Both the position numbers and the translations under genes were made by a program. A model generated the notes under the pieces. That model was not told the origin of the DNA. It worked only from the letters and a program-made list of their open reading frames with translations, and did not search any database. 64,000 bases of DNA from Fuscovulum ytuae (GTDB lineage Bacteria > Pseudomonadota > Alphaproteobacteria > Rhodobacterales > Rhodobacteraceae), in assembly GCF_029953595.1 (NCBI RefSeq), contig NZ_CP124535.1, positions 2,078,001 to 2,142,000 on the forward strand, read 5' to 3'. Below are positions 1 through 64,000 of the stretch, piece by piece (position 1 is the first letter of the stretch; each line of letters begins with the position of its first letter).

Positions 1-2
1 GA

Positions 3-170
3 CTCGCGGGTCTCGGCTTGCCCCGCCTTCCCGCGCCCAATCGGACACAGTGGCATCGGGGGTCGCTCGCCGCTCACAGTTGCGGGGGCAGTCACGGATT
101 TGGCGCCTGATGGCTACACCACACCGTATTCCCTTTTCACCCAGCCACGCCTTTGGCCTGCCGGGAACCA
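3..170 (-). promoter_or_regulatory. Cobalamin riboswitch (minus strand, downstream gene off the left edge)
   Basis: Read on the minus strand, this stretch carries the conserved blocks of an adenosylcobalamin riboswitch in the right order: an AAAAGGGAA-type block with GGTG near 127-142, the B12 box GCCCCCGCAACTGTGA at 74-89, a GCCACTG block near 48, CGGGAAGGCG near 25-35, and a degenerate GCCGAGACCCGC end near 5-18. The expression platform and controlled gene lie left of position 1 and cannot be identified. No convincing coding region exists in 1-351. The remaining 171-351 is presumably the leader and promoter of this riboswitch and of the plus-strand gene at 352, but I see no clear promoter motif there. 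Confidence 0.8.
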
Positions 171-351
171 TCGCCTATAGCATCGCCCGCGCCCATGCCC
201 CTGTCAAATCCGAAAGCGGCATCCGCCCCACCCTTCGCGCCATCCCCGCCGCGGCAAAGCCGCACGCGACCGGGTGACAAGCCCCCGCCTTCCGCCTTAG
301 GCTTGCCCCAGACCTGCGCACCGTGGGTCCGATCTGTTCTGGTGCCGTATC

Positions 352-1386
352 ATGTCCTATTCCGCGCTTCCCGACCGTTCCTTCTGGCGACGCTGCCTCG
401 CATCGGGTGACTTTCGCCTGCGCGAACTCTATGAACCCAAGGTTCTTATCGCCCCCGAAGCAACCGTCGCCACGGCAGGAAGCTGCTTTGCCCAAAAGAT
501 CGGCCATGAACTGCGCGCCTCTTCGGCCCGTTTCCTCGATCTGGAACCCGTGCCAGCGGGCCTAACCCCCACAACGGCGGCACAACTGGGCTTTGGCCTC
601 TTTTCCGCCCGTTTCGGCAATATCTACAGCACGGCCCAACTCCTCCAACTGGCCGAAGACGCCTTCGCCGATCACCTGCGCGACGAAACCTTCTGGGAAA
701 AGGATGGCCGCTGGTTCGATGGCCTGCGCCCAAGGCTGGAACCGGGCGGCTACCCCTCCCGCGATATGGCCGAGGCCGCGCGCCTTTCCCACCTCGCCCA
801 ACTGCGCCGGATGTTTCTTGAGGCAGAGGTGTTCATCTTCACCCTTGGCCTGACGGAACGCTGGCAGGATGCCCGCACGGGCACAGTCTATCCGCTCTGC
901 CCGGCCGTGGTGGACCCGGCCTTCGCGGATTCCGCCCATGTCTTCCACAATGCCCGCGTGGCCGAGGTTATCGGTGAACTGGATCGCACCATCGCGCTTC
1001 TGTCCCGCTTGAACCCGGACCTGCGCTTCATCTTCACCGTGTCACCCGTGCCCCTGATGGCCACGGCGACGGGTGGTCATGTTCTGGGGGCCACATCCCG
1101 CTCCAAGGCCGTGCTGCGCGCCGCAGTGGATGAGGTCTGCGCCAACCACGCCATCGCCGATTACTTCCCCTCATACGAAATCGCGACGCAGAACCCCACC
1201 TTCCGCGATGCCTTTGGCCCCGATCAGCGCGAGGTGCGCCCCGAAGTCGTTGAAACCATCATGGATGTCTTCTTCGCCGGACAATCGGCCCTCAGCCGAC
1301 GCAAACCAAAAGACGGGCCAGACCCAGAAGAGGCCGCCGCCGCCGAACTTTGCGACGAAGTGCTTCTCGCGGCGGTCCGCGAATGA
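352..1386 (+). CDS. GSCFA domain protein
   Basis: This is a 344-residue protein of the GSCFA family, SGNH-like hydrolase relatives named after the conserved Gly-Ser-Cys-Phe-Ala motif, seen here at residues 43-47 following ATAGSCFAQKIG. The family is linked by context to cell-surface polysaccharide modification, but the reaction is not established. There is no signal peptide or membrane segment, so it looks cytoplasmic. The stop overlaps the next start by ATGA (1383-1386), so the two genes are probably translated together, and the partner is also SGNH-like. The ribosome site before the ATG is weak. The C-terminal 30 residues are charged and Ala/Glu-rich, probably disordered. Confidence 0.8.
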   Translation: MSYSALPDRSFWRRCLASGDFRLRELYEPKVLIAPEATVATAGSCFAQKIGHELRASSARFLDLEPVPAGLTPTTAAQLGFGLFSARFGNIYSTAQLLQLAEDAFADHLRDETFWEKDGRWFDGLRPRLEPGGYPSRDMAEAARLSHLAQLRRMFLEAEVFIFTLGLTERWQDARTGTVYPLCPAVVDPAFADSAHVFHNARVAEVIGELDRTIALLSRLNPDLRFIFTVSPVPLMATATGGHVLGATSRSKAVLRAAVDEVCANHAIADYFPSYEIATQNPTFRDAFGPDQREVRPEVVETIMDVFFAGQSALSRRKPKDGPDPEEAAAAELCDEVLLAAVRE

Positions 1387-2177
1387 GGGTCCTTGTCTTT
1401 GGCGATTCCCACGCAGCCTGCATGATCGAGGCGTGGCGCAGAGGCGGCTGGCCCACCGATTGGCAGATGTCCTTCTTCGTCCGTCCCGGCAGCGGCCCGC
1501 CTGAACATGCCGTGACAGGCACCACGATCCGGGCCGTCACACCCGCCTTCCGTGACGTTCTCGCCCGCCTTGATCAGCCCGCCGAATATGACCTTGCCGC
1601 GCAGGATGCCTTTGTCATCATCGGCGGCGGGATCAGCCTCTTTCCGCTGGTGCAGGTCCTCAATACCTACGACATCCTGGATTGGGGCGGCGAAATCGGG
1701 GCCGAGACACGGCCCACCATCACCGAACCCGTCCTCCGCCTCGCTGTGGCCGAGGCGTTTCGCGCCACGCCCGCAGGGCGACTTCTGGCCGAATTGCGGG
1801 CCGTGCCGGCGCTTGCCGACCGCCCCATCCACCTCATGCCGCAACCCTTCCCCTCTGAAAAAGTGTTGGCCGATCGCAGCATCGCCTCTGGCGCAGGCCT
1901 GCGCCGCCTCGCACGGCTGCGGCTTCTGGCCCGCGCGGCGACCCTGTTCCATGACGCCACCAAAGACCTCGCCCGCGACTTCGGCGCACAGCTTCACCGC
2001 CAGCCAGAGACGACAATCCATCGCCACGCCTTCACCGCCCTCCCCTATTCGACCGAGGCGCGCCGTCTTGTGAACCTTGCCCAAGCGCAGCCCAAGTCCG
2101 ACATCCTCCATGCCAATCAGGACTACGGGGTACTTCTGCTGCGGGGCATTACTGCTCGAACAGACACCAACCCTTAA
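1383..2177 (+). CDS. SGNH-type hydrolase-like partner of the GSCFA protein
   Basis: A 264-residue protein beginning MRVLVFGDSHA, where GDSHA (residues 7-11) is the block I nucleophile motif of SGNH/GDSL hydrolases. Near the C terminus, DILHANQDYG (about 240-249) looks like the block V Asp-x-x-His that completes the triad. An upstream in-frame start exists at 1350, but the GDS motif directly after 1383 and the ATGA overlap with the previous stop favour 1383. Proteins of this type occur next to GSCFA genes, so the pair may act on the same glycan or acyl ester. The substrate is unknown. Confidence 0.6.
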   Translation: MRVLVFGDSHAACMIEAWRRGGWPTDWQMSFFVRPGSGPPEHAVTGTTIRAVTPAFRDVLARLDQPAEYDLAAQDAFVIIGGGISLFPLVQVLNTYDILDWGGEIGAETRPTITEPVLRLAVAEAFRATPAGRLLAELRAVPALADRPIHLMPQPFPSEKVLADRSIASGAGLRRLARLRLLARAATLFHDATKDLARDFGAQLHRQPETTIHRHAFTALPYSTEARRLVNLAQAQPKSDILHANQDYGVLLLRGITARTDTNP

Positions 2178-2187
2178 CCTAAACATA

Positions 2188-2193
2188 TATAAT
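2188..2193 (+). promoter_or_regulatory. Possible -10 element upstream of the RTX esterase gene
   Basis: TATAAT sits in a short AT-rich island (2181-2194) that stands out from the GC-rich surroundings, about 90 bases before the next gene. No matching -35 box is visible, so the call rests on one hexamer and local composition. Confidence 0.3.
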
Positions 2194-2284
2194 TGCAGGA
2201 ATTTTCGGCGCGCATCGGGCAGGCGCGTCAAGGATTTCTGAACCAGCGGGACCCAGCATGCGGGCATCTCAAAAGGGGTGCCGC

Positions 2285-3619
2285 ATGACCAATGTTTATA
2301 TCATCGCCGGGCAAAGCAACGCCGTCGCCGCCGAAAGCCGTATCCGCGCCGAACTCCTCGCCCGCGATCCCGGCGCCATCGTTCTGTCGGTCTCCAGCGG
2401 GGGCGCGCCCCTGACCTGGGGCCGCGCAGGGACGGATTGGTTCCAATCCGGCGATATGCGCGACACACTGATCAACACTGCGATTTCCACCCTTCGCGCC
2501 AATCCCGATGCCACCCTGCGCAGCTTGATCTGGCTGCAGGGTGAGGCGGATACCTACGGTTTCGCCCGCGCCGAAACCTATGCTGCGCAATTTCAATCGC
2601 TCCTCACCCGCGTGGACACCGCGCTGCAATCCGCCCTTCCTGGCCGGCAGACGGACTTCGACGTGCTAAGCGTTCAGTTATCCACTCAGGCGCCCGAGGC
2701 AGCGGGTCGCCAGAACTGGACCACCATCATCAATGAACAGCGCAAGCTTGACGCGGGCTCCGACCGAATCCTGTCGCTTGATCCCGATGCGGTCGCGCGT
2801 GAGGCGGGCCTTTCGCCCGCCGCCATGTTCAAGGACCCGCTGCATTACAGCCCCGCCATGCTCGACCGTCTGGCAGGCGCGATTGCCGAACAAGCCGTCA
2901 ACACCCCTGCCCCCGCTCCAGCCCCTGCCCCGCAGCAGCCCCGCAGCTTGGACGGCACATCCGGGGCCGACCGGATCATCGGCATCGGCGATGACACGAT
3001 CCGCGCCGCGGGTGGCAATGACACCGTCCTTGCCGGGGACGGCAATGATGCCGTTAGCGGCGGCAGGGGCGATGATCTGATCGAGGCCACCTCTGGCCGC
3101 AACCGGATGTGGGGCGGCGAAGGCAATGATCGCATCTTCGGCGGCAGCGGGCAGGATAGCCTTTATGGCGAAGCCGGGCGCGATATCCTGCAAGGCGGCG
3201 CCGGGGCTGATCTTCTTGAAGGCGGCGATGGCGACGACCTTCTCTTCGGCGGCAATGGGCGCGACAGGCTGCTTGGCGGCGCTGGGAATGACCGGCTGAA
3301 TGGCGGGCTTGGTCAGGATGAGCTGACAGGGGGCGCAGGTTCCGATGTCTTCATCTTCACCTCCGCCGCCACTGCGGGGTCGGGCAACGGGGCGGATCGC
3401 ATAACCGATTTCCAATCGAGGGTCGACAAGATCGACCTTGTCGCCTTCGATACCACCTACAACGGCACATCGGGCCTTCTGGGCGGCGGGCAACGGTCAT
3501 TCTGGTTCGATGCCGCAGGGGGCCGCCTGCTTGGCGATCAGAATGGTGACGGCGTCGAGGATTGGTCCGTCTTCGTGACCGGTGTCACCCGCATGACGGA
3601 CGCTGATTTCCTGCTCTGA
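2285..3619 (+). CDS. Secreted sialate O-acetylesterase-like protein with RTX repeats
   Basis: This 444-residue protein joins two parts. Residues 1-200 resemble the sialate O-acetylesterase/carbohydrate esterase SGNH fold: IIAGQSN (6-12, nucleophile Ser11) and WLQGEAD are visible. From about residue 224 there are at least eight hemolysin-type nonapeptide repeats (GGxGxDxLx), then a C-terminal domain like that of M10 serralysins. A Pro/Ala linker separates them. RTX repeats bind calcium after export, so type I secretion is expected; no signal peptide is present and no transporter genes lie nearby. The start at 2285 is preferred because GGGG precedes it; 2258 is an alternative. It follows two other SGNH/GSCFA-like genes. 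Confidence 0.8.
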   Translation: MTNVYIIAGQSNAVAAESRIRAELLARDPGAIVLSVSSGGAPLTWGRAGTDWFQSGDMRDTLINTAISTLRANPDATLRSLIWLQGEADTYGFARAETYAAQFQSLLTRVDTALQSALPGRQTDFDVLSVQLSTQAPEAAGRQNWTTIINEQRKLDAGSDRILSLDPDAVAREAGLSPAAMFKDPLHYSPAMLDRLAGAIAEQAVNTPAPAPAPAPQQPRSLDGTSGADRIIGIGDDTIRAAGGNDTVLAGDGNDAVSGGRGDDLIEATSGRNRMWGGEGNDRIFGGSGQDSLYGEAGRDILQGGAGADLLEGGDGDDLLFGGNGRDRLLGGAGNDRLNGGLGQDELTGGAGSDVFIFTSAATAGSGNGADRITDFQSRVDKIDLVAFDTTYNGTSGLLGGGQRSFWFDAAGGRLLGDQNGDGVEDWSVFVTGVTRMTDADFLL

Positions 3620-3628
3620 CCGGGCAGG

Positions 3629-5083
3629 TCACACCGCCACACCCGCCACGCGCAGCAATCCCGGCACATCCAGATGCGCCTCCACATGATCGGCCAGCGC
3701 CTCCAGCGCCGCCTCCACCTCGGCGGCATGGCGGCGCGGCGCGCTGGCGATGCCAAGCCGCGCCAGGTAGCCCGCACGAAAATCATCCGCTGCAAACAGC
3801 CCGTGCAGATAACTTCCCACGATCCGGCCATCGGCACTGATCGCGCCCTCGGCCCGGCCGTCAACAAATGCAAAGGGTCGCGCGCAATCCGGTCCCGCCG
3901 TCCGCCCGATATGAATTTCATACCCCTCGACCGGCAGGCCGGTCGCGGCCTCCACCGCCCGCACCCGGTCTAGCCGCTTGTCGGGGGTCATCACCGTCTC
4001 CACCGCCAGCAGTCCCAGCCCCGCCGTTACCCCGGCAGGCCCCTCGATCCCCTCCGGATCGGCGACCGACGCACCCAGCATCTGATACCCCCCGCAGATC
4101 CCCAGCACGTGCCCCCCCCGCCGCACATGGGCGGCAAGGTCCACGTCCCAGCCCTGCGCACGAAGGAATGCCAGATCGCCGCGCGTCGATTTGCTGCCCG
4201 GCAGGATCACCAGCCGCGCCTCGGCCGGGATTGGTTCCCCCGCCCGCACCATCACCAGCTTCACCCCCGGCTCCGCTTTCAACGGGTCCAGATCATCGAA
4301 ATTCGCGATCCGTGACAGGGTCAGACAGGCGATCACCACCCCTTCGCCCACAGGCCGCGCGGGGATGTCTTGCGCATCTTCGGCAGGCAGCAGATGCGCC
4401 TGCCCAAACCACGGCACGACGCCAAACCCGCGCCACCCCGTCCGATCCTCGATAAAGGCATAGCCATCGTCAAACAGCCGCGGGTCGCCCCGGAATTTGT
4501 TGATCAGGAAGCCCGCCACCATCGCGGCATCGTCGGGGTCAATGACCGCCTGCGTGCCCACCAGCTGCGCGATCACGCCGCCCCGGTCGATATCCCCCGT
4601 CAGGATCACCGGCACCCCCGCCGCACGGGCAAATCCCATATTGGCAATATCGCCCTTGCGCAGGTTCACCTCGGCCGGGCTACCCGCCCCTTCCACGATC
4701 ACCAGATCATGGCCCTCCCGCAGCCGCCCAAAGCTTTCCAGCACCGCCCCCATCAGTTGCGGCTTCAGGCTCGCATAATCCCGCGCCCGGGCTGTGGTCA
4801 GCCGCCGCCCCTGCACGATGACCTGCGACCCCGTCTCGCTTTCGGGCTTCAGAAGGACCGGGTTCATATCGACCACCGGCTCCAACCCGCAAGCCAAGGC
4901 CTGCAAGGCCTGCGCCCGCCCGATCTCTCCCCCATCCGCCGTCACGGCGGCATTGTTCGACATGTTCTGCGGCTTGAAGGGCGCAACGGAAAGCCCCCGC
5001 CGCCGCGCCGCACGGCACAATCCCGCCACCAGCATGGATTTGCCGACATTCGACCCGCAGCCCTGGATCATCAGCGCAGGCAT
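3629..5083 (-). CDS. cobQ: Cobyric acid synthase CobQ
   Basis: CobQ amidates four side chains (b, d, e, g) of adenosylcobyrinic acid a,c-diamide using glutamine and ATP, giving adenosylcobyric acid. The 484-residue length is normal. The N-terminal ATP-binding part starts [18 protein letters not shown] (residues 5-22). The C-terminal class I glutaminase domain shows [10 protein letters not shown] with the nucleophile Cys near residue 330 and SYLHGLF with the catalytic His near 425. It lies 7 bases downstream of cobO on the same strand, so the two are an operon reading away from the main cob operon. Its 3' end converges on the RTX esterase gene with only 9 bases between the stops. Confidence 0.95.
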
Positions 5084-5090
5084 AACGGCC

Positions 5091-5732
5091 TCAGAACTCC
5101 ACCCCCGGCTGGCCCTTGATGCCGGACCGGAACGGGTGCTTCACCAGCGTCATCTCCGTCACAAGATCGGCCATCTCGATCAGCTCTTCCTTCGCGTTCC
5201 GCCCCGTCAGGCAGACATGCGTCATCGGCGGCTTTTCGTCGCGTAGAAAGGCCAGCACCTCGGCGATGTCCAGATAATCATAGCGCAGCGCGATGTTGAT
5301 CTCGTCCAGCAGGACGAATCGGATACCCGGATCGCGGATCAGCGCCTTCGCCTTCTCCCACCCCGCCTTTGCGGCGGAGATGTCGCGCGCCTTGTCCTGC
5401 GTCTCCCATGTGAACCCCTCGCCCATGGCGTGAAACTCGCACAGATCGCCGAAATTCCCTTCGATCAGGCGGCGTTCGCCGGTATCCCACGCGCCCTTGA
5501 TGAACTGCACCACCGCGCAGGGCATCCCATGCGCGATGCAGCGCAGGATCATGCCAAAGCCCGAGGAAGATTTCCCCTTTCCCGCCCCGGTATGCACGAT
5601 GACCAGCCCCTTGCCATCGGTCTTCTGCGCCATCATCCGGTCGCGCGCGGCCTTCTTCTTGGCCATCTTGGCCGCGTGCCGCGCCAGTTCCGCCGCATCG
5701 TCAAGGATGGGCATGTCGTTCCCGTCATTCAT
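5091..5732 (-). CDS. cobO: Cob(I)yrinic acid a,c-diamide adenosyltransferase CobO
   Basis: CobO/BtuR transfers the 5'-deoxyadenosyl group from ATP to cob(I)alamin or cob(I)yrinate. The 213-residue protein has the family P-loop, here [12 protein letters not shown] (47-58), and an N-terminal charged helix typical of the family. The open frame runs much further upstream, but ATG at 5732 is the credible start: [12 protein letters not shown] fits the family and AAGGA/CAGG precedes it. It is the first gene of the minus-strand cobO-cobQ pair, transcribed divergently from the riboswitch-led cob operon. A TTGTGGC/GCCACAA inverted repeat at 5766-5788 lies in its leader. No riboswitch is visible on its own strand. 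Confidence 0.93.
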
Positions 5733-5789
5733 CCTGCCGTTCCTTTTCCTTGACAGTCTCGCCCCTTGTGGCAGAGGAGGAGCCACAAA

Positions 5790-5997
5790 GGCGCTGGTGC
5801 CTGTCCATAAGACAGGCCAAGAGGGAATGCGACCGGTTTTGCGACCCATCACGTCGCGGCACCGAAAGCAGCCGCCCCCGCGACCGTGACCGGAAAGGTC
5901 TGCCCCACGCCACTGGCCGCAAGGTTCGGGAAGGCGGGCAGAGCGCCGGGGCGAAACCCCGCCCCGATATCCGCAAGCCGGGAGACCTGCCAGAGCC
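5790..5997 (+). promoter_or_regulatory. Cobalamin riboswitch controlling the DUF1636-cobW-cobN operon
   Basis: All conserved parts of the cobalamin aptamer are present: GGTGCC at about 5796, CAAGAGGGAATGCG at 5818-5831, P5 stem GCGGC/GCCGC (5856-5860 with 5871-5875), GCCCCCGCGACCGTGA, GCCACTGGC, CGGGAAGGCGG and GCCGGGAGACCTGCC. P1 can form between GGCGCTGG (5790-5797) and CCAGAGCC (5990-5997). Binding of adenosylcobalamin normally lowers expression of the genes behind it. The whole 5733-6105 gap is explained by this leader plus the hairpin described next. Confidence 0.93.
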
Positions 5998-6009
5998 AGA
6001 CTGAAACGC

Positions 6010-6067
6010 GCGGGCGGGGTGTTCCGCGACCTTCGGATGCAGGCAGCGGCAACGCGCGCCCGCCCGC
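6010..6067 (+). promoter_or_regulatory. Probable expression-platform hairpin of the cob operon riboswitch
   Basis: GCGGGCGGG (6010-6018) pairs perfectly with CCCGCCCGC (6059-6067). A second stem, CCGC/GCGG (6024-6027 with 6046-6049), presents a loop containing TTCGG (6032-6036). That loop can pair with CCGAA in the aptamer's L5 (5862-5866), the kissing contact used by cobalamin riboswitches. No U-run follows, so it is not an obvious intrinsic terminator. Confidence 0.5.
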
Positions 6068-6105
6068 AGGCCATCCCCGTCGGCACCATGAACTTGGGGG
6101 GTGGG

Positions 6106-6462
6106 ATGACCACCATTCTGCACGTCTGCACCACCTGCCGCGCGGGCCAGCCCGTGCCCGAAGGGCAGGATTGCCCCGGCCAGCGCCTGCATCAGGCGCT
6201 CACCGCCGCCAATGAAGATGCCATGATCACCATCCGCGCCGTCGAATGCCTGTCGGCCTGCGACAACGGCTGTTCCGTCGCGCTGACAAAGCCCGGCGCT
6301 TGGTCTTATATCTATGGCCGCATGACCACGGATGACGTGGCCGAGATTCTGCGCGGTGCCGCGCTCTATGCCGCCTCATCGAACGGCGTTGTGCCGTGGC
6401 GCGAACGCCCGACCATTTTCCGCAAGCAAAGCCTTGCCCGTCTTCCCCCGCTGGAGTCCTGA
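6106..6462 (+). CDS. DUF1636 Cys-rich metal-binding protein of the cob operon
   Basis: A 118-residue cytoplasmic protein of the DUF1636 family. Six cysteines are visible: C8 and C11 (HVCTTCR), C23, and C48, C52, C56 (VECLSACDNGC). The spacing recalls small 2Fe-2S or thioredoxin-like ferredoxins and suggests Fe-S or cobalt/zinc binding; that is inference. The family is repeatedly found beside cobW and cobN in Rhodobacterales, so a role in cobalt delivery or in supplying electrons for cobalt reduction is plausible. The start at 6106 is chosen because a G-rich ribosome site (6095-6105) precedes it; 6088 is possible. It is the first gene after the riboswitch and ends one base before cobW. Confidence 0.8.
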   Translation: MTTILHVCTTCRAGQPVPEGQDCPGQRLHQALTAANEDAMITIRAVECLSACDNGCSVALTKPGAWSYIYGRMTTDDVAEILRGAALYAASSNGVVPWRERPTIFRKQSLARLPPLES

Positions 6463-6463
6463 C

Positions 6464-7498
6464 ATGACCGACCTGACCAAGATCCCCGTCACCGTGATCA
6501 CCGGCTTTCTCGGCGCGGGAAAGACCACCCTCATCCGCCACCTGATGCTGAACCCGCAGGGCCGCCGCCTTGCCATCCTCGTCAATGAATTCGGCACCGT
6601 GGGCGTGGATGGCGACATTCTGAAATCCTGCGCAGATGAGGCTTGCCCGGCTGAAAACATCGTCGAACTGGCCAATGGCTGCATCTGCTGCACCGTGGCC
6701 GACGATTTCATCCCCACGATCGAGGCACTGATGGCCCTGCCCCAGCGCCCCGACCACATCCTGATCGAAACCTCCGGTCTTGCCCTTCCCAAGCCGCTCC
6801 TCAAGGCCTTCGATTGGCCCGCGATCCGCTCGCGCATCACCGTCGATGGGGTCGTGGCACTGGCCGATGCCGAAGCCGTGGCCGCTGGCCGCTTCGCCCC
6901 CGATCCGGTCGCCGTGGACGCCCAGCGTGCCGCCGATGACAGCCTTGATCACGAAACGCCCCTCTCCGAAGTCTTCGAAGATCAGATCGCCTGCGCCGAC
7001 ATCATCCTGCTGACCAAGGCCGATCTCGCGGGCGAAGAAGGCCTCGCCGCCGCCCGCGCGGTGATCGAGGCGGAAACCCCCCGTCGCCTGCCCATCATCC
7101 ACGTCACCGATGGCAGCATCGACCCGCGCGTGATCCTTGGCCTCAATGCCGCAGCCGAAGATGACCTCGCCGCCCGCCCCTCGCATCATGATGGCCATGA
7201 CGACCACGAACATGACGATTTCGACTCTGTGGTGATCGACCTGCCCGAGGTGGCCGATATCGAAGACCTCGTCGCCCGCGTCCAAACCCTCGCCCGTGAA
7301 AACCGCATCCTGCGGGTGAAGGGCTATGTCGCCGTCGAAGGCCGCCCGATGCGCCTTTTGCTGCAGGCCGTGGGCGAACGCGTCCGGCATCAGTTCGACC
7401 GTCCCTGGGGAACCATGCCCCGCCAATCCCGCCTCGTCGTCATCGCGGAACATGACGACATTGATGAGTCCGCGATCCGCCGCGTTCTGGGGGTCTGA
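6464..7498 (+). CDS. cobW: CobW-family GTPase metallochaperone
   Basis: A 344-residue G3E-family GTPase. Visible motifs are the P-loop GFLGAGKTT (14-22), the metal-binding CxCC motif NGCICC (71-76), TKAD for guanine recognition, and a His/Asp-rich stretch at about 238-252 that probably binds metal. The CobW C-terminal domain follows. In aerobic B12 producers CobW is thought to help deliver cobalt to the CobNST chelatase, which agrees with its position directly before cobN. The start at 6464 is one base after the DUF1636 stop, with GGAG upstream. Confidence 0.92.
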   Translation: MTDLTKIPVTVITGFLGAGKTTLIRHLMLNPQGRRLAILVNEFGTVGVDGDILKSCADEACPAENIVELANGCICCTVADDFIPTIEALMALPQRPDHILIETSGLALPKPLLKAFDWPAIRSRITVDGVVALADAEAVAAGRFAPDPVAVDAQRAADDSLDHETPLSEVFEDQIACADIILLTKADLAGEEGLAAARAVIEAETPRRLPIIHVTDGSIDPRVILGLNAAAEDDLAARPSHHDGHDDHEHDDFDSVVIDLPEVADIEDLVARVQTLARENRILRVKGYVAVEGRPMRLLLQAVGERVRHQFDRPWGTMPRQSRLVVIAEHDDIDESAIRRVLGV

Positions 7499-7507
7499 TC
7501 CCGCGCC

Positions 7508-10500
7508 ATGCACGTCGTCTTCCGCGAAAGCCACGGTCTGGAAACAGCCGACACCCCCTATGATCCGGGCCAAGACCCCGCCGATCTTGTGGTGCTGTCC
7601 TTTTCCGACAGCGACCTTGGCGCCTTCGCCGCAGGCTGGCACCGGGCGGGGGGCACATTGCCCCCGACCCGACTGCAAAACATCGTGGCGCTGCGCCACC
7701 CTGTCTCTGTCGACACCTACATAGACCGCACCCTTTCGGGTGCCCGCGCCATCCTCATCCGCCTCATCGGGGGCGAGGCATATTGGCCCTACGGCATCGC
7801 CTCCATCCGCGACCTTGCCCAGCGCAAGGGGCTGGCGCTGGCCATCCTCCCCGCCGATGGCCGCCCCGATCCCGCGCTGGATGCCGCCTCTACCCTGCCC
7901 GTCTCCACCCTGCGCCGCCTTCAGGCGCTCTGTGATGCCGGCGGCGCGGTGGCTGCACAGGCGGCGCTTGCACAACTGGCGCTGGCGGCAGGCCTCTACG
8001 CCCCCCCCGTTCCGGGCGACAAGCGGATGCCCGATTTCGGCTTTTACGATCCCGACCGGGGCGTGATCCCGCCGCCCGACGCTGCCGACCAACCCACCGT
8101 CCTCGTCAGCTTCTACCGCAGCTACCTCACCGCCGCCGATACCGACACTGTCGATGCGCTGATCCGATCGCTCCGCGCCGCTGGCTTCGCAGCAACGGGC
8201 GTCTTTGCCCCCTCGCTCAAGGTGCCGGGCTTCACCGACTGGTTGAGACCTCACCTCACGCGCCTGAACCCCGCCGCCGTGGTCAATGCCACCGCCTTTT
8301 CGGCCCGCGCCGATGATGGCTCCACCCCCTTCGATGCGGGCGATTTCCCGGTCTTTCAAATCGCCCTCTCCACCGCCCGCCGCCGCGACTGGGCCGCATC
8401 GGACCGCGGCCTGTCGCCCGCCGACCTTGCCATGCATGTCGTCCTGCCCGAGGTGGATGGCCGCCTCTTTGCAGGCCTCGCCTCGTTCAAATCCCCCGGC
8501 AAGCGCGACGCCGATCTGCAATTCTCGCGCTTTGCCCATCGCGCCGATGCCGCCGCCATTGCCGCCGTCACCGCCCGCGTCACCGCTTGGCACCGCCTCG
8601 CCACAACGCCCGCGCCGGATCGCCGCCTCGCCGTGGTCCTCTCCACCTATCCCGGTCGCGCGCATCAACTGGCCCATGCCGTGGGGCTCGACGCGCTCGC
8701 CTCGACAGAGGCGCTTCTGCAAGACCTCGCCGCCGCCAATCACAGCGTCGAACCGGGCGAAAATCTCGGCGCGGCGTTGATGGCCGAAACGCTGGCATGG
8801 CCGCTGGCCGATTACCAAGCCGCCCTCGCCACCCTGCCCCCAGACCTGCAAGAGGCCCTCACCGCCGCATGGGGCGCACCTGCCCAAGACCCCGCCTGCG
8901 ATGGCCAATCCTTCCGCTTCGCCGCACTCCATCGCGGCAACGCCCTGGTCGCCCTGCAACCCGAACGGGGCGAGGTCGCCTTGCGCGACGGCGAATATCA
9001 CGACCTCTCCCGCACTCCCCGCCATGCCTATGTCGCCTTCTACCTCTGGCTGCGGGCGCAGAACCTGCATGCGCTGGTCCATATGGGCGCGCATGGCACG
9101 CTGGAATGGCTGCCCGGCAAATCCGTGGCCCTCTCGGCCACTTGCTGGCCACAGGCACTGATCGGCCCCCTGCCCGTCATTTACCCCTTCATCGTGAATG
9201 ATCCGGGTGAAGCCGCGCAGGCCAAGCGCCGCATCGGCGCCCTTACCCTTGGTCACCTGCCCCCACCGCTCCGCGCTGCCGCCCTACCCGAAGGGATGCA
9301 CGGGCTGGAACGCCTGCTGGACGAATATTCCACCGCCGATGGGCTTGACCCCGCCCGCCGCGACCGCCTGATCGCCTCCATCCGGGCCGAGGCGCAGGCG
9401 CTGGGGGTTGAGGCCGATCTCGGCCTCCCCGCCACCGCCTCCGCCGCCGAGGCCATCACCCGGATTGATCGCTTCGTCTGCGACATCAAGGAAAGCCAAT
9501 ATGGCGAGGGGCTGCACATCCTCGGTCGCGGCCAATGCGGGGATGCGGAACGCGACGGCCTCTTCCGCGCCCTCTCGGGCCGCCGCGTCGCTCCCGGCCC
9601 CTCCGGTTCGCCTGCCCGTGGCCGCTCTGATGTCCTGCCCACGGGGCGCAACCTCTTTGCCGTCGATCCCCGCGCCGTGCCCAGCCGCGCAGCACAGGCC
9701 CAAGGCGTGAAACTGGCCGAAGAACTCCTCCGCCGCCACCTGCAAGATCACGGCGATTGGCCGCGCGGCCTTGTCGTCGATCTCTGGGGCAGCGCCACCA
9801 TGCGCACGGCGGGCGAGGAATTTGCCATGGCCCTCCACCTTGCGGGTCTTGCCCCCGTCTGGGATGCCGGATCGGGCCGTGTGTCGGGGGTGGAAATCAT
9901 CCCCCTCGCGCTCTTGAACCGCCCGCGGATCGACGTCACCCTTCGCGTCTCAGGCCTTTTCCGCGATGTATTCCCCGGCCTTGCCACCCTCTTTGAAACC
10001 GGTGCGCAGGCCCTTGCCGAACGCGACGAGTCGCCCGAGGACAACCCCTACCGCGCCCGCGCCGCCCGCGTCTTTGGGCCAAAACCCGGCCAATACGGCC
10101 TCGGCATGATGGCGCAACTTGACGACTTCACCCCCGAGGCCCGCGCCGCAGCGGGCGAGGCGTGGATCGCCGCCTCCTCATGGTCCATCGGCATCGATGG
10201 CCAGTCAAAGAATGACCGCGCCGCCCTCGAAACCCGCCTGCGCGCTGCCGATAGCTTCGTTCATGCGCAGGACCTACCCGAAAGCGATCTGCTGCTCGCC
10301 GCAGACTATGCCGCGCATGAGGCAGGCTTCGCCGCCGCCCTTTCGCGCCTTGGGGCCGCGCAGCCTGCGCTCTACCACCTCGACGCCACGCAACCTGACC
10401 GGCCCCGCGCCCGCAGCCTGACCGAAGAAATTGCCCGCGTTGTCCGCGCCCGCGCCGCCGATCCCGCATGGGCCGATGGCATGGCCGCCCATGGCTTCCG

Positions 10501-10753
10501 GGGTGCTGCCGAGATTGCCGCCACACTCGACCACATGGCCGCTTTCGCCCATCTCGCGGGCGTGGTGCCGCCGCATCTCTTCGACCTCTACCACGACGCG
10601 ACCTTGGGCCGGGACGACATCACCGCCTTCATGGAGCGTGAGAACCCCGCCGCCCTCGCGGCCTTGCGCGACATGTTCCGCCGACTGGCCGAGGCCGGGC
10701 TTTGGGTCACCCGCCGCAATTCCATCGCCGCCACGCTGGAGGTCGCGCCATGA
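7508..10753 (+). CDS. cobN: Cobaltochelatase large subunit CobN
   Basis: CobN is the large, substrate-binding subunit of the ATP-dependent aerobic cobaltochelatase, which inserts cobalt into hydrogenobyrinic acid a,c-diamide. The 1081-residue protein shows the CobN/magnesium chelatase BchH core, for instance HMGAHGTLEWLPGKSVALS and a region near 650-760 with GRNLFAVDPRAVPS and VVDLWGSATMRTAGEE. It is shorter than the roughly 1270-residue Pseudomonas denitrificans CobN; the reduction seems to be at the N terminus, but no frameshift is visible. CobS and CobT, the AAA+ partners, are not in the window. The gene ends in an ATGA overlap with cobG. Confidence 0.95.
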   Translation: MHVVFRESHGLETADTPYDPGQDPADLVVLSFSDSDLGAFAAGWHRAGGTLPPTRLQNIVALRHPVSVDTYIDRTLSGARAILIRLIGGEAYWPYGIASIRDLAQRKGLALAILPADGRPDPALDAASTLPVSTLRRLQALCDAGGAVAAQAALAQLALAAGLYAPPVPGDKRMPDFGFYDPDRGVIPPPDAADQPTVLVSFYRSYLTAADTDTVDALIRSLRAAGFAATGVFAPSLKVPGFTDWLRPHLTRLNPAAVVNATAFSARADDGSTPFDAGDFPVFQIALSTARRRDWAASDRGLSPADLAMHVVLPEVDGRLFAGLASFKSPGKRDADLQFSRFAHRADAAAIAAVTARVTAWHRLATTPAPDRRLAVVLSTYPGRAHQLAHAVGLDALASTEALLQDLAAANHSVEPGENLGAALMAETLAWPLADYQAALATLPPDLQEALTAAWGAPAQDPACDGQSFRFAALHRGNALVALQPERGEVALRDGEYHDLSRTPRHAYVAFYLWLRAQNLHALVHMGAHGTLEWLPGKSVALSATCWPQALIGPLPVIYPFIVNDPGEAAQAKRRIGALTLGHLPPPLRAAALPEGMHGLERLLDEYSTADGLDPARRDRLIASIRAEAQALGVEADLGLPATASAAEAITRIDRFVCDIKESQYGEGLHILGRGQCGDAERDGLFRALSGRRVAPGPSGSPARGRSDVLPTGRNLFAVDPRAVPSRAAQAQGVKLAEELLRRHLQDHGDWPRGLVVDLWGSATMRTAGEEFAMALHLAGLAPVWDAGSGRVSGVEIIPLALLNRPRIDVTLRVSGLFRDVFPGLATLFETGAQALAERDESPEDNPYRARAARVFGPKPGQYGLGMMAQLDDFTPEARAAAGEAWIAASSWSIGIDGQSKNDRAALETRLRAADSFVHAQDLPESDLLLAADYAAHEAGFAAALSRLGAAQPALYHLDATQPDRPRARSLTEEIARVVRARAADPAWADGMAAHGFRGAAEIAATLDHMAAFAHLAGVVPPHLFDLYHDATLGRDDITAFMERENPAALAALRDMFRRLAEAGLWVTRRNSIAATLEVAP

Positions 10754-11883
10754 CCCCCGCCTTCACCGTGAAAGGCTGGTGCCCCGGCGCGTTGCGCCCC
10801 ATGGCATCGGGCGATGGCCTTGTGGTGCGCGTCCGCCCCACAAATGGCCGTCTCACAGCCGCGCAGGCCGCAGGGCTGGCACAGGCCGCCGCCCGCCACG
10901 GCAACGGGCTGATCGACCTTTCCGCCCGTGGCAATGTCCAATTGCGCGGCGTGACCGAAGGCACTCATGCGGCGCTGATCGACGACCTCCGCGCGCTTGG
11001 CCTGATCGATCCCGACATCCTGTCGGAAACCCGCCGCAACATCCTCGTCACCCCTTTCGCGGATGGGGAAACAGATGCGCTCGCGGCAACCCTCGCGGTC
11101 GCGCTTGCCGATGTCCCACCCCTCCCCGGCAAATTCGGCTTCGTCATCGACACTGGCCCTGCCCCGATCCTGACCGCCACCGCAGGTGACATCCGCCTTG
11201 AGCGGGGGCATGACGGCGGCCTGATCCTGCGCCCCGACGGCCTGCCCCACGGCATCCCCGTCACCACCGAAACCGCCGCCGCAGAGGCCATCGCCCTCGC
11301 CCGCTGGTTCACCGAAACAGGCGGCATCACCGATGGGCGCGGCCGCATGGCCGCCCATATCGCGCGCGGCCACCGCCCTGCCCTACCGCGCACCGCCACC
11401 CCCGCCCCCGCGCAAACACCCCCCGGCCCCGGCCTCGTGCCGCAAGGCGCACTCGTCGCCTTCGAATTCGGCCAGATGACCGCCACCACCCTCTCCGGCC
11501 TCGCCGCCTTGGGCAACCTCCGCATCACCCCATGGCGCATGGTCCTGATCGAAGGGCTGCAAACCCTTCCCACCCTCCCCGGTCTAATCCTTTCCCAAGA
11601 CGATCCCCTCCGGCGGGTAGAGGCCTGCACCGGCGCCCCCGGCTGCCTTCAGGCCCATGCCGAAATCCGCCCCCTCGCCCGCCGCCTTGCCGCACAGGTC
11701 CCACCGGGCCGAACCCTCCACCTCTCCGGCTGCGCCAAGGGCTGCGCCCATCCCGGCCCCGCCGACCTCACCCTCGTCGCCACCCCGTCAGGCTTTGACC
11801 TGATCCAAGGTGGCACCGCGCAGGATGCCCCCCGCGCCCGCGCCCTCGATGCCACAGGCATCGACCTGAAAGGACTGTTCTGA
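10750..11883 (+). CDS. cobG: Precorrin-3B synthase CobG
   Basis: CobG is an oxygen-dependent Fe-S enzyme that hydroxylates precorrin-3A and forms the gamma-lactone of precorrin-3B, the marker step of the aerobic pathway. The 377-residue protein belongs to the sulfite/nitrite reductase-like superfamily. GNVQLRG in the N-terminal half and the cluster-binding CTGAPGCLQA and SGCAKGCAHP cysteines in the C-terminal half are visible. The start overlaps the cobN stop (ATGA at 10750-10753). Presence of CobG rather than a CobZ-type monooxygenase fixes which aerobic variant this organism uses. Confidence 0.92.
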   Translation: MTPAFTVKGWCPGALRPMASGDGLVVRVRPTNGRLTAAQAAGLAQAAARHGNGLIDLSARGNVQLRGVTEGTHAALIDDLRALGLIDPDILSETRRNILVTPFADGETDALAATLAVALADVPPLPGKFGFVIDTGPAPILTATAGDIRLERGHDGGLILRPDGLPHGIPVTTETAAAEAIALARWFTETGGITDGRGRMAAHIARGHRPALPRTATPAPAQTPPGPGLVPQGALVAFEFGQMTATTLSGLAALGNLRITPWRMVLIEGLQTLPTLPGLILSQDDPLRRVEACTGAPGCLQAHAEIRPLARRLAAQVPPGRTLHLSGCAKGCAHPGPADLTLVATPSGFDLIQGGTAQDAPRARALDATGIDLKGLF

Positions 11884-12512
11884 TGCCCCATATTTACGAA
11901 ACCGACGGCGCGAAGATTTACGAACAGTCCTTCGCCACCATCCGGGCCGAGGCCAATCTCGCCCGCTTCACCCCGGAAGAAGAAATCGTCGTCGTCCGCA
12001 TGATCCACGCCGCAGGCATGGTCGGGCTCGAAGAATTCGTCCACTTCACACCCGGCATGGCCATCGCTGCCCGCGCCGCGCTGGAACAGGGCGCACCCAT
12101 CCTCTGCGACGCGCGCATGGTTTCCGAAGGCATCACCCGCCCTCGCCTGCCCGCAAAGAACGAGGTGATCTGCACCCTGCACGATCCCGCCGTTCCCCCG
12201 CTGGCCGCAGAGATGAAAACCACCCGCTCTGCCGCCGCCCTCGAACTCTGGCGCCCGCATCTGGCGGGGGCCATCGTTGCCATCGGCAACGCCCCCACCG
12301 CGCTTTTCCACCTTCTGAACATGCTGGAAGACCCCGCCTGCCCCCGCCCCGCCGCGATCATCGGCTGCCCCGTCGGCTTCATCGGTGCGGCGGAATCGAA
12401 GGACGCCCTCATGGCCGCCCCACCCGTCCCCAGCGTGATCGTCAAGGGCCGCCTCGGCGGGTCTGCCATCACGGTCGCCGCCGTCAACGCTCTGGCCAGC
12501 CGCAAGGAATGA
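11883..12512 (+). CDS. cobH: Precorrin-8X methylmutase CobH
   Basis: CobH moves the C11 methyl group to C12, converting precorrin-8X to hydrogenobyrinic acid. The 209-residue length is typical. The catalytic histidine region is recognisable as RMIHAAGMVGLEEF (about 39-52), and the C-terminal part carries IIGCPVGFIGAAESK, the conserved substrate-loop motif. The start overlaps the cobG stop by one base (TGATG). Confidence 0.94.
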   Translation: MPHIYETDGAKIYEQSFATIRAEANLARFTPEEEIVVVRMIHAAGMVGLEEFVHFTPGMAIAARAALEQGAPILCDARMVSEGITRPRLPAKNEVICTLHDPAVPPLAAEMKTTRSAAALELWRPHLAGAIVAIGNAPTALFHLLNMLEDPACPRPAAIIGCPVGFIGAAESKDALMAAPPVPSVIVKGRLGGSAITVAAVNALASRKE

Positions 12513-12514
12513 CG

Positions 12515-13255
12515 ATGGGCCGCATCATCTGCGCCGGGCTTGGCCCCGGCGACCCCGATCTGATCTCTGTCCGCTCTGACCGCGCGATCCGTTCTGCGCG
12601 GCATGTGGCCTATTTCCGCAAGGCGGGCCGTCAGGGGCAGGCGCGGCGCATCGTGGACGGCATGCTCCATCCCGATGCCACCGAACTGCCGATGGAATAC
12701 CCGGTCACGACGGAAATCCCCTTCGACAGCCCTGACTACAACCGCCTTCTTTCGGATTTCTACGATGACTGGGCCGACCGCCTCGCCACCCTCGCAGAGG
12801 CTGGCCACGACATCGTCGTCCTCTGCGAAGGCGATCCGTTCCTCTACGGCTCCTTCATGCACCTCCACATCCGCCTGCGCGACCGCGTGACGGTCGAGGT
12901 GATCCCCGGCATCCCCGGCATGGTGGGCTGCTGGAACGCGACGGGCGAGCCGATCACATGGGGCGACGATGTCCTCTCCGTCCTCATGGGCACCCTGCCC
13001 GAAGAAGACCTGATCCGCCACATCCGCGCCGCCGACGCACTCGCCATCATGAAAACGGGCCGCAACCTGCCCCGCGTCCGCCGCGCCCTTGCCGCCGCAG
13101 GCCGCCTTGACGACGCATGGCTTGTCGAACGTGGCACCATGCCCAATCAGCGTATCGCCCGTCTCGCCGATGTGGATGCCACCGATTGCCCCTATTTCGC
13201 GATCGTCCTTGTCCACGGCCATGGCCGCCGCCCCCTGACGGAGGCCGAGGAATGA
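12515..13255 (+). CDS. cobI: Precorrin-2 C20-methyltransferase CobI
   Basis: CobI methylates precorrin-2 at C20 with S-adenosylmethionine to give precorrin-3A. The 246-residue protein begins with the tetrapyrrole methylase GLGPGDPDL motif and contains VLCEGDPFLYGS and VIPGIPGM, both standard for this fold. Two starts compete: ATG at 12509 gives an ATGA overlap with cobH, but the only good ribosome site, AAGGA at 12504-12508, is spaced correctly for ATG at 12515, which I chose. The choice changes only two residues. Confidence 0.93.
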   Translation: MGRIICAGLGPGDPDLISVRSDRAIRSARHVAYFRKAGRQGQARRIVDGMLHPDATELPMEYPVTTEIPFDSPDYNRLLSDFYDDWADRLATLAEAGHDIVVLCEGDPFLYGSFMHLHIRLRDRVTVEVIPGIPGMVGCWNATGEPITWGDDVLSVLMGTLPEEDLIRHIRAADALAIMKTGRNLPRVRRALAAAGRLDDAWLVERGTMPNQRIARLADVDATDCPYFAIVLVHGHGRRPLTEAEE

Positions 13256-14019
13256 CCCCGACCCAACAAGCGGGCCGTGTCACCGTCGCGGGACTTGGAC
13301 CGGGTGCCGATGCCCTCGTCACCCCCGAAGTCACCGCCGCACTGGCCGAGGCGACGGATATCGTCGGCTACATCCCCTATGTCGCCCGCATCGCCCCCCG
13401 CCCCGGCCTGACGCTGCACCCATCCGACAACCGGGTCGAGCTTGACCGCGCCCAGACCGCCCTCGACATGGCCGCCCAAGGCCGCCACGTGGTCATCGTC
13501 TCCTCTGGCGATCCCGGCGTCTTCGCCATGGCCTCCGCTTTGTTTGAGGCGCTGGAAACCCGCCCCGACCGGGCCGACACCGATATCCGCATCCTCCCCG
13601 GCATAACCGCCATGCTGGCCGCCGCCGCCCGCGCGGGTGCGCCCTTGGGGCATGACTTCTGCGCCATCAACCTGTCCGACAACCTCAAACCCTTTGCCGA
13701 GGTGGAACGCCGCCTGCGCCACGCCGCCCAAGGCGGCTTTGCGATGGCGTTCTACAACCCCCGCTCGAAATCCCGCCCGCACCAGTTCACCCGCGTGCTA
13801 GAGATATTGCGCGAGGAATGCGAACCCGCCCGCCTGATCACATTCGCCCGCGCCGTTTCCACGCCCGAGGAACAGCTTTCCACCGTCACCCTCGCCGAGG
13901 CGACGCCCGAAATGGCCGATATGCGCACCGTCGTCATTGTCGGCAACGAAGCCACCCGCCGCGTGGGCCGCTGGGTCTATACCCCCCGTTCGGTGCCCGC
14001 CCCCACGGATGCCGAATGA
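13252..14019 (+). CDS. cobJ: Precorrin-3B C17-methyltransferase CobJ
   Basis: CobJ methylates precorrin-3B at C17 with ring contraction, giving precorrin-4. The 255-residue protein shows GLGPGADALVTPE, the family-specific GYIPYVARI, VSSGDPGVFAM, ILPGITAMLAAAA and AFYNPRSKSRPHQ. The start at 13252 gives an ATGA overlap with cobI; longer in-frame extensions lack these features. Its 3' end overlaps the antisense cobK gene by 43 bases (13977-14019). Confidence 0.94.
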   Translation: MTPTQQAGRVTVAGLGPGADALVTPEVTAALAEATDIVGYIPYVARIAPRPGLTLHPSDNRVELDRAQTALDMAAQGRHVVIVSSGDPGVFAMASALFEALETRPDRADTDIRILPGITAMLAAAARAGAPLGHDFCAINLSDNLKPFAEVERRLRHAAQGGFAMAFYNPRSKSRPHQFTRVLEILREECEPARLITFARAVSTPEEQLSTVTLAEATPEMADMRTVVIVGNEATRRVGRWVYTPRSVPAPTDAE

Positions 14020-14744
14020 CCCAGCCAGTCCAGCACCGCATCCACATCCCCCACCACGCGCCGCGCGGGAATGGCAGGGCGCTCGATCATCACCACCCGC
14101 AGCCCCAACGCGCGCGCGGCCACCAGCTTCGCTTCCGCCCCCGCACCCCCGGCATTCTTGGCCACGACATGCGTGATCCCATGATCGCGCATCAGCGTCA
14201 GATCCCCCTCCGCCGTAAAGGGGCCCCGCGCGATCACGGCCTTTGCATCGGGCAGGGGCAGCGCCCCCTCTGGCGGATCGACCAACCGCAGCAGATAAAA
14301 ATTTCCTGGCTTCACGGCAAACGGCTCCAGACTCTGCTTGCCGATGGCCAGAAACACCCGCGCGCCCGCATTGGGCAGCGCGGCCACCGCGCCCTCGACA
14401 TCTGGCACACCCAGCCAATCATCCCCCGGCTCGGCCTGCCATGCGGGCCGCTCCAGCGCGATCAGGCCCACCCCCGCCTCGGCGCAGGCCGCCACGGCAT
14501 GCGCGCTCATCTGCGCGGCGAAAGGATGCGTCGCATCTACAACATGGGTGAAGCCGCCCGCCCGCAGATACTCCACCAAGCCCGCCACCCCGCCAAAGCC
14601 CCCCACCCGCAGCGGCAGGGGCTGGGCCTTGGGCGCATCGGTCCGGCCCGCATAGGAAAAGACAGCCTCCACGCCCCGCGCGGCAAGGGCTTCGGCCAAT
14701 TGGCTGGCCTCGGTCGTGCCACCCAGCAGAAGAAGGCGCGTCAT
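13977..14744 (-). CDS. cobK: Precorrin-6A reductase CobK
   Basis: CobK reduces precorrin-6A to precorrin-6B with NADPH. The 255-residue protein starts [20 protein letters not shown], the usual dinucleotide-binding start, and has VVDATHPFAAQMSAHA and the C-terminal VVAKNAGGAGAEAK, typical of the CobK/CbiJ family. It is the only minus-strand gene inside the cob operon. Its ATG (14742-14744) shares bases with the cobL ATG (14743-14745), so its promoter and ribosome site (AAGGA) lie inside cobL, while its 3' end overlaps cobJ. Open frame continues far upstream but carries no family sequence. Confidence 0.94.
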   Translation of the reverse strand: MTRLLLLGGTTEASQLAEALAARGVEAVFSYAGRTDAPKAQPLPLRVGGFGGVAGLVEYLRAGGFTHVVDATHPFAAQMSAHAVAACAEAGVGLIALERPAWQAEPGDDWLGVPDVEGAVAALPNAGARVFLAIGKQSLEPFAVKPGNFYLLRLVDPPEGALPLPDAKAVIARGPFTAEGDLTLMRDHGITHVVAKNAGGAGAEAKLVAARALGLRVVMIERPAIPARRVVGDVDAVLDWLGHSASVGAGTERGV

Positions 14745-15927
14745 GGCTGATCCTTGGCTCTTCATCATCGGTCTGGGCGAAGATGGACCGGCAGGCCTGT
14801 CCGAGGCAAGCCGTGCCGCCCTTTCCACCGCCACCGCCGTTTTCGGCGCCCCCCGCCACCTGTCGCTTGCCGGGATCGACGCCGCAAGGGCCATGGAATG
14901 GCCTATTCCCTTCGACCTTGCCCCCCTCCTCGCGCGGCGTGGCGAACCCACCGCCATGCTCGTATCCGGCGACCCCTTCTGGTTCGGCGCGGGCGGATCG
15001 GTTGCCGTGCATCTGGACCCGTCCGAATGGCAGGCGCACCCCATTTCCGGAACCTTCTCGCTCTTCGCCGCGCGCATGGGCTGGCGGCTGGAGGATACGC
15101 TCTGCCTCGGCCTCCACGCCGCGCCCTTCGCCCGCCTGCGCCCCGTCCTTGCCCGTGGCACCCGCGCGCTCTGCACATTGCGCGACCCCGCCGCCCTGCC
15201 CGCCTTGCAATCATGGCTCCGCGACAACGGCTTCGCCGCCGCCCGTCTGACCGTGGGCGAAGCTTTGGGCGGCCCCCGCGAACGCCTGCGCCCCGCCTCT
15301 GAAATCACCGACGATCTCACCGCCCCCCTCGCCGTTGCCATTGACGGCCGCGACCTGCCCGCCTCGGCAGGCCTGCCCCGCGCCTCAGGCCTTTCCGACG
15401 ACCTCTTCGCCAGCGATGGCCAGATCACCCGCCGCCCCGTCCGCGCCCTGACGCTGTCCGCCCTCGCCCCCAGACCGGGCGAAAGGCTCTGGGACATCGG
15501 CGCAGGCTCTGGCTCCATCTCGGTCGAATGGTGCCTCGCAGGCGGCACCGCGATCGCCATCGAGGCCCGCCCCGACCGCGCCGCCAATATCCGCGCCAAT
15601 GCGGCGGCCTTCGGCATCGAACACCGCCTGACCGTGATAGAAGGCACCGCCCCCGCCGCACTCGCCCCCCTTCCGACCCCCGATGCCGTCTTCGTCGGCG
15701 GCGGCGGCGATGCCGCGCTGCATGCCCATCTTTGGGACACACTCCCCCCCGGCACCCGCCTTGTCGCCAATGGCGTCACGCTGGAAACCGAATCCACCCT
15801 TGCCGCCTGCCATGCCGCCCATGGCGGCCACCTGCTGCGCATCGATCTCGCCGAGGCCACCCCCTTGGGCCGCTTCCACGGCTGGACCGCCGCCCGCCCC
15901 GTCGTGCAATGGAGCGTAACGCGATGA
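14743..15927 (+). CDS. cobL: Precorrin-6B C5,15-methyltransferase (decarboxylating) CobL
   Basis: CobL methylates C5 and C15 and removes the C12 acetate carboxyl group, giving precorrin-8X. The 394-residue protein is the usual two-domain form: residues 1-200 are a CbiE-like tetrapyrrole methylase ([25 protein letters not shown]) and about 210-394 are a CbiT-like SAM methyltransferase ([15 protein letters not shown]). AGAAGAAGG lies at proper distance before the ATG at 14743. An earlier in-frame ATG at 14716 would deepen the overlap with cobK and is not favoured. The gene ends in ATGA with cobE. Confidence 0.94.
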
Positions 15928-16310
15928 TCGTCGCCGGCATCGGCCTGCGCGCGGCCACCACGCTCGCAACCCTCACGGCCCTCCTTCACAGGGCCGAGGA
16001 AACCACAGGCCACCCCGTCCACGCCCTCGCCACCGCCACGGAAAAAGCCTCCCATCCGGCCCTGACCGCACTGGCCAAGGCCCGCGCCCTGCCGCTCCAT
16101 GCCGTCGCCATCGACGGCATCCCCACCCCCACCCAATCCCCTCGCATCCAGACCCGTTTCAACACCGGATCGCTGGCCGAGGCCGCCGCGCTTTCCGCCG
16201 CAGGCCCCGGCGCGACGCTCACCCTCGCGCGGATCACCGCGCCCGACGGCATGGCCACCCTCGCCATCGCCACCAGCCAAGGACCAAACCCCCAAGGATT
16301 CCACCCATGA
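15924..16310 (+). CDS. cobE: CobE/CbiG C-terminal-like cobalamin biosynthesis protein
   Basis: A 128-residue protein beginning [17 protein letters not shown], matching the small CobE family, which corresponds to the C-terminal domain of Cbi[15 protein letters not shown] is the conserved central motif. CobE is required for aerobic B12 synthesis in some bacteria, but its exact reaction is not settled. The ATGA overlaps with cobL before it and cobM after it place it firmly in the operon. Confidence 0.87.
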
Positions 16311-17086
16311 CCGTCCATTTCATCGGCGCAGGCCCCGGCGCGGCCGACCTCATCACGCTGCGTGGCCGCGACCTTATCGCCGCCTGCCCGGTCTGCCTCT
16401 ACGCTGGCAGCCTTGTGCCAGAGGCACTCCTGTCCCACTGCCCCCAAGGCGCGCGGATCGTGAACACCGCCCCCCTGTCGCTGGACGAGATCATGGCAGA
16501 AATCCAATCCGCCCATGCCGCAGGCCATGATGTGGCCCGCCTCCATTCAGGCGATCTTTCCGTCTGGTCGGCCATGGGCGAACAACTCCGCCGCCTGCGC
16601 GACCTTGGCATCCCCTACGATGTCACGCCCGGCGTGCCCTCCTTCGCCGCCGCCGCCGCCGCCCTTGGCGCGGAACTCACCCTGCCCGGCGTGGCACAAT
16701 CGGTGATCCTCACCCGCACCTCGGGCCGTGCCTCTGCCATGCCCGATGGCGAGACGTTGGAAAATTTCGCCCGCACCGGGGCCACCCTCGCCATCCACCT
16801 GTCGGTCCATGTCCTTGCCGATGTGCAGGAACGCCTCACCCCCCATTACGGCCCGGATTGTCCCGTCGCCGTGGTCTTCCGCGCCTCTTGGCCCGATCAA
16901 CGCATCCACCGCGCCACGCTTTCGACGATCGATCCCAAGATCGGCGAAGGTGAACGCACCGCCCTCATCCTTGTGGGCCATGCCCTCGGGGCGGAAGACT
17001 TCGACGAATCCCGCCTTTACGCCGGCGATTACGACCGTCGCTATCGCCCCGTCGGCACCTCCCCTCGTTTCCCCGAATCCGCATGA
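16307..17086 (+). CDS. cobM: Precorrin-4 C11-methyltransferase CobM
   Basis: CobM methylates precorrin-4 at C11 to give precorrin-5. The 259-residue protein has the family signatures [16 protein letters not shown], the Cys-containing [24 protein letters not shown] and [15 protein letters not shown]. Length is normal for the family. It is coupled by ATGA overlaps to cobE and to cobB. Confidence 0.95.
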
Positions 17087-18420
17087 TCCCCCCCGGCCTC
17101 CTCATCTCGGCCCCCGCCTCGGGCACCGGAAAGACAACCGTCGCGCTGGGGCTTATCTCGGCCTTCCGCGCGGCAGGCCTAACCGTGCAACCGTTCAAAA
17201 GCGGCCCGGATTACATCGACCCCGCCTTCCACAGCGCCGCCGCTAGGGGCCGCGCCTCGGCCAATCTCGACAGCTGGGCGATGACGCCCGCCCGCCTTGC
17301 CACACTCGCTGCCACAGCAACCGGGGCCGATATCACCATCGCCGAAGGCTCCATGGGCCTTTTCGACGGCACCGCCACGCCCGGTGAAACCGGCAACGGC
17401 GCCAGCGCCGATATCGCCGCCCGCATGGGCTGGCCCGTGCTCCTTGTCCTTGACGTGGGCGGTCAGGCACAGACCGCCGCCGCTGTCGCCGTGGGCCTTG
17501 CCCGCTTCGACCCCGCCGTCACCATGGCAGGCGTGATCCTGAACCGCGTCTCCTCGCCCCGGCATGAATCCCTCCTGCGCGCGGGCTTCGAACGCGCCGG
17601 CCTCCCCGTCCTCGGCGCGCTGCCGAAACGCAGCGACATCGCGCTGCCCGCCCGCCATCTCGGCCTCGTGCAGGCCGAAGAGCTGCCGGAACTGGCCGCC
17701 CAACTCGACGCGCTCGGCCAACTCGTCGCCACCCATTGCGACCTCGCCGCCATCCGCGCCGCAGCCCGACCCGCCCACGCCCCCGCCACGGCCGCAAAAC
17801 CAATCCCCGCCCCCGGCGAACGTATCGCGCTGGCCCGCGACGCGGCCTTCTCTTTCGTCTATCCCCACCTCATCGCCGATTGGCGCGCGCAAGGCGCGAC
17901 CATCCTGCCCTTCTCCCCCCTCGCCGATCAGGCCCCCGACCCTTCTGCCACCGTCGCATGGCTGCCGGGGGGGTACCCCGAACTCCATGCCCCCCGCCTT
18001 GCGGCCTGCGACACCTTCCGCGACGGGCTGACCGCCTTCGCCCAAACCCGCCCCGTCCATGGCGAATGCGGGGGCTATATGGCCCTTGGCGCGGGTCTCG
18101 TCGCCGCCGATGGCACGCGCCACCGTATGGCGGGCCTTCTGGGCCTAGAGACCAGCTTCGAAAAACGCCGCATGCACCTTGGCTACCGCCTTGCCCGCCC
18201 GCATCTCGGCCTGCCGGGGCTGGCCGATGCCCCCGCGCTCCGCGGCCACGAATTCCACTACGCCACGATCCTGTCGCAGCCCGATGCCCCCCTTGCCCAT
18301 GTCACCGACGCAAACGGGGTTGCAGTCGCGGAAACCGGCTCCTACCAACGCCACGCGCAGGGCGGTATCACCAGCGGCACCTTCTTCCACCTCATCGCCC
18401 CTGCCGAGGCAGCACAATGA
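17083..18420 (+). CDS. cobB: Hydrogenobyrinic acid a,c-diamide synthase CobB
   Basis: CobB uses glutamine and ATP to amidate the a and c acetate groups of hydrogenobyrinic acid, producing the substrate of the CobNST chelatase. The 445-residue protein has an N-terminal ATP-binding domain ([17 protein letters not shown], about 8-24, and [13 protein letters not shown]) and a C-terminal class I glutaminase domain with [11 protein letters not shown], whose Cys is the nucleophile. The joining linker is Pro/Ala-rich. It lies between cobM and cobA with ATGA overlaps on both sides. Confidence 0.95.
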
Positions 18421-19139
18421 CCCCCGGTTTCGTCTCCTTCGTCTCTTCCGGCCCCGGCGACCCGGAACTCCTTACCCTCAAGGCCGCCCGCCGTCTGGCC
18501 GAGGCCGATGTCATCCTCTTCGACGACCTCGCCTCCGGCCCCCTCCTCACCCATGCCGCGCCCTCGGCGGAATTGGTGGCGGTGGGCAAGCGCGCAGGCC
18601 GCCCCTCCCCCCGGCAGGACCATGTCAGCCGCCTTCTTGTGGATCACGCCGCCACGGGCGCGCGGGTGGTGCGGCTCAAATCCGGCGATGGCGGCCTTTT
18701 CGGGCGGCTGGAGGAAGAGCTTGTCGCCCTCCGCGCCGCAGGGATCGCTTATGAAATCATCCCCGGCGTCCCCTCCGCCTGTGCCGCCGCCGCCGCCGCT
18801 GGCATCCCCCTCACCCGCCGCCTGACCGCACGCCGCGTGCAATTCATCACCGGTGCCGATGTGACGGGTGGCCTGCCCGAAGGCCTTAACTGGCCCGCCT
18901 TGGCCGACCCCGAGGCGACGACCGTCGTCTTCATGGGCAAGCGCACCTTCCCAACGCTCGCGGCCCAACTCATCGCCCACGGGCTGCCCCCCGACACCCC
19001 CGCCCTGCTGGCCGAGGCGGTCACCCATCCCGAACAGACCCTCACCCGTCTGACCGTCGTCACCCTTGCCGCCCAACTGGCGGAAACACGCGGCGACCAG
19101 CCCGCGCTCATCCTCTACGGCCCCCTCGCCGATCCCTGA
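18417..19139 (+). CDS. cobA: Uroporphyrinogen-III C-methyltransferase CobA
   Basis: CobA (SUMT) adds methyl groups at C2 and C7 of uroporphyrinogen III to make precorrin-2, the committed step from haem/chlorophyll precursors into B12. The 240-residue protein shows FVSSGPGDPELLTLKA, VRLKSGDGGLFGR, IIPGVPSACAAAA and FMGKRT, all diagnostic for SUMT. It is the last gene of the long operon (ATGA overlap with cobB). No intrinsic terminator follows; the next 313 bases hold a second cobalamin riboswitch. Confidence 0.94.
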   Translation: MTPGFVSFVSSGPGDPELLTLKAARRLAEADVILFDDLASGPLLTHAAPSAELVAVGKRAGRPSPRQDHVSRLLVDHAATGARVVRLKSGDGGLFGRLEEELVALRAAGIAYEIIPGVPSACAAAAAAGIPLTRRLTARRVQFITGADVTGGLPEGLNWPALADPEATTVVFMGKRTFPTLAAQLIAHGLPPDTPALLAEAVTHPEQTLTRLTVVTLAAQLAETRGDQPALILYGPLADP

Positions 19140-19204
19140 TCGGGACGACGCATTCACCTATGCCGATGTCGCCTTCGTGCTTGACCGCCGCATGGCGCAG
19201 GCGC

Positions 19205-19405
19205 AGAACGGCAGGGCAAGGTGCCCCACGCGTCACAGCAACGGGCTCAAACGGGAATGGGGAAGGGCGGACCAAATCGCGGCGCCCCCACCCCAGCCGC
19301 CCCCGCGACTGTCAGCGGCGAGCGGCCATCCTTCATGCCACTGGCCCCTCTGGGGCCGGGAAGGCGGATGGCCGCACCGACCCGCCAGCCAGGAGACCGG
19401 CCTCG
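19205..19405 (+). promoter_or_regulatory. Cobalamin riboswitch controlling the cbiM-like gene and cobF
   Basis: The aptamer blocks are GGTGCC (19220), ACGGGAATGGGGAAGGGCGG, P5 stem GCGGC/GCCGC enclosing a C-rich loop (about 19279-19300), GCCCCCGCGACTGTCAGCGG, GCCACTGGCCC, CCGGGAAGGCGG and GCCAGGAGACCGGCC ending near 19405. It accounts for most of the 313-base gene-free stretch 19140-19452. In the first 60 bases after cobA I see nothing recognisable. Because cobF follows the cbiM-like gene, the switch should also affect corrin synthesis. Confidence 0.92.
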
Positions 19406-19422
19406 CATCAAAGAAACCATCC

Positions 19423-19440
19423 GCCGTCGGGTGTGACGGC
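19423..19440 (+). promoter_or_regulatory. Hairpin next to the cbiM-like ribosome site (riboswitch expression platform)
   Basis: GCCGTC (19423-19428) pairs with GACGGC (19435-19440), and the stem touches the AAGGAG ribosome site at 19441-19446. Loop bases GGGTG (19429-19433) complement CACCC (19289-19293) in the P5 loop of the aptamer, so a ligand-stabilised kissing contact could hold the hairpin and hinder initiation at 19453. Confidence 0.55.
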
Positions 19441-19452
19441 AAGGAGAAAGAC

Positions 19453-20118
19453 ATGCATATCGAACCCGGCCTCGTCGATGGGGCCAAACTGATGCTCGGC
19501 TACGCCACGGCTTCCGCCGCTGCCGCCACCGGGGCCATGATCCTCGCCCGCGACCTGCGCGCGCAAGGCCCGGCCGCCATCGCGATCCGCAGCGCCATTG
19601 CTACCGTGGCGACCTTCGCCTTCTTCGAACTGGCCCCCCACACCGCCGTTGGCGTAAGCGAGGTGCATCTCATCCTCGGCTCCAGCCTCTTCCTGATCCT
19701 CGGCGCCGGCCCCGCCGCGCTGGGCCTTGCGCTGGGCCTACTTATTCAGGGCCTCTTCTTCGCCCCCATCGACCTGCCGCAATACGGTATGAACGTCACC
19801 ACGCTGCTTGTCCCGCTCTTTGCGATTTCCATGATCGCGCGGCGCATCATCCCGGCGGGCACAGCCTATGTCGATCTGCGCTACACGGATGTGGTGAAAC
19901 TCTCGGCCACCTATCAGGGTGGCGTCGTCGCCTGGGTGGCCTTTTGGGTCTTCTGGGGTCAGGGCGCATCCGCCATGTCCGACGTGGCCCTCTTCGGCGC
20001 GGCCTATATGACGGTTGTGCTGATCGAACCGCTGGTCGATCTGGCCCTCCTTGCCACCGCCCGCCGCTTCAAGGGGCGCACCCCCGGCGCGCTGGTCACA
20101 CCGCGTCTCTTCGCCTGA
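19453..20118 (+). CDS. CbiM-like membrane protein, probable cobalt uptake component
   Basis: A 221-residue membrane protein with about six hydrophobic segments. The N terminus MHIEPGLVDGAKL resembles the MHI/L-x-EG start of CbiM/NikM, where the amino group and His2 bind the metal. It therefore looks like the substrate-binding component of an energy-coupling-factor cobalt transporter. No CbiN, CbiQ or CbiO gene is adjacent, so it either works alone, shares a module encoded elsewhere, or transports something else. Control by a cobalamin riboswitch and linkage to cobF support cobalt. AAGGAG at 19441 fixes the start. Confidence 0.72.
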   Translation: MHIEPGLVDGAKLMLGYATASAAAATGAMILARDLRAQGPAAIAIRSAIATVATFAFFELAPHTAVGVSEVHLILGSSLFLILGAGPAALGLALGLLIQGLFFAPIDLPQYGMNVTTLLVPLFAISMIARRIIPAGTAYVDLRYTDVVKLSATYQGGVVAWVAFWVFWGQGASAMSDVALFGAAYMTVVLIEPLVDLALLATARRFKGRTPGALVTPRLFA

Positions 20119-20130
20119 TCCCCCAAAGGC

Positions 20131-20152
20131 GCGGGGCCGATACCGGCCCCGC
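20131..20152 (+). other. Intercistronic hairpin between the cbiM-like gene and cobF
   Basis: GCGGGGCCG and CGGCCCCGC form a perfect 9-base stem with an ATAC loop. There is no T-run, so it more likely affects mRNA stability or partial read-through than ends transcription. Confidence 0.4.
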
Positions 20153-20169
20153 CGCCCCAAAAGCACAGC

Positions 20170-20943
20170 ATGATCCACCTCACTCTCATCGGCATCGGCA
20201 CCGGCAACCCCAATCACGTCACGGGACAGGCGATCCGCGCCATGAACGCGGCCGACCTGATCCTTCTGCCGCTCAAGGGTGACGACAAGGCCGATCTCGC
20301 CGGCCTGCGCATGGCGATCTGCCGCGCCAACCTGACAAACCCCAGCACCCGTATCGCGCCCTTTGACCTGCCCACGCGCGACCCCGCAACACCCGATTAC
20401 CTGACCCGCGTCAACGACTGGCACGACACCATCGCCGCGCTCTGGCGGGCCGAGATCGAGAAACACCTTGCCCAAGGCGGCGGCCCGAATGTGGCGCTGC
20501 TGGTCTGGGGCGACCCCTCGCTTTACGACAGCACGCTGCGCATCGCCGACCGTGTCGCAGGCCACTTGCCGCTGACACTCAGTGTGATCCCCGGCATCAC
20601 TGCCATTCAGGCGCTCTGCGCCGCCCATGCCATCCCGCTCAATGACCTTGCGAAACCCGTGGTCATCACCACAGGCCGCCAACTGCGCAGTTCAGGCTGG
20701 CCGCAGGATGCCGATACGGTGGTCATCATGCTTGACAGCGGTGCCGCCTTCGACGCGCTGCCCCCCGAGGGCATCCATATCTGGTGGGGCGCCTATGTCG
20801 GGATGGAAGAACAGATCCTGATCCAAGGCCCGCTTGCGCAGGTCGCCGAAACCATCCGCACCACCCGCGCCAAGGCGCGCGCCGATCACGGCTGGATCAT
20901 GGACATCTACCTGATGCGCCGCACCGCTCAGCCCAGCGCGTAA
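20170..20943 (+). CDS. cobF: Precorrin-6A synthase (deacetylating) CobF
   Basis: CobF methylates precorrin-5 at C1 and releases acetate, giving precorrin-6A. The 257-residue protein starts MIHLTLIGIGTGNPNHVTGQAI, with LLPLKGDDKADLAGLR, LLVWGDPSLYDST and VIPGITAIQAL, the CobF version of the methylase motifs. It fills the one methyltransferase step missing from the main operon but is placed behind the cbiM-like gene under its own riboswitch. The 3' end overlaps the antisense phoB end by 16 bases. Confidence 0.94.
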   Translation: MIHLTLIGIGTGNPNHVTGQAIRAMNAADLILLPLKGDDKADLAGLRMAICRANLTNPSTRIAPFDLPTRDPATPDYLTRVNDWHDTIAALWRAEIEKHLAQGGGPNVALLVWGDPSLYDSTLRIADRVAGHLPLTLSVIPGITAIQALCAAHAIPLNDLAKPVVITTGRQLRSSGWPQDADTVVIMLDSGAAFDALPPEGIHIWWGAYVGMEEQILIQGPLAQVAETIRTTRAKARADHGWIMDIYLMRRTAQPSA

Positions 20944-21614
20944 CCCGATCCCCGTACCGTGCGGATCGGATCTTCATCGCCATGCACGCACAGCGCCTTG
21001 CGCAGACGGCCCACATGCACATCCACGGTCCGGGTATCGACATAGATATCCCGCCCCCAGACCCGATCCAAAAGCTGTTCGCGCGACCACACGCGCCCCG
21101 GCTTTTCCATGAAAGCCGTCAGCAGCCGAAACTCCGTCGGACCCAGCTTCAGCACCTTTTCGCCCCTGAACACCCGATGCGTTTCCGTATCCAGCCGGAT
21201 GCCGTCAAATTCCAGCACCACGCCCAAGGTGGATGGCCGCACGCGGCGGATCTGGGCCCGCGCCCGCGCCATCAACTCCACCATCGAATAGGGCTTGATG
21301 ACATAGTCATCCGCGCCGGTTTCCAGCCCCCGCACGCGGTCCACCTCATCCGCCCGCGCCGACAGCATGATAACCGGGATCGCCCGCGTCTCGGGCCGCA
21401 TCTTCAAGCGACGGCAAACCTCGATCCCCGAAACCTTGGGCATCATCCAGTCAAGGATGATCATGTCGGGATGATCCTCATCCACCAGCAAAAGCGCATC
21501 CTCGCCATTATCGGCCTGAATGACGTCAAACCCCTCGGCCTCAAGATTATAGGCCAGCACCTCGCGCTGCGCGAATTCGTCCTCTACAAGCAGAACCTTC
21601 GGCTGCTGAACCAT
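20928..21614 (-). CDS. phoB: Phosphate regulon response regulator PhoB
   Basis: PhoB is the OmpR-type activator of phosphate-starvation genes. The 228-residue protein has a receiver domain (VLLVEDE with acidic E11/D12, phosphorylation site D55 in MIILDWMMPK) and a winged-helix domain ending RTVRGSGYALG. ATG at 21614 is preferred because GGAG precedes it and MVQQPKVLLVEDE fits the family. ATG at 21632 would overlap the phoU stop by ATGA. The cognate kinase PhoR is not in the window. It is last in the pst operon. Confidence 0.92.
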   Translation of the reverse strand: MVQQPKVLLVEDEFAQREVLAYNLEAEGFDVIQADNGEDALLLVDEDHPDMIILDWMMPKVSGIEVCRRLKMRPETRAIPVIMLSARADEVDRVRGLETGADDYVIKPYSMVELMARARAQIRRVRPSTLGVVLEFDGIRLDTETHRVFRGEKVLKLGPTEFRLLTAFMEKPGRVWSREQLLDRVWGRDIYVDTRTVDVHVGRLRKALCVHGDEDPIRTVRGSGYALG

Positions 21615-21628
21615 GACGCGCTCCATCT

Positions 21629-22342
21629 TCATCCCTCAAGGGTCGAAACACCCGGCACCAGATCGGCCTTTGGCCGCTCATCCCCCGGCACTTCGCCGGT
21701 CGCCAGATAGATCACTTGTTCGGCAATCGCCGTCGCATGGTCGCCCACGCGTTCAATGTTCTTCGCAATGAAATGTAGATGCATCGCCGCGCTGATGTTG
21801 CGCGGGTCTTCCATCATATGCGTCAGCAACTCGCGGAACAGCGAGTTGTACATCTGGTCCACCTCGCGGTCGCGGGCGCGGATATCCTGCGCCACCGCCA
21901 CATCCTGCGCGATATAGGCATCCAGCGCCTCTTTCAGGCGCAGAACCACCGTCCGCGCCATCCGCTGGATCGACGCCGAGGTGCCCTCCAAAGGTGCCAT
22001 GTTCGACAGAACCAGCGCCCGCTTGGCAAGGTTCTTGGCATAATCCCCCGCGCGTTCCAGCGCGGCGGCAATCCGCATCACCGACAGCACGACCCGCAGA
22101 TCACCCGCCGTCGGCGCCCGCAGCGCCAGAAGGCGCGCGCATTCGCTCTGGATCTGCTGTTCCAGAGCATCGATGGCCTCATCGCCCGCCCGCACCTTCT
22201 GGGCCAGCCCCTCATCGCGCTTTTCCAAGGCCTCGGCGGCATCCAGCAGCGCCTGCTCCACCAGCCCCCCCATCCGCAGCACATGCGCCTGCACGGCTTC
22301 AAGGTCGCGGTCAAAGGCCGAAAGGATATGCGGGTCTTTCAT
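21629..22342 (-). CDS. phoU: Phosphate signalling protein PhoU
   Basis: PhoU is a cytoplasmic negative modulator linking the Pst transporter to PhoR/PhoB. The 237-residue, all-helical protein contains two copies of the PhoU motif, including ERAGDYAKNLAKRA and ERVGDHATAIAEQ, which bind metal clusters. The start at 22342 gives MKDPHILSAFDRDLEAVQ, the expected N terminus. It lies 13 bases after pstB. Confidence 0.95.
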   Translation of the reverse strand: MKDPHILSAFDRDLEAVQAHVLRMGGLVEQALLDAAEALEKRDEGLAQKVRAGDEAIDALEQQIQSECARLLALRAPTAGDLRVVLSVMRIAAALERAGDYAKNLAKRALVLSNMAPLEGTSASIQRMARTVVLRLKEALDAYIAQDVAVAQDIRARDREVDQMYNSLFRELLTHMMEDPRNISAAMHLHFIAKNIERVGDHATAIAEQVIYLATGEVPGDERPKADLVPGVSTLEG

Positions 22343-22355
22343 CTTGCGCGCTCCC

Positions 22356-23153
22356 TCAGCCGATCCGGCCGGTGATATAGGCCTCGGTCCTTGGGTCCTG
22401 CGGGGTGGTGAAAATCTGCCCCGTCTCGCCATATTCAACCAGACTGCCAAGGTGGAAGAAGGCCGTCTTCTGGCTGACACGCGCCGCCTGCTGCATGGAA
22501 TGGGTAACGATCACGACCGAAAAATGGGTCCGCAACTCGTCGATCAATTCCTCCACCTGCGCCGTGGCGATGGGGTCCAGCGCCGAACAGGGTTCATCCA
22601 TCAACAGAACCTCGGGCGCCGTGGCCACCGCCCGCGCGATGCACAGACGCTGCTGCTGCCCGCCCGAAAGGCCGGTGCCGGGGGCCGCAAGGCGATCCTT
22701 CACCTCATTCCACAGCGCAGCCTTCTTCAGCGATGTCTCGACAATCTCATCCAGTTCCGCCTTGGTCCGCGCCAGACCGTGGATTTTCGGCCCATAGGCC
22801 ACATTGTCATAGATCGACTTGGGAAACGGGTTCGGCTTCTGGAACACCATCCCCACCTTGGCGCGCAACTGCACCGGATCGATGCGCGGATCGTAAATAT
22901 CCTGCCCGTCCAGCGTGATATTCCCTTCGACCCGCGCCGTTGCCACCGTGTCGTTCATCCGGTTCAGACAACGCAGGAAGGTCGACTTGCCGCAGCCCGA
23001 CGGCCCGATGAACGCCGTCACCGTCCGGTCAAGGATCGTCACATCGACATCCTTCAGCGCGTGCTTTTCGCCGTAATGCACCTGCACCCCGCGCGCCTCG
23101 ATCTTGGCTTGCCTGTTGCTCACGTCCCGCTCCACCAACCGCATGTCGTTCAT
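22356..23153 (-). CDS. pstB: Phosphate ABC transporter ATP-binding protein PstB
   Basis: PstB is the ATPase of the high-affinity phosphate importer. The 265-residue protein has the Walker A motif GPSGCGKST (50-58), the Q-loop [11 protein letters not shown] characteristic of PstB, the signature LSGGQQQR, Walker [14 protein letters not shown] and the His switch THSMQQA. It lies 13 bases downstream of pstA. Confidence 0.97.
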
Positions 23154-23166
23154 TGCAACCGCCCCC

Positions 23167-24519
23167 TCACCACCGCCGCTCGAACCGCCGCCGCAGCAGG
23201 ATCGCCGCCACGTTCATGATCACGAGAAAGACCAAGAGCACGATGATCGCCCCCGAAGACCGCTCGATAAAGGCTGGGTCCGACCGCGACGCCCAGGAAT
23301 AGACCTGCACGGGCAGCGCGGTCGCCGGGTCCATGATCCCGCCTTCCAAAGGCCCCGCAGGATAGTTCGTGACAAAAGCCACCATCCCGATCAGCAAAAG
23401 GGGCGCTGTCTCGCCAAGGGCCGAGGCCAGACCAAGGATCGTCCCCGTCATGATGCCCGGCATGGCCAAGGGCAGCACATGGTGGAAGACAAGCTGCATC
23501 TTCGACGCCCCAATCCCCAGCGCCGCCTCACGGATCGACGGCGGCACCGCCCGGATCGCCGACCGCGTGGCAATGATGATCGTGGGCAGCGTCATCAGCG
23601 AGATGACCAAGGCCCCCACAAGGCTCGATGATTGCGGCAGCCCCATGAAGTTGATGAAAATCGCCAGACCAAGGATGCCAAAGACAATCGACGGCACCGC
23701 CGCAAGGTTCGAGATATTCACCTCGATCAGGTCCGTGAATCGGTTCTTCGGCGCGAATTCCTCAAGATAGATCGACGCCGCCACGCCCACGGGCACGGTC
23801 ATCAGCGCCACCAGCACCATCATATACAGCGACCCGATGATCGCCACGCCCAGACCCGATGCCTCGGGCCGCAGGTCCGATGCATCCGGCCCCGTCAGGA
23901 ACCCCCAATTGAATGGCAGGCTCAGCATCCCCGCCGCCACCAGCCGATCCGTCAGATCAAGCTGCGCAGGCGTGACATTGGTATCCCGCTCTGCCGTCTC
24001 GCGCGTGACGCGGCCCTTAAGATAGCCGTCGATCCGCCCCGTGGCATAGACCGATACCTCGACCACCTGCCCCACCAGCGACGGATCGGCCAGCACCCTA
24101 TCGCGCAGCCGCGCCGGACCGTCATCCGATAGCATCGCCGCAAGATCCTTCTCCGGCATCCCCGCCGTATCGATCCCCTCCGCCGCCAGATGCGCGACAA
24201 AGGCCTGCGACAAAAGCCGCTTATACCCGATGGTCGTGACCTTCGCCATTTCCTCGCGGTTGCGGTTGCCCGCCTTGTCCACCACGGCCGCATCCACCAT
24301 CACCGGAAAGGTGATCGTCGCCTGCCGAAAGGCCGAAACCCCATCCAGCAGGATCGTCGCCAGCATGAAAAACAGCGTCGACAGGCTCAACACGATGGCC
24401 GCGATGCCATAGGCCTTCATCCGCCATTCCCGCGCCCGCCGCCGCTTGGTCCGCGCGCTGCCCTCCAAAAGCGATCCGCCGCGCGCCCCACCGGGCGCCC
24501 CTGCCATGACATCGGTCAT
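23167..24519 (-). CDS. pstA: Phosphate ABC transporter permease PstA
   Basis: This is a membrane subunit of the Pst importer, 450 residues against about 300 in E. coli. The excess is N-terminal: a cytoplasmic Arg-rich segment, one membrane helix near 55-75 and a periplasmic domain (the DUF3333 type common in Alphaproteobacteria), followed by the usual permease core with the EAA loop at [23 protein letters not shown] at 24519 overlaps the pstC stop by ATGA. Confidence 0.94.
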
Positions 24520-25970
24520 TCGTATTGCTCCCGGTACCGCCGCACGATCCACAGCGCGAAAACGTTCAGGCACAGCGTGATGACAAACAGCGAAATCCCC
24601 AGCGCAAAGGCCACCAGCGTCTCGGGCGAATTGAACTCTGTATCCCCCGTCAGCTGGCTCACGATCTTCACCGTGATCGTGGTCATCGCCTCAAACGGGT
24701 TCAGGTTCAGCTGCGCCGCAGCCCCCGCCCCCATCGTCACGATCATCGTCTCGCCAATCGCCCGGCTTGTGGCCATCAGCACGGCCCCCACGATGCCGGG
24801 CAGCGCGGCAGGCAGCACCACCTGCGTCACCGTCTCGGCCTTCGTCGCCCCCAGACCAAGCGACCCGTCTCGCATCGACTGCGGCACCGCCGTGATGATG
24901 TCATCCGACAGCGACGAAATGAACGGGATGTTCAAAATCCCGATCACGATCCCCGCCGTCACAACGGAAGACCCCGAATTCCCCAACCCGGTCGGCATGG
25001 CGATCCAATCGCGGATCAGCGGCCCCACCGTCACCAGCGCGAACAGGCCAAAGACCACCGTCGGTATCCCCGCGATCACCTCGATCAACGGCTTCACCAC
25101 CGACCGCACGCGCGCATCTGCAAATTCCGCAAGGTAGATCGCCGCGAACAGGCCCACAGGCACCGCCACCAGCATCGCGATCAAGGTGATATACAGCGTC
25201 CCCCACAACAGCGGGATCAGGCCAAGCTGCGAATTGCCCTGAAAGGCGGGCGACCATGTCAGCCCGAAGAAGAAATCCTGAATGGGATACATCCCGAAGA
25301 ACCGGATGCTCTCTGACAGCATCGACAGGACGATCCCCACCGTCGTCAGAATCGCGATGGTCGAGGCAAGGATCAGCAGGGCCAGAACCACGCCCTCCAC
25401 CCGGTTCCTCGCCCGGAACTGCGGCCCCGTCGCCTTGATGGCATAGGCAAGCCCCGCCACCGCCAGCGCCAGCACGAAAACCGTCTTCCACAGCCCGCCC
25501 ACCGTGGCCAAGCCCCGGTATTCCTGTGCTGCGGCCAGCGTCTCGGGCAGAACATCCGCACCCAGCGCCACGCCCGTGGCGGCCAGCCGCTCGCGCACCG
25601 CGCCTGCATCCAAGGCTGCCGCCTCATCCGCGCCCATCGCACCTGCGGAAATCGCCGCCTCCAGCCCCGAAGCGATGCGCCGCACATCGGCAAAAAGCAG
25701 CGTGCGCGCGCTGTCATCCTGCACCATCTCGGCCGGGAACATCCCTGCCAGACGGCCCTCAATCACCATAGGCTGCGCGATCTGCCAGACCGCCAGAAAC
25801 AGCAGCGCCGGCACCGCGGCCATGATCGCCCCGTGCCAGCCATAATAATGCGGCCGCGAATGCAATTGCCGCGCATCACCGCCCACAAGGGCCATCGCCC
25901 GCTGACGCGCAAGGACGAAGCCCGCCGCCGCCAGAACGCCCAAAACGGTAAGGATCAGGAAAACCGACAT
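24516..25970 (-). CDS. pstC: Phosphate ABC transporter permease PstC
   Basis: This is the second membrane subunit of the Pst importer, 484 residues. It has two N-terminal hydrophobic segments around a periplasmic region (about 60-160), then the binding-protein-dependent permease core with the EAA loop MRDGSLGLGATKAETVTQVV. Like PstA here it is longer than the enterobacterial form, as is common in Alphaproteobacteria. The gap to pstS is 64 bases. Confidence 0.94.
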   Translation of the reverse strand: MSVFLILTVLGVLAAAGFVLARQRAMALVGGDARQLHSRPHYYGWHGAIMAAVPALLFLAVWQIAQPMVIEGRLAGMFPAEMVQDDSARTLLFADVRRIASGLEAAISAGAMGADEAAALDAGAVRERLAATGVALGADVLPETLAAAQEYRGLATVGGLWKTVFVLALAVAGLAYAIKATGPQFRARNRVEGVVLALLILASTIAILTTVGIVLSMLSESIRFFGMYPIQDFFFGLTWSPAFQGNSQLGLIPLLWGTLYITLIAMLVAVPVGLFAAIYLAEFADARVRSVVKPLIEVIAGIPTVVFGLFALVTVGPLIRDWIAMPTGLGNSGSSVVTAGIVIGILNIPFISSLSDDIITAVPQSMRDGSLGLGATKAETVTQVVLPAALPGIVGAVLMATSRAIGETMIVTMGAGAAAQLNLNPFEAMTTITVKIVSQLTGDTEFNSPETLVAFALGISLFVITLCLNVFALWIVRRYREQYE

Positions 25971-26034
25971 GCCGCCCCCCGGCTGGCAAGAAAGACTGGG
26001 GCGGCACCGACCGGCACCGCCCCCTTGGTCCAGC

Positions 26035-27075
26035 TTATTGCAGCGGGGCCATCACTTCTTCGGCCGCCACGGCCGCCTGCGTCGCCGCAAGCTCCGGGTC
26101 CGACACAAGGCCATAGGCCGCCAGCGGGCCATCCGGGCCAGCCATATCGTCCGACACGAAGAATTCGATGTATTCCTTCAGGCCGGGGATCACGCCGATA
26201 TGCTGCTTCTTCACGTAGAAATACAGCGGACGCGACACCGGATATTCACCCTTGGCGATCGAGTCGACCGTCGGAACCACGCCCGACATCGTCGCCACGC
26301 GCAGCTTGTCGGTGTTGTTCTGATAGAAGCTCAGGCCGAACACGCCCACGGCCATCGGGTTGGCGTCCAGACGGGCCAGCGTTTCGGTATAGTCGCCGTC
26401 GATATCGACCGACACGCCATCCGTGCGCAGCGTCATGCACAGTTCTTCAGCCTTGTCCTCGTCGCCGCCATTGGCAGCCTTGAAGGCCTCAAAGGCGCCG
26501 CTGTCTTCACAGCCCTTCACGATCACCTTGGTGTCGAACACTTCACGCGTGCCGTGCTTGGTGCCGGGGATGAAAGCCAGGATGTCTTGCGCGGGAAGTG
26601 CTGCATCCACTTCGGCCCAGGACTTGTTCGGGTTGTCGACCAGTGCGCCATCCTTCAGAACCTGCGCCGCCAGAGCGTTGTACCAATGCACGGGCGTGAA
26701 GGCGAATTCCGGGCCATCAACCTTGGACGCGAAAACGATCCCGTCATAGCCGATGCGCACTTCCATGATGTCGGTCACGCCATTGGCCATGCACAGTTCG
26801 ATGTCCGACTTGCTGATGCGGCTCGACGAGTTGGCGATGTCGATGGTGTTTTCGCCCACGCCTTCGCACATCTTCTTGCGGCCCGCACCCGAACCGCCGC
26901 CTTCCACGACCGGGGTCGGGAAGTCGAAGTTCTCGCCAAAGGCCTCGGCCACGATGGTGGCATAGGGCAGCACGGTCGACGAACCGGCGATCTGCACATT
27001 GTCGCGCGCCAGCGCCACACCGGTCGTCCCGGCCAGCACGGCAACTGCGGAAAGGGTAAGCTTCAGGGAGGTCAT
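26035..27075 (-). CDS. pstS: Phosphate-binding periplasmic protein PstS
   Basis: PstS captures phosphate in the periplasm for PstCAB. The 346-residue precursor has a signal peptide, MTSLKLTLSAVAVLAGTTGVALA, likely cut after ALA (residue 23). The mature part begins with IAGSSTVLPYA, the phosphate-binding TSxTxxP-like loop, and has GGGSGAGRK. ATG at 27075 is chosen because GGAGAGAG precedes it. It is the first gene of the pst operon, with a Pho box about 90 bases upstream. Confidence 0.95.
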   Translation of the reverse strand: MTSLKLTLSAVAVLAGTTGVALARDNVQIAGSSTVLPYATIVAEAFGENFDFPTPVVEGGGSGAGRKKMCEGVGENTIDIANSSSRISKSDIELCMANGVTDIMEVRIGYDGIVFASKVDGPEFAFTPVHWYNALAAQVLKDGALVDNPNKSWAEVDAALPAQDILAFIPGTKHGTREVFDTKVIVKGCEDSGAFEAFKAANGGDEDKAEELCMTLRTDGVSVDIDGDYTETLARLDANPMAVGVFGLSFYQNNTDKLRVATMSGVVPTVDSIAKGEYPVSRPLYFYVKKQHIGVIPGLKEYIEFFVSDDMAGPDGPLAAYGLVSDPELAATQAAVAAEEVMAPLQ

Positions 27076-27165
27076 GTCTCTCTCCATCTGGTGATCCGCG
27101 ACCCCCCGCACGGGCGCCGCTTCCCCGCCCTGCTACCGCTGCTGCGTGACGGCTCTGCAAAGATC

Positions 27166-27183
27166 ATGTGACAGTTCTGTAAC
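27166..27183 (-). promoter_or_regulatory. Pho box upstream of pstS
   Basis: On the minus strand GTTACAGAACTGTCACAT consists of two heptamers, GTTACAG and GTCACAT, exactly 11 bases apart, matching the direct-repeat PhoB site (CTGTCAT-like units in an 11-base register). It implies phosphate-starvation activation of pstSCAB-phoU-phoB. Confidence 0.75.
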
Positions 27184-27271
27184 GAACCCGTTCCAGAGAC
27201 GGGTTAACCAATCCTGACCCCGGCGTGCGTGGCCACAGTTTGCTGCACAAAACCCGGCACAAAACAGGGCA

Positions 27272-27308
27272 CAACCGTTTCGTCCCCCCTGCGGGGGGTA
27301 AACGGTTG
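27272..27308. terminator. Long hairpin between dnaE and pstS, probable transcription barrier
   Basis: CAACCGTTT (27272-27280) pairs with AAACGGTTG (27300-27308), and inside it six C pair with six G (27284-27289, 27293-27298). It is enclosed by an outer 11-base inverted repeat, CTGACCCCGGC (27214-27224) and GCCGGGGTCAG (27344-27354), the latter including the dnaE stop codon. No clear T-run follows on either strand. A separate AACCCGT/ACGGGTT repeat lies at 27185-27205. Confidence 0.5.
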
Positions 27309-27350
27309 ACCGAATTGGGAAATCACCTTGCGTTAAGGGGCCTGCCGGGG

Positions 27351-30300
27351 TCAGATATCCTCGACCAGCACCACCCCCTGCATCGCCTTGATCGCGCCCT
27401 TGATCTGCGGTGTCACCGGATAGGGCTGCGGCAATGTCACATCAATCTCGCGCCCCGTGTCATCGGGCACGCAGATGGTGACCTGCGCTTTCGACCGCCC
27501 CTCCACCCGCGCCAGCAAGGCCGCCACCGACGCCGCCGCCTCCGCGCGGTTCAAATGGATGCGCAGCGCCGTCGCCCCCGCCTCTGAGGCAACAGAATCA
27601 ATCGGTTGCACCCCATTGGCCAGCAGTTTGACCGAATCGCCATCCGGGTCGGCGCGCACCGTCAGCACCACATTCCGCCCCGGTTCCAGATGATCCCTCG
27701 CCGCTTCCAGCACGTCGGAAAACACCGTCACCTCATAAAGCCCGGTCGGATCAGACAGCGACACAAAGGCAAAGCGGTTCCCCTTGGCCGACTTCCGCTC
27801 CTGCCGCGCCGACACCGACCCCGCCATCTTCACAACGCAGGTGCCCCGCTCCGCGAGCTTCGTCACCTCGGCCAAAGTCTTGATTTCCTTGCGTTTCAGC
27901 GCCGCTATATAGTCATCCAGCGGATGGCCCGACAGGTAAAACCCAATCGCCATATGCTCTTGCGCCAGCCGCTCCACGGGCAACCAATCATCCCGATTGG
28001 CAATCCGCGGTTCGGGGATATCTGCCCCCGCCTCGCCAAACAGCGACACCTGCGAAGACACCTTCGCCTCATGCACCGCCGCCGAATAGGCGACCAGCGA
28101 ATCAAGCGCCTCAAACACCCGCGCCCGATTCGCATCCAGAATGTCAAAGGCCCCCGCCCGCGCCAACATCTCCAAGGGCCGCTTTCCAACCCGTTTCAGA
28201 TCGACACGCCGCGCAAAATCAAAAAGGGAAACAAAGGCTTGGCCACCCCGCGCCTCAACGATGGTGCGCATCGCATCGACGCCCACATTCTTCAACGCGC
28301 CAAGGCCATAGACGACCTGCCCCTCCACCACGGTAAAGGTCGCCAGCGACCGGTTCACGCAAGGCGGCACCGTCGTGATGCCCAGTTTGTCCACCTCGCG
28401 CTTATAGACGGCCAGCTTATCGGTCAGGTGGATATCGCAATTCATGACCGCCGCCATGAATTCCACCGGGTAATTCGCCTTCAGGTAAGCCGTCTGATAG
28501 CTCACCACAGCATAGGCGGCGGCGTGCGATTTGTTGAACCCGTAATTGGCGAATTTCTCCAACAGGTCAAAGACTTCACCCGCCTTCTTGGCGTCGATAT
28601 TATGGGTAGCCTTTGCCCCTTCGATGAATTTGGGCCGTTCCTTTGCCATCTCTTCGGCGATCTTCTTACCCATCGCGCGGCGCAGCAAATCCGCGCCCCC
28701 AAGGGAATAGCCCGCCATGACCTGCGCGATCTGCATCACCTGTTCCTGATAGACGATGATGCCCTGCGTTTCCTTCAGGATATGGTCGATGGTCGGGTGG
28801 ATCGACTCCAACTCCCGCTGCCCGTTCTTCACCTCGCAATAGACGGGAATGTTCTCCATCGGGCCGGGGCGATACAGCGCCACCAGCGCCACGATATCCT
28901 CGATACAGGTGGGCTTCATGCGCCGCAGCGCATCCATCATGCCGCTCGATTCCACCTGGAACACCGCCACCGTCTTGGCCGCAGCATAAAGCTCGTAAGT
29001 CGGTTGATCATCCAATGGAATCAAGCTGATATCCAGCGTGACACCCCGCAGCTTCAACAGGTCCAGCGCGTTCTGGATCACCGTCAGCGTCTTCAGACCA
29101 AGGAAGTCGAACTTCACCAGACCCGCCGCCTCGACCCATTTCATGTTGAACTGCGTGGCCGGCATATCCGACCGCGGGTCCTGATACAGCGGCACCAGCT
29201 CATCCAGCGGACGGTCCCCGATCACCACCCCCGCGGCATGGGTCGACGCGTTGCGATACAGCCCCTCGATCTGTTCCGCATAGGTCAGAAGGCGCCCCAC
29301 CACCTCTTCCTTCGCCGCCTCCCGCAGCCGCGGCTCGTCCGCCAAGGCCTTGGTGATGGAAACCGGCTTTACCCCCTCGAGCGGGATCATCTTCGACAGC
29401 CGGTCCACCTGCCCATAAGGCATCTGCAAAACCCGCCCCACATCCCGCACCGCCGCCTTCGACAGCAGCGCCCCGAAGGTGATGATCTGCCCCACCTTCT
29501 CGCGGCCATAGCGTTCCTGCACATAGCGGATCACCTCTTCCCGGCGATCCATGCAGAAGTCGATGTCGAAGTCCGGCATCGACACCCGTTCTGGGTTCAA
29601 AAACCGTTCAAAAAGAAGGGCATAGCGTAGCGGGTCAAGGTCCGTGATGGTCAAAGCATAGGCCACCAACGACCCCGCCCCCGATCCCCGCCCCGGCCCC
29701 ACCGGGATGTCATGCGCCTTGGCCCATTTGATGAAATCAGACACGATCAGAAAGTAACCGGGGAACCCCATCTTCTCGATGATGTCCAACTCGAAATCCA
29801 GCCGGGCCTGATACTCTTCCACCGTCGTAGCATGAGGGATCACGGCCAGCCGGTTCTTTAGCCCCTCATTGGCCTGACGGCGCAATTCCTGCACCTCGTC
29901 ATCGGCAAAGCGCGGCAAGATCGGCTTGCGCTTGGCCGCCATAAAGGCACAGCGCCGCGCAATCTCTACAGTGTTTTCAAGGGCTTCAGGCAGATCGGCG
30001 AACAACGCACACATCTCTGCCTCGGACTTCAGATAATGCTGCGGCGTCAGGCGGCGGCGCGGCTGGCTCTGGTCCACATAGGCCCCCTCCGCGATGCAGA
30101 TCAGCGCATCATGCGCCTCATACATCTCGGATTTCGGGAAATAGACGTCATTCGTGGCCACCAGCGGCAGGCCCATGTCATAGGCCATCTCGACGAAACC
30201 CCGCTCTGTCGCGGTCTCGGCCTCCGTCAGGCGCCCACCCTCACCCGGATGGCGCTGCAATTCTACATAAAGCCGGTCACCAAAGGCCGCCGCCAACCGC

Positions 30301-30782
30301 TCCATCAGTGCACGCGCCTTGGCCCCCTGCCCCAGCTGCAAAAACCGCCCCACCGGCCCCTCGGCCCCGCCCGTCAGGCAAATCAGGCCCGCCGAGTACC
30401 GCTCCAACTCCTCCAGCGTGACCTGATTAAGCTGGCCTGCCTTATCCAGATAGAGACAGGAATTCAGCTTCATCAGGTTCATGTAACCCGCCTCGGACTG
30501 TGCCAGCAGAACCACCGGCGCGGGCATCCGTAGCTTTTCCCCCGCTTGCGCCGGATCATGCGCCACAGCGACTTGGCACCCCACGATGGGCTGCAGCCCC
30601 GCATCCTTGGCCAGAACCGAAAACTCCAACGCGCAGAACATGTTATTGGTATCGGTCACCGCCACGGCAGGCATCTCTGCCGCCGCAACCAGCTTGACCA
30701 GCTTCTTCACGGGGATCGCGCCTTCCAGCAGCGAATGTTCGGTATGGACACGCAGATGGATGAATCGGGGGGCATTTGTCAT
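27351..30782 (-). CDS. dnaE: DNA polymerase III subunit alpha DnaE
   Basis: This is the replicative polymerase catalytic subunit, 1143 residues, normal for DnaE1. The PHP domain is at the N terminus (HLRVHTEHSLLEGA), the family C polymerase core carries GPGRGSGAGSLVAYAL and the catalytic aspartates of MPDFDIDF (about residues 400-407), then helix-hairpin-helix motifs and a C-terminal OB-fold (VKMAGSVSARQE). The PHP metal-binding pattern is only partly canonical. It is monocistronic, with a 275-base gap to pstS downstream and 263 bases upstream that hold no gene. Confidence 0.97.
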   Translation of the reverse strand: MTNAPRFIHLRVHTEHSLLEGAIPVKKLVKLVAAAEMPAVAVTDTNNMFCALEFSVLAKDAGLQPIVGCQVAVAHDPAQAGEKLRMPAPVVLLAQSEAGYMNLMKLNSCLYLDKAGQLNQVTLEELERYSAGLICLTGGAEGPVGRFLQLGQGAKARALMERLAAAFGDRLYVELQRHPGEGGRLTEAETATERGFVEMAYDMGLPLVATNDVYFPKSEMYEAHDALICIAEGAYVDQSQPRRRLTPQHYLKSEAEMCALFADLPEALENTVEIARRCAFMAAKRKPILPRFADDEVQELRRQANEGLKNRLAVIPHATTVEEYQARLDFELDIIEKMGFPGYFLIVSDFIKWAKAHDIPVGPGRGSGAGSLVAYALTITDLDPLRYALLFERFLNPERVSMPDFDIDFCMDRREEVIRYVQERYGREKVGQIITFGALLSKAAVRDVGRVLQMPYGQVDRLSKMIPLEGVKPVSITKALADEPRLREAAKEEVVGRLLTYAEQIEGLYRNASTHAAGVVIGDRPLDELVPLYQDPRSDMPATQFNMKWVEAAGLVKFDFLGLKTLTVIQNALDLLKLRGVTLDISLIPLDDQPTYELYAAAKTVAVFQVESSGMMDALRRMKPTCIEDIVALVALYRPGPMENIPVYCEVKNGQRELESIHPTIDHILKETQGIIVYQEQVMQIAQVMAGYSLGGADLLRRAMGKKIAEEMAKERPKFIEGAKATHNIDAKKAGEVFDLLEKFANYGFNKSHAAAYAVVSYQTAYLKANYPVEFMAAVMNCDIHLTDKLAVYKREVDKLGITTVPPCVNRSLATFTVVEGQVVYGLGALKNVGVDAMRTIVEARGGQAFVSLFDFARRVDLKRVGKRPLEMLARAGAFDILDANRARVFEALDSLVAYSAAVHEAKVSSQVSLFGEAGADIPEPRIANRDDWLPVERLAQEHMAIGFYLSGHPLDDYIAALKRKEIKTLAEVTKLAERGTCVVKMAGSVSARQERKSAKGNRFAFVSLSDPTGLYEVTVFSDVLEAARDHLEPGRNVVLTVRADPDGDSVKLLANGVQPIDSVASEAGATALRIHLNRAEAAASVAALLARVEGRSKAQVTICVPDDTGREIDVTLPQPYPVTPQIKGAIKAMQGVVLVEDI

Positions 30783-30971
30783 ACCCCCAGCCTAGCGAAG
30801 CACCAGCGCCACGGAAAGGTCAGCCAAACTGCATCCACGCACAGTCTTTCGGCAAAACCGGAAACTGCTTCGCCGGATTTCAGAAAGGTTCCGCTTGCCA
30901 TGTGGCGAAGCGGCGCGCTTCACTGTTAGAAAGAGAAGAAGGCCCGAACCGACAAACGGGGGGCATGGGGC

Positions 30972-31007
30972 GCGTGGCCCGCTTTACGCCGCATCGGGCG
31001 GCCACGC
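30972..31007. other. Inverted repeat in the xdhA leader
   Basis: GCGTGGCC (30972-30979) and GGCCACGC (31000-31007) are perfect inverted copies 39 bases before xdhA. They could form a leader hairpin or an operator for xdh control. Nothing else recognisable is seen in 30783-31045. Confidence 0.3.
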
Positions 31008-31045
31008 AAAACGCCTCGAACGGGGAGAAGGCGGCGGGTTGAACG

Positions 31046-32503
31046 ATGGCAGGGATCGCGTTTCTCCTGAATGGAACGCCTGTCCGGGTGGCGGATATGC
31101 CCCCCACACGCACGCTTCTGGATTTCCTGCGCGAAACGCGTGGGCTCTCTGGCACAAAAGAAGGCTGCAACGAAGGCGACTGCGGCGCCTGCACCGTGAT
31201 GGTGACGGACGAAGGCGGCAGCCGCGCGCTGAATGCCTGCATCCTCTTCCTGCCCCAGCTGCACGGCAAAGCCGTCCGCACCGTCGAAGGCCTTTCCGGC
31301 CCGACGGGCGAAATGCACCCCGTGCAAGAGGCGATGGTCACCCATCACGGCTCACAATGTGGCTTCTGCACCCCCGGTTTCGTTGTTTCCATGGCGGTGG
31401 CGCATCTCAACGGGCGGCGTGACCATGACGATGTGCTGGCGGGCAACCTCTGCCGTTGCACGGGCTATGCGCCCATCATCCGCGCCGCCGAAGCCGTGGT
31501 CGATGCCCCGGTCCCCGACTGGATGAAAACCGACCGCAGCTTCATCTTGGCCCAAATACTCAAATCCGACGGGTCCATGGGAACCGAGGTGTCCAAAAAA
31601 GGTGCCGGGGGGTCTGGGGGGACGACTGTCCCCCCAGCCGTGCCCAGCGAAGCCTTTCGCCCCAGCAATTCGGACGACCTCGCCGACTGGTATCTTGCCC
31701 ATCCCGATGCCACCCTCATCGCGGGCGCTACCGATGTCGGCCTCTGGGTTACAAAGCACCTCCGCGATCTTGCCCCCGTCGCCTTCCTCAATGGCGTCAG
31801 CGACCTGCAACAGATCGAACGGCAGGGTGGCATGCTCCATGTCGGCGCCGCCGTCACCATCGCCGCCCTGCGCGAGGCTGTGCAGGACCGTCTGCCCTCC
31901 TTGGCCGAACTCTTCCGCCGCTACGCAAGCGAACAGGTCCGCAATGCCGCCACCATTGGCGGCAATATCGCCAATGGCTCTCCCATCGGCGACGGCCCAC
32001 CCGCGCTGATCGCGCTCGGCGCGACGCTGCACCTGCGCCGCGGGGATGACCTCCGCTCCATCCCGCTTGAGGATTTCTTCCTCGACTACCGCAAGCAAGA
32101 CCGTCGCCCCGGCGAATTCGTGGCGGGCATCAGCTTTGCAGAACAGGCCCCCGCCCTGCGCTGCTACAAGATTTCCAAGCGCTTCGATCAGGACATCTCG
32201 GCCGTCTGCGGCTGCTTCAACCTGACCATCGAAGATGGCCGCATCATCGCCGCCCGCATCGCCTTTGGGGGAATGGCAGGCATTCCCAAACGCGCCACCC
32301 ATGTCGAACAGGCCCTTACAGGCCAGCCATGGACCGCCGCGACCATATCCGCAGCCCTTCCCGCTTTCGCGCAGGATTTCACGCCCCTCTCCGACATGCG
32401 CGCCAGCGCCGCCTATCGGCTTGAGGCCGCCGCCAACCTGTTGACCCGCTATTTCCACGATCTGAACGGCAGCCCCGTCTCGGTGCTGGAGGTCACGCCA
32501 TGA
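31046..32503 (+). CDS. xdhA: Xanthine dehydrogenase small subunit XdhA (2Fe-2S/FAD)
   Basis: XdhA carries the electron-transfer cofactors of xanthine dehydrogenase, passing electrons from molybdenum via two 2Fe-2S clusters and FAD to NAD. The 485-residue protein has plant-type cluster cysteines C41, C46, C49 and C64, the second cluster C105, C108, C136 and C138, and an FAD domain ([32 protein letters not shown]) from about 205. Residues 171-203 form a Gly/Ser/Pro/Thr-rich linker that looks about 20 residues longer than in the Rhodobacter capsulatus protein as I recall it; the linker DNA holds a perfect G-tract hairpin. Its stop overlaps xdhB by ATGA. Confidence 0.95.
31614..31637. repeat. G-tract hairpin inside the xdhA linker
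   Basis: CTGGGGGGAC and GTCCCCCCAG are perfect 10-base arms around GACT, encoding part of the linker near residues 190-198. Upstream CCAAATACTC and GGTGCCGGGGGG complete a pattern resembling intergenic G-tract repeats I associate from memory with Rhodobacteraceae. It may be a palindromic element that inserted in frame. Confidence 0.5.
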
Positions 32504-34800
32504 CGATCGGCAAACCCCTTCCCCATGATGCGGCCCCGCTCCATGTAACGGGTCAGGCGCGCTATATCGACGACATCCCGCTGCCCGCCGATGCGCTTCA
32601 CCTCGCCTTCGGCCTCTCCACCATCGCGCATGGTGAAATTGAAGGGATGGACCTCTCTGCCGTCCGCACCGCCCCCGGAGTGGTGGCGGTCCTGTCTGCC
32701 AAAGACTTCGCCGAGATGCCGGATTGCAGCCCTTCGGTGCATGATGAACCGCTCCTGTCCACCGGGATGGTTCATTACCTCGGCCAACCCCTTTTCCTCG
32801 TCGCCGCCGACAGCCACCTTGCCGCACGCCGCGCCGCCCATCTGGCCAAGGTCAGCTACAGGGAACTGCCCGCGATCCTGACGGTGGATGACGCGCTTGC
32901 CGCCAACAGCCGCTTCGAACAAGGCCCGGTGATCTGGACGAAAGGTGACCCCGCCGCCGCCATCGCCAAGGCCCCCCGTACCGTGGAGGGCTCGTTCGAG
33001 GTCGGCGGGCAGGAACATTTCTACCTCGAAGGCCAAGTCGCCGCTTGCTTGCCGCAGGAAGGGGGCGATGTGACCATCCTCTCCTCCACCCAGCATCCGA
33101 CCGAGATCCAACACAAGGTCGCCCACGCCCTCCATCTCCCCATGAGCAGCGTGAGGGTCGAGGTGCGCCGCATGGGCGGTGGCTTCGGCGGCAAAGAAAG
33201 CCAGGGCAACGCGCTCGCCATCGCCTGTGCTGTGATGGCCACCCGCACGGGGCGTCCCTGCAAGATGCACTATGACCGCGACGATGACATGATGATCACG
33301 GGCAAGCGGCATGATCTGCGCATCCTTTACCGCGCAGGCTTTGATGATCAGGGAAAGGTGACGGGGCTGGAATTCACCCATCTTTTCCGCTGCGGATGGG
33401 CGCAGGACCTGTCCTTGCCCGTGGCCGACCGGGCGATGCTGCATGCCGACAACTGCTATCACCTGCCCGACATCCGCATCGAAAGCCACCGCCTGAAAAC
33501 CCATACGCAAAGCGCCACAGCCTTCCGAGGCTTTGGCGGGCCGCAGGGGATGGTGGGGATGGAACGGGTGATGGACCACATCGCCCATGCCTTGGGGCAA
33601 GACCCGCTTCAGGTGCGCCGTGCCAATTTCTACCGCGCGGCGGCGGAACCGGGGCCGGTGCAGACCACGCCCTACCACATGGCGGTTGAGGATTTCATCG
33701 GCCAAGACCTCGTCGCCGAACTGGAACGGACGAGTGATTATCACAAACGCCGGGCCGAGATCGCGGCATGGAACGCAGCCTCCCCTATCCTGAAACGTGG
33801 GATTGCCCTGACGCCCGTGAAATTCGGCATCTCCTTCACGCTGACCCACCTCAATCAGGCAGGCGCCTTGGTCCATGTCTACCAGGACGGCTCCATCCAG
33901 TTGAACCATGGCGGGACGGAAATGGGGCAGGGCCTGTTCCAGAAGGTTGCACAGGTCGTGGCGGGGGTCTTTGGCGTCGATGCCGGGATGGTGAAGATCA
34001 CCGCAACGGATACTGGTAAGGTTCCAAACACCTCAGCCACCGCGGCCTCATCGGGGTCAGACCTCAATGGGATGGCGGCAAAGGCGGCGGCCGAAACCAT
34101 CCGCGCCCGCCTTGCTGCCTTCCTGGCCGAAAAGCACCAGACAACGCCCGCCAAGGTGCGTTTCGCCGATGGTGTCGTCCATGTCGCTGGCGAGGCTTAC
34201 GATTTCGCCCGCGTGGCCAACTGGGCCTATCAGGCGCGCGTCTCCCTTTCGGCCACAGGCTTTTATGCGACGCCCAAGATCGTCTGGGATCGCATCCGTG
34301 GCACAGGTCGACCCTTCTTCTACTTCGCCTATGGCGCGGCGGTGACCGAGGTGGTGATAGACACACTCACGGGCGAAAACCGCATCCTGCGGGCTGACCT
34401 TCTGCATGACACTGGCACCAGTCTGAACCCAGCGCTGGATATCGGGCAGGTCGAAGGGGCCTATGTGCAGGGCGCAGGCTGGCTTACGACCGAGGAATTG
34501 GTCTGGAACGCCAAGGGGCGGCTGACCACCCATGCGCCCAGCACCTACAAAATCCCCGCCTGTTCCGATCGCCCACGCATATTCAACGTCGCCCTCTGGG
34601 GCCGCGCCAACCGCGAAGAAACGGTGGGGAAATCGAAGGCCGTGGGGGAGCCACCCTTCATGCTGGGCATATCGGCGCTGATGGCGCTGTCGGATGCGGT
34701 GGCCGCCTGCGGGGACGGAAGCGTCTATCCGGCCCTCGACGCCCCTGCCACCGCAGAGCGAGTGTTGGCGGCAGTCAAGCGGGTGCGTGCCAATGCGTGA
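32500..34800 (+). CDS. xdhB: Xanthine dehydrogenase molybdopterin-binding subunit XdhB
   Basis: XdhB holds the molybdenum cofactor and oxidises hypoxanthine and xanthine to urate. The 766-residue protein shows GGGFGGKES for cofactor binding, [12 protein letters not shown] with the substrate Arg, and VGEPPFMLG near the C terminus with the catalytic Glu at about residue 717. It pairs with XdhA as an alpha2beta2 cytoplasmic enzyme. Three tandem hairpins follow the stop directly, before xdhC. Confidence 0.96.
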
Positions 34801-34818
34801 CATACGTTTCATTGCGAA

Positions 34819-34891
34819 GCGGAATTTGACGCAAATTCCGCACCGAAATCTGCGCGCAGATTTCACCGCGATTTCTGCGTGCAGAAATCGC
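34819..34891 (+). repeat. Tandem palindromic module after xdhB
   Basis: Three hairpins lie in a row just after the xdhB stop: GCGGAATTT/AAATTCCGC (34819-34841), a perfect 20-base palindrome GAAATCTGCGCGCAGATTTC (34845-34864), and GCGATTTCTGC-GT-GCAGAAATCGC (34868-34891). The core of the last is identical over 22 bases to 62394-62415, where a similar two-hairpin module follows another stop codon. Confidence 0.8.
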
Positions 34892-34910
34892 TTTCCACGA
34901 GGTGGCTCAG

Positions 34911-35849
34911 ATGTTTGACCTAACCTCCCTCCGCGCCACAATCGCCGCCCACGGCCCCACCGCTCGCGTCGTTATAGCCGCGCATGACGGCTCCAGCCCG
35001 CGCGAGGTGGGGGCCTCCATGCTCGTCTGGGCCACCGGCCAATCCGGCACCATTGGCGGCGGCGCTCTAGAGCATGAGGCCACCATCCGCGCCCGTGCCC
35101 ATCTGGCGGCAACCCGCCCCATGCTGACGCGCGAAGCCTTGGGTCCCAAACTGGGCCAATGCTGTGGCGGAGCGGTTACCCTGCTGACCGAGGTCTTTAC
35201 CGAAACCACGCTCCCTGAAACCGAGGCTGGGGTCTTTGTCCGCCCCATCGATGGGCGCCCGATGCCCCTTTCGGTAAAGCGCCTTCTTGCAAAGGCGCGT
35301 GGCGAAGGCCTGCTGCCGCGCCCCGTGCTTCTACAAGGCTGGATGGTGGAACCCGTCTCTCGCCCGGACCGCCATCTGTGGATCTGGGGCGCGGGCCATG
35401 TAGGCCGCGCGCTGGTGGACGTGATGGCCCCACTTCCCGGGGTGGCGATCACATGGGTCGATACCGCCCCAGACCGCTTTCCCGAAGCCATCCCCGACAG
35501 CGTTATAGTAAGGGTCGACCACGATCCCGCGCAGGCGGTCACCTTGGCCCCAAAGGATGCCGAACATCTGATCGTCACTTTTTCACACGCGCTCGACCTC
35601 GATCTGTGCCACCGCCTATTGACCCATGGCTTCGCCCAATGCGGCCTGATCGGATCGGCCACAAAATGGGCGCGCTTCAGGTCGCGCCTTTCTGCATTGG
35701 GCCACAGCCCGGCTGCCATCGCCTGCATCGACTGCCCCATCGGCGACCCCGCCCTTGGCAAGCATCCGCAGGCCATAGCCGTTGGCGTCGCCACGGCCTT
35801 CCTGCGCCAGAGAACCGAACGCGCGTCACGACAGGAGAACGCGGGATGA
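34911..35849 (+). CDS. xdhC: Xanthine dehydrogenase accessory protein XdhC
   Basis: XdhC binds the molybdenum cofactor, promotes its sulfuration and inserts it into XdhB. The 312-residue protein has the XdhC/CoxI N-terminal domain (REVGASMLVWATGQSGTIGGG, LGQCCGGAV with the paired Cys) and the C-terminal Rossmann domain (LWIWGAGHVGRALVDV). ATG at 34911 follows GAGGTGG; a GTG at 34902 is less likely. Its stop overlaps the next gene by ATGA, tying the importer genes to the xdh operon. Confidence 0.93.
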   Translation: MFDLTSLRATIAAHGPTARVVIAAHDGSSPREVGASMLVWATGQSGTIGGGALEHEATIRARAHLAATRPMLTREALGPKLGQCCGGAVTLLTEVFTETTLPETEAGVFVRPIDGRPMPLSVKRLLAKARGEGLLPRPVLLQGWMVEPVSRPDRHLWIWGAGHVGRALVDVMAPLPGVAITWVDTAPDRFPEAIPDSVIVRVDHDPAQAVTLAPKDAEHLIVTFSHALDLDLCHRLLTHGFAQCGLIGSATKWARFRSRLSALGHSPAAIACIDCPIGDPALGKHPQAIAVGVATAFLRQRTERASRQENAG

Positions 35850-37390
35850 CAGTGCCCCCCAACCCCCAAAGGCCGGAACTTCTGGCCATTCAGGGCGTGA
35901 CCAAGGCCTATCCAGGTGTCGTCGCCAATAGTGATGTGTCCTTCTCCATCGGCGAGGGCGAGGTGCATGCCCTTCTGGGCGAAAACGGCGCGGGAAAGTC
36001 GACACTGGTCAAGATGATCTACGGCCTTGTCAAACCCGATAGCGGCGCGATGCGCTTTCGCGGACAACCCTATCAACCCGCCGAACCCCGCGCCGCCCGC
36101 GCGGCCGGCGTGGCCATGGTGTTTCAGCATTTCAGCCTGTTCGAGGCGCTGAACGTCGCCGAAAACGTGGCCCTCGGCATGGAGAACCCGCCGCCGATGC
36201 GTGAACTCGCCACCCGTATCCGCGCGGTGTCAGAGGAATATGGCCTTCCCCTCGATCCGGGCCGGATGGTGGGGGACTTGTCCGCAGGCGAACGCCAAAG
36301 GGTCGAAATCATTCGCTGCCTTTTGCAGGACCCAAAACTCCTTATCATGGACGAACCCACCTCCGTCCTGACCCCACAAGAGGTTGAAATCCTTTTCAAA
36401 ACGCTGCGCCAACTTTCCGCCGAAGGGACAGCAATCCTTTATATCAGCCACAAGCTGGAAGAGATCCGCGCGCTGTGCGACGAGGCGACAATCCTCAGGC
36501 GCGGCAAGGTCGTGGCGACCTGCACACCCCGCGAAAGATCGGCGCGCGAAATGGCCGAATTGATGGTCGGCGCCACGCTCACCCCCCCTGCCCGCGCGGC
36601 CCAACCCAAAGGGGCCACGGCACTTGAGGTCGCGGGGCTTTCGGTCGCTTCCCCCATCCCTTTCGGCACCAGCCTGAAGGACATCACCTTCCGCGTTGCA
36701 AAAGGTGAGGTGTTGGGGATCGCGGGCGTTGCCGGAAACGGGCAGGATGAATTGCTGCTCGCATTGTCGGGCGAACTTCGGTCGGCACCTGGTGCCGTAA
36801 TGATCAACGGCCAGCCGATGGGGGCCACAGGGCCCAACGCGCGCCGCGCGGCGGGCCTCGTTGCAGCCCCAGAGGAACGATTGGGCCATGCCGCGGCCCC
36901 CGACATGTCGTTGGTGGAAAACGCACTTCTCTCCGGGGCAGTGCGCCAGGGGCTGGTGAAGGGCGGCTTTATCGACTGGGCTGCCGCAGGCACCTTTGCC
37001 GAGGGGATCGTCAAGGAGTTTGACGTTCGCACCCCCGGCACCCATGTCGCCGCCCGCGCGCTGTCGGGTGGCAATCTTCAGAAATTCGTCGTGGGGCGCG
37101 AGCTTTCACAAGACCCCGGCGTCATCGTCATCAACCAACCGACATGGGGCGTCGATGCCGCCGCCGCTGCATCCATCCGGCAGGCGATCCTTGATCGCGC
37201 TGCCGCCGGGGCTGCCGTTGTGGTCATCAGCCAAGACCTTGATGAACTGCTTGAGATTGCAGACAATTTCGCCGCGCTGAACGAAGGGCGGCTGACGCCT
37301 CCACGGCCTGTCGAAGGGCTGACCATCGACGAAATCGGCCTGATGATGGGCGGTGCCCACGGGATGGAGGTCGCGCATCATGCAGGCTGA
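35846..37390 (+). CDS. ABC transporter ATPase (nucleoside/purine type, two ATP-binding domains)
   Basis: A 514-residue double ATPase of the sugar/nucleoside class (RbsA/BmpB-like). The first domain has Walker A GENGAGKST (45-53), signature LSAGERQRVE and Walker B LLIMDEPTSVLTP. The second has the usual degenerate P-loop GVAGNGQDELL and signature LSGGNLQK. With the two permeases and the BMP-family binding protein it makes a complete importer. Coupling to xdhC suggests purine or nucleoside uptake for xanthine dehydrogenase; the substrate is inferred from context only. AGGAG precedes the ATG. Confidence 0.88.
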   Translation: MTVPPNPQRPELLAIQGVTKAYPGVVANSDVSFSIGEGEVHALLGENGAGKSTLVKMIYGLVKPDSGAMRFRGQPYQPAEPRAARAAGVAMVFQHFSLFEALNVAENVALGMENPPPMRELATRIRAVSEEYGLPLDPGRMVGDLSAGERQRVEIIRCLLQDPKLLIMDEPTSVLTPQEVEILFKTLRQLSAEGTAILYISHKLEEIRALCDEATILRRGKVVATCTPRERSAREMAELMVGATLTPPARAAQPKGATALEVAGLSVASPIPFGTSLKDITFRVAKGEVLGIAGVAGNGQDELLLALSGELRSAPGAVMINGQPMGATGPNARRAAGLVAAPEERLGHAAAPDMSLVENALLSGAVRQGLVKGGFIDWAAAGTFAEGIVKEFDVRTPGTHVAARALSGGNLQKFVVGRELSQDPGVIVINQPTWGVDAAAAASIRQAILDRAAAGAAVVVISQDLDELLEIADNFAALNEGRLTPPRPVEGLTIDEIGLMMGGAHGMEVAHHAG

Positions 37391-37394
37391 ATCC

Positions 37395-37435
37395 CAAAAG
37401 TATTCGAAAACTTTTGCACATTCCTTCGAAGGAAT
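37395..37435 (+). repeat. Two TTCGAA-centred palindromes between ATPase and permease genes
   Basis: CAAAAGT/ACTTTTG (37395-37416, almost a 22-base palindrome) and the perfect 16-base palindrome ATTCCTTCGAAGGAAT (37420-37435) sit in the gap between two genes of one operon. Local AT content is much higher than in the flanks. They could stabilise or attenuate the mRNA; the permease ribosome site follows at about 37454. Confidence 0.65.
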
Positions 37436-37465
37436 TTGTCCCTGCCCCGCATCGGAGTGCCCCGC

Positions 37466-38554
37466 ATGATCCGGCTTGAAAAACGCCCCTCGCCCAGCGC
37501 CTTCTGGCAATGGGCCACGCCCGTTTTGGCCGTGATCCTGACGATGATCGCGGGCGGCATCATGTTCTCGCTTTTGGGCAAGAACCCGGTCGAGGCGATC
37601 CGCACCATCTTTTGGGACCCGCTTTTCAACGAACAGTTCGCCGCCTATTCCCGCCCGCAGCTACTGGTGAAGGCAGGCCCGCTGATCCTGATCGCGGTGG
37701 GCCTGTCCTTGGGATTTCGCGCGGGCATCTGGAACATCGGTGCCGAAGGCCAATACATTATGGGTGCGATCTTCGGCGCGGCCGTGGGGCTTGCGCTTTA
37801 CCCGGTGGAAACGCGCTGGGTCTTTCCGCTCATGGTCATCGCTGGAATTTTCGGTGGCTGGCTCTGGGCGATGATCCCCGCGATCCTGAAGACGCGCTTC
37901 AACACGAATGAAATCCTCGTCTCACTCCTGCTTGTCTATGTGGCGCAGAACATCCTTGCGTCGATGTCCATCGGCCTTTTGCGCAATCCCGAAGGCGGCG
38001 GCTTTCCCGGCAGCCGAAACCTGAGCCAAATCCCTGCCATGGCAAACCCCGAACTCATCCCCGGCACGGGGATGCATTGGGGGGTCATTGCGGCCTTCGT
38101 TGTGGTGATCGCGGCCTACATCCTGCTGCAACGGCACATCTTCGGCTATCAGATCAAGCTGGCTGGTCAGGCCCCCAAGGCCGCCCGCTTTGCCGGGGTC
38201 AACCCGAACCGACTTGTGATCCTCTGCATGGGCCTATCCGGCGCGCTGGCCGGGATGGCGGGCCTGTTCGAAGTGGCTGGCCCCTCTGGCCAGATCAGCA
38301 TCGACTTCAACGTAGGCTATGGCTTCACCGCCATCATCGTGGCCTTCCTTGGCCGCCTGAACCCGATCGGCATCCTGCTGGCGGGGCTCTTGATGGCGCT
38401 CACCTATATCGGGGGTGAGTTGGCCAGCTTTATGCTCTCCCTTCCTTCGGCGGCGATTCAGGCCTTTCAGGGGATGCTGCTCTTCTTCCTTCTGGCCGTG
38501 GACCTTTTGACGAATTACCGCATCCGCTTTGGCACAAAGAAAGAGGTGGCGTGA
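37466..38554 (+). CDS. ABC transporter permease (nucleoside/purine type), first
   Basis: A 362-residue inner membrane protein with about eight to ten hydrophobic helices. GFRAGIWNIGAEGQYIMGAI and NTNEILVSLLLVYVA are typical of BmpC/YufP-type permeases of the branched-chain permease superfamily. ATG at 37466 follows GGAG; an upstream start at 37436 would begin inside the palindrome and is unlikely. It overlaps the second permease by one base. Confidence 0.88.
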   Translation: MIRLEKRPSPSAFWQWATPVLAVILTMIAGGIMFSLLGKNPVEAIRTIFWDPLFNEQFAAYSRPQLLVKAGPLILIAVGLSLGFRAGIWNIGAEGQYIMGAIFGAAVGLALYPVETRWVFPLMVIAGIFGGWLWAMIPAILKTRFNTNEILVSLLLVYVAQNILASMSIGLLRNPEGGGFPGSRNLSQIPAMANPELIPGTGMHWGVIAAFVVVIAAYILLQRHIFGYQIKLAGQAPKAARFAGVNPNRLVILCMGLSGALAGMAGLFEVAGPSGQISIDFNVGYGFTAIIVAFLGRLNPIGILLAGLLMALTYIGGELASFMLSLPSAAIQAFQGMLLFFLLAVDLLTNYRIRFGTKKEVA

Positions 38555-39486
38555 TGGATCTCGGCGGCATCAACCCGGCAATCCTGATCGCCTCTCTCAT
38601 GGTGGCCTCGGTCCCGATCATCCTTGCTGCGATCGGCGAATTGGTGGTGGAAAAGGCCGGCGTCCTGAACCTCGGGGTCGAGGGGATGATGATCATGGGC
38701 GCGATCTGCGGCTTTGCCACAGCGGTGGGGACGGGCAGCCCGGTTCTTGGCTTTGTCGGCGGGGCCTTGGGCGCGGCGGCGCTGTCGCTTGTCTTTGCCG
38801 TGCTGACGCAGGTCTTTCTGGCCAATCAGGTGGCAACTGGGCTTGCACTAACGCTATTCGGGCTTGGCCTGTCGTCGATGATCGGGCAGGGCTATGTGGG
38901 CATCAAACCCCCCGCAACAGGCGAGGTGCCAATGGGCCCCCTGACCGATATTCCCTTCTTCGGCGAGGTTCTCTTCAGTCATGACTGGATGGTCTATGTC
39001 TCCATCGCGGTGGTGGCCGCCGTCTGGGCGGTTCTGAAATACACCCGCTTGGGCCTGATCCTGCGCGCCGTGGGCGAAAGCCACGATGCCGCCCATGCTC
39101 TGGGCTACAAGGTCACGCGCATCCGCGTGCTGGCCATCCTCTTCGGCGGGGCGATGGCGGGCCTTGGCGGGGCCTATGTCAGCCTGATCCGCGTGCCGCA
39201 ATGGACCGACGGCATCACCGCCGGTGCAGGCTGGATTGCGCTGGCCATCGTGGTGTTTGCAAGCTGGAAACCATGGCGCGTCCTGCTTGGTGCCTATCTT
39301 TTTGGCGGCATCACTGTGCTACAGCTTAATTTGCAGGCGGCTGGGGCCCGAATCCCGGTCGAATACTTGTCGATGAGTCCGTATCTGATAACCATCCTCG
39401 TGTTGGTCATCATGTCCTCTGGCAAGGGAAAGGCGGCGCTGAACGCGCCTGCCTCTCTGGGCCAGAACTTCCACGCCTCACGCTGA
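38554..39486 (+). CDS. ABC transporter permease (nucleoside/purine type), second
   Basis: A 310-residue membrane protein, the partner of the preceding permease (BmpD/YufQ-like). KAGVLNLGVEGMMIMGAI and the C-terminal GVEGWIAL-like AGWIALAIVVFASWKPW region are typical. The start is ATG at 38554 in a TGATG overlap; a GTG at 38551 is the alternative. AAGAGGTGG precedes it. Confidence 0.88.
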   Translation: MDLGGINPAILIASLMVASVPIILAAIGELVVEKAGVLNLGVEGMMIMGAICGFATAVGTGSPVLGFVGGALGAAALSLVFAVLTQVFLANQVATGLALTLFGLGLSSMIGQGYVGIKPPATGEVPMGPLTDIPFFGEVLFSHDWMVYVSIAVVAAVWAVLKYTRLGLILRAVGESHDAAHALGYKVTRIRVLAILFGGAMAGLGGAYVSLIRVPQWTDGITAGAGWIALAIVVFASWKPWRVLLGAYLFGGITVLQLNLQAAGARIPVEYLSMSPYLITILVLVIMSSGKGKAALNAPASLGQNFHASR

Positions 39487-39500
39487 GGCATACTCAACCC

Positions 39501-39519
39501 GGGGTCGGCTGCCGATCCC
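39501..39519 (+). other. Intercistronic hairpin before the BMP-family binding protein gene
   Basis: GGGGTCGGC and GCCGATCCC form a tight stem (one G-U pair) 18 bases before the start at 39537. Such hairpins often protect a more abundant downstream message, which suits a binding protein made in excess. Confidence 0.4.
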
Positions 39520-39536
39520 GCAAACGGGAGCAAGAA

Positions 39537-40634
39537 ATGAAGAGAAGAACGATCCTGAAGGGCGGCGCTGCGTTTGGCCTCGCCTCGATGATGGGGGGCA
39601 AGATGGCCCTTGCACAGGGTCTCGAAAAGGCGAAGATCGGCTTCGTCTATGTCGGCCCGATCGGCGACGGCGGCTGGACTTTCCAGCACCATCAAGGTGC
39701 GCTGGCCGTGCAAGAAGCCTATGGCGACAAGGTCGAAATCGTCTGGCAGGAAAACGTGCCAGAAGGCGCGGATGCCGAACGTGTGCTGACCCAGATGGCG
39801 CTGTCGGGCTGCAACATGATCTTCACCACCTCCTTTGGCTATATGGACCCGACCAATGCCGTCGCGGCCAAGTTCCCGGACATCAAGTTCGAACATGCCA
39901 CGGGATACAAGCGCGACCATGCGAACGTGTCCACCTATAACGCGCGCTTCTACGAGGGCCGCGCTGTGCAGGGCCATATCGCGGGCAAGATGACCAAGTC
40001 GAACAAGATCGGCTACATCGCGTCCTTCCCGATCCCCGAAGTGATCATGGGGATCAATAGCTACTACCTGCACGCCAAGAAGGCGAACCCGGCTGTGGAA
40101 CTCTCCATCGTCTGGGCTTTCACCTGGTTCGATCCGGCGAAAGAGGCCGATGCCGCAAAGGCCCTTATCGATCAGGGCGTGGACGTGATCGCATCCCACA
40201 CCGACTCGACCGCCCCCTTGGCCGAAGCGGCCAAGACCAACGGCGCGGTCATCGGCTTTGGTCAGGCGTCCGACATGTCGGAATACAAGCCGACGCCGCG
40301 CGTTTCGTCGATCATCGACAACTGGGCGCCCTATTACGTGAAGCGGGTGGGTGAACTGCTCGACGGCACCTATGCCCAGATCGACGCATGGGAAGGCATC
40401 GCCGGCGGTGAAGTGGAAATCGGTGAAATCACCGATGCCGTCCCCGCCGATGTAAAGGCCGAGGCCGAAGCAATGCGCGACGCCATCGCGGCGGGCACCT
40501 ACCACCCCTTCACCGGCCCGATCAACAAGCAGGACGGCAGCGCATGGCTGGCCGAAGGCGCGACCGCGCCGGATGGCGACCTGCTCGGCATGATGTTCTA
40601 TGTCGAAGGTATCACGGGCGAAATTCCGTCCTGA
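39537..40634 (+). CDS. BMP-family periplasmic binding protein
   Basis: The 365-residue substrate-binding protein belongs to the BMP/PnrA family, whose members bind nucleosides and related compounds. The N terminus MKRRTILKGGAAFG resembles a Tat motif, with cleavage likely after MALAQG (about residue 27); there is no lipobox, unlike many BMP lipoproteins. YVGPIGDGGWTFQHHQG is the family start and GYIASFPIPEVIMGIN the hinge region. Close relatives next to xdh genes are presumed to bind purine bases or nucleosides. A strong terminator follows, closing the xdhABC-importer operon. Confidence 0.88.
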   Translation: MKRRTILKGGAAFGLASMMGGKMALAQGLEKAKIGFVYVGPIGDGGWTFQHHQGALAVQEAYGDKVEIVWQENVPEGADAERVLTQMALSGCNMIFTTSFGYMDPTNAVAAKFPDIKFEHATGYKRDHANVSTYNARFYEGRAVQGHIAGKMTKSNKIGYIASFPIPEVIMGINSYYLHAKKANPAVELSIVWAFTWFDPAKEADAAKALIDQGVDVIASHTDSTAPLAEAAKTNGAVIGFGQASDMSEYKPTPRVSSIIDNWAPYYVKRVGELLDGTYAQIDAWEGIAGGEVEIGEITDAVPADVKAEAEAMRDAIAAGTYHPFTGPINKQDGSAWLAEGATAPDGDLLGMMFYVEGITGEIPS

Positions 40635-40655
40635 TCAGAGTGCCAAATGGCAGCT

Positions 40656-40682
40656 AAAGGCCCGCTTCGGCGGGCCTTTTTC
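40656..40682 (+). terminator. Rho-independent terminator after the BMP-family gene
   Basis: AAAGGCCCGC, loop TTCG, GCGGGCCTTT and a run of T (40677-40682): a perfect 10-base stem with tetraloop, 22 bases after the stop. Confidence 0.95.
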
Positions 40683-40720
40683 TTGCACCCCGTGTGCAAA
40701 GGTCGCAGGGGCCAAGTTCT

Positions 40721-40750
40721 TTAACACATTCATGCATGCGAATGTATACT
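40721..40750 (+). promoter_or_regulatory. sqr promoter with embedded operator ACATTC-N8-GAATGT
   Basis: A -35-like TTAACA (40721-40726) and -10-like TATACT (40745-40750) are 18 bases apart. The spacer contains a perfect inverted repeat, ACATTC at 40726-40731 and GAATGT at 40740-40745. The ATTC-N8-GAAT form is the kind of site bound by ArsR-family persulfide repressors (SqrR/BigR), so repression of sqr until sulfide is present is expected. No such regulator gene is in the window. Confidence 0.7.
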
Positions 40751-40782
40751 GATGTCTGCGACTCATCATGGGAGGATGTCAG

Positions 40783-42069
40783 ATGGCGCATGTCGTCGTG
40801 CTGGGGGCCGGGCTTGGCGGGGCCATCATGGCCTATGAACTGAAAGAACAATTGCGGAAGGAAGACACGGTCACCGTGGTCACCAAAGACCCGACCTATC
40901 ACTTTGTTCCGTCAAACCCTTGGATCGCCGTCGGCTGGCGTGACCGCGAAGAGATCACCGTCGATCTCGCGCCGACCATGGCCAAGAAGAAGATCAACTT
41001 CATCCCCGTTGCCGCCGAAAAGCTGCACCCACAGGAAAACCGCATCGCGCTGGTGAATGGCGAGTCGGTTTCCTACGATTACCTCGTCATTGCCACCGGC
41101 CCCGAACTCGCCTTCGACGAAATCGAAGGCTTTGGCCCGCATGGCGGCTTTACCCAATCGGTCTGCCATATCGACCACGCCGAACAGGCCAAGCTCGTGT
41201 TCGAAGAACTGGTCAAGAACCCCGGACCCGTCATCATCGGTGCCGCGCAGGGGGCATCCTGCTTTGGTCCGGCTTATGAATTCCTCTTCATCCTCGAAAC
41301 CGCGCTGCGCCGGGCCAAAGTGCGCGACCGCGTGCCGATGACCTTTGTCACGTCGGAACCCTATATCGGCCATCTCGGCCTTGATGGGGTGGGCGACACC
41401 AAGGGCCTTCTGGAATCCGAGATGCGCGCCAAGCACATCAAATGGATGACCTCGACCAAGGTGAAAAAGGTCGAGCAGGGCAAGATGACGGTGGAAGAGA
41501 TCGCCGATGATGGCACCTCAAAGGGCGAAAAGGAACTTCCCTTCGCCTTCTCCATGATGCTGCCCGCCTTCCGGGGGATCAAACCAGTCTCGGGCATCGA
41601 AGGCCTGTCGAACCCGCGCGGCTTCACCATCGTGGACCGCCACCAGCAGAACCCCACTTATCCCAACATTTTTGCCGTGGGCGTCTGCGTCGCCATCCCC
41701 CCGATGGGGCCAACGCCTGTCCCCGTGGGCGTCCCCAAAACCGGCTTCATGATCGAATCCATGGTCACGGCCACCGCGCATAACATCGGCAACCTTGTGC
41801 GTGGCAAGGCACCCGATCAGGTCGGGACATGGAACGCCGTCTGCCTTGCCGATTTCGGCGATGGGGGCGTGGCTTTCGTCGCCCAACCCCAGATCCCACC
41901 GCGCAACGTGAACTGGTCATCATCCGGCAAATGGGTCCATATGGCGAAGATCGGGTTCGAGAAATACTTCATCCGCAAACTGCGCAAAGGCGTGTCGGAA
42001 CCCTTCTACGAAACCCTCGCGCTCAAGACGCTGGGGATCGACAAGCTGAAGGAAACCAAGCAAGGCTGA
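40783..42069 (+). CDS. sqr: Sulfide:quinone oxidoreductase, type I
   Basis: SQR is a membrane-peripheral FAD enzyme that oxidises sulfide to sulfane sulfur and reduces the quinone pool. The 428-residue protein begins MAHVVVLGAGLGGAIMAYEL (FAD-binding). The three redox cysteines are present at C128 (SVCHID), C160 (GASCFGPAYEF) and C354 (WNAVCLADFG), matching Cys128/160/356 of the Acidithiobacillus type I enzyme. The C-terminal Lys/aromatic-rich helices that anchor it to the membrane are visible (KIGFEKYFIRKLRKG). GGAGG precedes ATG 40783. It has its own operator and terminator, so it is a single-gene unit. Confidence 0.93.
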   Translation: MAHVVVLGAGLGGAIMAYELKEQLRKEDTVTVVTKDPTYHFVPSNPWIAVGWRDREEITVDLAPTMAKKKINFIPVAAEKLHPQENRIALVNGESVSYDYLVIATGPELAFDEIEGFGPHGGFTQSVCHIDHAEQAKLVFEELVKNPGPVIIGAAQGASCFGPAYEFLFILETALRRAKVRDRVPMTFVTSEPYIGHLGLDGVGDTKGLLESEMRAKHIKWMTSTKVKKVEQGKMTVEEIADDGTSKGEKELPFAFSMMLPAFRGIKPVSGIEGLSNPRGFTIVDRHQQNPTYPNIFAVGVCVAIPPMGPTPVPVGVPKTGFMIESMVTATAHNIGNLVRGKAPDQVGTWNAVCLADFGDGGVAFVAQPQIPPRNVNWSSSGKWVHMAKIGFEKYFIRKLRKGVSEPFYETLALKTLGIDKLKETKQG

Positions 42070-42114
42070 CCGGGTCGGGGATCGCCGCAAAAGCGGCGGC
42101 CCCCGGCTTTTCTT
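42070..42114 (+). terminator. Rho-independent terminator after sqr
   Basis: CCGGG...CCCGG encloses GCCGC-AAAA-GCGGC, followed by TTTTCTT, immediately after the sqr stop. Confidence 0.88.
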
Positions 42115-42143
42115 CCGTTCCGCGTCGTGGCAGTTTCGCCACC

Positions 42144-43049
42144 ATGACGACACCCTCCCCCCTTGCCTTCGGCTGTATGCAATTCGGCGGCCGCGCGGAC
42201 CCCGCCGCCTCGCGCGCGCTCTTTGACGCCTGCCGCGCGGCAGGCATCACCCATTTCGACACGGCCCATGTCTACACCGACGGGCAATCCGAGCGCCTGC
42301 TTGGCAGCTTTGCTCAGGGCGACGATATCTCCATCGCCACAAAGGTGGGCTATGATGGCGGCGCAGGCCGCACCAATCTGACCCGGCAATTCGACGAAAG
42401 CCGCCGCCGCCTTGGCGTCGAGGGCGTCGATCTCCTTTACCTCCACCGCTTTGATCCCGGCACCTCGCTAGAGGAAACCCTGTCGCTCTTCGTCGAATGG
42501 CAGCAGGCCGGACGCATCGCCCGCATCGGCCTTTCGAACTTCGCCGCATGGCAGGTGATGAAAGCCCAAGCCATCCTTGCCCGTTTCGGCAGCCGGGTGG
42601 ATGTGATCCAGCCCATGTTCAACCTTGTGAAACGGCAGGCCGAGGTAGAGCTTCTGCCCATGTGCGCCGATCAGCAGATCGCGGTTCACGCCTATTCCCC
42701 CTTGGGCGGGGGCCTTCTGACCGGGAAATACGCCACGGGCGGCGCGGGCCGTCTGGCCGAAGATCACCGTTACGCTGCCCGCTACGCGCCCGAGGCGATG
42801 CACAAGGCCGCCAAGGGCCTTGCCGACATCGCCACGGAAGGCGGAACTCATCCGGCCACACTTGCCGTGGCTTGGGTCATGTCCTGCCCGATCACCCCAG
42901 TGATCCCGCTGATATCGGCCCGAAGCCCCGAACAGCTTGCCCCCTCTCTCGCTGCGCTGACCTTCCCGATGACCCCACACCTGCGCGCGGAGCTTTCGGC
43001 CCTTTATCCCGCGCCGCCGCCGGCCACCGACCGTTTGGAAGAAGCATGA
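42144..43049 (+). CDS. Aldo/keto reductase family oxidoreductase
   Basis: A 301-residue TIM-barrel protein of the aldo/keto reductase superfamily. FDTAHVYTDGQSERLLG contains the catalytic Asp/Tyr pair, LLYLHRFDP the conserved His and IGLSNFAAWQ the NADPH-binding strand. AYSPLGGGLLTGKY is typical of the YghZ/Tas-like branch. The substrate cannot be told. Its stop overlaps the FAD oxidoreductase gene by ATGA, so the two may act on the same compound. No promoter motif is evident in the short gap after the sqr terminator. Confidence 0.85.
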   Translation: MTTPSPLAFGCMQFGGRADPAASRALFDACRAAGITHFDTAHVYTDGQSERLLGSFAQGDDISIATKVGYDGGAGRTNLTRQFDESRRRLGVEGVDLLYLHRFDPGTSLEETLSLFVEWQQAGRIARIGLSNFAAWQVMKAQAILARFGSRVDVIQPMFNLVKRQAEVELLPMCADQQIAVHAYSPLGGGLLTGKYATGGAGRLAEDHRYAARYAPEAMHKAAKGLADIATEGGTHPATLAVAWVMSCPITPVIPLISARSPEQLAPSLAALTFPMTPHLRAELSALYPAPPPATDRLEEA

Positions 43050-44119
43050 CCGATTTCCTCATCATTGGCGGCGGCATCGCAGGCATCTCTGCCGCTGCCC
43101 GCCTGTCCGAACTTGGCTCCGTCACGGTGCTCGAGGCCGAATCCGCACTTGCCCACCACGCCTCTGGCCGTTCTGCCGCGCTTTATGAACCCCGCTACGG
43201 CGCACCTGCGGTGGTGGAGCTCTCGCTTGCCTCTGAAGATCACTTTCGTGCGGCCGAAAACATCCTCTCCCCCCGCGGCCTGATGATCGTGGCCAAGCCC
43301 GACCAGAAGGATGACTTCGACAGCGACGTGCGCGACATGCAGATGACACGCTGCAGCTTTGACGAGGCGCGCGCAATCGTCCCGATCCTGAACCGCGATA
43401 CGGTCGCCATGGCCGCCTTCGCCGATCACGCATGGGACATCGACACCGATCTTCTCTTGCAGGGCTTCGCGCGCGAGGCGAAATCGCGCGGCGCGCAGAT
43501 CGTCACGGGCGCGCGCGTCACCGCCATTGCCAAAGGCACCGATGGCTGGATCGTCTCAACTGGCGCGGGCGAGTTTACTGGAACACTCCTGATCAACGCC
43601 GCCGGCGCTTGGGTGGATCAGGTCGCCACCATGGCGGGCATCCGCCCCTTGGGCTTTATCCCCAACCGCCGCTCCATGGCCCGTATTCCCGCGCCGGGAG
43701 GGCATGACATCTCCCGCTGGCCCATGCTCTTTGGGGCGGGAGAGGCGTGGTATGCAAAACCCGATGCAGGTGCCCTGATCGTCTCCCCCGCTGAAGAAGA
43801 CCCGCAGGTCCCGCATGACGCATGGGCCGACGACATGGTGCTGGCCGAAGGGCTGGCGCGGTATGAGGAAATGGTCACCGAACCCGTCACCCGGCTGATC
43901 TCCAACTGGGCGGGCCTGCGCACCTTTTCCCCCGACCGGGTGCTTGTCATCGGACGCGATGCGCGAGACCCAAGCTTCTTCTGGCTGGCAGGCCAAGGCG
44001 GCTATGGTTTCCAGACCTGTCCTGCTGCAAGCCGCCTTGCCGCCGATCTGATCGGGGGCGCCCCCACTGCCCTTTCCCTTGGCTTGGTGGCCGCGCTCAA
44101 TCCAGCCCGCTTCGGATAA
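43046..44119 (+). CDS. FAD-dependent amine/hydroxy-acid oxidoreductase (DAO family)
   Basis: A 357-residue protein of the D-amino-acid oxidase family. MTDFLIIGGGIAGISAAARL binds FAD, and a second conserved stretch, FFWLAGQGGYGFQTCPAASRLAADLI, closes the FAD site at the C terminus. Size and sequence fit a single-domain glycine oxidase/D-amino acid dehydrogenase-like enzyme; the substrate is unknown. It is coupled to the upstream aldo/keto reductase. The stop at 44119 directly abuts the operator of the next gene. Confidence 0.82.
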   Translation: MTDFLIIGGGIAGISAAARLSELGSVTVLEAESALAHHASGRSAALYEPRYGAPAVVELSLASEDHFRAAENILSPRGLMIVAKPDQKDDFDSDVRDMQMTRCSFDEARAIVPILNRDTVAMAAFADHAWDIDTDLLLQGFAREAKSRGAQIVTGARVTAIAKGTDGWIVSTGAGEFTGTLLINAAGAWVDQVATMAGIRPLGFIPNRRSMARIPAPGGHDISRWPMLFGAGEAWYAKPDAGALIVSPAEEDPQVPHDAWADDMVLAEGLARYEEMVTEPVTRLISNWAGLRTFSPDRVLVIGRDARDPSFFWLAGQGGYGFQTCPAASRLAADLIGGAPTALSLGLVAALNPARFG

Positions 44120-44139
44120 ACATTCCACTTTGTGAATGT
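44120..44139 (+). promoter_or_regulatory. Second ACATTC-N8-GAATGT operator, before the AhpD-like gene
   Basis: ACATTC (44120-44125) and GAATGT (44134-44139) are identical in arms and spacing to the sqr site at 40726-40745. A weak -10 (TAAATT, 44139-44144) follows in the same relative place. It suggests that the gene at 44211 belongs to the same sulfide-responsive regulon. Confidence 0.65.
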
Positions 44140-44210
44140 AAATTGACCTGAATCAAGGCGCACCGCCACGGGCGGCCTTACCCTTGCTGGCGCAAACAAG
44201 GGACCGGACC

Positions 44211-44564
44211 ATGAGTTACAAGTCAAAAATCGTTGAAATGCGCGGCGAGATTCGCGCGATGAACAAGCTTATCCCCGACGCTGCCGCAGGGTTCGGCACC
44301 TTGTCCAAGGCAGTCAAGGAAAACGGCCCCCTATCCTTCAAGGAAAAGGAATACATCGCCCTTGCCATCGCGATCAGCCAACGCTGCGAGCCATGCATCA
44401 ACTTCCATGTCGAGGCGCTGATGAAATCCGGTGCCACGCGCGAAGAATTGGGCGATGTGCTGGCCATGTCCATCCAGATGGGCGGCGGCCCCGCGCTGAT
44501 GTACGCGGCCCATGCCTTGGCCTGCTGGGATGAACTTGCCGCACCTGCCATCGCCGCCGAATAG
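44211..44564 (+). CDS. AhpD-like/carboxymuconolactone decarboxylase family protein
   Basis: A 117-residue protein of the CMD/AhpD fold. The redox motif C59-E-P-C62-x3-H66 (QRCEPCINFHVEAL) is that of AhpD-like thiol peroxidase-reductases, not of the true decarboxylase. Such proteins cycle a disulfide using CxxC. Because its operator equals that of sqr, a role in handling persulfides or reactive sulfur is the most attractive inference; a peroxidase role is the alternative. AAGGGA precedes ATG 44211. The leader of 71 bases holds the operator. Confidence 0.8.
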   Translation: MSYKSKIVEMRGEIRAMNKLIPDAAAGFGTLSKAVKENGPLSFKEKEYIALAIAISQRCEPCINFHVEALMKSGATREELGDVLAMSIQMGGGPALMYAAHALACWDELAAPAIAAE

Positions 44565-44612
44565 GCGGTGCGCTGCAGGGTGCTTGCAAAGACAGGTGAC
44601 AGGCGCGACGCG

Positions 44613-45437
44613 ATGGGCCAGCATCAGACCATCATGCGCCTTGTCCTCCTCTTCACCCTCTTCCTCGCCGCCTGCGGCGCACCCCCAACGGCATCTCTGA
44701 CAACCGGCGCTCTTCCCGTGCCGCAAGTAGACATGCCTGCCGTCACCCGCCCGAATTTCAGCGATGCCAAACCTGTCAGCTTTGGCCGTGGCGGCCCAGA
44801 TGGCTATCCCGTTCACGGCATTGACGTGGCCCGTTTTCAAACGTCGATCGATTGGCGTGCCGCGCGGGCGAATGGCGTCAACTTCGCCTTCATCAAGGCA
44901 ACAGAAGGCGGCGATCTGGTCGATCCCATGTTCCGCGATCATTGGCGCGGGGCGGGGCGCGCGGGCGTTGCCCGCGGGGCCTATCACTTCTTCTACCATT
45001 GCCGCCCGGCAGCCGAACAGGCAGCCTTCTTCATCCGCAATGTGCCCCGCACCCGCGGCGCGCTGCCGCCCGTTCTTGATATGGAATGGACGCCCTTCTC
45101 ACCGACCTGCACCATCCGCCGCCCGCCCGAGGTGCTGCGGGCCGAGGCGAAGATCTTCCTCGACATCGTCGAAGCGCATTACGGCCAGCGCCCCATCATC
45201 TATTCCACTGTCGATTTCTACCAAGAAAATCAGATGTGGCGCGTCGGCCCCTATCCGTTCTGGCTGCGGTCCGTCGCCGCCCATCCCGATGACATCTACG
45301 GCGGACGGCACTGGACTTTCTGGCAATACACGTCCACCGGCCTCATCCCCGGCATCGCCGGAGAGGTGGATATCAACGTCTTCGACGGGCCTTCCGCGGA
45401 ATGGGGCGCTTGGCTTGCGGCCAACCGCCACCCGTGA
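44613..45437 (+). CDS. GH25 lysozyme-like lipoprotein
   Basis: A 274-residue glycoside hydrolase family 25 protein. A lipoprotein signal ends in LFLAAC with Cys21, so it is probably anchored in a membrane facing the periplasm. The GH25 core shows HGIDVARFQTSIDW, FAFIKATEGG, GAYHFFY and the catalytic DMEW. Family members cut the beta-1,4 bond between MurNAc and GlcNAc, so peptidoglycan remodelling is expected. ATG 44613 is preferred over 44634 because an AGGTGACAGG-type site precedes it. Its stop is three bases from the convergent chemoreceptor stop. Confidence 0.87.
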   Translation: MGQHQTIMRLVLLFTLFLAACGAPPTASLTTGALPVPQVDMPAVTRPNFSDAKPVSFGRGGPDGYPVHGIDVARFQTSIDWRAARANGVNFAFIKATEGGDLVDPMFRDHWRGAGRAGVARGAYHFFYHCRPAAEQAAFFIRNVPRTRGALPPVLDMEWTPFSPTCTIRRPPEVLRAEAKIFLDIVEAHYGQRPIIYSTVDFYQENQMWRVGPYPFWLRSVAAHPDDIYGGRHWTFWQYTSTGLIPGIAGEVDINVFDGPSAEWGAWLAANRHP

Positions 45438-45440
45438 CGA

Positions 45441-47159
45441 TCACTCTGCCGCAATCCCCCGGCTGGCCAGCATCGCGTTGATCTGGCTCATCAGCCCGGC
45501 AGGAACCCCACTCAGGTCCAGCTTGCCCCCGGCTTTCGCGCCGGGACGCAGGCGGAAATGATCAATCGCTTTCCGCATCGCCTCGGACGAGGATTGCAAC
45601 TCTGCCGCTCCGGCGGCCAATTGCTCTGCCTGGCTGCTGGTCGTCGTGGCGGAATTGGCCACCTCACCAATGGCAGTGGTGATCTGCGCCACCGCCCGCG
45701 ATTGCTCATCGCCCGATGAAGCGATGCTGCCCACAAGCGATTCCACTTCAGAAATGTCATGCGCGATCCGGGTAAAGGCGCGCTGCGTTTCATCTGCGAT
45801 GGAAACACCCGATGCCACGCGCTGCGCCGCATCCTCGATCAACTCGCTGCTTTCCCGTGCCGCGCGCGCCGACCGTCCGGCCAGATTGCGCACTTCCTGC
45901 GCCACCACAGCAAAGCCTCGGCCATATTGACCCGCCCGCGCCGCCTCGACCGCTGCATTCAGCGCCAAAAGGTTGGTCTGGAAAGCGATCTCGTCGATCA
46001 CCTTGATGATCTTTGCGATATCGTCGGACGAGGTGCGGATGGCCTCCATGGCCTGCACCATGCCGCCCACCTTTTCCTGCCCTTCGCGCGTCGCGGTCGA
46101 GGCAGACCCCGCCCGATGGCTGGCAAGGTTCGCAGCTGACGCATTGGCCCGCACTTGCGCATCTGTCTCTTCCGCCGAGGCCGAGATTTCATCGACTGAC
46201 GTGCTTTGCACCTGCGCATTGTCGGCCAGCATCTGCGCGCTTGATGCAATCTGCCCCACGGTGGCAGAAACCTGCTGCACCTGCGTCCCGATCTGCGCAA
46301 AGGTGTTGTTCAGACCGTCATAGGCCTTTTCAAAGGCCTCTACGATCAGACGGAATTCACCGGGGAAATCGGACGGGCGGATTTCACGATCCAGACGACC
46401 ATCGACAATATCCTGCGACATCGCCTCGATTTCCTTGATCGTGCGCCGGAAATTGGCGGAAATCGCATCCATCGCCTCGTTGATGAAGGCGCGGTCACCG
46501 CTGAACCGCTCCATCGCATAATCAAAATGGCCTTCCGCAAAGGCCTCGATGCAAGTGATGATCTTGCGCTTCGTTGCGATGTGATCCTGCACCATCTTGT
46601 TCACCGCCGTCACAACGACAGCGAAATCGCCCTTGAAACCGTCCGCATCCATGTATTCGTGGATGAACCCATTCTCATGCGCCTTGGCCATCTTGCCCAA
46701 GCCCGACACAAGGTTCGCCACCTGCGCCTCGTTTTCCGCAAGCACCGTACGGTCCTGCCATTCCACCAGCATCGCGACCATCTTGCCCGATGCATCCCGA
46801 TGCGGAATCGCCCGGAAGGCCAGCTTGCGGCCGCCGATGGTGAACTTGCCGTCATGCGGGCTCGCAAGTTCGGTCATGATCCCACGCTGGTAAGACGGGT
46901 TCTTGTGGAAAACATCGATCGACTTGCCCACCACATCGCGCGCAGTGAAATGCGGCAGGTCTTGACGGATGTCCTCCTCAATCGCCTCAAACATCTTGAA
47001 ACCCGCCTCGTTGACGAAACGGATGATCATATCGGCATCGGCAAGCATCACAGGGTTCGTCAGATGGTCGAGGGTGCGCAGCACTCCAATTTCAGAGGCC
47101 AGCGCCTCCAGCGCCGCATCCGCCTTGCCCGCCTTCGCCTTGTCCACCGTCGCCACCAT
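45441..47159 (-). CDS. Soluble methyl-accepting chemotaxis protein with PAS domain
   Basis: A 572-residue cytoplasmic chemoreceptor: no membrane segment is found. Residues about 25-150 resemble a PAS sensor domain ([24 protein letters not shown], which is typical of heme/FAD-free Aer-like PAS), about 160-280 a linker with HAMP-like helices, and about 290-545 the signalling coiled coil with the hairpin tip [20 protein letters not shown]. The C terminus has no CheR pentapeptide. ATG at 47159 is used; the TTG two codons earlier is not needed. It probably senses an internal cue and feeds a CheA encoded elsewhere. Confidence 0.9.
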
Positions 47160-47309
47160 GGTCAAACCCTTTCCCTACCCGCCGAAATGCGCAGGATGAT
47201 ATCTCCGATGCCTCCAGAACGGCTCGGCGCGCAAAGTCGTTAGCGCGCGCGCTGCGGCGAAGGGATGCCCCTACCCCGCCAAACGGATGGATCGGCGCGG
47301 ATAAAAGCG

Positions 47310-47343
47310 AAAAGGGCACCGGACCTGCGCCCGATGCCCTTTT
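47310..47343. terminator. Terminator between the dimethylglycine dehydrogenase-like and chemoreceptor genes
   Basis: AAAAGGGCA (47310-47318) and TGCCCTTTT (47335-47343) form a perfect 9-base stem. On the minus strand it ends the upstream gene with TTTT and then CGCTTTT. Confidence 0.8.
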
Positions 47344-47365
47344 GCAATCCATGATATCCGCGGCG

Positions 47366-49864
47366 TCAGCCGTCGATGCGGATACGTGCGTTCTTGGGGT
47401 CGAATGGGCTGTCCTCGGTCACCACGGCATCCCATTCCTGCCGCAGCATCCTGACCTTCAGCTTCGTCCCAACTTCGGCCAGATCAGGGCGCACATATCC
47501 CATGCCGATCTGCTTGCCAAAGGCCACGGACCAACCACCCGAAGTCAGACGCCCGACTTTCTCGCCATCCAGAAGAAGCGCTTCCTTCCCCCACGGATCG
47601 GTGTCCGACGGCCCATCGATCAGCAGCGTCACGCATTTGCTGCGGATACCCGTCTCGATCATCTTGGCCTTGCCGCGGAACTCTTTCGACATGTCTACGA
47701 ACCGATCCAGCGCCGCCTCCAGCGGCGTTGCATCCCGGCCTAGCTCATTACCGAAAGCGCGATAGGATTTTTCCTGCCGCAGCCAGTTCTGCGCCCGCGC
47801 ACCGACAGGCTTTAGCCCGTGCTTCTCGCCAACCGACCAGATCAGGTTCCACAGATAACGGCCCATCTCCACCGGGTGATGCAATTCCCAGCCCAACTCG
47901 CCCGTATAGGCCACGCGCACCGCCCGCACCGGGCACATGCCCAATTCGATGTCACGATAGCTCAGCCACGGGAACCGCTTGTTGCCCAGCACAGTTTCGG
48001 GATCCGCATCCTTGACGATCTCTTTCAGGATCGCCCGGCTGTTCGGGCCTGCCAAAGCGAACACACCCCACTGCGTGGTGATGTCATGGATATCGACATA
48101 TCCACCACCCTGCGCCACCCAATCCTCGGCTGATTTGATCAGGAAATCAGCGTCATAAGCCGTCCAAGCGCCCGCCGAGATCAGGTAATACTCGTTCTCT
48201 TTCAACCGGACGATCGTGTATTCCGTCCGCGTCGTGCCATGATCGGTCAGCGCATAAGTCAGGTTGATCCGGCCCACATTCGGCAACTTGTTGCAGGTAA
48301 ACCAATCCAGAAAGGCCGTCGCCCCCGGCCCGCGCAGCAGGTGCTTGGTAAAGGCCGTGGCATCGATGATCCCCGCCGTGTTGCGGATCGCCTGCGCCTC
48401 GGCTTCGGCAAAGGGCCACCATGCTCCGCGCCGGAACGACCGGCTGTCATGATCAAAGGACGCGGGCGCATCCTTGGGGCCATAGTAGTTCGGCCGTTCC
48501 CAGCCGTTCACCTGCCCCATCTGCGCGCCCATGGCGATCTGGGCATCGTAGTTGGGCGCCGTGCGAAGCGGGCGGCAGGCCTCACGCTCTTCATCCGGGT
48601 GATGCAGGATGAAGACATGCTCATAGCACTCCTCATTCTTGCGCGCGGCATATTCGGTGGTCATCCAATTGCCGTAACGCTTGGGATCGAGGGAGGCCAT
48701 GTCGATCTCGGCCTCGCCTTCGGTCATCATCTGGGCAAGGTAATAGCCCGTCCCGCCCGCCGCCGTGATCCCGAAGCTGAACCCTTCCGCGATCCACATA
48801 TTGCGCAAGCCCGGCACGGGCCCGACCAGCGGGTTACCATCGGGGGTATAGCAGATGGGTCCGTTGTAATCGTCCTTCAGACCCACGGTTTCCGAAGACG
48901 GGATACGGTGGATCATCGACATATACTCCGCCTCGATCCGTTCCAGATCCAGCGGGAACAGGTCGGCACGGAACGACTGCGGCACGTCATACAGGAACCG
49001 CGCCGGGGCGTTCCTTTCATAAGGACCAAGGATCCAGCCGCCACGTTCTTCACGGACATACCACTTGGCATCCGCATCACGCAGAACCGGATGCTGCGGG
49101 TTGGTCTTGCGCCACTCCACCAGCGCCGGGTCCGGTTCGGTGACGATATACTGATGCTCCACCGGGATGGCGGGGATCTTGATGCCCAGCAGGCGCGCGG
49201 TGCGCTGCGCATGATTGCCCGTTGCCGTCACCACATGTTCGGCATGGATGTCGTATTTCTCTTCCGTCGGCACCAGATTGCCGCCCCGGTCTTCCATCTT
49301 GGTGACCGACACGATCCATTCGGATCCCGTCCAGCGATAGCCATCGACCTGAATCTTCCGCTCGATCGTCGCGCCCAACTGCCGCGCGCCCTTGGCCATG
49401 GCCTGCGTCACGTCCGCCGGATTGATATATCCGTCCTGCGGGTGATAAAGCGCCCCCACCAGATCCTCCGTCCGCACCAGCGGCCAGCGATCCTTAATCT
49501 CTTTGGGCGTCAGGAATTCGTGATAAACCCCGGCGGTTTCAGCGACCGAGGAATAGAGCATATACTCATCCATCCGCTCTTGCCGCTGGGCCATCCGCAG
49601 ATTGCCCACCACGTAAAAGCCGGGGTTCAGCCCCGTCTCGGCCTCCAGCCCCTTGTAGAAATCGACGCTGTACTTGTGAATATGCGTGGTCGCATAGCTC
49701 ATGTTGAACAACGGCAGCAGGCCGGCCGCGTGCCATGTGGACCCGGCGGTCAATTCGTCCCGCTCTACCAGCATCGTGTCCCAACCGGCCTTGGCAAGGT
49801 GGTAGGCGATGCCGTTCCCGACGGCACCGCCGCCGACGACAAGGGCTTTGACATGGGTCTTCAT
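47366..49864 (-). CDS. Dimethylglycine/sarcosine dehydrogenase-like protein
   Basis: An 832-residue flavoprotein: FAD/DAO domain (about 1-400, starting VKALVVGGGAVGNGIAYHL), a linker domain, then GcvT-type aminomethyltransferase domains N and C (about 440-830). The motif AGSTWHAAGLLP places His45 where mammalian dimethylglycine and sarcosine dehydrogenases bind FAD covalently. Such enzymes demethylate N-methylglycines, passing the methyl group to tetrahydrofolate in the GcvT domain, and end in glycine. Dimethylglycine versus sarcosine versus another N-methyl compound cannot be decided from sequence. ATG 49864 is chosen since GGAG precedes it. It has its own terminator. Confidence 0.85.
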   Translation of the reverse strand: MKTHVKALVVGGGAVGNGIAYHLAKAGWDTMLVERDELTAGSTWHAAGLLPLFNMSYATTHIHKYSVDFYKGLEAETGLNPGFYVVGNLRMAQRQERMDEYMLYSSVAETAGVYHEFLTPKEIKDRWPLVRTEDLVGALYHPQDGYINPADVTQAMAKGARQLGATIERKIQVDGYRWTGSEWIVSVTKMEDRGGNLVPTEEKYDIHAEHVVTATGNHAQRTARLLGIKIPAIPVEHQYIVTEPDPALVEWRKTNPQHPVLRDADAKWYVREERGGWILGPYERNAPARFLYDVPQSFRADLFPLDLERIEAEYMSMIHRIPSSETVGLKDDYNGPICYTPDGNPLVGPVPGLRNMWIAEGFSFGITAAGGTGYYLAQMMTEGEAEIDMASLDPKRYGNWMTTEYAARKNEECYEHVFILHHPDEEREACRPLRTAPNYDAQIAMGAQMGQVNGWERPNYYGPKDAPASFDHDSRSFRRGAWWPFAEAEAQAIRNTAGIIDATAFTKHLLRGPGATAFLDWFTCNKLPNVGRINLTYALTDHGTTRTEYTIVRLKENEYYLISAGAWTAYDADFLIKSAEDWVAQGGGYVDIHDITTQWGVFALAGPNSRAILKEIVKDADPETVLGNKRFPWLSYRDIELGMCPVRAVRVAYTGELGWELHHPVEMGRYLWNLIWSVGEKHGLKPVGARAQNWLRQEKSYRAFGNELGRDATPLEAALDRFVDMSKEFRGKAKMIETGIRSKCVTLLIDGPSDTDPWGKEALLLDGEKVGRLTSGGWSVAFGKQIGMGYVRPDLAEVGTKLKVRMLRQEWDAVVTEDSPFDPKNARIRIDG

Positions 49865-50020
49865 GGGACGACTCCGCGGATGGGTGTTTTGCACCCTATC
49901 TGCCCGAACCTGCGCAAACCGGGCAAGACAACCCGACCCTTGGCAGACAAAAGCGACATGGCTGTAAAATGCGCGACCTGCGCCGGATGGCAGGCCCCCG
50001 GGGGTGTCACACCCCGTCCG

Positions 50021-50052
50021 CCATCGGCCCTTGAACCGATGGTGGGGCCGAT
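50021..50052 (-). other. Two mutually exclusive inverted repeats between znuB and the dehydrogenase gene
   Basis: CCATCGG (50021-50027) can pair with CCGATGG (50036-50042), or ATCGGCCC (50023-50030) with GGGCCGAT (50045-50052); both cannot form at once. A third repeat, ATTTTC/GAAAAT, is at 50070-50086. They may end znuB transcription or regulate the gene downstream; no known riboswitch pattern is recognised in 49865-50101. Confidence 0.3.
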
Positions 50053-50101
50053 GACGAACCCCGTGCAGTATTTTCAGACAGAAAATGAAGAGGGTTCTGC
50101 C

Positions 50102-50893
50102 CTAACGCCGCCCCACCCGCCCGAACAAGGCCGACAGCGCGAACAAAACCGCCGCCGCCGCGATGATCGACGGCCCCGCGGGCGTGTCCTGCCACAGCGA
50201 TAACTGCAACCCTGCCAGCGCCGCCCCCGCGCCGATGACGACCGCGATCACCGCCATCGCCTCGGGCGTCCGTGCAAGCCCCCGCGCCGCCGCCGCCGGG
50301 ATGATCAGCATGGCGGCGATCAACAACGCCCCCACCACCTTGATCGCCACCGCCACCACCACGGCCAAGGCCAACGTCAGCACCAACCGCTCCCGCGCCG
50401 GGTTCAGACCCGACGCATGGGCCAGATCCTCGTTCAACGTCGATGTCAGCAAGCCCTGCCACCGCCATATCAAAAGGCCAAGCACCAGCGCAGCGCCGCC
50501 CCAGACCAGCGCCAGATCCCCCCGCGTCACGGCAAGGATGTCGCCAAACAGCCATGCCGACAGGTCCGTCCGCGCGCCAGGAACAAAGCTCACCGCCACC
50601 AACCCGAAGGCCAGCGCCGAATGCGCCAGAACCCCCAACGTCGTGTCCATCGCCCAGCCCCGCGCTGCCAGTGTGGCTACGGTAAAGGCCATGGCCAAAG
50701 CTACGACCAGCGTCCCGAATGTCACTGGCAGATCGGCCGCCAGCGCCAGCGCAACGCCAAGGATCGCCGCGTGGGACGTCGCATCCCCGAAATAGGCCAT
50801 CCGTCGCCACACCACGAAAGATCCCAGAGGCCCCGTCGCCAGCGACAGCCCCACCCCGGCCAGCGCCGCGCGGATCAGGAAATCGTCAAGCAT
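50102..50893 (-). CDS. znuB: Zinc ABC transporter permease ZnuB
   Basis: The 263-residue membrane permease of the zinc importer, with about eight helices. GDATSHAAILGVALA and VVGALLIAAMLIIPAAAARGLA are typical of the ABC-3 (ZnuB/TroC) family. Several ATG codons lie in the overlapping His-rich znuC tail; 50893 gives MLDDFLIRAALAGVGL, the expected start, and an 8-base overlap with znuC. It is the last gene of zur-znuC-znuB. Confidence 0.93.
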   Translation of the reverse strand: MLDDFLIRAALAGVGLSLATGPLGSFVVWRRMAYFGDATSHAAILGVALALAADLPVTFGTLVVALAMAFTVATLAARGWAMDTTLGVLAHSALAFGLVAVSFVPGARTDLSAWLFGDILAVTRGDLALVWGGAALVLGLLIWRWQGLLTSTLNEDLAHASGLNPARERLVLTLALAVVVAVAIKVVGALLIAAMLIIPAAAARGLARTPEAMAVIAVVIGAGAALAGLQLSLWQDTPAGPSIIAAAAVLFALSALFGRVGRR

Positions 50894-51662
50894 GATGATG
50901 GTCATGGTGATGATGCGCATGCCCATGCGCATGCCCCTCGCCATCATCATGGCTGTGGTCATGCACATGCTGATAGAGCGCCAGCGCGCCTTGCGTGCCC
51001 AACCCGAACAGCGCGCGATATTCCGGCGCGGTGGATACCACCCTTGGCGTCCCCTCACAGCAGATATGCCCGTTCAGGCAGATCACCCGATCCGACGCCG
51101 CCATCACCACATGCAGGTCATGGCTTACCATCAGGACAGCAACCCCCGTCTCACGCCGCACCTCTTCGATCAGGCGGTAAAAGGCCGCTTCGCCGGGCTG
51201 ATCCAAACCCTGCGTCGGCTCATCCAGTATAAGAATATCGGGCTTTGACAGCAGCGCCCGCGCCAGCAGCACGCGCTGAAACTGCCCACCCGACAGATCG
51301 GCCATCTGCCGCCCCGCCACTTCGGGCAGGCCCACGCGGGCCAGTGCCGCCGCCGCCTCTGCATCCCCAACCCGGCGCGGCAGCGACAGGAACCGCCGCA
51401 CCGTCATCGGCATGGTCCGATCAATGGCCAGCCGTTGCGGCACATAGCCCACAACCAGCCCCGGCCTTTGTCTAACCTGCCCCCCGCTGACTGGCACGAT
51501 CCCCAGCAAAGCCCGCAGCAGCGTCGACTTCCCCGATCCGTTCGGACCAAGGATCGTGACGATCTCTCCCGGCTGCACCGACAGGCTGACATCCGTCAGC
51601 ACCGGATGCGCCTCCAGCATCACCGAAAGCCGCTCGGCCCCGATCAGCGCGCCCATTCTCAT
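50886..51662 (-). CDS. znuC: Zinc ABC transporter ATPase ZnuC with His-rich tail
   Basis: A 258-residue ATPase with Walker A GPNGSGKST, signature LSGGQFQR, Walker B ILILDEPTQGLD and switch VSHDLHVV. The last 30 residues are unusual: HVHDHSHDDGEGHAHGHAHH and further His, up to the terminal Ala. Such tails are seen in some ZnuC proteins and presumably bind Zn on the cytoplasmic side, perhaps as a sensor or buffer. The start at 51662 overlaps the zur stop by ATGA; 51656 is an alternative with a better spaced G-run. Confidence 0.92.
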   Translation of the reverse strand: MRMGALIGAERLSVMLEAHPVLTDVSLSVQPGEIVTILGPNGSGKSTLLRALLGIVPVSGGQVRQRPGLVVGYVPQRLAIDRTMPMTVRRFLSLPRRVGDAEAAAALARVGLPEVAGRQMADLSGGQFQRVLLARALLSKPDILILDEPTQGLDQPGEAAFYRLIEEVRRETGVAVLMVSHDLHVVMAASDRVICLNGHICCEGTPRVVSTAPEYRALFGLGTQGALALYQHVHDHSHDDGEGHAHGHAHHHHDHHHA

Positions 51663-52180
51663 GCCCCCCGGCAGGCGGGGCACAGGCCCAGCGCCTCGAT
51701 ATTCGACCGCTCCACCGTAAAGCCCAGCCCTGCCGCCGCCACTTCCAGCGCCGCGCGCACGGGGGCAGCCGGGGCCTCGGCCACATGGTTGCACTCACGG
51801 CAGATCAGGAAGACCGGCGCATGATCCTCGCCCGGATGCATGCAGGCGGCAAAGGCGTTCAGCCGCCGGATGCGATGCGCCAACCCGTTTTCCACCAGAA
51901 AATCCAGCGCGCGATAGGCCACCGGCGGCTGGTTCCCGAACCCTTCCGCCGCCAACCGCTGCAACACGTCATAGGCCCCCAGCGCGCGGTGTTCCTCCAG
52001 CAAAATCTCCAACACCCGCCGCCGCACTGGCGTCAGCCGCGCCCCTTGTGCAAGCGCCAGCGCCTCGGCCCGCGCCATCACATCATCCGCGCAATGGCTG
52101 TGATCATGCTGCGCAAAAGCCACCTGCGGCGGCGCGGCGCAACCGGGGCAGGCATCGGAATGATCATGCTCATGCGCCAT
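51659..52180 (-). CDS. zur: Zinc uptake regulator Zur (Fur family)
   Basis: A 173-residue Fur-family repressor that with Zn shuts off zinc uptake. The N terminus is His/Cys-rich (MAHEHDHSDACPGC and HDHSHCADD), then the winged helix (RLTPVRRRVLEILLEEHRALGAYDVLQRL) and the C-terminal metal-binding part with CRECNHV and CPAC for structural zinc. ATG 52180 is preceded by AAGAGG. It lies first in zur-znuCB, divergent from znuA, with one shared operator in the 70-base gap. Confidence 0.93.
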   Translation of the reverse strand: MAHEHDHSDACPGCAAPPQVAFAQHDHSHCADDVMARAEALALAQGARLTPVRRRVLEILLEEHRALGAYDVLQRLAAEGFGNQPPVAYRALDFLVENGLAHRIRRLNAFAACMHPGEDHAPVFLICRECNHVAEAPAAPVRAALEVAAAGLGFTVERSNIEALGLCPACRGA

Positions 52181-52194
52181 GCGGGCCTCTTGAC

Positions 52195-52211
52195 ATGTTA
52201 TCTTATAACAT
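52195..52211. promoter_or_regulatory. Zur box between zur and znuA
   Basis: ATGTTAT-CTT-ATAACAT is a perfect inverted repeat in the only AT-rich part of the gap, matching the GTTATnnnATAAC-type zinc operator of Alphaproteobacteria. It can control both zur-znuCB and znuA. Confidence 0.85.
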
Positions 52212-52250
52212 ACATAGGCCCAGAAGCACTGCACAGGAAGGGCCATCCCG

Positions 52251-53213
52251 ATGCGTTATATCATCTCCTCCGCCTTTGCCACCCTCGCCGCCACCCTTCC
52301 CGCACTGGCCGAAGCGCCGCGCGTCGTCACCGATATCCATCCCGTGCATTCCCTCGTCGCGCAGGTGATGGGTGATCTGGGCAAGCCAGAGCTTCTTCTG
52401 GAACGCGGCGCGTCAGAGCATGACTTCCAACTTCGCCCGTCACAGGCGGCGGGTCTTGTCGAGGCCGATCTCATCGTCTGGATCGGGCCAGAGCTTACTC
52501 CATGGCTTGGCCGCGCGCTTGACGGGCTGGGGGAAGACGCGGCCAAGCTTGGGCTTCTGACCGTGCCGGGGACGACGACACAGGAGTTCTCCGAAGACGG
52601 CGCGCATACGGGGCACGACCATGACCATGACCATGACCATGACCACGAAGAAACCGCCAAAGCCGCCGATGAACACGACCACAGCCATGACGGCCTTGAT
52701 CCGCATGCCTGGCTTGATCCGGCCAATGCGCAGGTCTGGCTGACCGCGATTGCCGCCGAACTTGGCCGGATCGACCCCGCCAATGCAGCCACCTACACCG
52801 CCAACGCCAAGGCCGCCACTAAAGAGATCGCCGCGCTGGACAGCGAACTCGCCACCACCCTCGCGCCGCTCAAGGGCAAGCCCATCGTCGTCTATCATGA
52901 CGCCTACGGCTATCTGGCTGCCCATTACGGCCTTGATATCTTTGGCTCCATCGCCTTGGGCGATGCCACCGCCCCCGGCGCGGCGCGCCTTGCCGAATTG
53001 CGCGATGGCGTGGCAGCAGGCACGCCTGTCTGCCTTTTTCCCGAAGCGCAGTATGACACTGCCCTTGTCGAACAGATTGCCGAAGGCACCGGGGCCCGCA
53101 TCGGCGGCGCGCTTGATCCCAACGGGTCGATGCAAGATCCGGGTCCGGGCGCCTATGCGGCCCTTCTGCGATCCTTGGCGCAGACCATGGTCGATTGCGT
53201 TCAGACCTCTTGA
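52251..53213 (+). CDS. znuA: Zinc-binding periplasmic protein ZnuA
   Basis: A 320-residue zinc-binding protein of the cluster 9 family. The signal peptide is MRYIISSAFATLAATLPALA, cleaved after ALA. Zinc ligand regions DIHPVHSL, GLDPHAWLDP and YHDAYGYL are visible. A His/Asp loop of tandem GACCAT-type codons (HTGHDHDHDHDHDHEE, about 118-133, and HDHSHDG) is the typical metal-collecting loop of ZnuA. It is single-gene and divergent from zur-znuCB. Confidence 0.95.
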   Translation: MRYIISSAFATLAATLPALAEAPRVVTDIHPVHSLVAQVMGDLGKPELLLERGASEHDFQLRPSQAAGLVEADLIVWIGPELTPWLGRALDGLGEDAAKLGLLTVPGTTTQEFSEDGAHTGHDHDHDHDHDHEETAKAADEHDHSHDGLDPHAWLDPANAQVWLTAIAAELGRIDPANAATYTANAKAATKEIAALDSELATTLAPLKGKPIVVYHDAYGYLAAHYGLDIFGSIALGDATAPGAARLAELRDGVAAGTPVCLFPEAQYDTALVEQIAEGTGARIGGALDPNGSMQDPGPGAYAALLRSLAQTMVDCVQTS

Positions 53214-53269
53214 CGGCTTGACCCCCGCGCCTTCCGAAGTCACGACTTGGGTTGGCAGGGGGACAGCGA

Positions 53270-54256
53270 ATGACGGATCGGCAACTGGGCATCGCGCCCT
53301 TCGGAAAAACCGCGCAGGGCGAGGCGGTGCAGCGCATCACCCTTGGCCGCGACGGGTTAACCGTCTCGATCCTTACCTTCGGATCGGTGCTACAAGGTGT
53401 CTGGCTGGAAGGTGCGGCCCGCAACCTGACCCTCGGCTCAGATAGGCTGTCGAATTACGAAGGCGGCATGCGTTATCACGGCTCGCTCATCGGGCCGGTG
53501 GTCAACCGCTTCACCAATGCGCGCGCGACCATCGCCGGGCAAGACCTGCAGTTCGAGGCAAATCAGGACGGCAAGCATTGCCTCCATTCCGGCAGCGCAG
53601 GCACGCATCTCAAGGTCTGGCGCCTGGCCGAGGTGACAGAAGACAGCCTCCGCCTTGAACTTGACCTCCCCGATGGCGAGGGCGGCTTTCCCGGCAACCG
53701 CCGCGTCACCGCCGCATGGCAAGTCGACGGGGCCAGCCTGCATTTGCAGGTCCATGCCTCGACCGATCGGGCCACGCCCATGAATTTTGCCAATCATAGT
53801 TATTGGAACCTCGACGGCGCGCCCACATGGTCAGGCCATCGCTTGATGATCGCCGCAGACCACTACCTTCCCACAACCCCCGACTTCACGCCAACAGGCG
53901 AAATCCGCGCCGTCGACAACACGCCGATGGATTTCCGCAAGGCCCGGCGGATCGAACTGGGCACCGATCTTTTCGACAATTGTTACGTCCTCGGCACTGC
54001 ACCGGGTGAACTGCGCGAGGCGCTTCGCCTGACCGGGCAAACCGGCATTGGCCTCGTCGTCTCTACCACCGATCCCGGCGTGCAGGTCTATGACGGGCGC
54101 AACGCCCTTCGCCCCGGTCACGGCCCGCATGAAGGTTTCGCGATCGAGGCGCAGAACTGGCCCGACGCGCCCAATCACCCGGGCTTTCCCTCTATCACGC
54201 TGGAACCGGGGCAGAACTACCGCCAGCACACCGTCTGGCGCTTTACCCGCGACTAG
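53270..54256 (+). CDS. galM: Aldose 1-epimerase (galactose mutarotase) family protein
   Basis: A 328-residue protein with the aldose epimerase fold. NHSYWNLDG (His catalytic acid), IGPVVNRFTNARATI and GFAIEAQNWPDAPNH near the C terminus (catalytic Glu) are seen. It interconverts anomers of hexoses. GGCAGGGGG precedes ATG 53270. No sugar genes are beside it, so which sugar it serves is unknown. The stop overlaps the convergent puuD stop by 4 bases. Confidence 0.9.
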   Translation: MTDRQLGIAPFGKTAQGEAVQRITLGRDGLTVSILTFGSVLQGVWLEGAARNLTLGSDRLSNYEGGMRYHGSLIGPVVNRFTNARATIAGQDLQFEANQDGKHCLHSGSAGTHLKVWRLAEVTEDSLRLELDLPDGEGGFPGNRRVTAAWQVDGASLHLQVHASTDRATPMNFANHSYWNLDGAPTWSGHRLMIAADHYLPTTPDFTPTGEIRAVDNTPMDFRKARRIELGTDLFDNCYVLGTAPGELREALRLTGQTGIGLVVSTTDPGVQVYDGRNALRPGHGPHEGFAIEAQNWPDAPNHPGFPSITLEPGQNYRQHTVWRFTRD

Positions 54257-55509
54257 CCGTCGATCCCGCCCGTCCCCGCCGCGCGAAACCACTGCACGAT
54301 GGCCGCCCGCTCCTCCGGCTCCATATAGCTCAGGTTGCCGGGCGGCATGGCATGCGACAGCCCCGCCTGCATATAGATGCGCCGCGCCTCATGCGCGATC
54401 TGGGCGGGCGTCTCCAGCACAACCCCCTTGGGCGGCCAATACATGCCCTCCCAAACCGGTTCCGCCGCATGGCACATGGAACAGCGGCCTTGCACGATGC
54501 CCACCACATCCTCAAACCCGCTGGCCGAGGCATAGGTCAAAGCCGTCCCCGAAAGCTGCGCCCCCGCCTCGTCTCCCGCCGCCGCAACCTTCATCGGCGC
54601 GGTCGACAGCCACGCGATGATCAGGAAAAGCACCACCGTCGCAGCCCAAGTCCAATGCGGGCTGCCCTTCCGGGCATGCTGCGTGTTGAACCAATGCCGG
54701 ATCGTCACCCCCATCAGGAACACCAGCGACGCGATCAGCCAGTTATATTCCGTCGCAAAGACCAAGGGGTAATGGTTCGACAGCATCAGGAACAACACAG
54801 GCAGCGTCAGATAATTGTTATGCGTGCTGCGTTGCTTGGCGATCTTGCCATATTTTGGGTCCGGGCTGCGTCCCGCCTTCAGGTCCGCCACCACGATCTT
54901 CTGATTGGGGATGATGACCATGAACACATTGGCCGACATGATCGTCGCTGTGAACGCCCCCAGATGCAGCAGGGCTGCGCGCCCAGAAAAAACCTGCGTA
55001 TAGCCCCACGCCATCGCCACCAGCAGCACAAACAGCGCCACCATCAACCCGGTCTGGTTCGCGTTCACAAAGACCCGGCACAGCGTGTTATAGGCCAGCC
55101 ACCCAAAAGCCAGCGAGGCCACCGAGATTGCCACCGCTTGCCACACCTCCAACTCCATCACCGTGGGGTCGATCAGGAAAAGGTCCGCGCCAAGGTAATA
55201 GACAAGCACCAGCATGGCGAAACCCGAAAGCCATGTCGCATAACTTTCCCATTTGAACCACGTCAGATGTTCGGGCAGCCGCTCAGGCGCCACCAGATAT
55301 TTCTGGATATGGTAAAACCCGCCGCCATGAACCTGCCATTCTTCCCCATGCGCCAGTTCCGGCATGCCGGGGGCCTTTCGCAGGCCAAGGTCCAGCGCGA
55401 TGAAATAGAAGGACGATCCGATCCACGCAATGGCCGTGATCACATGCGTCCAGCGCGCCGCGATCTCCACCCATTCCCACAGCACGGCCCAATCATAAAT
55501 GCCTTCCAT
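54253..55509 (-). CDS. puuD: Membrane urate oxidase PuuD with cytochrome c domain
   Basis: PuuD is the integral membrane urate oxidase of many Alphaproteobacteria, with several helices (about 20-300, DUF989-type) and a C-terminal c-type cytochrome domain. The heme motif C343-S-M-C346-H347 and the later HAMPPGN (axial Met) are present. It turns urate into 5-hydroxyisourate, sending electrons to the respiratory chain rather than to O2 directly. ATG at 55509 is well spaced from GGGGAG; a GTG two codons earlier is not. It is divergent from the LysR regulator, which may control it. Confidence 0.93.
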   Translation of the reverse strand: MEGIYDWAVLWEWVEIAARWTHVITAIAWIGSSFYFIALDLGLRKAPGMPELAHGEEWQVHGGGFYHIQKYLVAPERLPEHLTWFKWESYATWLSGFAMLVLVYYLGADLFLIDPTVMELEVWQAVAISVASLAFGWLAYNTLCRVFVNANQTGLMVALFVLLVAMAWGYTQVFSGRAALLHLGAFTATIMSANVFMVIIPNQKIVVADLKAGRSPDPKYGKIAKQRSTHNNYLTLPVLFLMLSNHYPLVFATEYNWLIASLVFLMGVTIRHWFNTQHARKGSPHWTWAATVVLFLIIAWLSTAPMKVAAAGDEAGAQLSGTALTYASASGFEDVVGIVQGRCSMCHAAEPVWEGMYWPPKGVVLETPAQIAHEARRIYMQAGLSHAMPPGNLSYMEPEERAAIVQWFRAAGTGGIDG

Positions 55510-55624
55510 CGGCACGGCTCCCCTTCTTCTTTTGACGGCAGGCTATACCGCCCCGCATTCCCCTGTTAATCCTTCAAATGCCCAATCACTTTCAAATCCC
55601 GGCAAAGAATGGGGCGCGGCGGCG

Positions 55625-56563
55625 ATGTCCTATGTGAACAACATCAGAATGTTCGTGCGTGTCTATGAATTGGGCAGCATGAGTGCGGCCGCACGCGATC
55701 AGCGCTGCTCGCCCGCCGTCGCCTCGGCCCGCATTTCCGAATTGGAAAAGCATCTCGGCGTCCGCCTTTTCAACCGCACCACCCGCAGCCTGCAACCCAC
55801 TGAAAACGGACGTATCTTCTATGATGGCGCGCGCCGCGTGCTGGACACGATAGACGAGGCCGAGGCCGCCGTGATGGACGTCACGCAAAACCCGCGCGGC
55901 ACCCTCTTCATCGCGGCACCCTTGGGCATCGGGCGGCGCTTCATCGCGCCCCATGTCCCGGCCTTCAAGGATCTTTACCCCCAAATCGACCTGCGCCTTC
56001 GCCTGTCGGATCGCGTGATCGACGTCACCGCCGAAGGGTTGGATATCGCCTTCCATCTTGGCCATCTGGAGGATTCGACCCTCAAAGTCCGCCTCATCGC
56101 CGATTGCCCCCGCATCCTCTGCGCCGCCCCGGCCTATATCTCCCGCCGCGGCATGCCCGCCGATGGCGCGGCGCTGGTGCAGGATCGGCATGATTGCCTC
56201 AACCTCCGCTTTCCAGGGGCCAAGGAATTCCAATGGACCTTGCAAACCCCCGAAGGCCCCCGCCGCTTTGAAATCGCGGGCCCCTACGAATCCGATGATG
56301 GCGATGTGCTGACGGGATGGGCGCTTGATGGCCACGGGATCGTCCTGAAACCGATCTTCGAAGTGGCCGAACATCTGAAAGACGGCCGTCTTCTGCCCGT
56401 CGCCACCGCAACGCCACCACTGCCCACTCAGCTGTCCGTCCTGTCCCAGCACCGCCGCCTAAAGGACCCAAAGGTCCGCCTTTTCACCGATTACATCGTC
56501 GCCCGTATCAAGGCAGACATGGCTGCCCGCATGGCCGGATTGCCCAGCCTTTCCACCGCATGA
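55625..56563 (+). CDS. LysR-family transcriptional regulator
   Basis: A 312-residue LysR-type regulator: an N-terminal winged helix-turn-helix (MFVRVYELGSMSAAARDQRC, then SARISELEKHLGVRLFNRTTR) and a co-inducer-binding domain from about 90. It is the CrgA/AaeR-like subgroup by appearance. Divergent orientation from puuD with 115 bases between suggests control of urate degradation. I see no convincing T-N11-A operator. Its stop overlaps the next gene by ATGA. Confidence 0.88.
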   Translation: MSYVNNIRMFVRVYELGSMSAAARDQRCSPAVASARISELEKHLGVRLFNRTTRSLQPTENGRIFYDGARRVLDTIDEAEAAVMDVTQNPRGTLFIAAPLGIGRRFIAPHVPAFKDLYPQIDLRLRLSDRVIDVTAEGLDIAFHLGHLEDSTLKVRLIADCPRILCAAPAYISRRGMPADGAALVQDRHDCLNLRFPGAKEFQWTLQTPEGPRRFEIAGPYESDDGDVLTGWALDGHGIVLKPIFEVAEHLKDGRLLPVATATPPLPTQLSVLSQHRRLKDPKVRLFTDYIVARIKADMAARMAGLPSLSTA

Positions 56564-57234
56564 CCCTGACAACCCTGATCGACGCGCCGCCGTGGCGCGT
56601 GGACTTGGCCCCGGGCACAGGGTCCGACCTCATCTTCGCCTTCTCCAGCATCGGCCATGACCCGACGCGCCCGCCTTCACCGGAATTCGTGGCCTCCAGC
56701 CGCGCGAAAGGACGCCGCGCGGTTTTCTTCATGGATGCCTCCCGCAGCTGGGGCCTTGACCCCGCCTTCCCGGAAATCCTCCACCACGCTCTTGGCGCTT
56801 CGGGCCCCGCCCATCGTCGCCTAGCCATCGGCTCTTCGATGGGCGCGGCCATGGCCCTTCGTGCCGCCGCGCACATCCCTCTCGACGCGATCATCGCCAT
56901 CGGCCCACAATCGCGCCTCGACGATCCCCGCTGGCAGCACTGGACCACCCGCCTAAAAGATCCCGGCCCGCCGCCCCTGACCCCAGGCCCTTGGACGATC
57001 CTCCTCCACGCCCTCGACGATGACCGCGATCAGGCGCTTGCCTTTCCCGAACCCCCCGGCACCGACCATATCCTCTTCCCCGGCCTCATCCATTCCCGTC
57101 TCGGCCCGTATCTAAAGGAACGCGGCCTCCTCTCCGGCCTTATCGACGCCGCCCTGACCCGCGATCGACGCCGCCTTCTGCGCATCACCACCGCCGCAGG
57201 TGGGGTGCAACGCCGCAAAGGTATGCCCGCCTAA
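56560..57234 (+). CDS. Small alpha/beta hydrolase-like protein
   Basis: A 224-residue protein of unknown role. GSSMGAAMAL (about 92-101) resembles an alpha/beta hydrolase nucleophile elbow with Ser, and DLIFAFSSIGHDP an oxyanion region; the C-terminal part has GLIHSRLGPYL with a possible catalytic His. It lacks a signal peptide. It is coupled by ATGA to the LysR gene, not to purine enzymes in a way that defines a substrate. Homologous small hydrolase-like proteins occur in Rhodobacteraceae. Confidence 0.6.
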   Translation: MTLTTLIDAPPWRVDLAPGTGSDLIFAFSSIGHDPTRPPSPEFVASSRAKGRRAVFFMDASRSWGLDPAFPEILHHALGASGPAHRRLAIGSSMGAAMALRAAAHIPLDAIIAIGPQSRLDDPRWQHWTTRLKDPGPPPLTPGPWTILLHALDDDRDQALAFPEPPGTDHILFPGLIHSRLGPYLKERGLLSGLIDAALTRDRRRLLRITTAAGGVQRRKGMPA

Positions 57235-57249
57235 GATATCGACGATATC
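57235..57249. promoter_or_regulatory. Inverted repeat upstream of the FitAB-like genes
   Basis: GATATC-GAC-GATATC lies 41 bases before the antitoxin start. Since toxin-antitoxin pairs commonly repress themselves through such repeats, it is a candidate operator. Confidence 0.4.
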
Positions 57250-57290
57250 AGCCGTAACCCCAGTCAAGACGACGTGGGAGTCCGGCCACC

Positions 57291-57503
57291 ATGGCAAGCA
57301 TCATCATCCGCAACCTCGAAGAGGACGTGAAGGCCCGCCTAAAGCTGCGCGCCGCCACCCATGGCCGCTCGATGGAGGAAGAGGCCCGCGACATCCTCCG
57401 GCTTGCCGTTGGCGCAACCGACCCGCGCGCCGATCTCGGCATCGCCATCGCCGCCCGCTTCGCCGATCTGGGTGAACCCCTGCCGTTGCTTGATCGGGGT
57501 TGA
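57291..57503 (+). CDS. FitA-like ribbon-helix-helix antitoxin
   Basis: A 70-residue protein beginning MASIIIRNLEEDVKARLKLRAA and GRSMEEEARDIL, the ribbon-helix-helix start of FitA/VapB antitoxins, followed by a C-terminal arm (about 45-70) that would thread into the toxin. It would bind DNA and neutralise the PIN toxin encoded two bases downstream. GTGGGAG precedes the ATG. Type II toxin-antitoxin pairs often move between genomes, which fits its position between purine genes. Confidence 0.87.
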   Translation: MASIIIRNLEEDVKARLKLRAATHGRSMEEEARDILRLAVGATDPRADLGIAIAARFADLGEPLPLLDRG

Positions 57504-57505
57504 CG

Positions 57506-57931
57506 ATGATCCTCCTCGACACGCCGATCCTGTCATCGCTGATGGCACCCGACCCCGACCCGCGCCTTTTCCGCTGGTTTGCGCGCCATCCCGCCTCCCT
57601 CCTGCACATCTCCACCGTGACCGAGGCAGAGCTTCTCGCCGCCGCTGCCCGCCTCCCCGAAGGCAAGCGTCAGCGCAGCATCGCCCAGATCGACGCCATG
57701 GTCGGTGAAGATTTCGCAGGCCGCGTCCTCCCACTGGACAGCGCCGCCGCCCGCGATCTTGCCGCCATCCTTGCCCGCAGCAGCCGCGCCGGTATCCGCC
57801 TGCCCATGGCCTGCGCCCAAAACGCCGCCATCGCCCGCGCCAATGGCGCGCGGCTGGCCACCCTCACCCCCGATATCTACGCCCCTCTCGGCATCGATTG
57901 GATCGACCCTCTCGCTCAGGACCCCCGATAG
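57506..57931 (+). CDS. FitB/VapC-like PIN-domain toxin with altered active site
   Basis: A 141-residue PIN-domain protein. VapC/FitB toxins are Mg-dependent ribonucleases with three or four acidic residues. Here D5 (MILLDT) and E40/E42 (VTEAEL) are present, but the usual M-A-D-A-Q motif reads M101-A-C103-A-Q, so the third acidic residue is Cys. D123 lies in TPDIY, where others have an R-D-F-type motif. The Asn of LLDTN is Pro. The toxin may be inactive or weakened. The ATG at 57506 is chosen over TTG at 57500. Its end overlaps uraH by 16 bases. Confidence 0.82.
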   Translation: MILLDTPILSSLMAPDPDPRLFRWFARHPASLLHISTVTEAELLAAAARLPEGKRQRSIAQIDAMVGEDFAGRVLPLDSAAARDLAAILARSSRAGIRLPMACAQNAAIARANGARLATLTPDIYAPLGIDWIDPLAQDPR

Positions 57932-58275
57932 GTCGAATAGGCAAAGGGCGAAATCAAAAGCGGCACATGATAATGCTGCCCCGCATCCGGCACGCCGAAC
58001 CGGATCGGGATCTGGTCCAGAAACAGCACGCCCTCGCCCGCCTGCCCCGTTTCCCGCAGATAGTCCCCCGCGAAGAAAACCAGCTCATAGGTCCCTTCGC
58101 TGAACTCCTTCCCGATCAGCATTGGCGCTTCCGTCCGCCCATCGGCATTCGTGACGGTCTCGGCGATCTTGCGATGGGAATTCCCGCTCACCCGGTAAAG
58201 CGCGATCTTCACCCCTGCCGCAGGCTTGCCCCGCGCCGTATCCAGAACATGGGTCGTCAACCGTCCACCGCTCAT
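57916..58275 (-). CDS. uraH: 5-Hydroxyisourate hydrolase UraH
   Basis: This transthyretin-like enzyme hydrolyses 5-hydroxyisourate, the PuuD product, to OHCU. The 119-residue protein has RLTTHVLDTARGKPA (His9), the middle ..YELVFFAGDYLRE.. strand and the diagnostic C-terminal YRGS. It is on the minus strand, opposite to puuE-uraD, from which it is separated by a 155-base divergent region that should hold both promoters. Confidence 0.94.
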   Translation of the reverse strand: MSGGRLTTHVLDTARGKPAAGVKIALYRVSGNSHRKIAETVTNADGRTEAPMLIGKEFSEGTYELVFFAGDYLRETGQAGEGVLFLDQIPIRFGVPDAGQHYHVPLLISPFAYSTYRGS

Positions 58276-58430
58276 GCGATCCTCCTGCCTTGCGTGCCCA
58301 ATCCTAAACCGATCCCATCGCCATGTGCGACTGGATCAGCCTCGGATAGGTCTTTCAGGCATTTTTTGATAAACACCGCCCCGCTTCCCGCCTAAGCTTT
58401 GGCCAGCACAGCACAATCGGGAACACCACC

Positions 58431-59846
58431 GTGAACCGCTACCCGCGCGACTTTCGGGGCCACGGCCCCACCCCACCCGACGCGAAATGGCCGGGGGGGG
58501 CGAAGATCGCCATCTCCCTTGTCCTCAATTACGAAGAAGGGGGCGAAAACAACCTCCTGCACGGCGACGCGCAATCCGAGGCCTTCTTGTCCGACATCGC
58601 CGGGGCCCAACCTTGGCCGGGCATGCGGCACTGGAACATGGAATCGCTTTACGATTACGGCGCACGCGCGGGTTTCTGGCGGTTGCACCGCCTCTTCACC
58701 GAGCGCGGCCTTCCCGTCACGATCTATGGCGTCACCTCGGCCCTTGCCCGCAACCCCGAACAGGTCGCCGCCATGAAGTCGGCAGGGTGGGAGATCGCCT
58801 CCCACGGCCTGAAATGGGTCGATCACCGCGACATGCCCGAAGATGCCGAACGCGCCCAGATCGCCGAATCCTTCCGCCTGCATGAGGAAGTCGTTGGGGC
58901 CCCCCCACGCGGCTGGTACACGGGCCGCTGCTCCATGAACACCGTGCGGCTCACGGCAGAAACTGCCCGCCTCGACTGGATTTCAGATACCTATGACGAC
59001 GACCTGCCCTATTGGCTGGAACTCGGCGACCGCGACCAACTCGTCATCCCCTACACGTTAGAGGCCAACGATATGCGCTTCGCCACCGCTCCGGGCTATA
59101 TTGAGGGCGAGCAGTTCTTCACCTACCTGCGCGACAGCTTCGATACCCTCTATGCCGAAGGTCTTGATGGACGCGCCAAGATGTTCTCCATCGGCCTGCA
59201 CTGCCGCCTGATCGGACGGCCGGGCAAGATTGCCGGACTGAAACGCTTCCTCGATTACGCGCAAGAGCATGATGGCGTCTGGTTCGCCCGCCGTATCGAT
59301 ATCGCGCGCCATTGGGCCGCCACGCATCCCCACCGCCGCATCGAACGCCCTTCGCAAATGACCCGCGAAAGGTTTGTCACCCGCTTCGGCGGCATTTTCG
59401 AACATTCCCCATGGATCGCCGAAGGCGCCTGGTCGCTCGAACTCGGCCCCGCGCATGATTGCGCCACAGGCCTGCACAACGCGCTGACCCGCATCTTCCG
59501 CAGCGCACCACGCGATCAGCGCCTCGCCGTCCTGCGCGCTCACCCCGACCTTGCCGGAAAACTCGCCGCTGCCAAACGCCTGACGCCCGAATCCACCGCC
59601 GAACAGGCCAGTGCCGCGCTTGATGCACTGACCGATGACGAACGCACACGGTTTCAGCGCCTCAACGCCGATTACGTTGCCACGCACGGCTTCCCCTTCA
59701 TCATCGCCGTGCGCGACAACACCAAGGCCTCCATCCTGCAGGCCTTTGAAACCCGCATCGGCAATGACAGCGACACCGAGTTCGCCACCGCCTGCGCACA
59801 GGTCGAACGCATCGCCGAACTCCGCCTCAAGGACATCCTGCCATGA
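58431..59846 (+). CDS. puuE: Allantoinase PuuE fused to OHCU decarboxylase UraD
   Basis: A 471-residue bifunctional protein. Residues 1-310 are the metal-independent polysaccharide-deacetylase-like allantoinase PuuE (YPRDFRGHGPTPPDAKWPGGAKIA, ASHGLKWVDHRDMP), which opens allantoin to allantoate. From about 312 to 471 is UraD (FGGIFEHSPWIAEGAW, AHPDLAGKLA), which decarboxylates OHCU to S-allantoin. So the two enzymes that act consecutively around allantoin are one polypeptide, which may channel the unstable OHCU. The start is GTG at 58431. Its stop overlaps the next gene by ATGA. Confidence 0.94.
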   Translation: MNRYPRDFRGHGPTPPDAKWPGGAKIAISLVLNYEEGGENNLLHGDAQSEAFLSDIAGAQPWPGMRHWNMESLYDYGARAGFWRLHRLFTERGLPVTIYGVTSALARNPEQVAAMKSAGWEIASHGLKWVDHRDMPEDAERAQIAESFRLHEEVVGAPPRGWYTGRCSMNTVRLTAETARLDWISDTYDDDLPYWLELGDRDQLVIPYTLEANDMRFATAPGYIEGEQFFTYLRDSFDTLYAEGLDGRAKMFSIGLHCRLIGRPGKIAGLKRFLDYAQEHDGVWFARRIDIARHWAATHPHRRIERPSQMTRERFVTRFGGIFEHSPWIAEGAWSLELGPAHDCATGLHNALTRIFRSAPRDQRLAVLRAHPDLAGKLAAAKRLTPESTAEQASAALDALTDDERTRFQRLNADYVATHGFPFIIAVRDNTKASILQAFETRIGNDSDTEFATACAQVERIAELRLKDILP

Positions 59847-60685
59847 CCGGCTATTACGCCCCCAAGGGCGGCCTTCCGCCGCAAACCGCCCTGATGACAG
59901 GCCGTGCCATCTTCACCACGGCCTATGCCTTCCTGCCCAAGGGCGTCTTCTCCGACATCGTGACCTCCTACCTCCCCGGCTGGACGAAAACCCGCCTCTG
60001 GCTGATCGCGCGACCCATGACCGGCTTTTCCGAAACCTTCAGCCAATATGTGATGGAGGTCGCCCCCGGCGGCGGCTCGGACGCGCCCGATCCCGAAACA
60101 GGGGCAGAACATTGGCTCTTCTTCACCCACGGCCTCGCCACCCTGACAATCGGTGATCAGGCAGCCGAGGTAGAGGCCGGCTCCTACGCCTATATCCCCC
60201 CCGGCACGCCGTGGAAACTCCTTGCCGAAGGCGCGGAACCCACCCGCTTCCACTGGCTGCGCAAACTCTATGAACCCGCCCCCGGCATCGCCCCGCCCGA
60301 CCCTATCCTCATCAACGAACGCGATCTCGCCCCGATCCCGATGCCGGATACCGAAGGCCGCTGGGCCACCACCCGCTTTGCCGATCCCACCGACCTGCGC
60401 CACGACGCCCATGTGAACATCGTCACCTTCCAACCGGGCGGCGTGATCCCGTTCGAGGAAACCCATGTCATGGAACACGGGCTCTTCGTCCTTGAAGGCA
60501 AGGCCGTCTACAAGCTCAATACCGATTGGGTCGAGGTGGAGGCAGGCGATTTCATGTGGCTCCGCGCCTTTTGCCCGCAGGCCTGCTATGCCGCAGGTCC
60601 GGGTCCCTTCCGCTACCTCCTCTACAAGGACGTCAACCGCCACGCCAAACTCCGCGGCCCCGGCGCTTTCGGACCAACCCGCTGA
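59843..60685 (+). CDS. (S)-ureidoglycine aminohydrolase
   Basis: A 280-residue double-cupin protein like the plant UGlyAH/bacterial YlbA (AllE). It releases ammonia from ureidoglycine to give ureidoglycolate. Metal-binding cupin motifs are seen in both halves: EHWLFFTHG with AGSYAYIPPGTPW, and ETHVMEHGLFVLEGKAVYKL with AGDFMWLRAFCPQ. Its start overlaps puuE. It needs an allantoate amidohydrolase upstream in the pathway, which is not found in this window. Confidence 0.9.
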   Translation: MTGYYAPKGGLPPQTALMTGRAIFTTAYAFLPKGVFSDIVTSYLPGWTKTRLWLIARPMTGFSETFSQYVMEVAPGGGSDAPDPETGAEHWLFFTHGLATLTIGDQAAEVEAGSYAYIPPGTPWKLLAEGAEPTRFHWLRKLYEPAPGIAPPDPILINERDLAPIPMPDTEGRWATTRFADPTDLRHDAHVNIVTFQPGGVIPFEETHVMEHGLFVLEGKAVYKLNTDWVEVEAGDFMWLRAFCPQACYAAGPGPFRYLLYKDVNRHAKLRGPGAFGPTR

Positions 60686-60783
60686 CCGAACCGCCTTCCA
60701 CCTGCACATTTTCTGTCGGAAAACATCCTGCGGGTGTCCGGGGAGTCAAAACCCCCGGTCCGAAGCCAAACAGAAGGCACGCC

Positions 60784-61257
60784 ATGCGTCAGATCCAAAC
60801 CGAACCGCTCACCGCCACGGCCTTCGCTCCCTTTGGCGATGTGCTTGATGCGTCTGGCGACTTCCGCCTCATCAACGCAGGCCTCTGCCGCCGCCACCAT
60901 GACCGTGGCGTGCTCGACTTTGGCTTGGACGGTCGCGCAGGCATTTCCATCTTCAAGGCCGAACCCCGCGCGCTTCCCTACGCCTTCGACCTCATCGAAT
61001 GCCACCCCGACGGATCACAGGCCTTTCTGCCAATGACCGCCGACCCCTTCCTCGTCATCGTGGCCGAAAGCCCCGCGCATGCCCCGCGCGCCTTCCTCAC
61101 CGATGGCAGGCAGGGGATCAACTTGCATCGCGGCACCTGGCATGGCGTGCTCACCCCCCTGCACCCCCCTGGCCTCTTCGCCGTGGTGGATCGCATCGGT
61201 CCCACCCCGAACCTGCAAGAGCACCGCTATCCCACCCCATGGACCGTGGTCGCCTGA
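60784..61257 (+). CDS. allA: Ureidoglycolate lyase AllA
   Basis: AllA splits ureidoglycolate into glyoxylate and urea. The 157-residue protein matches the cupin-like AllA family: INAGLCRRHHDRGVLDF, FLPMTADPFLVIVA and HRGTWHGVLTPL with metal-binding His. AGAAGG precedes the start. It is 98 bases after the aminohydrolase in the same operon. The glyoxylate it makes could feed the beta-hydroxyaspartate cycle encoded from 62440. Confidence 0.93.
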   Translation: MRQIQTEPLTATAFAPFGDVLDASGDFRLINAGLCRRHHDRGVLDFGLDGRAGISIFKAEPRALPYAFDLIECHPDGSQAFLPMTADPFLVIVAESPAHAPRAFLTDGRQGINLHRGTWHGVLTPLHPPGLFAVVDRIGPTPNLQEHRYPTPWTVVA

Positions 61258-61262
61258 GGCGA

Positions 61263-62237
61263 TCACCCCATCAGCCGCGCCACATCCAGCATGCGGTTGG
61301 AAAAGCCCCATTCATTGTCATACCAGCCAAACACGCGCAGCATCCCCCCGCCCGTGACCCGCGTCTCGGGGCAGGCCATCACGATGCTCTCCGGCCGCGC
61401 ACGCAGATCGGTCGAAACCAGCGGCCGATCCGTCGCCCCAATCACGCCGCCCGCCGCACGCAAGACTGCATTCACCTCCTCAGCCGTCACCTTCCGCGCC
61501 GTCATCACCGCAAGGTCCACGCAGGAAACCGAGGCCGTCGGCACCCTTACCGCTGACCCCTCGATCCGCCCCGCGATCTGCGGCAAGACCACATCCAGCA
61601 ATCGGCTGGCCGAGGTTGTCGTCGGCACCATCGACAGGGCCGCCGCCCGCGACCGCGGATAATCCGCCGCCGGCGCATCCACCGTGGGTTGGCTGCCAGT
61701 ATAGCAATGGATCGTCGTCATCGACCCCGTCACCACGCCCCAATGATCGTCGATCAACCGCGCCAAAGGTGCCAACGCATTTGTGGTGCATGAAGCATTC
61801 GACACCACCGCCTGCCCCGCCAGCACCCCCTCATTGGCCCCCAGCACCACCGTCACATCGGCGGCCCGCGACGGCCCCGACACCAGCACCCGCCGTGCCC
61901 CCGCGCGCAGGCCCCGCTCGGCCACATCCCTCGCATCGGCGCGGCCCGTGCATTCCATCACCACATCCACCCCCGCCAGCGAGAGCGTCGCCACATCCGG
62001 TGTCCGATGCAGCGGGATTACCCGCCCATCCACCACCAGCGCGCCGGGTTCCAAAGTGACGGTCCCGCGCCAAGGCCCGAAGACGCTGTCATATTCAAAG
62101 AGATAGGCACACATCTCCGCCCCGGCGATGTCGTTGATGCCCACAATCTCCAGCCCCGGCCAGCGCGCCGGGGTCTGCAAGGCCGCCCGCAGCACCGACC
62201 GCCCGATCCGCCCAAACCCGTTGATGAAGACGCGCAT
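61263..62237 (-). CDS. gap: Glyceraldehyde-3-phosphate dehydrogenase family protein
   Basis: A 324-residue GAPDH, slightly short for the family. MRVFINGFGRIGRSVLRA binds NAD, SNASCTTNALAPLA has catalytic C150, TIHCYTGSQPT a His near 176, and GWYDNEWGFSNRM ends it. GND-type NINDI is NINDIAGA here, compatible with NAD. It could be a second GAPDH isoform or an erythrose-4-phosphate dehydrogenase. GGGGAGG precedes ATG 62237. It converges with allA (5 bases between stops) and lies downstream of bhcD, separated by the tandem hairpins; whether it is in the same transcript is open. Confidence 0.88.
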   Translation of the reverse strand: MRVFINGFGRIGRSVLRAALQTPARWPGLEIVGINDIAGAEMCAYLFEYDSVFGPWRGTVTLEPGALVVDGRVIPLHRTPDVATLSLAGVDVVMECTGRADARDVAERGLRAGARRVLVSGPSRAADVTVVLGANEGVLAGQAVVSNASCTTNALAPLARLIDDHWGVVTGSMTTIHCYTGSQPTVDAPAADYPRSRAAALSMVPTTTSASRLLDVVLPQIAGRIEGSAVRVPTASVSCVDLAVMTARKVTAEEVNAVLRAAGGVIGATDRPLVSTDLRARPESIVMACPETRVTGGGMLRVFGWYDNEWGFSNRMLDVARLMG

Positions 62238-62338
62238 GTGACCAAGCCTCCCCGCCCGATGCGCCAGACAGACCACGCCCCCGCAGGGGGTTCAATGCCT
62301 GTAATGAAATATGATCAAAAGCGGAGTGGGCCGCAAAC

Positions 62339-62439
62339 TCAGGAACGGTTCCTGACACAGGAACCGCCACCGGACGTCGCGCCACCCGTGCCCCGATTTC
62401 TGCGTGCAGAAATCGTCACGAAATCTGCGACAGATTTCG
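62339..62439 (-). repeat. Tandem palindromic module after bhcD
   Basis: In minus-strand order after the bhcD stop come CGAAATCTG/CAGATTTCG (62419-62439), CGATTTCTGC/GCAGAAATCG (62394-62415), then two overlapping repeats, CGGTTCCTG/CAGGAACCG (62346-62366) and TCAGGAAC/GTTCCTGA (62339-62355). The first two repeat the arrangement after xdhB, with the same 3-4 base spacer, and one is identical over 22 bases. A small CCCCC/GGGGG repeat is at 62279-62291. Confidence 0.8.
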
Positions 62440-63399
62440 CTAGACCGACACCTCCACCCCCAGCCCGCGCTCCCGCGCGCGCTGTACGGCCACCGCCGCC
62501 ACCGCAAGGTCCTGCAACCCAACACCCGTCCCGTCAAACAGCGTGATCTCCGCTTCCGACCGCCGCCCGGCATCCGCACCCGTCAGCACCGCCCCAAGCG
62601 GCACGATATCGGCATCCGATACCATCCCCGCCGCCACCGCATGCTGCGCCTCGCCGATGCTCACCGATTGCGCCACCTCGTCGGTGAAAAGCCGCGCCTT
62701 GCCAACCAGCGCAGGCTGAACTTCCTGCTTGCCTTTCGTATCGGTCCCCATGCAGGCCAGATGCGTTCCCGGCGACACATGCGCCGCCATCAGCGATGCC
62801 GCTGGCGACGATGTGATCGTGATGATGGCCTCCGCCTCCACCATCCGCTCCAACCCCACCGCCTCGAAAGGCAGCCCCAGTTCCGCGGCCACCTCCGCAA
62901 GTTTCGGCAGCATCTCGGGATGCAGGTTCCACGCGATCACGCGCTCCCACTTCCGCACCCGCACCGCCGCGCGCAGCTGGAACCCCGCCTGATGCCCCGC
63001 CCCCACGATGCCCAGAACCCGCGCATCCTTCCGCGCCAGACGGTCGATGGACAAAGCCGAAGCCGCCGCCGTCCGCAGCGCGGTCAGAAGGTTGCCCCCG
63101 ACCATCGCCACAGGCCGCCCCGTATCGGGGTCAAAGAGATAGACCGTCGACTGATGGTTGGTGATCCCACGCGCCATATTGCCGGGGAAATACCCCCCCG
63201 CCTTGACGCCCAACATCCCCCCCGCCCGGTCAAGACCCGACTTGAACCCGTATTGCCGCCCTTCACCCAGCGCCTCGCGCACCACGGGAAAGTTATAGGC
63301 CTCGCCCCGCGCCATCGCGGCAAAGGTGGCGGCCACGGCCTCATAGGCATCCTCAGGCGAAACGAGGTCGGCGATCAGCGCCTCGGGAACGATCAGCAT
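62440..63399 (-). CDS. bhcD: Iminosuccinate reductase BhcD (ornithine cyclodeaminase family)
   Basis: A 319-residue protein of the ornithine cyclodeaminase/mu-crystallin family: GVKAGGYFPGN substrate part, LGIVGAGHQAGFQLRAAV nucleotide-binding part, SPGTHLACMGTDTKGKQE. By itself it could be an ornithine or ectoine-type cyclodeaminase. Because a D-threonine-aldolase/DSD1-like gene is directly upstream, the best reading is BhcD, which reduces iminosuccinate to aspartate in the beta-hydroxyaspartate cycle. AAGGA precedes ATG 63399. Hairpins follow the stop. Confidence 0.78.
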   Translation of the reverse strand: MLIVPEALIADLVSPEDAYEAVAATFAAMARGEAYNFPVVREALGEGRQYGFKSGLDRAGGMLGVKAGGYFPGNMARGITNHQSTVYLFDPDTGRPVAMVGGNLLTALRTAAASALSIDRLARKDARVLGIVGAGHQAGFQLRAAVRVRKWERVIAWNLHPEMLPKLAEVAAELGLPFEAVGLERMVEAEAIITITSSPAASLMAAHVSPGTHLACMGTDTKGKQEVQPALVGKARLFTDEVAQSVSIGEAQHAVAAGMVSDADIVPLGAVLTGADAGRRSEAEITLFDGTGVGLQDLAVAAVAVQRARERGLGVEVSV

Positions 63400-63435
63400 C
63401 GCATATCCTTGCAGGGTAACTTCATTCCGTGGCGC

Positions 63436-63459
63436 GCGGGGGGAGGCAACGCCCCCCGC
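63436..63459 (-). other. Intercistronic G-tract hairpin between bhcC and bhcD
   Basis: GCGGGGGG and CCCCCCGC form an 8-base stem with an 8-base loop in the 72-base gap. It has no T-run on the minus strand. It resembles the G-tract hairpin in xdhA and might be a relative of it. Confidence 0.45.
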
Positions 63460-63471
63460 ACCCCCTTTTCC

Positions 63472-64000
63472 TCAATAGGCTTTGCCGCGGGCCGAGACGG
63501 GCCAGACCACCTCGACCTTGCCGTTCCGCACACCCACATACCAATCGTGGACGTTGCAGGTGGGATCGCAATGCCCCGGCACCAGCCGCAGCTTGTCATT
63601 CACCTTCAACACGCCTTCCGGATCATCGATCACGCCATGCTCGTCGCTGCACTTGATGTATTTCACATCCGTCCGGCCAAAGATCACCGGCAGCCCGCTA
63701 TCCACCGACTGGGCCTTCAGCCCCGCATCGCAGATCGCCCGATCCGCCTTGGCATGGCTCATGACCGAGGTCAGGATGAACAGCGCATTCTCCCATTCCC
63801 CCTGATCGATCCGCTTGCCGTCCTTGTCCAGGATGCGTCCGTAATCCGCATCCATAAAGGCATAGGACCCACATTGCAGCTCGTTATAGACCCCTGAATT
63901 CCCTTCGAAATAATAGGATCCCGTGCCGCCGCCGCCGACGATGTCGCATTCAAGGCCCTCACCTTTCAACGCCTCGACCGCGTCGCGCACCATGGCCACC
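63472..64000 (-). CDS. bhcC: Beta-hydroxyaspartate aldolase BhcC, C-terminal part (cut by the window edge)
   Basis: The visible 175 codons are the C-terminal part of a PLP-dependent D-threonine aldolase/DSD1-type protein of which about half is missing. ECDIVGGGGTGSYYFEGNSG and YNELQCGSYAFMDADY are family motifs. The metal site reads GHCDPTCN; His-x-Asp is the pattern of D-threonine aldolases, whereas dehydratases have His-x-Cys, so an aldolase is favoured. BhcC joins glyoxylate and glycine into 3-hydroxyaspartate. If right, bhcB and bhcA should lie upstream (right of 64000). An alternative is a D-serine/D-threonine aldolase unrelated to the cycle. Confidence 0.75.
   Translation of the reverse strand, partial: VAMVRDAVEALKGEGLECDIVGGGGTGSYYFEGNSGVYNELQCGSYAFMDADYGRILDKDGKRIDQGEWENALFILTSVMSHAKADRAICDAGLKAQSVDSGLPVIFGRTDVKYIKCSDEHGVIDDPEGVLKVNDKLRLVPGHCDPTCNVHDWYVGVRNGKVEVVWPVSARGKAY

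Follow-up and report, generated by a model that had tools for sequence, protein, structure and literature searches.

Two inverted repeats with the same arms, one inside the core promoter of sqr and one upstream of an AhpD-like gene, are very likely SqrR-type operators, judging from the sequence. Altogether we think it likely that this genome's SqrR orthologue uses both as operators, that the AhpD-like gene is also activated by FnrL at low oxygen, and that its protein takes part in the sulfide response. In this mechanism, reduced SqrR would bind ATTC-N8-GAAT and repress, and persulfide would join the two cysteines of SqrR and so release it. At sqr the operator lies within the core promoter, and bound SqrR would therefore block RNA polymerase. 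At the AhpD-like gene, FnrL would activate transcription at low oxygen, while bound SqrR would mask upstream DNA needed for contact with FnrL or the alpha-CTD; transcription of the gene would thus take both low oxygen and persulfide.

The repeats, the sqr promoter and sites in the genome

The window, the whole 64,000-nucleotide stretch of DNA that was analysed, carries the following features around the two repeats.

40721..40750, forward strand: sqr core promoter, TTAACA-18-TATACT (10/12 consensus matches)
40726..40745, forward strand: putative SqrR-type operator ACATTCATGCATGCGAATGT of sqr, found by pattern scan between -35 and -10
40783..42069, forward strand: sqr, sulfide:quinone oxidoreductase (PDB 3sz0)
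42144..43049, forward strand: aldo/keto reductase (PF00248), operator of its own absent
43046..44119, forward strand: FAD-dependent oxidoreductase, DAO family (PF01266)
44120..44139, forward strand: putative SqrR-type operator ACATTCCACTTTGTGAATGT of the AhpD-like gene, found by pattern scan, conserved in relatives

The initial annotation had described two ACATTC-N8-GAATGT repeats with the same arms and different spacers, the first between the -35 and -10 boxes of sqr. The sequence bears out the coordinates, the identical 6-base arms and the unlike spacers, and the sqr operator overlaps both TTAACA (40721-40726) and TATACT (40745-40750) by one base. This promoter is the sole sigma-70-like one found within 40600-44600 (chance expectation, 0.8). 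The sqr product matches sulfide-quinone reductase 3sz0 with 506 bits, its cysteines being kept, and is 78% identical to the copy in an R. capsulatus-like genome (G202). None of the curated NCBIfam SQR models was passed; the sole SQR match is the type III selenoprotein model (101.7 vs 525 bits), which we take to describe another SQR type. Exact ATTC-N8-GAAT occurs in 12 of 36 sqr promoters, the present one included (0.17 expected), and the sqr promoter of the R. capsulatus-like genome has ATATTC-N8-GCATAT and no exact ATTC-N8-GAAT. As had been claimed, ATTC-N8-GAAT is absent from the aldo/keto reductase-FAD pair between the two repeats.

A scan of the whole genome (4,185,011 bp), proposed earlier as a check against many random copies, returned just two exact copies of ACATTC-N8-GAATGT, both in the window, and a third was not found across the window. 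With up to two mismatches there are 70 matches genome-wide compared with 10 for the reversed control pattern. In the window alone there are 3 such matches where 1.48 would be expected, which leaves the exact form as the one that is unusual there. A one-mismatch match at 37418-37437 is one instance of a dispersed palindrome, ATTCCTTCGAAGGAAT. This palindrome inflates counts of ATTC-N8-GAAT, accounting for 3 of the 35 sites in this genome and 8 of the 32 in another (G122).

The looser AYATTC-N8-GAATRT was found five times in this genome (control, 0), each time before a gene: sqr, the AhpD-like gene, a Blh/ETHE1-like MBL (persulfide-dioxygenase-like) gene, a gene for a YgaP-like TM protein and an RND adaptor gene. 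In neither scan did the many random copies appear that would have refuted the proposal. YgaP is linked to sulfide, and three of the five genes (sqr and those of the MBL and YgaP-like proteins) are sulfide genes by family. From its sequence context the AhpD-like gene is a probable member of an SqrR regulon. The proposal that it shares an operator with sqr stands in that both are probable members, but the site stands before five genes and not two.

The R. capsulatus-like genome, to all appearances R. capsulatus SB1003, has 17 ATTC-N8-GAAT sites compared with 2 for the control. Five precede the AhpD-like gene, trxC, a Pyr_redox_2 gene and two genes named by likeness to the present proteins, one YgaP-like and one for an RND adaptor; the remaining 12 are within reading frames, upstream of different genes or near no obvious gene. 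The published account deduces ATTC-N8-GAAT as the RcSqrR site (PMC9774250), and trxC is reported to rise about 22-fold with sulfide as well as when sqrR is mutated (PMC10044876), so that the same site stands before a published SqrR target. Another reported target, the "candidate peroxiredoxin" rcc00528, goes up more than 10-fold with sulfide and when sqrR is lost (PMC9995734, PMC10044876). The AhpD-like gene of that genome is probably rcc00528. Interpolation by hand from sqr (rcc00785, 863.6 kb) to a GGDEF-EAL gene, either of two being taken as the rcc00645 anchor, places it at approximately rcc00515-525. Exact naming by gene counting was dropped, since the gene finder gave one gene per 1.38 kb in that genome, taken as too few, and the result is approximate only.

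The promoter of the AhpD-like gene

Downstream of the second operator the following features were located.

44143..44156, forward strand: FNR/FnrL-type box TTGACCTGAATCAA, the sole TTGAY-N4-RTCAA in the window
44179..44184, forward strand: probable -10 (TACCCT) of a putative FnrL class II promoter, placed by a conserved A at +37 from the box
44211..44564, forward strand: AhpD-like (CMD family) protein of 117 aa (TIGR00778 / PF02627)

The box, which the initial annotation had missed, is perfect and begins 3 bp beyond the GAATGT of the operator. Exact TTGA-N6-TCAA is found in 63 of 80 AhpD-like loci (0.12 expected), and among these 63 an A stands at +37 from the box in 52 (background 15%) and TG at +33/34 in 40 (background 7%). 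At the AhpD-like loci a probable -10 begins 22 bases past the box, as in a class II promoter. Counted from the start site that this predicts, the box would be centred at -41.5 and the operator near -61.5. The genome's own FnrL passes the NF045989 cut-off (471.3 vs 300 bits). Of the 33 loci where both elements occur, 26 have the SqrR site 18-20 bp upstream of the box as measured between centres, with gaps of 3, 4 and 5 counted from the 16-base core. Because an FnrL-type box precedes the AhpD-like gene, the two promoters are probably controlled in different ways, and the AhpD-like gene is probably gated by low oxygen plus sulfide. An arrangement as at sqr, with the operator over a sigma-70 -10 (GAATGTAAATT), was dropped; by eye, no conserved -10 is seen between operator and box.

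It was found that 27 of the 80 loci have exact ATTC-N8-GAAT within 150 bp upstream of the AhpD-like gene, compared with a shuffled mean of 0.20 and a maximum of 3. In the same 80 regions, spacers N4-N7 and N9-N11 gave 0 each and N12 gave 3 (shuffled maximum 3), and the 27 operators carry 26 different spacers. The earlier proposal, a conserved binding site for an SqrR-type protein, thus agrees with the conservation in relatives and the N8-specific footprint. A further 8 loci have a GCAT variant, leaving 45 of the 80 with neither form. Box and site also occur apart: the box stands without any SqrR-type site in 30 loci, and 8 box-less loci keep an exact or GCAT site at -43 to -76, a count without L039 and L059, in which the box has a single mismatch. 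An ATTC-N7-GATAT "variant" (7 loci) overlaps the box and was excluded from the site count; likewise a GCAT-type match at L029 was dropped for lying over the box, and this locus has a one-mismatch site at -88.

Exact site and SqrR-like protein are weakly associated: the site occurs in 26 of 68 genomes with the protein and in 1 of 12 without it (Fisher p 0.051), and all variants, ambiguous ones included, in 42 of 68 and 1 of 12 (p 0.0009), both p values including the effect of relatedness; 26 of the 68 have no site of any sort. The independent-pairs test gave just 2 pairs on supported branches, and this co-occurrence was set aside as proof for its too few independent changes.

The AhpD-like protein and the candidate repressor

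The AhpD-like protein passes the cut-offs of TIGR00778 (45.7 vs 27.8 bits) and PF02627 (73.2 vs 23 bits). E47, C59, C62 and H66 are invariant in all 23 aligned sequences. Their E-x11-C-x2-C-x3-H spacing is, we take it, that of M. tuberculosis AhpD, and E47-C59-x2-C62-x3-H66 would presumably be the AhpD catalytic residues, fitting peroxide reduction. A third cysteine, C105, near the C-terminus, is likewise invariant. Lpg0406 (5dik) and RclX (7y4r) have the family, the helical fold and the CxxC core in common with it at modest TM-scores, but in the alignments no cysteine at the place of C105. Most likely it is an AhpD-type thiol oxidoreductase that reduces persulfide, polysulfide or peroxide in the sulfide response.

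That it acts on persulfides or together with SQR, as the initial annotation suggested, is unproven, because at this locus a congener (G104) has sqr, the aldo/keto reductase, the FAD oxidoreductase and GH25 but lacks the AhpD-like gene, and because of the 45 loci without a site. The FAD oxidoreductase lies at most 2.3 kb upstream in 60 of the 80 loci, and sqr falls within the stretch examined in 15. It is conceivable, though doubtful, that the protein is a dedicated persulfide/polysulfide reductase whose CxxC and third cysteine drain SQR-made persulfides while the oxygen-dependent dioxygenase is idle; the gene would then be wired to FnrL and SqrR together because persulfide dioxygenase needs oxygen. 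Somewhat more credible, but still short of an even chance, is an ordinary peroxide-defence or low-oxygen protein with no persulfide substrate, under the main control of FnrL and tuned by SqrR. The catalytic residues would be compatible with it and the box is commoner than the site (63 vs 27 of 80); against it, the 8 box-less loci keep an SqrR-type site, and three other members of the putative regulon are sulfide genes by family.

The preferred reading, with SqrR at both operators, needs a repressor, and the search for an SqrR homologue suggested earlier found one elsewhere on the chromosome (L018, G000:C1 at about 417 kb). It has the ArsR fold (PF01022), and its best matches are 6o8k/6o8l, entries named ArsR family, which we take to be RcSqrR structures (6o8k, 134.6 bits). 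Aligned to 6o8k, it keeps both sensing cysteines and also a third, N-terminal one. In a tree of 117 rows and 109 columns (114 of 131 hits, two own proteins and RcSqrR, with 17 weak hits excluded), L018 lies in one 61-row group with RcSqrR (SH-aLRT 80), a group that is open inside and so only suggests that the two belong together; "SqrR-like" here denotes this group plus adjoining loose rows. L018 scores below the curated cut-off of the BigR equivalog NF040642 (93.6 vs 155 bits), which is why it is not filed as BigR.

A SoxR-like paralogue, L019, adjoins YeeE/YedE-like and CcdA-like genes, and there is a small chance that it represses one or both sites, alone or with SqrR. It too matches the RcSqrR structures best (109.5 bits) and belongs to a separate supported group (97), and the related Hyphomicrobium SoxR and sHdrR are reported to bind the same DNA fragments (PMC12423496). 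However, L018 is nearer to RcSqrR, and the C-terminal cysteine is in register in L018 and not in L019. Neither gene has ATTC-N8-GAAT in its own 3 kb, a result that does not discriminate between them. As for the repeats arising from chance or duplicated DNA, we consider this extremely improbable: the dispersed palindrome does raise the counts, but the spacers differ, the 12-base form is exact only twice and the footprint is strongly N8-specific.

Comparison with known systems

These results link an AhpD-like family that is still uncharacterised to the sulfide response of Rhodobacteraceae and suggest the identity of rcc00528. They also indicate a composite promoter, where the sensors of oxygen and of persulfide would be separated by slightly less than two turns of DNA. 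Persulfide removal without oxygen becomes a question that can be addressed directly in a laboratory strain, and the job of the AhpD-like protein becomes testable too.

The closest system is the R. capsulatus SqrR regulon, with an orthologous regulator and the deduced ATTC-N8-GAAT operator reported in PMC9774250; sqr, trxC and rcc00528 are described as sulfide- and sqrR-dependent (PMC9995734, PMC10044876). There are two differences. The operator of the AhpD-like gene is 30 bp upstream of it in the R. capsulatus-like genome, where no FnrL box is visible by eye, while here the operator stands upstream of an FnrL-type class II promoter. Also, the persulfide-dioxygenase-like gene has a site here, which suggests otherwise than the R. 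capsulatus account, in which persulfide dioxygenases are given as not SqrR-controlled (PMC9995734).

The BigR operon has the box ATATTC-N8-GAATAT, and we know of no AhpD-like gene in it. As described for Xylella and Agrobacterium, it similarly places an ArsR-type sulfide sensor and a Blh-like dioxygenase under one control (PMC5823870); it is one operon, whereas the present targets are dispersed single genes. Finally, our box fits the (T/C/A)TGA-N6-TCAA reported for the Rhodobacter FnrL regulon (PMC4634722), but unlike in that regulon it is coupled to an SqrR-type operator at a nearly fixed distance.

The operator in the genome and its candidate regulator

The initial annotation described one operator, ACATTC-N8-GAATGT, shared by sqr and an AhpD-like gene, and both inverted repeats were confirmed in the window among these features:

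40726-40745: inverted repeat before sqr
40783-42069, + strand: sqr
42144-43049, + strand: aldo/keto reductase gene
43046-44119, + strand: FAD oxidoreductase gene
44120-44139: inverted repeat before the AhpD-like gene
44211-44564, + strand: AhpD-like gene

The genome-wide scan (4,185,011 bp, 3 contigs) gave exactly two exact copies. When up to 2 mismatches were allowed, 70 places were found compared with 10 for the reversed pattern. The strict form AYATTC-N8-GAATRT occurs at 5 sites (0 in the control) and the short form ATTC-N8-GAAT at 35 sites (2 in the control). Three of the 35 belong to a dispersed palindrome, one of them at 37420-37435 of the window. This palindrome copy (37418-37437, core ATTCCTTCGAAGGAAT) has ABC transporter genes on both sides, and its 16-base core occurs in exact form 3 times in this genome and 8 times in another genome, G122.

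An SqrR homologue, which the annotation had proposed to look for, was found. Six PF01022 proteins are encoded in the genome and two of them, L018 and L019, resemble SqrR, the persulfide-sensing ArsR repressor. L018 (131 aa) matches the R. capsulatus SqrR (RcSqrR) structures with 134.6 bits and keeps the sensing cysteines. L019 scores 109.5 bits with its last cysteine out of register; it adjoins YeeE- and CcdA-like genes (neighbours named by eye), and from this gene context we call it SoxR-like. A tree built from 117 rows, with no more than 109 columns, places L018 together with RcSqrR in a weakly supported group and puts L019 in a different one.

Conservation of the site and the genes behind it

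We compared the best 80 of 154 AhpD-like loci in genome_contigs, none of which is the own genome at 100%. ATTC-N8-GAAT lies within 150 bp upstream in 27 of the 80 (shuffled mean 0.20, maximum 3), and these 27 exact sites have 26 different spacers. Spacings of 4-7 and 9-11 gave 0 in the 80 loci, and spacing 12 gave 3 (shuffled maximum 3). The variant ATTC-N8-GCAT was found in 8 further loci (shuffled mean 0.27), and the remaining 45 have neither form. Among 36 sqr promoters, the own one counted, 12 carry the exact short site (0.17 expected); the R. capsulatus-like sqr promoter has the GCAT variant, ATATTC-N8-GCATAT.

The five strict sites of the own genome precede sqr, the AhpD-like gene, a metallo-beta-lactamase-type (MBL) gene, a YgaP-like membrane protein gene and an RND adaptor gene with a divergent LacI-type gene. 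The MBL protein is single-domain; it matches ETHE1-type structures and, with 380.7 bits, the dioxygenase half of Blh (the cut-off of the model, which describes the two-domain protein, is 625). Over ten genomes, 28 strict sites were found compared with 1 in the control.

Table. Genes behind the 28 strict sites of ten genomes. One example of each family was tested, except LacI-type; remaining members were assigned by likeness. The AhpD-like count is biased upward, because 8 of the 10 genomes were picked for an AhpD-like locus already collected, 7 of those 8 with a strict-form site there.
AhpD-like: 8
RND adaptor/LacI pair: 5 (at L207 the LacI side alone was seen)
YgaP-like: 4
sqr: 3
EF-hand gene: 2 (by Pfam match at L034, by likeness at L044)
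MBL: 1
TrxC-like: 1
TsoY-like: 1
Other or unclear: 3

A second strict site lies just 3' of the AhpD-like gene, before the EF-hand gene, at two loci: L034 (about 6380-6399) and L044 (about 6391-6410). In a Pseudotabrizicola genome, strict sites precede a TsoY-family protein (L212, 1501) and a TrxC-like thioredoxin (L215, 2507). At L023 (3674) the strict site is between the RND efflux adaptor and the divergent LacI-type regulator; this site is kept in four relatives with a nearly constant spacer (AAGACT and similar), and therefore the spacer may matter there. The L083 record, titled Exiguobacterium profundum, has clearly Rhodobacteraceae-like sqr and AhpD-like genes and is likely a mislabelled MAG.

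Predicted repression of both sqr and the AhpD-like gene by SqrR is, on comparative sequence grounds, well supported.

The first gene product is an SQR: sulfide-quinone reductase structures match near full length with the cysteines kept (3sz0, the A. ferrooxidans enzyme), although no NCBIfam SQR model scored above its cut-off. The last is a CMD/AhpD-core protein, above both curated cut-offs. All 23 aligned sequences (the window protein, 21 of the 80 loci and the R. capsulatus-like protein) share the residues E47, C59, C62 and H66 and, as a third cysteine, C105. The AlphaFold2 model of the window protein is all-helical (mean pLDDT 87, pTM 0.62), and the best PDB matches are CMD/AhpD proteins, for which the rmsd is large and the TM-scores are modest, at about 0.45-0.61.

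The annotation also suggested that the AhpD-like protein works with SQR. We count three results against a fixed partnership: sqr is present in the fetched stretch (up to 6 kb upstream, some shorter) of only 15 of the 80 loci; the SqrR-type site shows no clear dependence on it (8/15 with sqr, 27/65 without); and a congener, G104 (L344, G104:C1:826000-837000), carries the sqr, aldo/keto reductase, FAD oxidoreductase and GH25 genes in the same sequence and lacks an AhpD-like gene between sqr and GH25 at this locus.

A second element in the AhpD-like promoter

TTGA-N6-TCAA was found in 63 of the 80 AhpD-like promoters (shuffled mean 0.12); relative to the start codon it lies between -64 and -78. 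Counted from the first box base, 52 of the 63 have A at +37 (background 15%), and 40 have TG at +33/34 (background 7%). This spacing is that of class II FNR promoters which have an extended -10; the window promoter has TA at the same place, without TG.

Both elements are counted as present in 33 loci. In 26 of them, namely L029 (operator with one mismatch) and 25 whose operator is exact or of the GCAT form, 3-5 bp separate the end of the 16-base operator core from the box, so that the two centres are 18-20 bp apart, slightly less than two DNA turns; the remaining 7 have an overlapping N7 form, treated as ambiguous. In the window, the core is at 44122-44137 and the box starts at 44143, with a gap of 5 bp and 20 bp between centres. 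The box occurs alone in 30 of the 80 loci, the site without an exact box in 10 (L039 and L059 have a one-mismatch box), and neither in 7. For sqr, an FNR-like box at -75 directly precedes the SqrR-type site in the near relatives L026, L027 and L106 (the SqrR-type site of L106 has one mismatch) and lies elsewhere in four further promoters of the 36; none was found in the window sqr promoter.

FnrL, the low-oxygen activator, is encoded in the own genome, and its R. capsulatus consensus is quoted as (T/C/A)TGA-N6-TCAA (PMC4634722, excerpt). The AhpD-like gene probably also responds to oxygen, through FnrL.

In the main-text literature searched, no paper connected SqrR or FnrL with a gene of the CMD/AhpD family; an earlier listing in supplementary tables or in the 2017 RNA-seq study is likely. 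The match for carboxymuconolactone decarboxylase with persulfide was the P. aeruginosa PA0269 line of a table, and the matches in another paper were to AhpCF.

Comparison with R. capsulatus

The R. capsulatus-like genome G202 was selected through its SqrR, with no regard to its sites. It encodes RcSqrR (100% over the fragment), as do two other genomes. It has 17 ATTC-N8-GAAT sites compared with 2 in the control. Five precede trxC, YgaP-like, RND adaptor, Pyr_redox_2 and AhpD-like genes; the other 12 lie within frames, before other genes or near no clear gene. A published R. capsulatus trxC primer contains exactly the G202 trxC site, and trxC rises about 22-fold with sulfide and without SqrR (PMC10044876, excerpt). 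Also, rcc00528, a "candidate peroxiredoxin", rises more than 10-fold with sulfide and without SqrR, and its deletion leaves sqr induction like wild type (PMC9995734, excerpt). Since none of the 10 AhpC/TSA matches in G202 falls between 42 and 770 kb and the AhpD-like gene of this genome lies at 566 kb, near the expected place of rcc00528, we infer that rcc00528 is probably the AhpD-like gene of R. capsulatus. The arrangement differs: the operator overlaps the likely core promoter of the AhpD-like gene (by eye) in the R. capsulatus-like genome, whereas it stands upstream of the FnrL-type box in most two-element loci.
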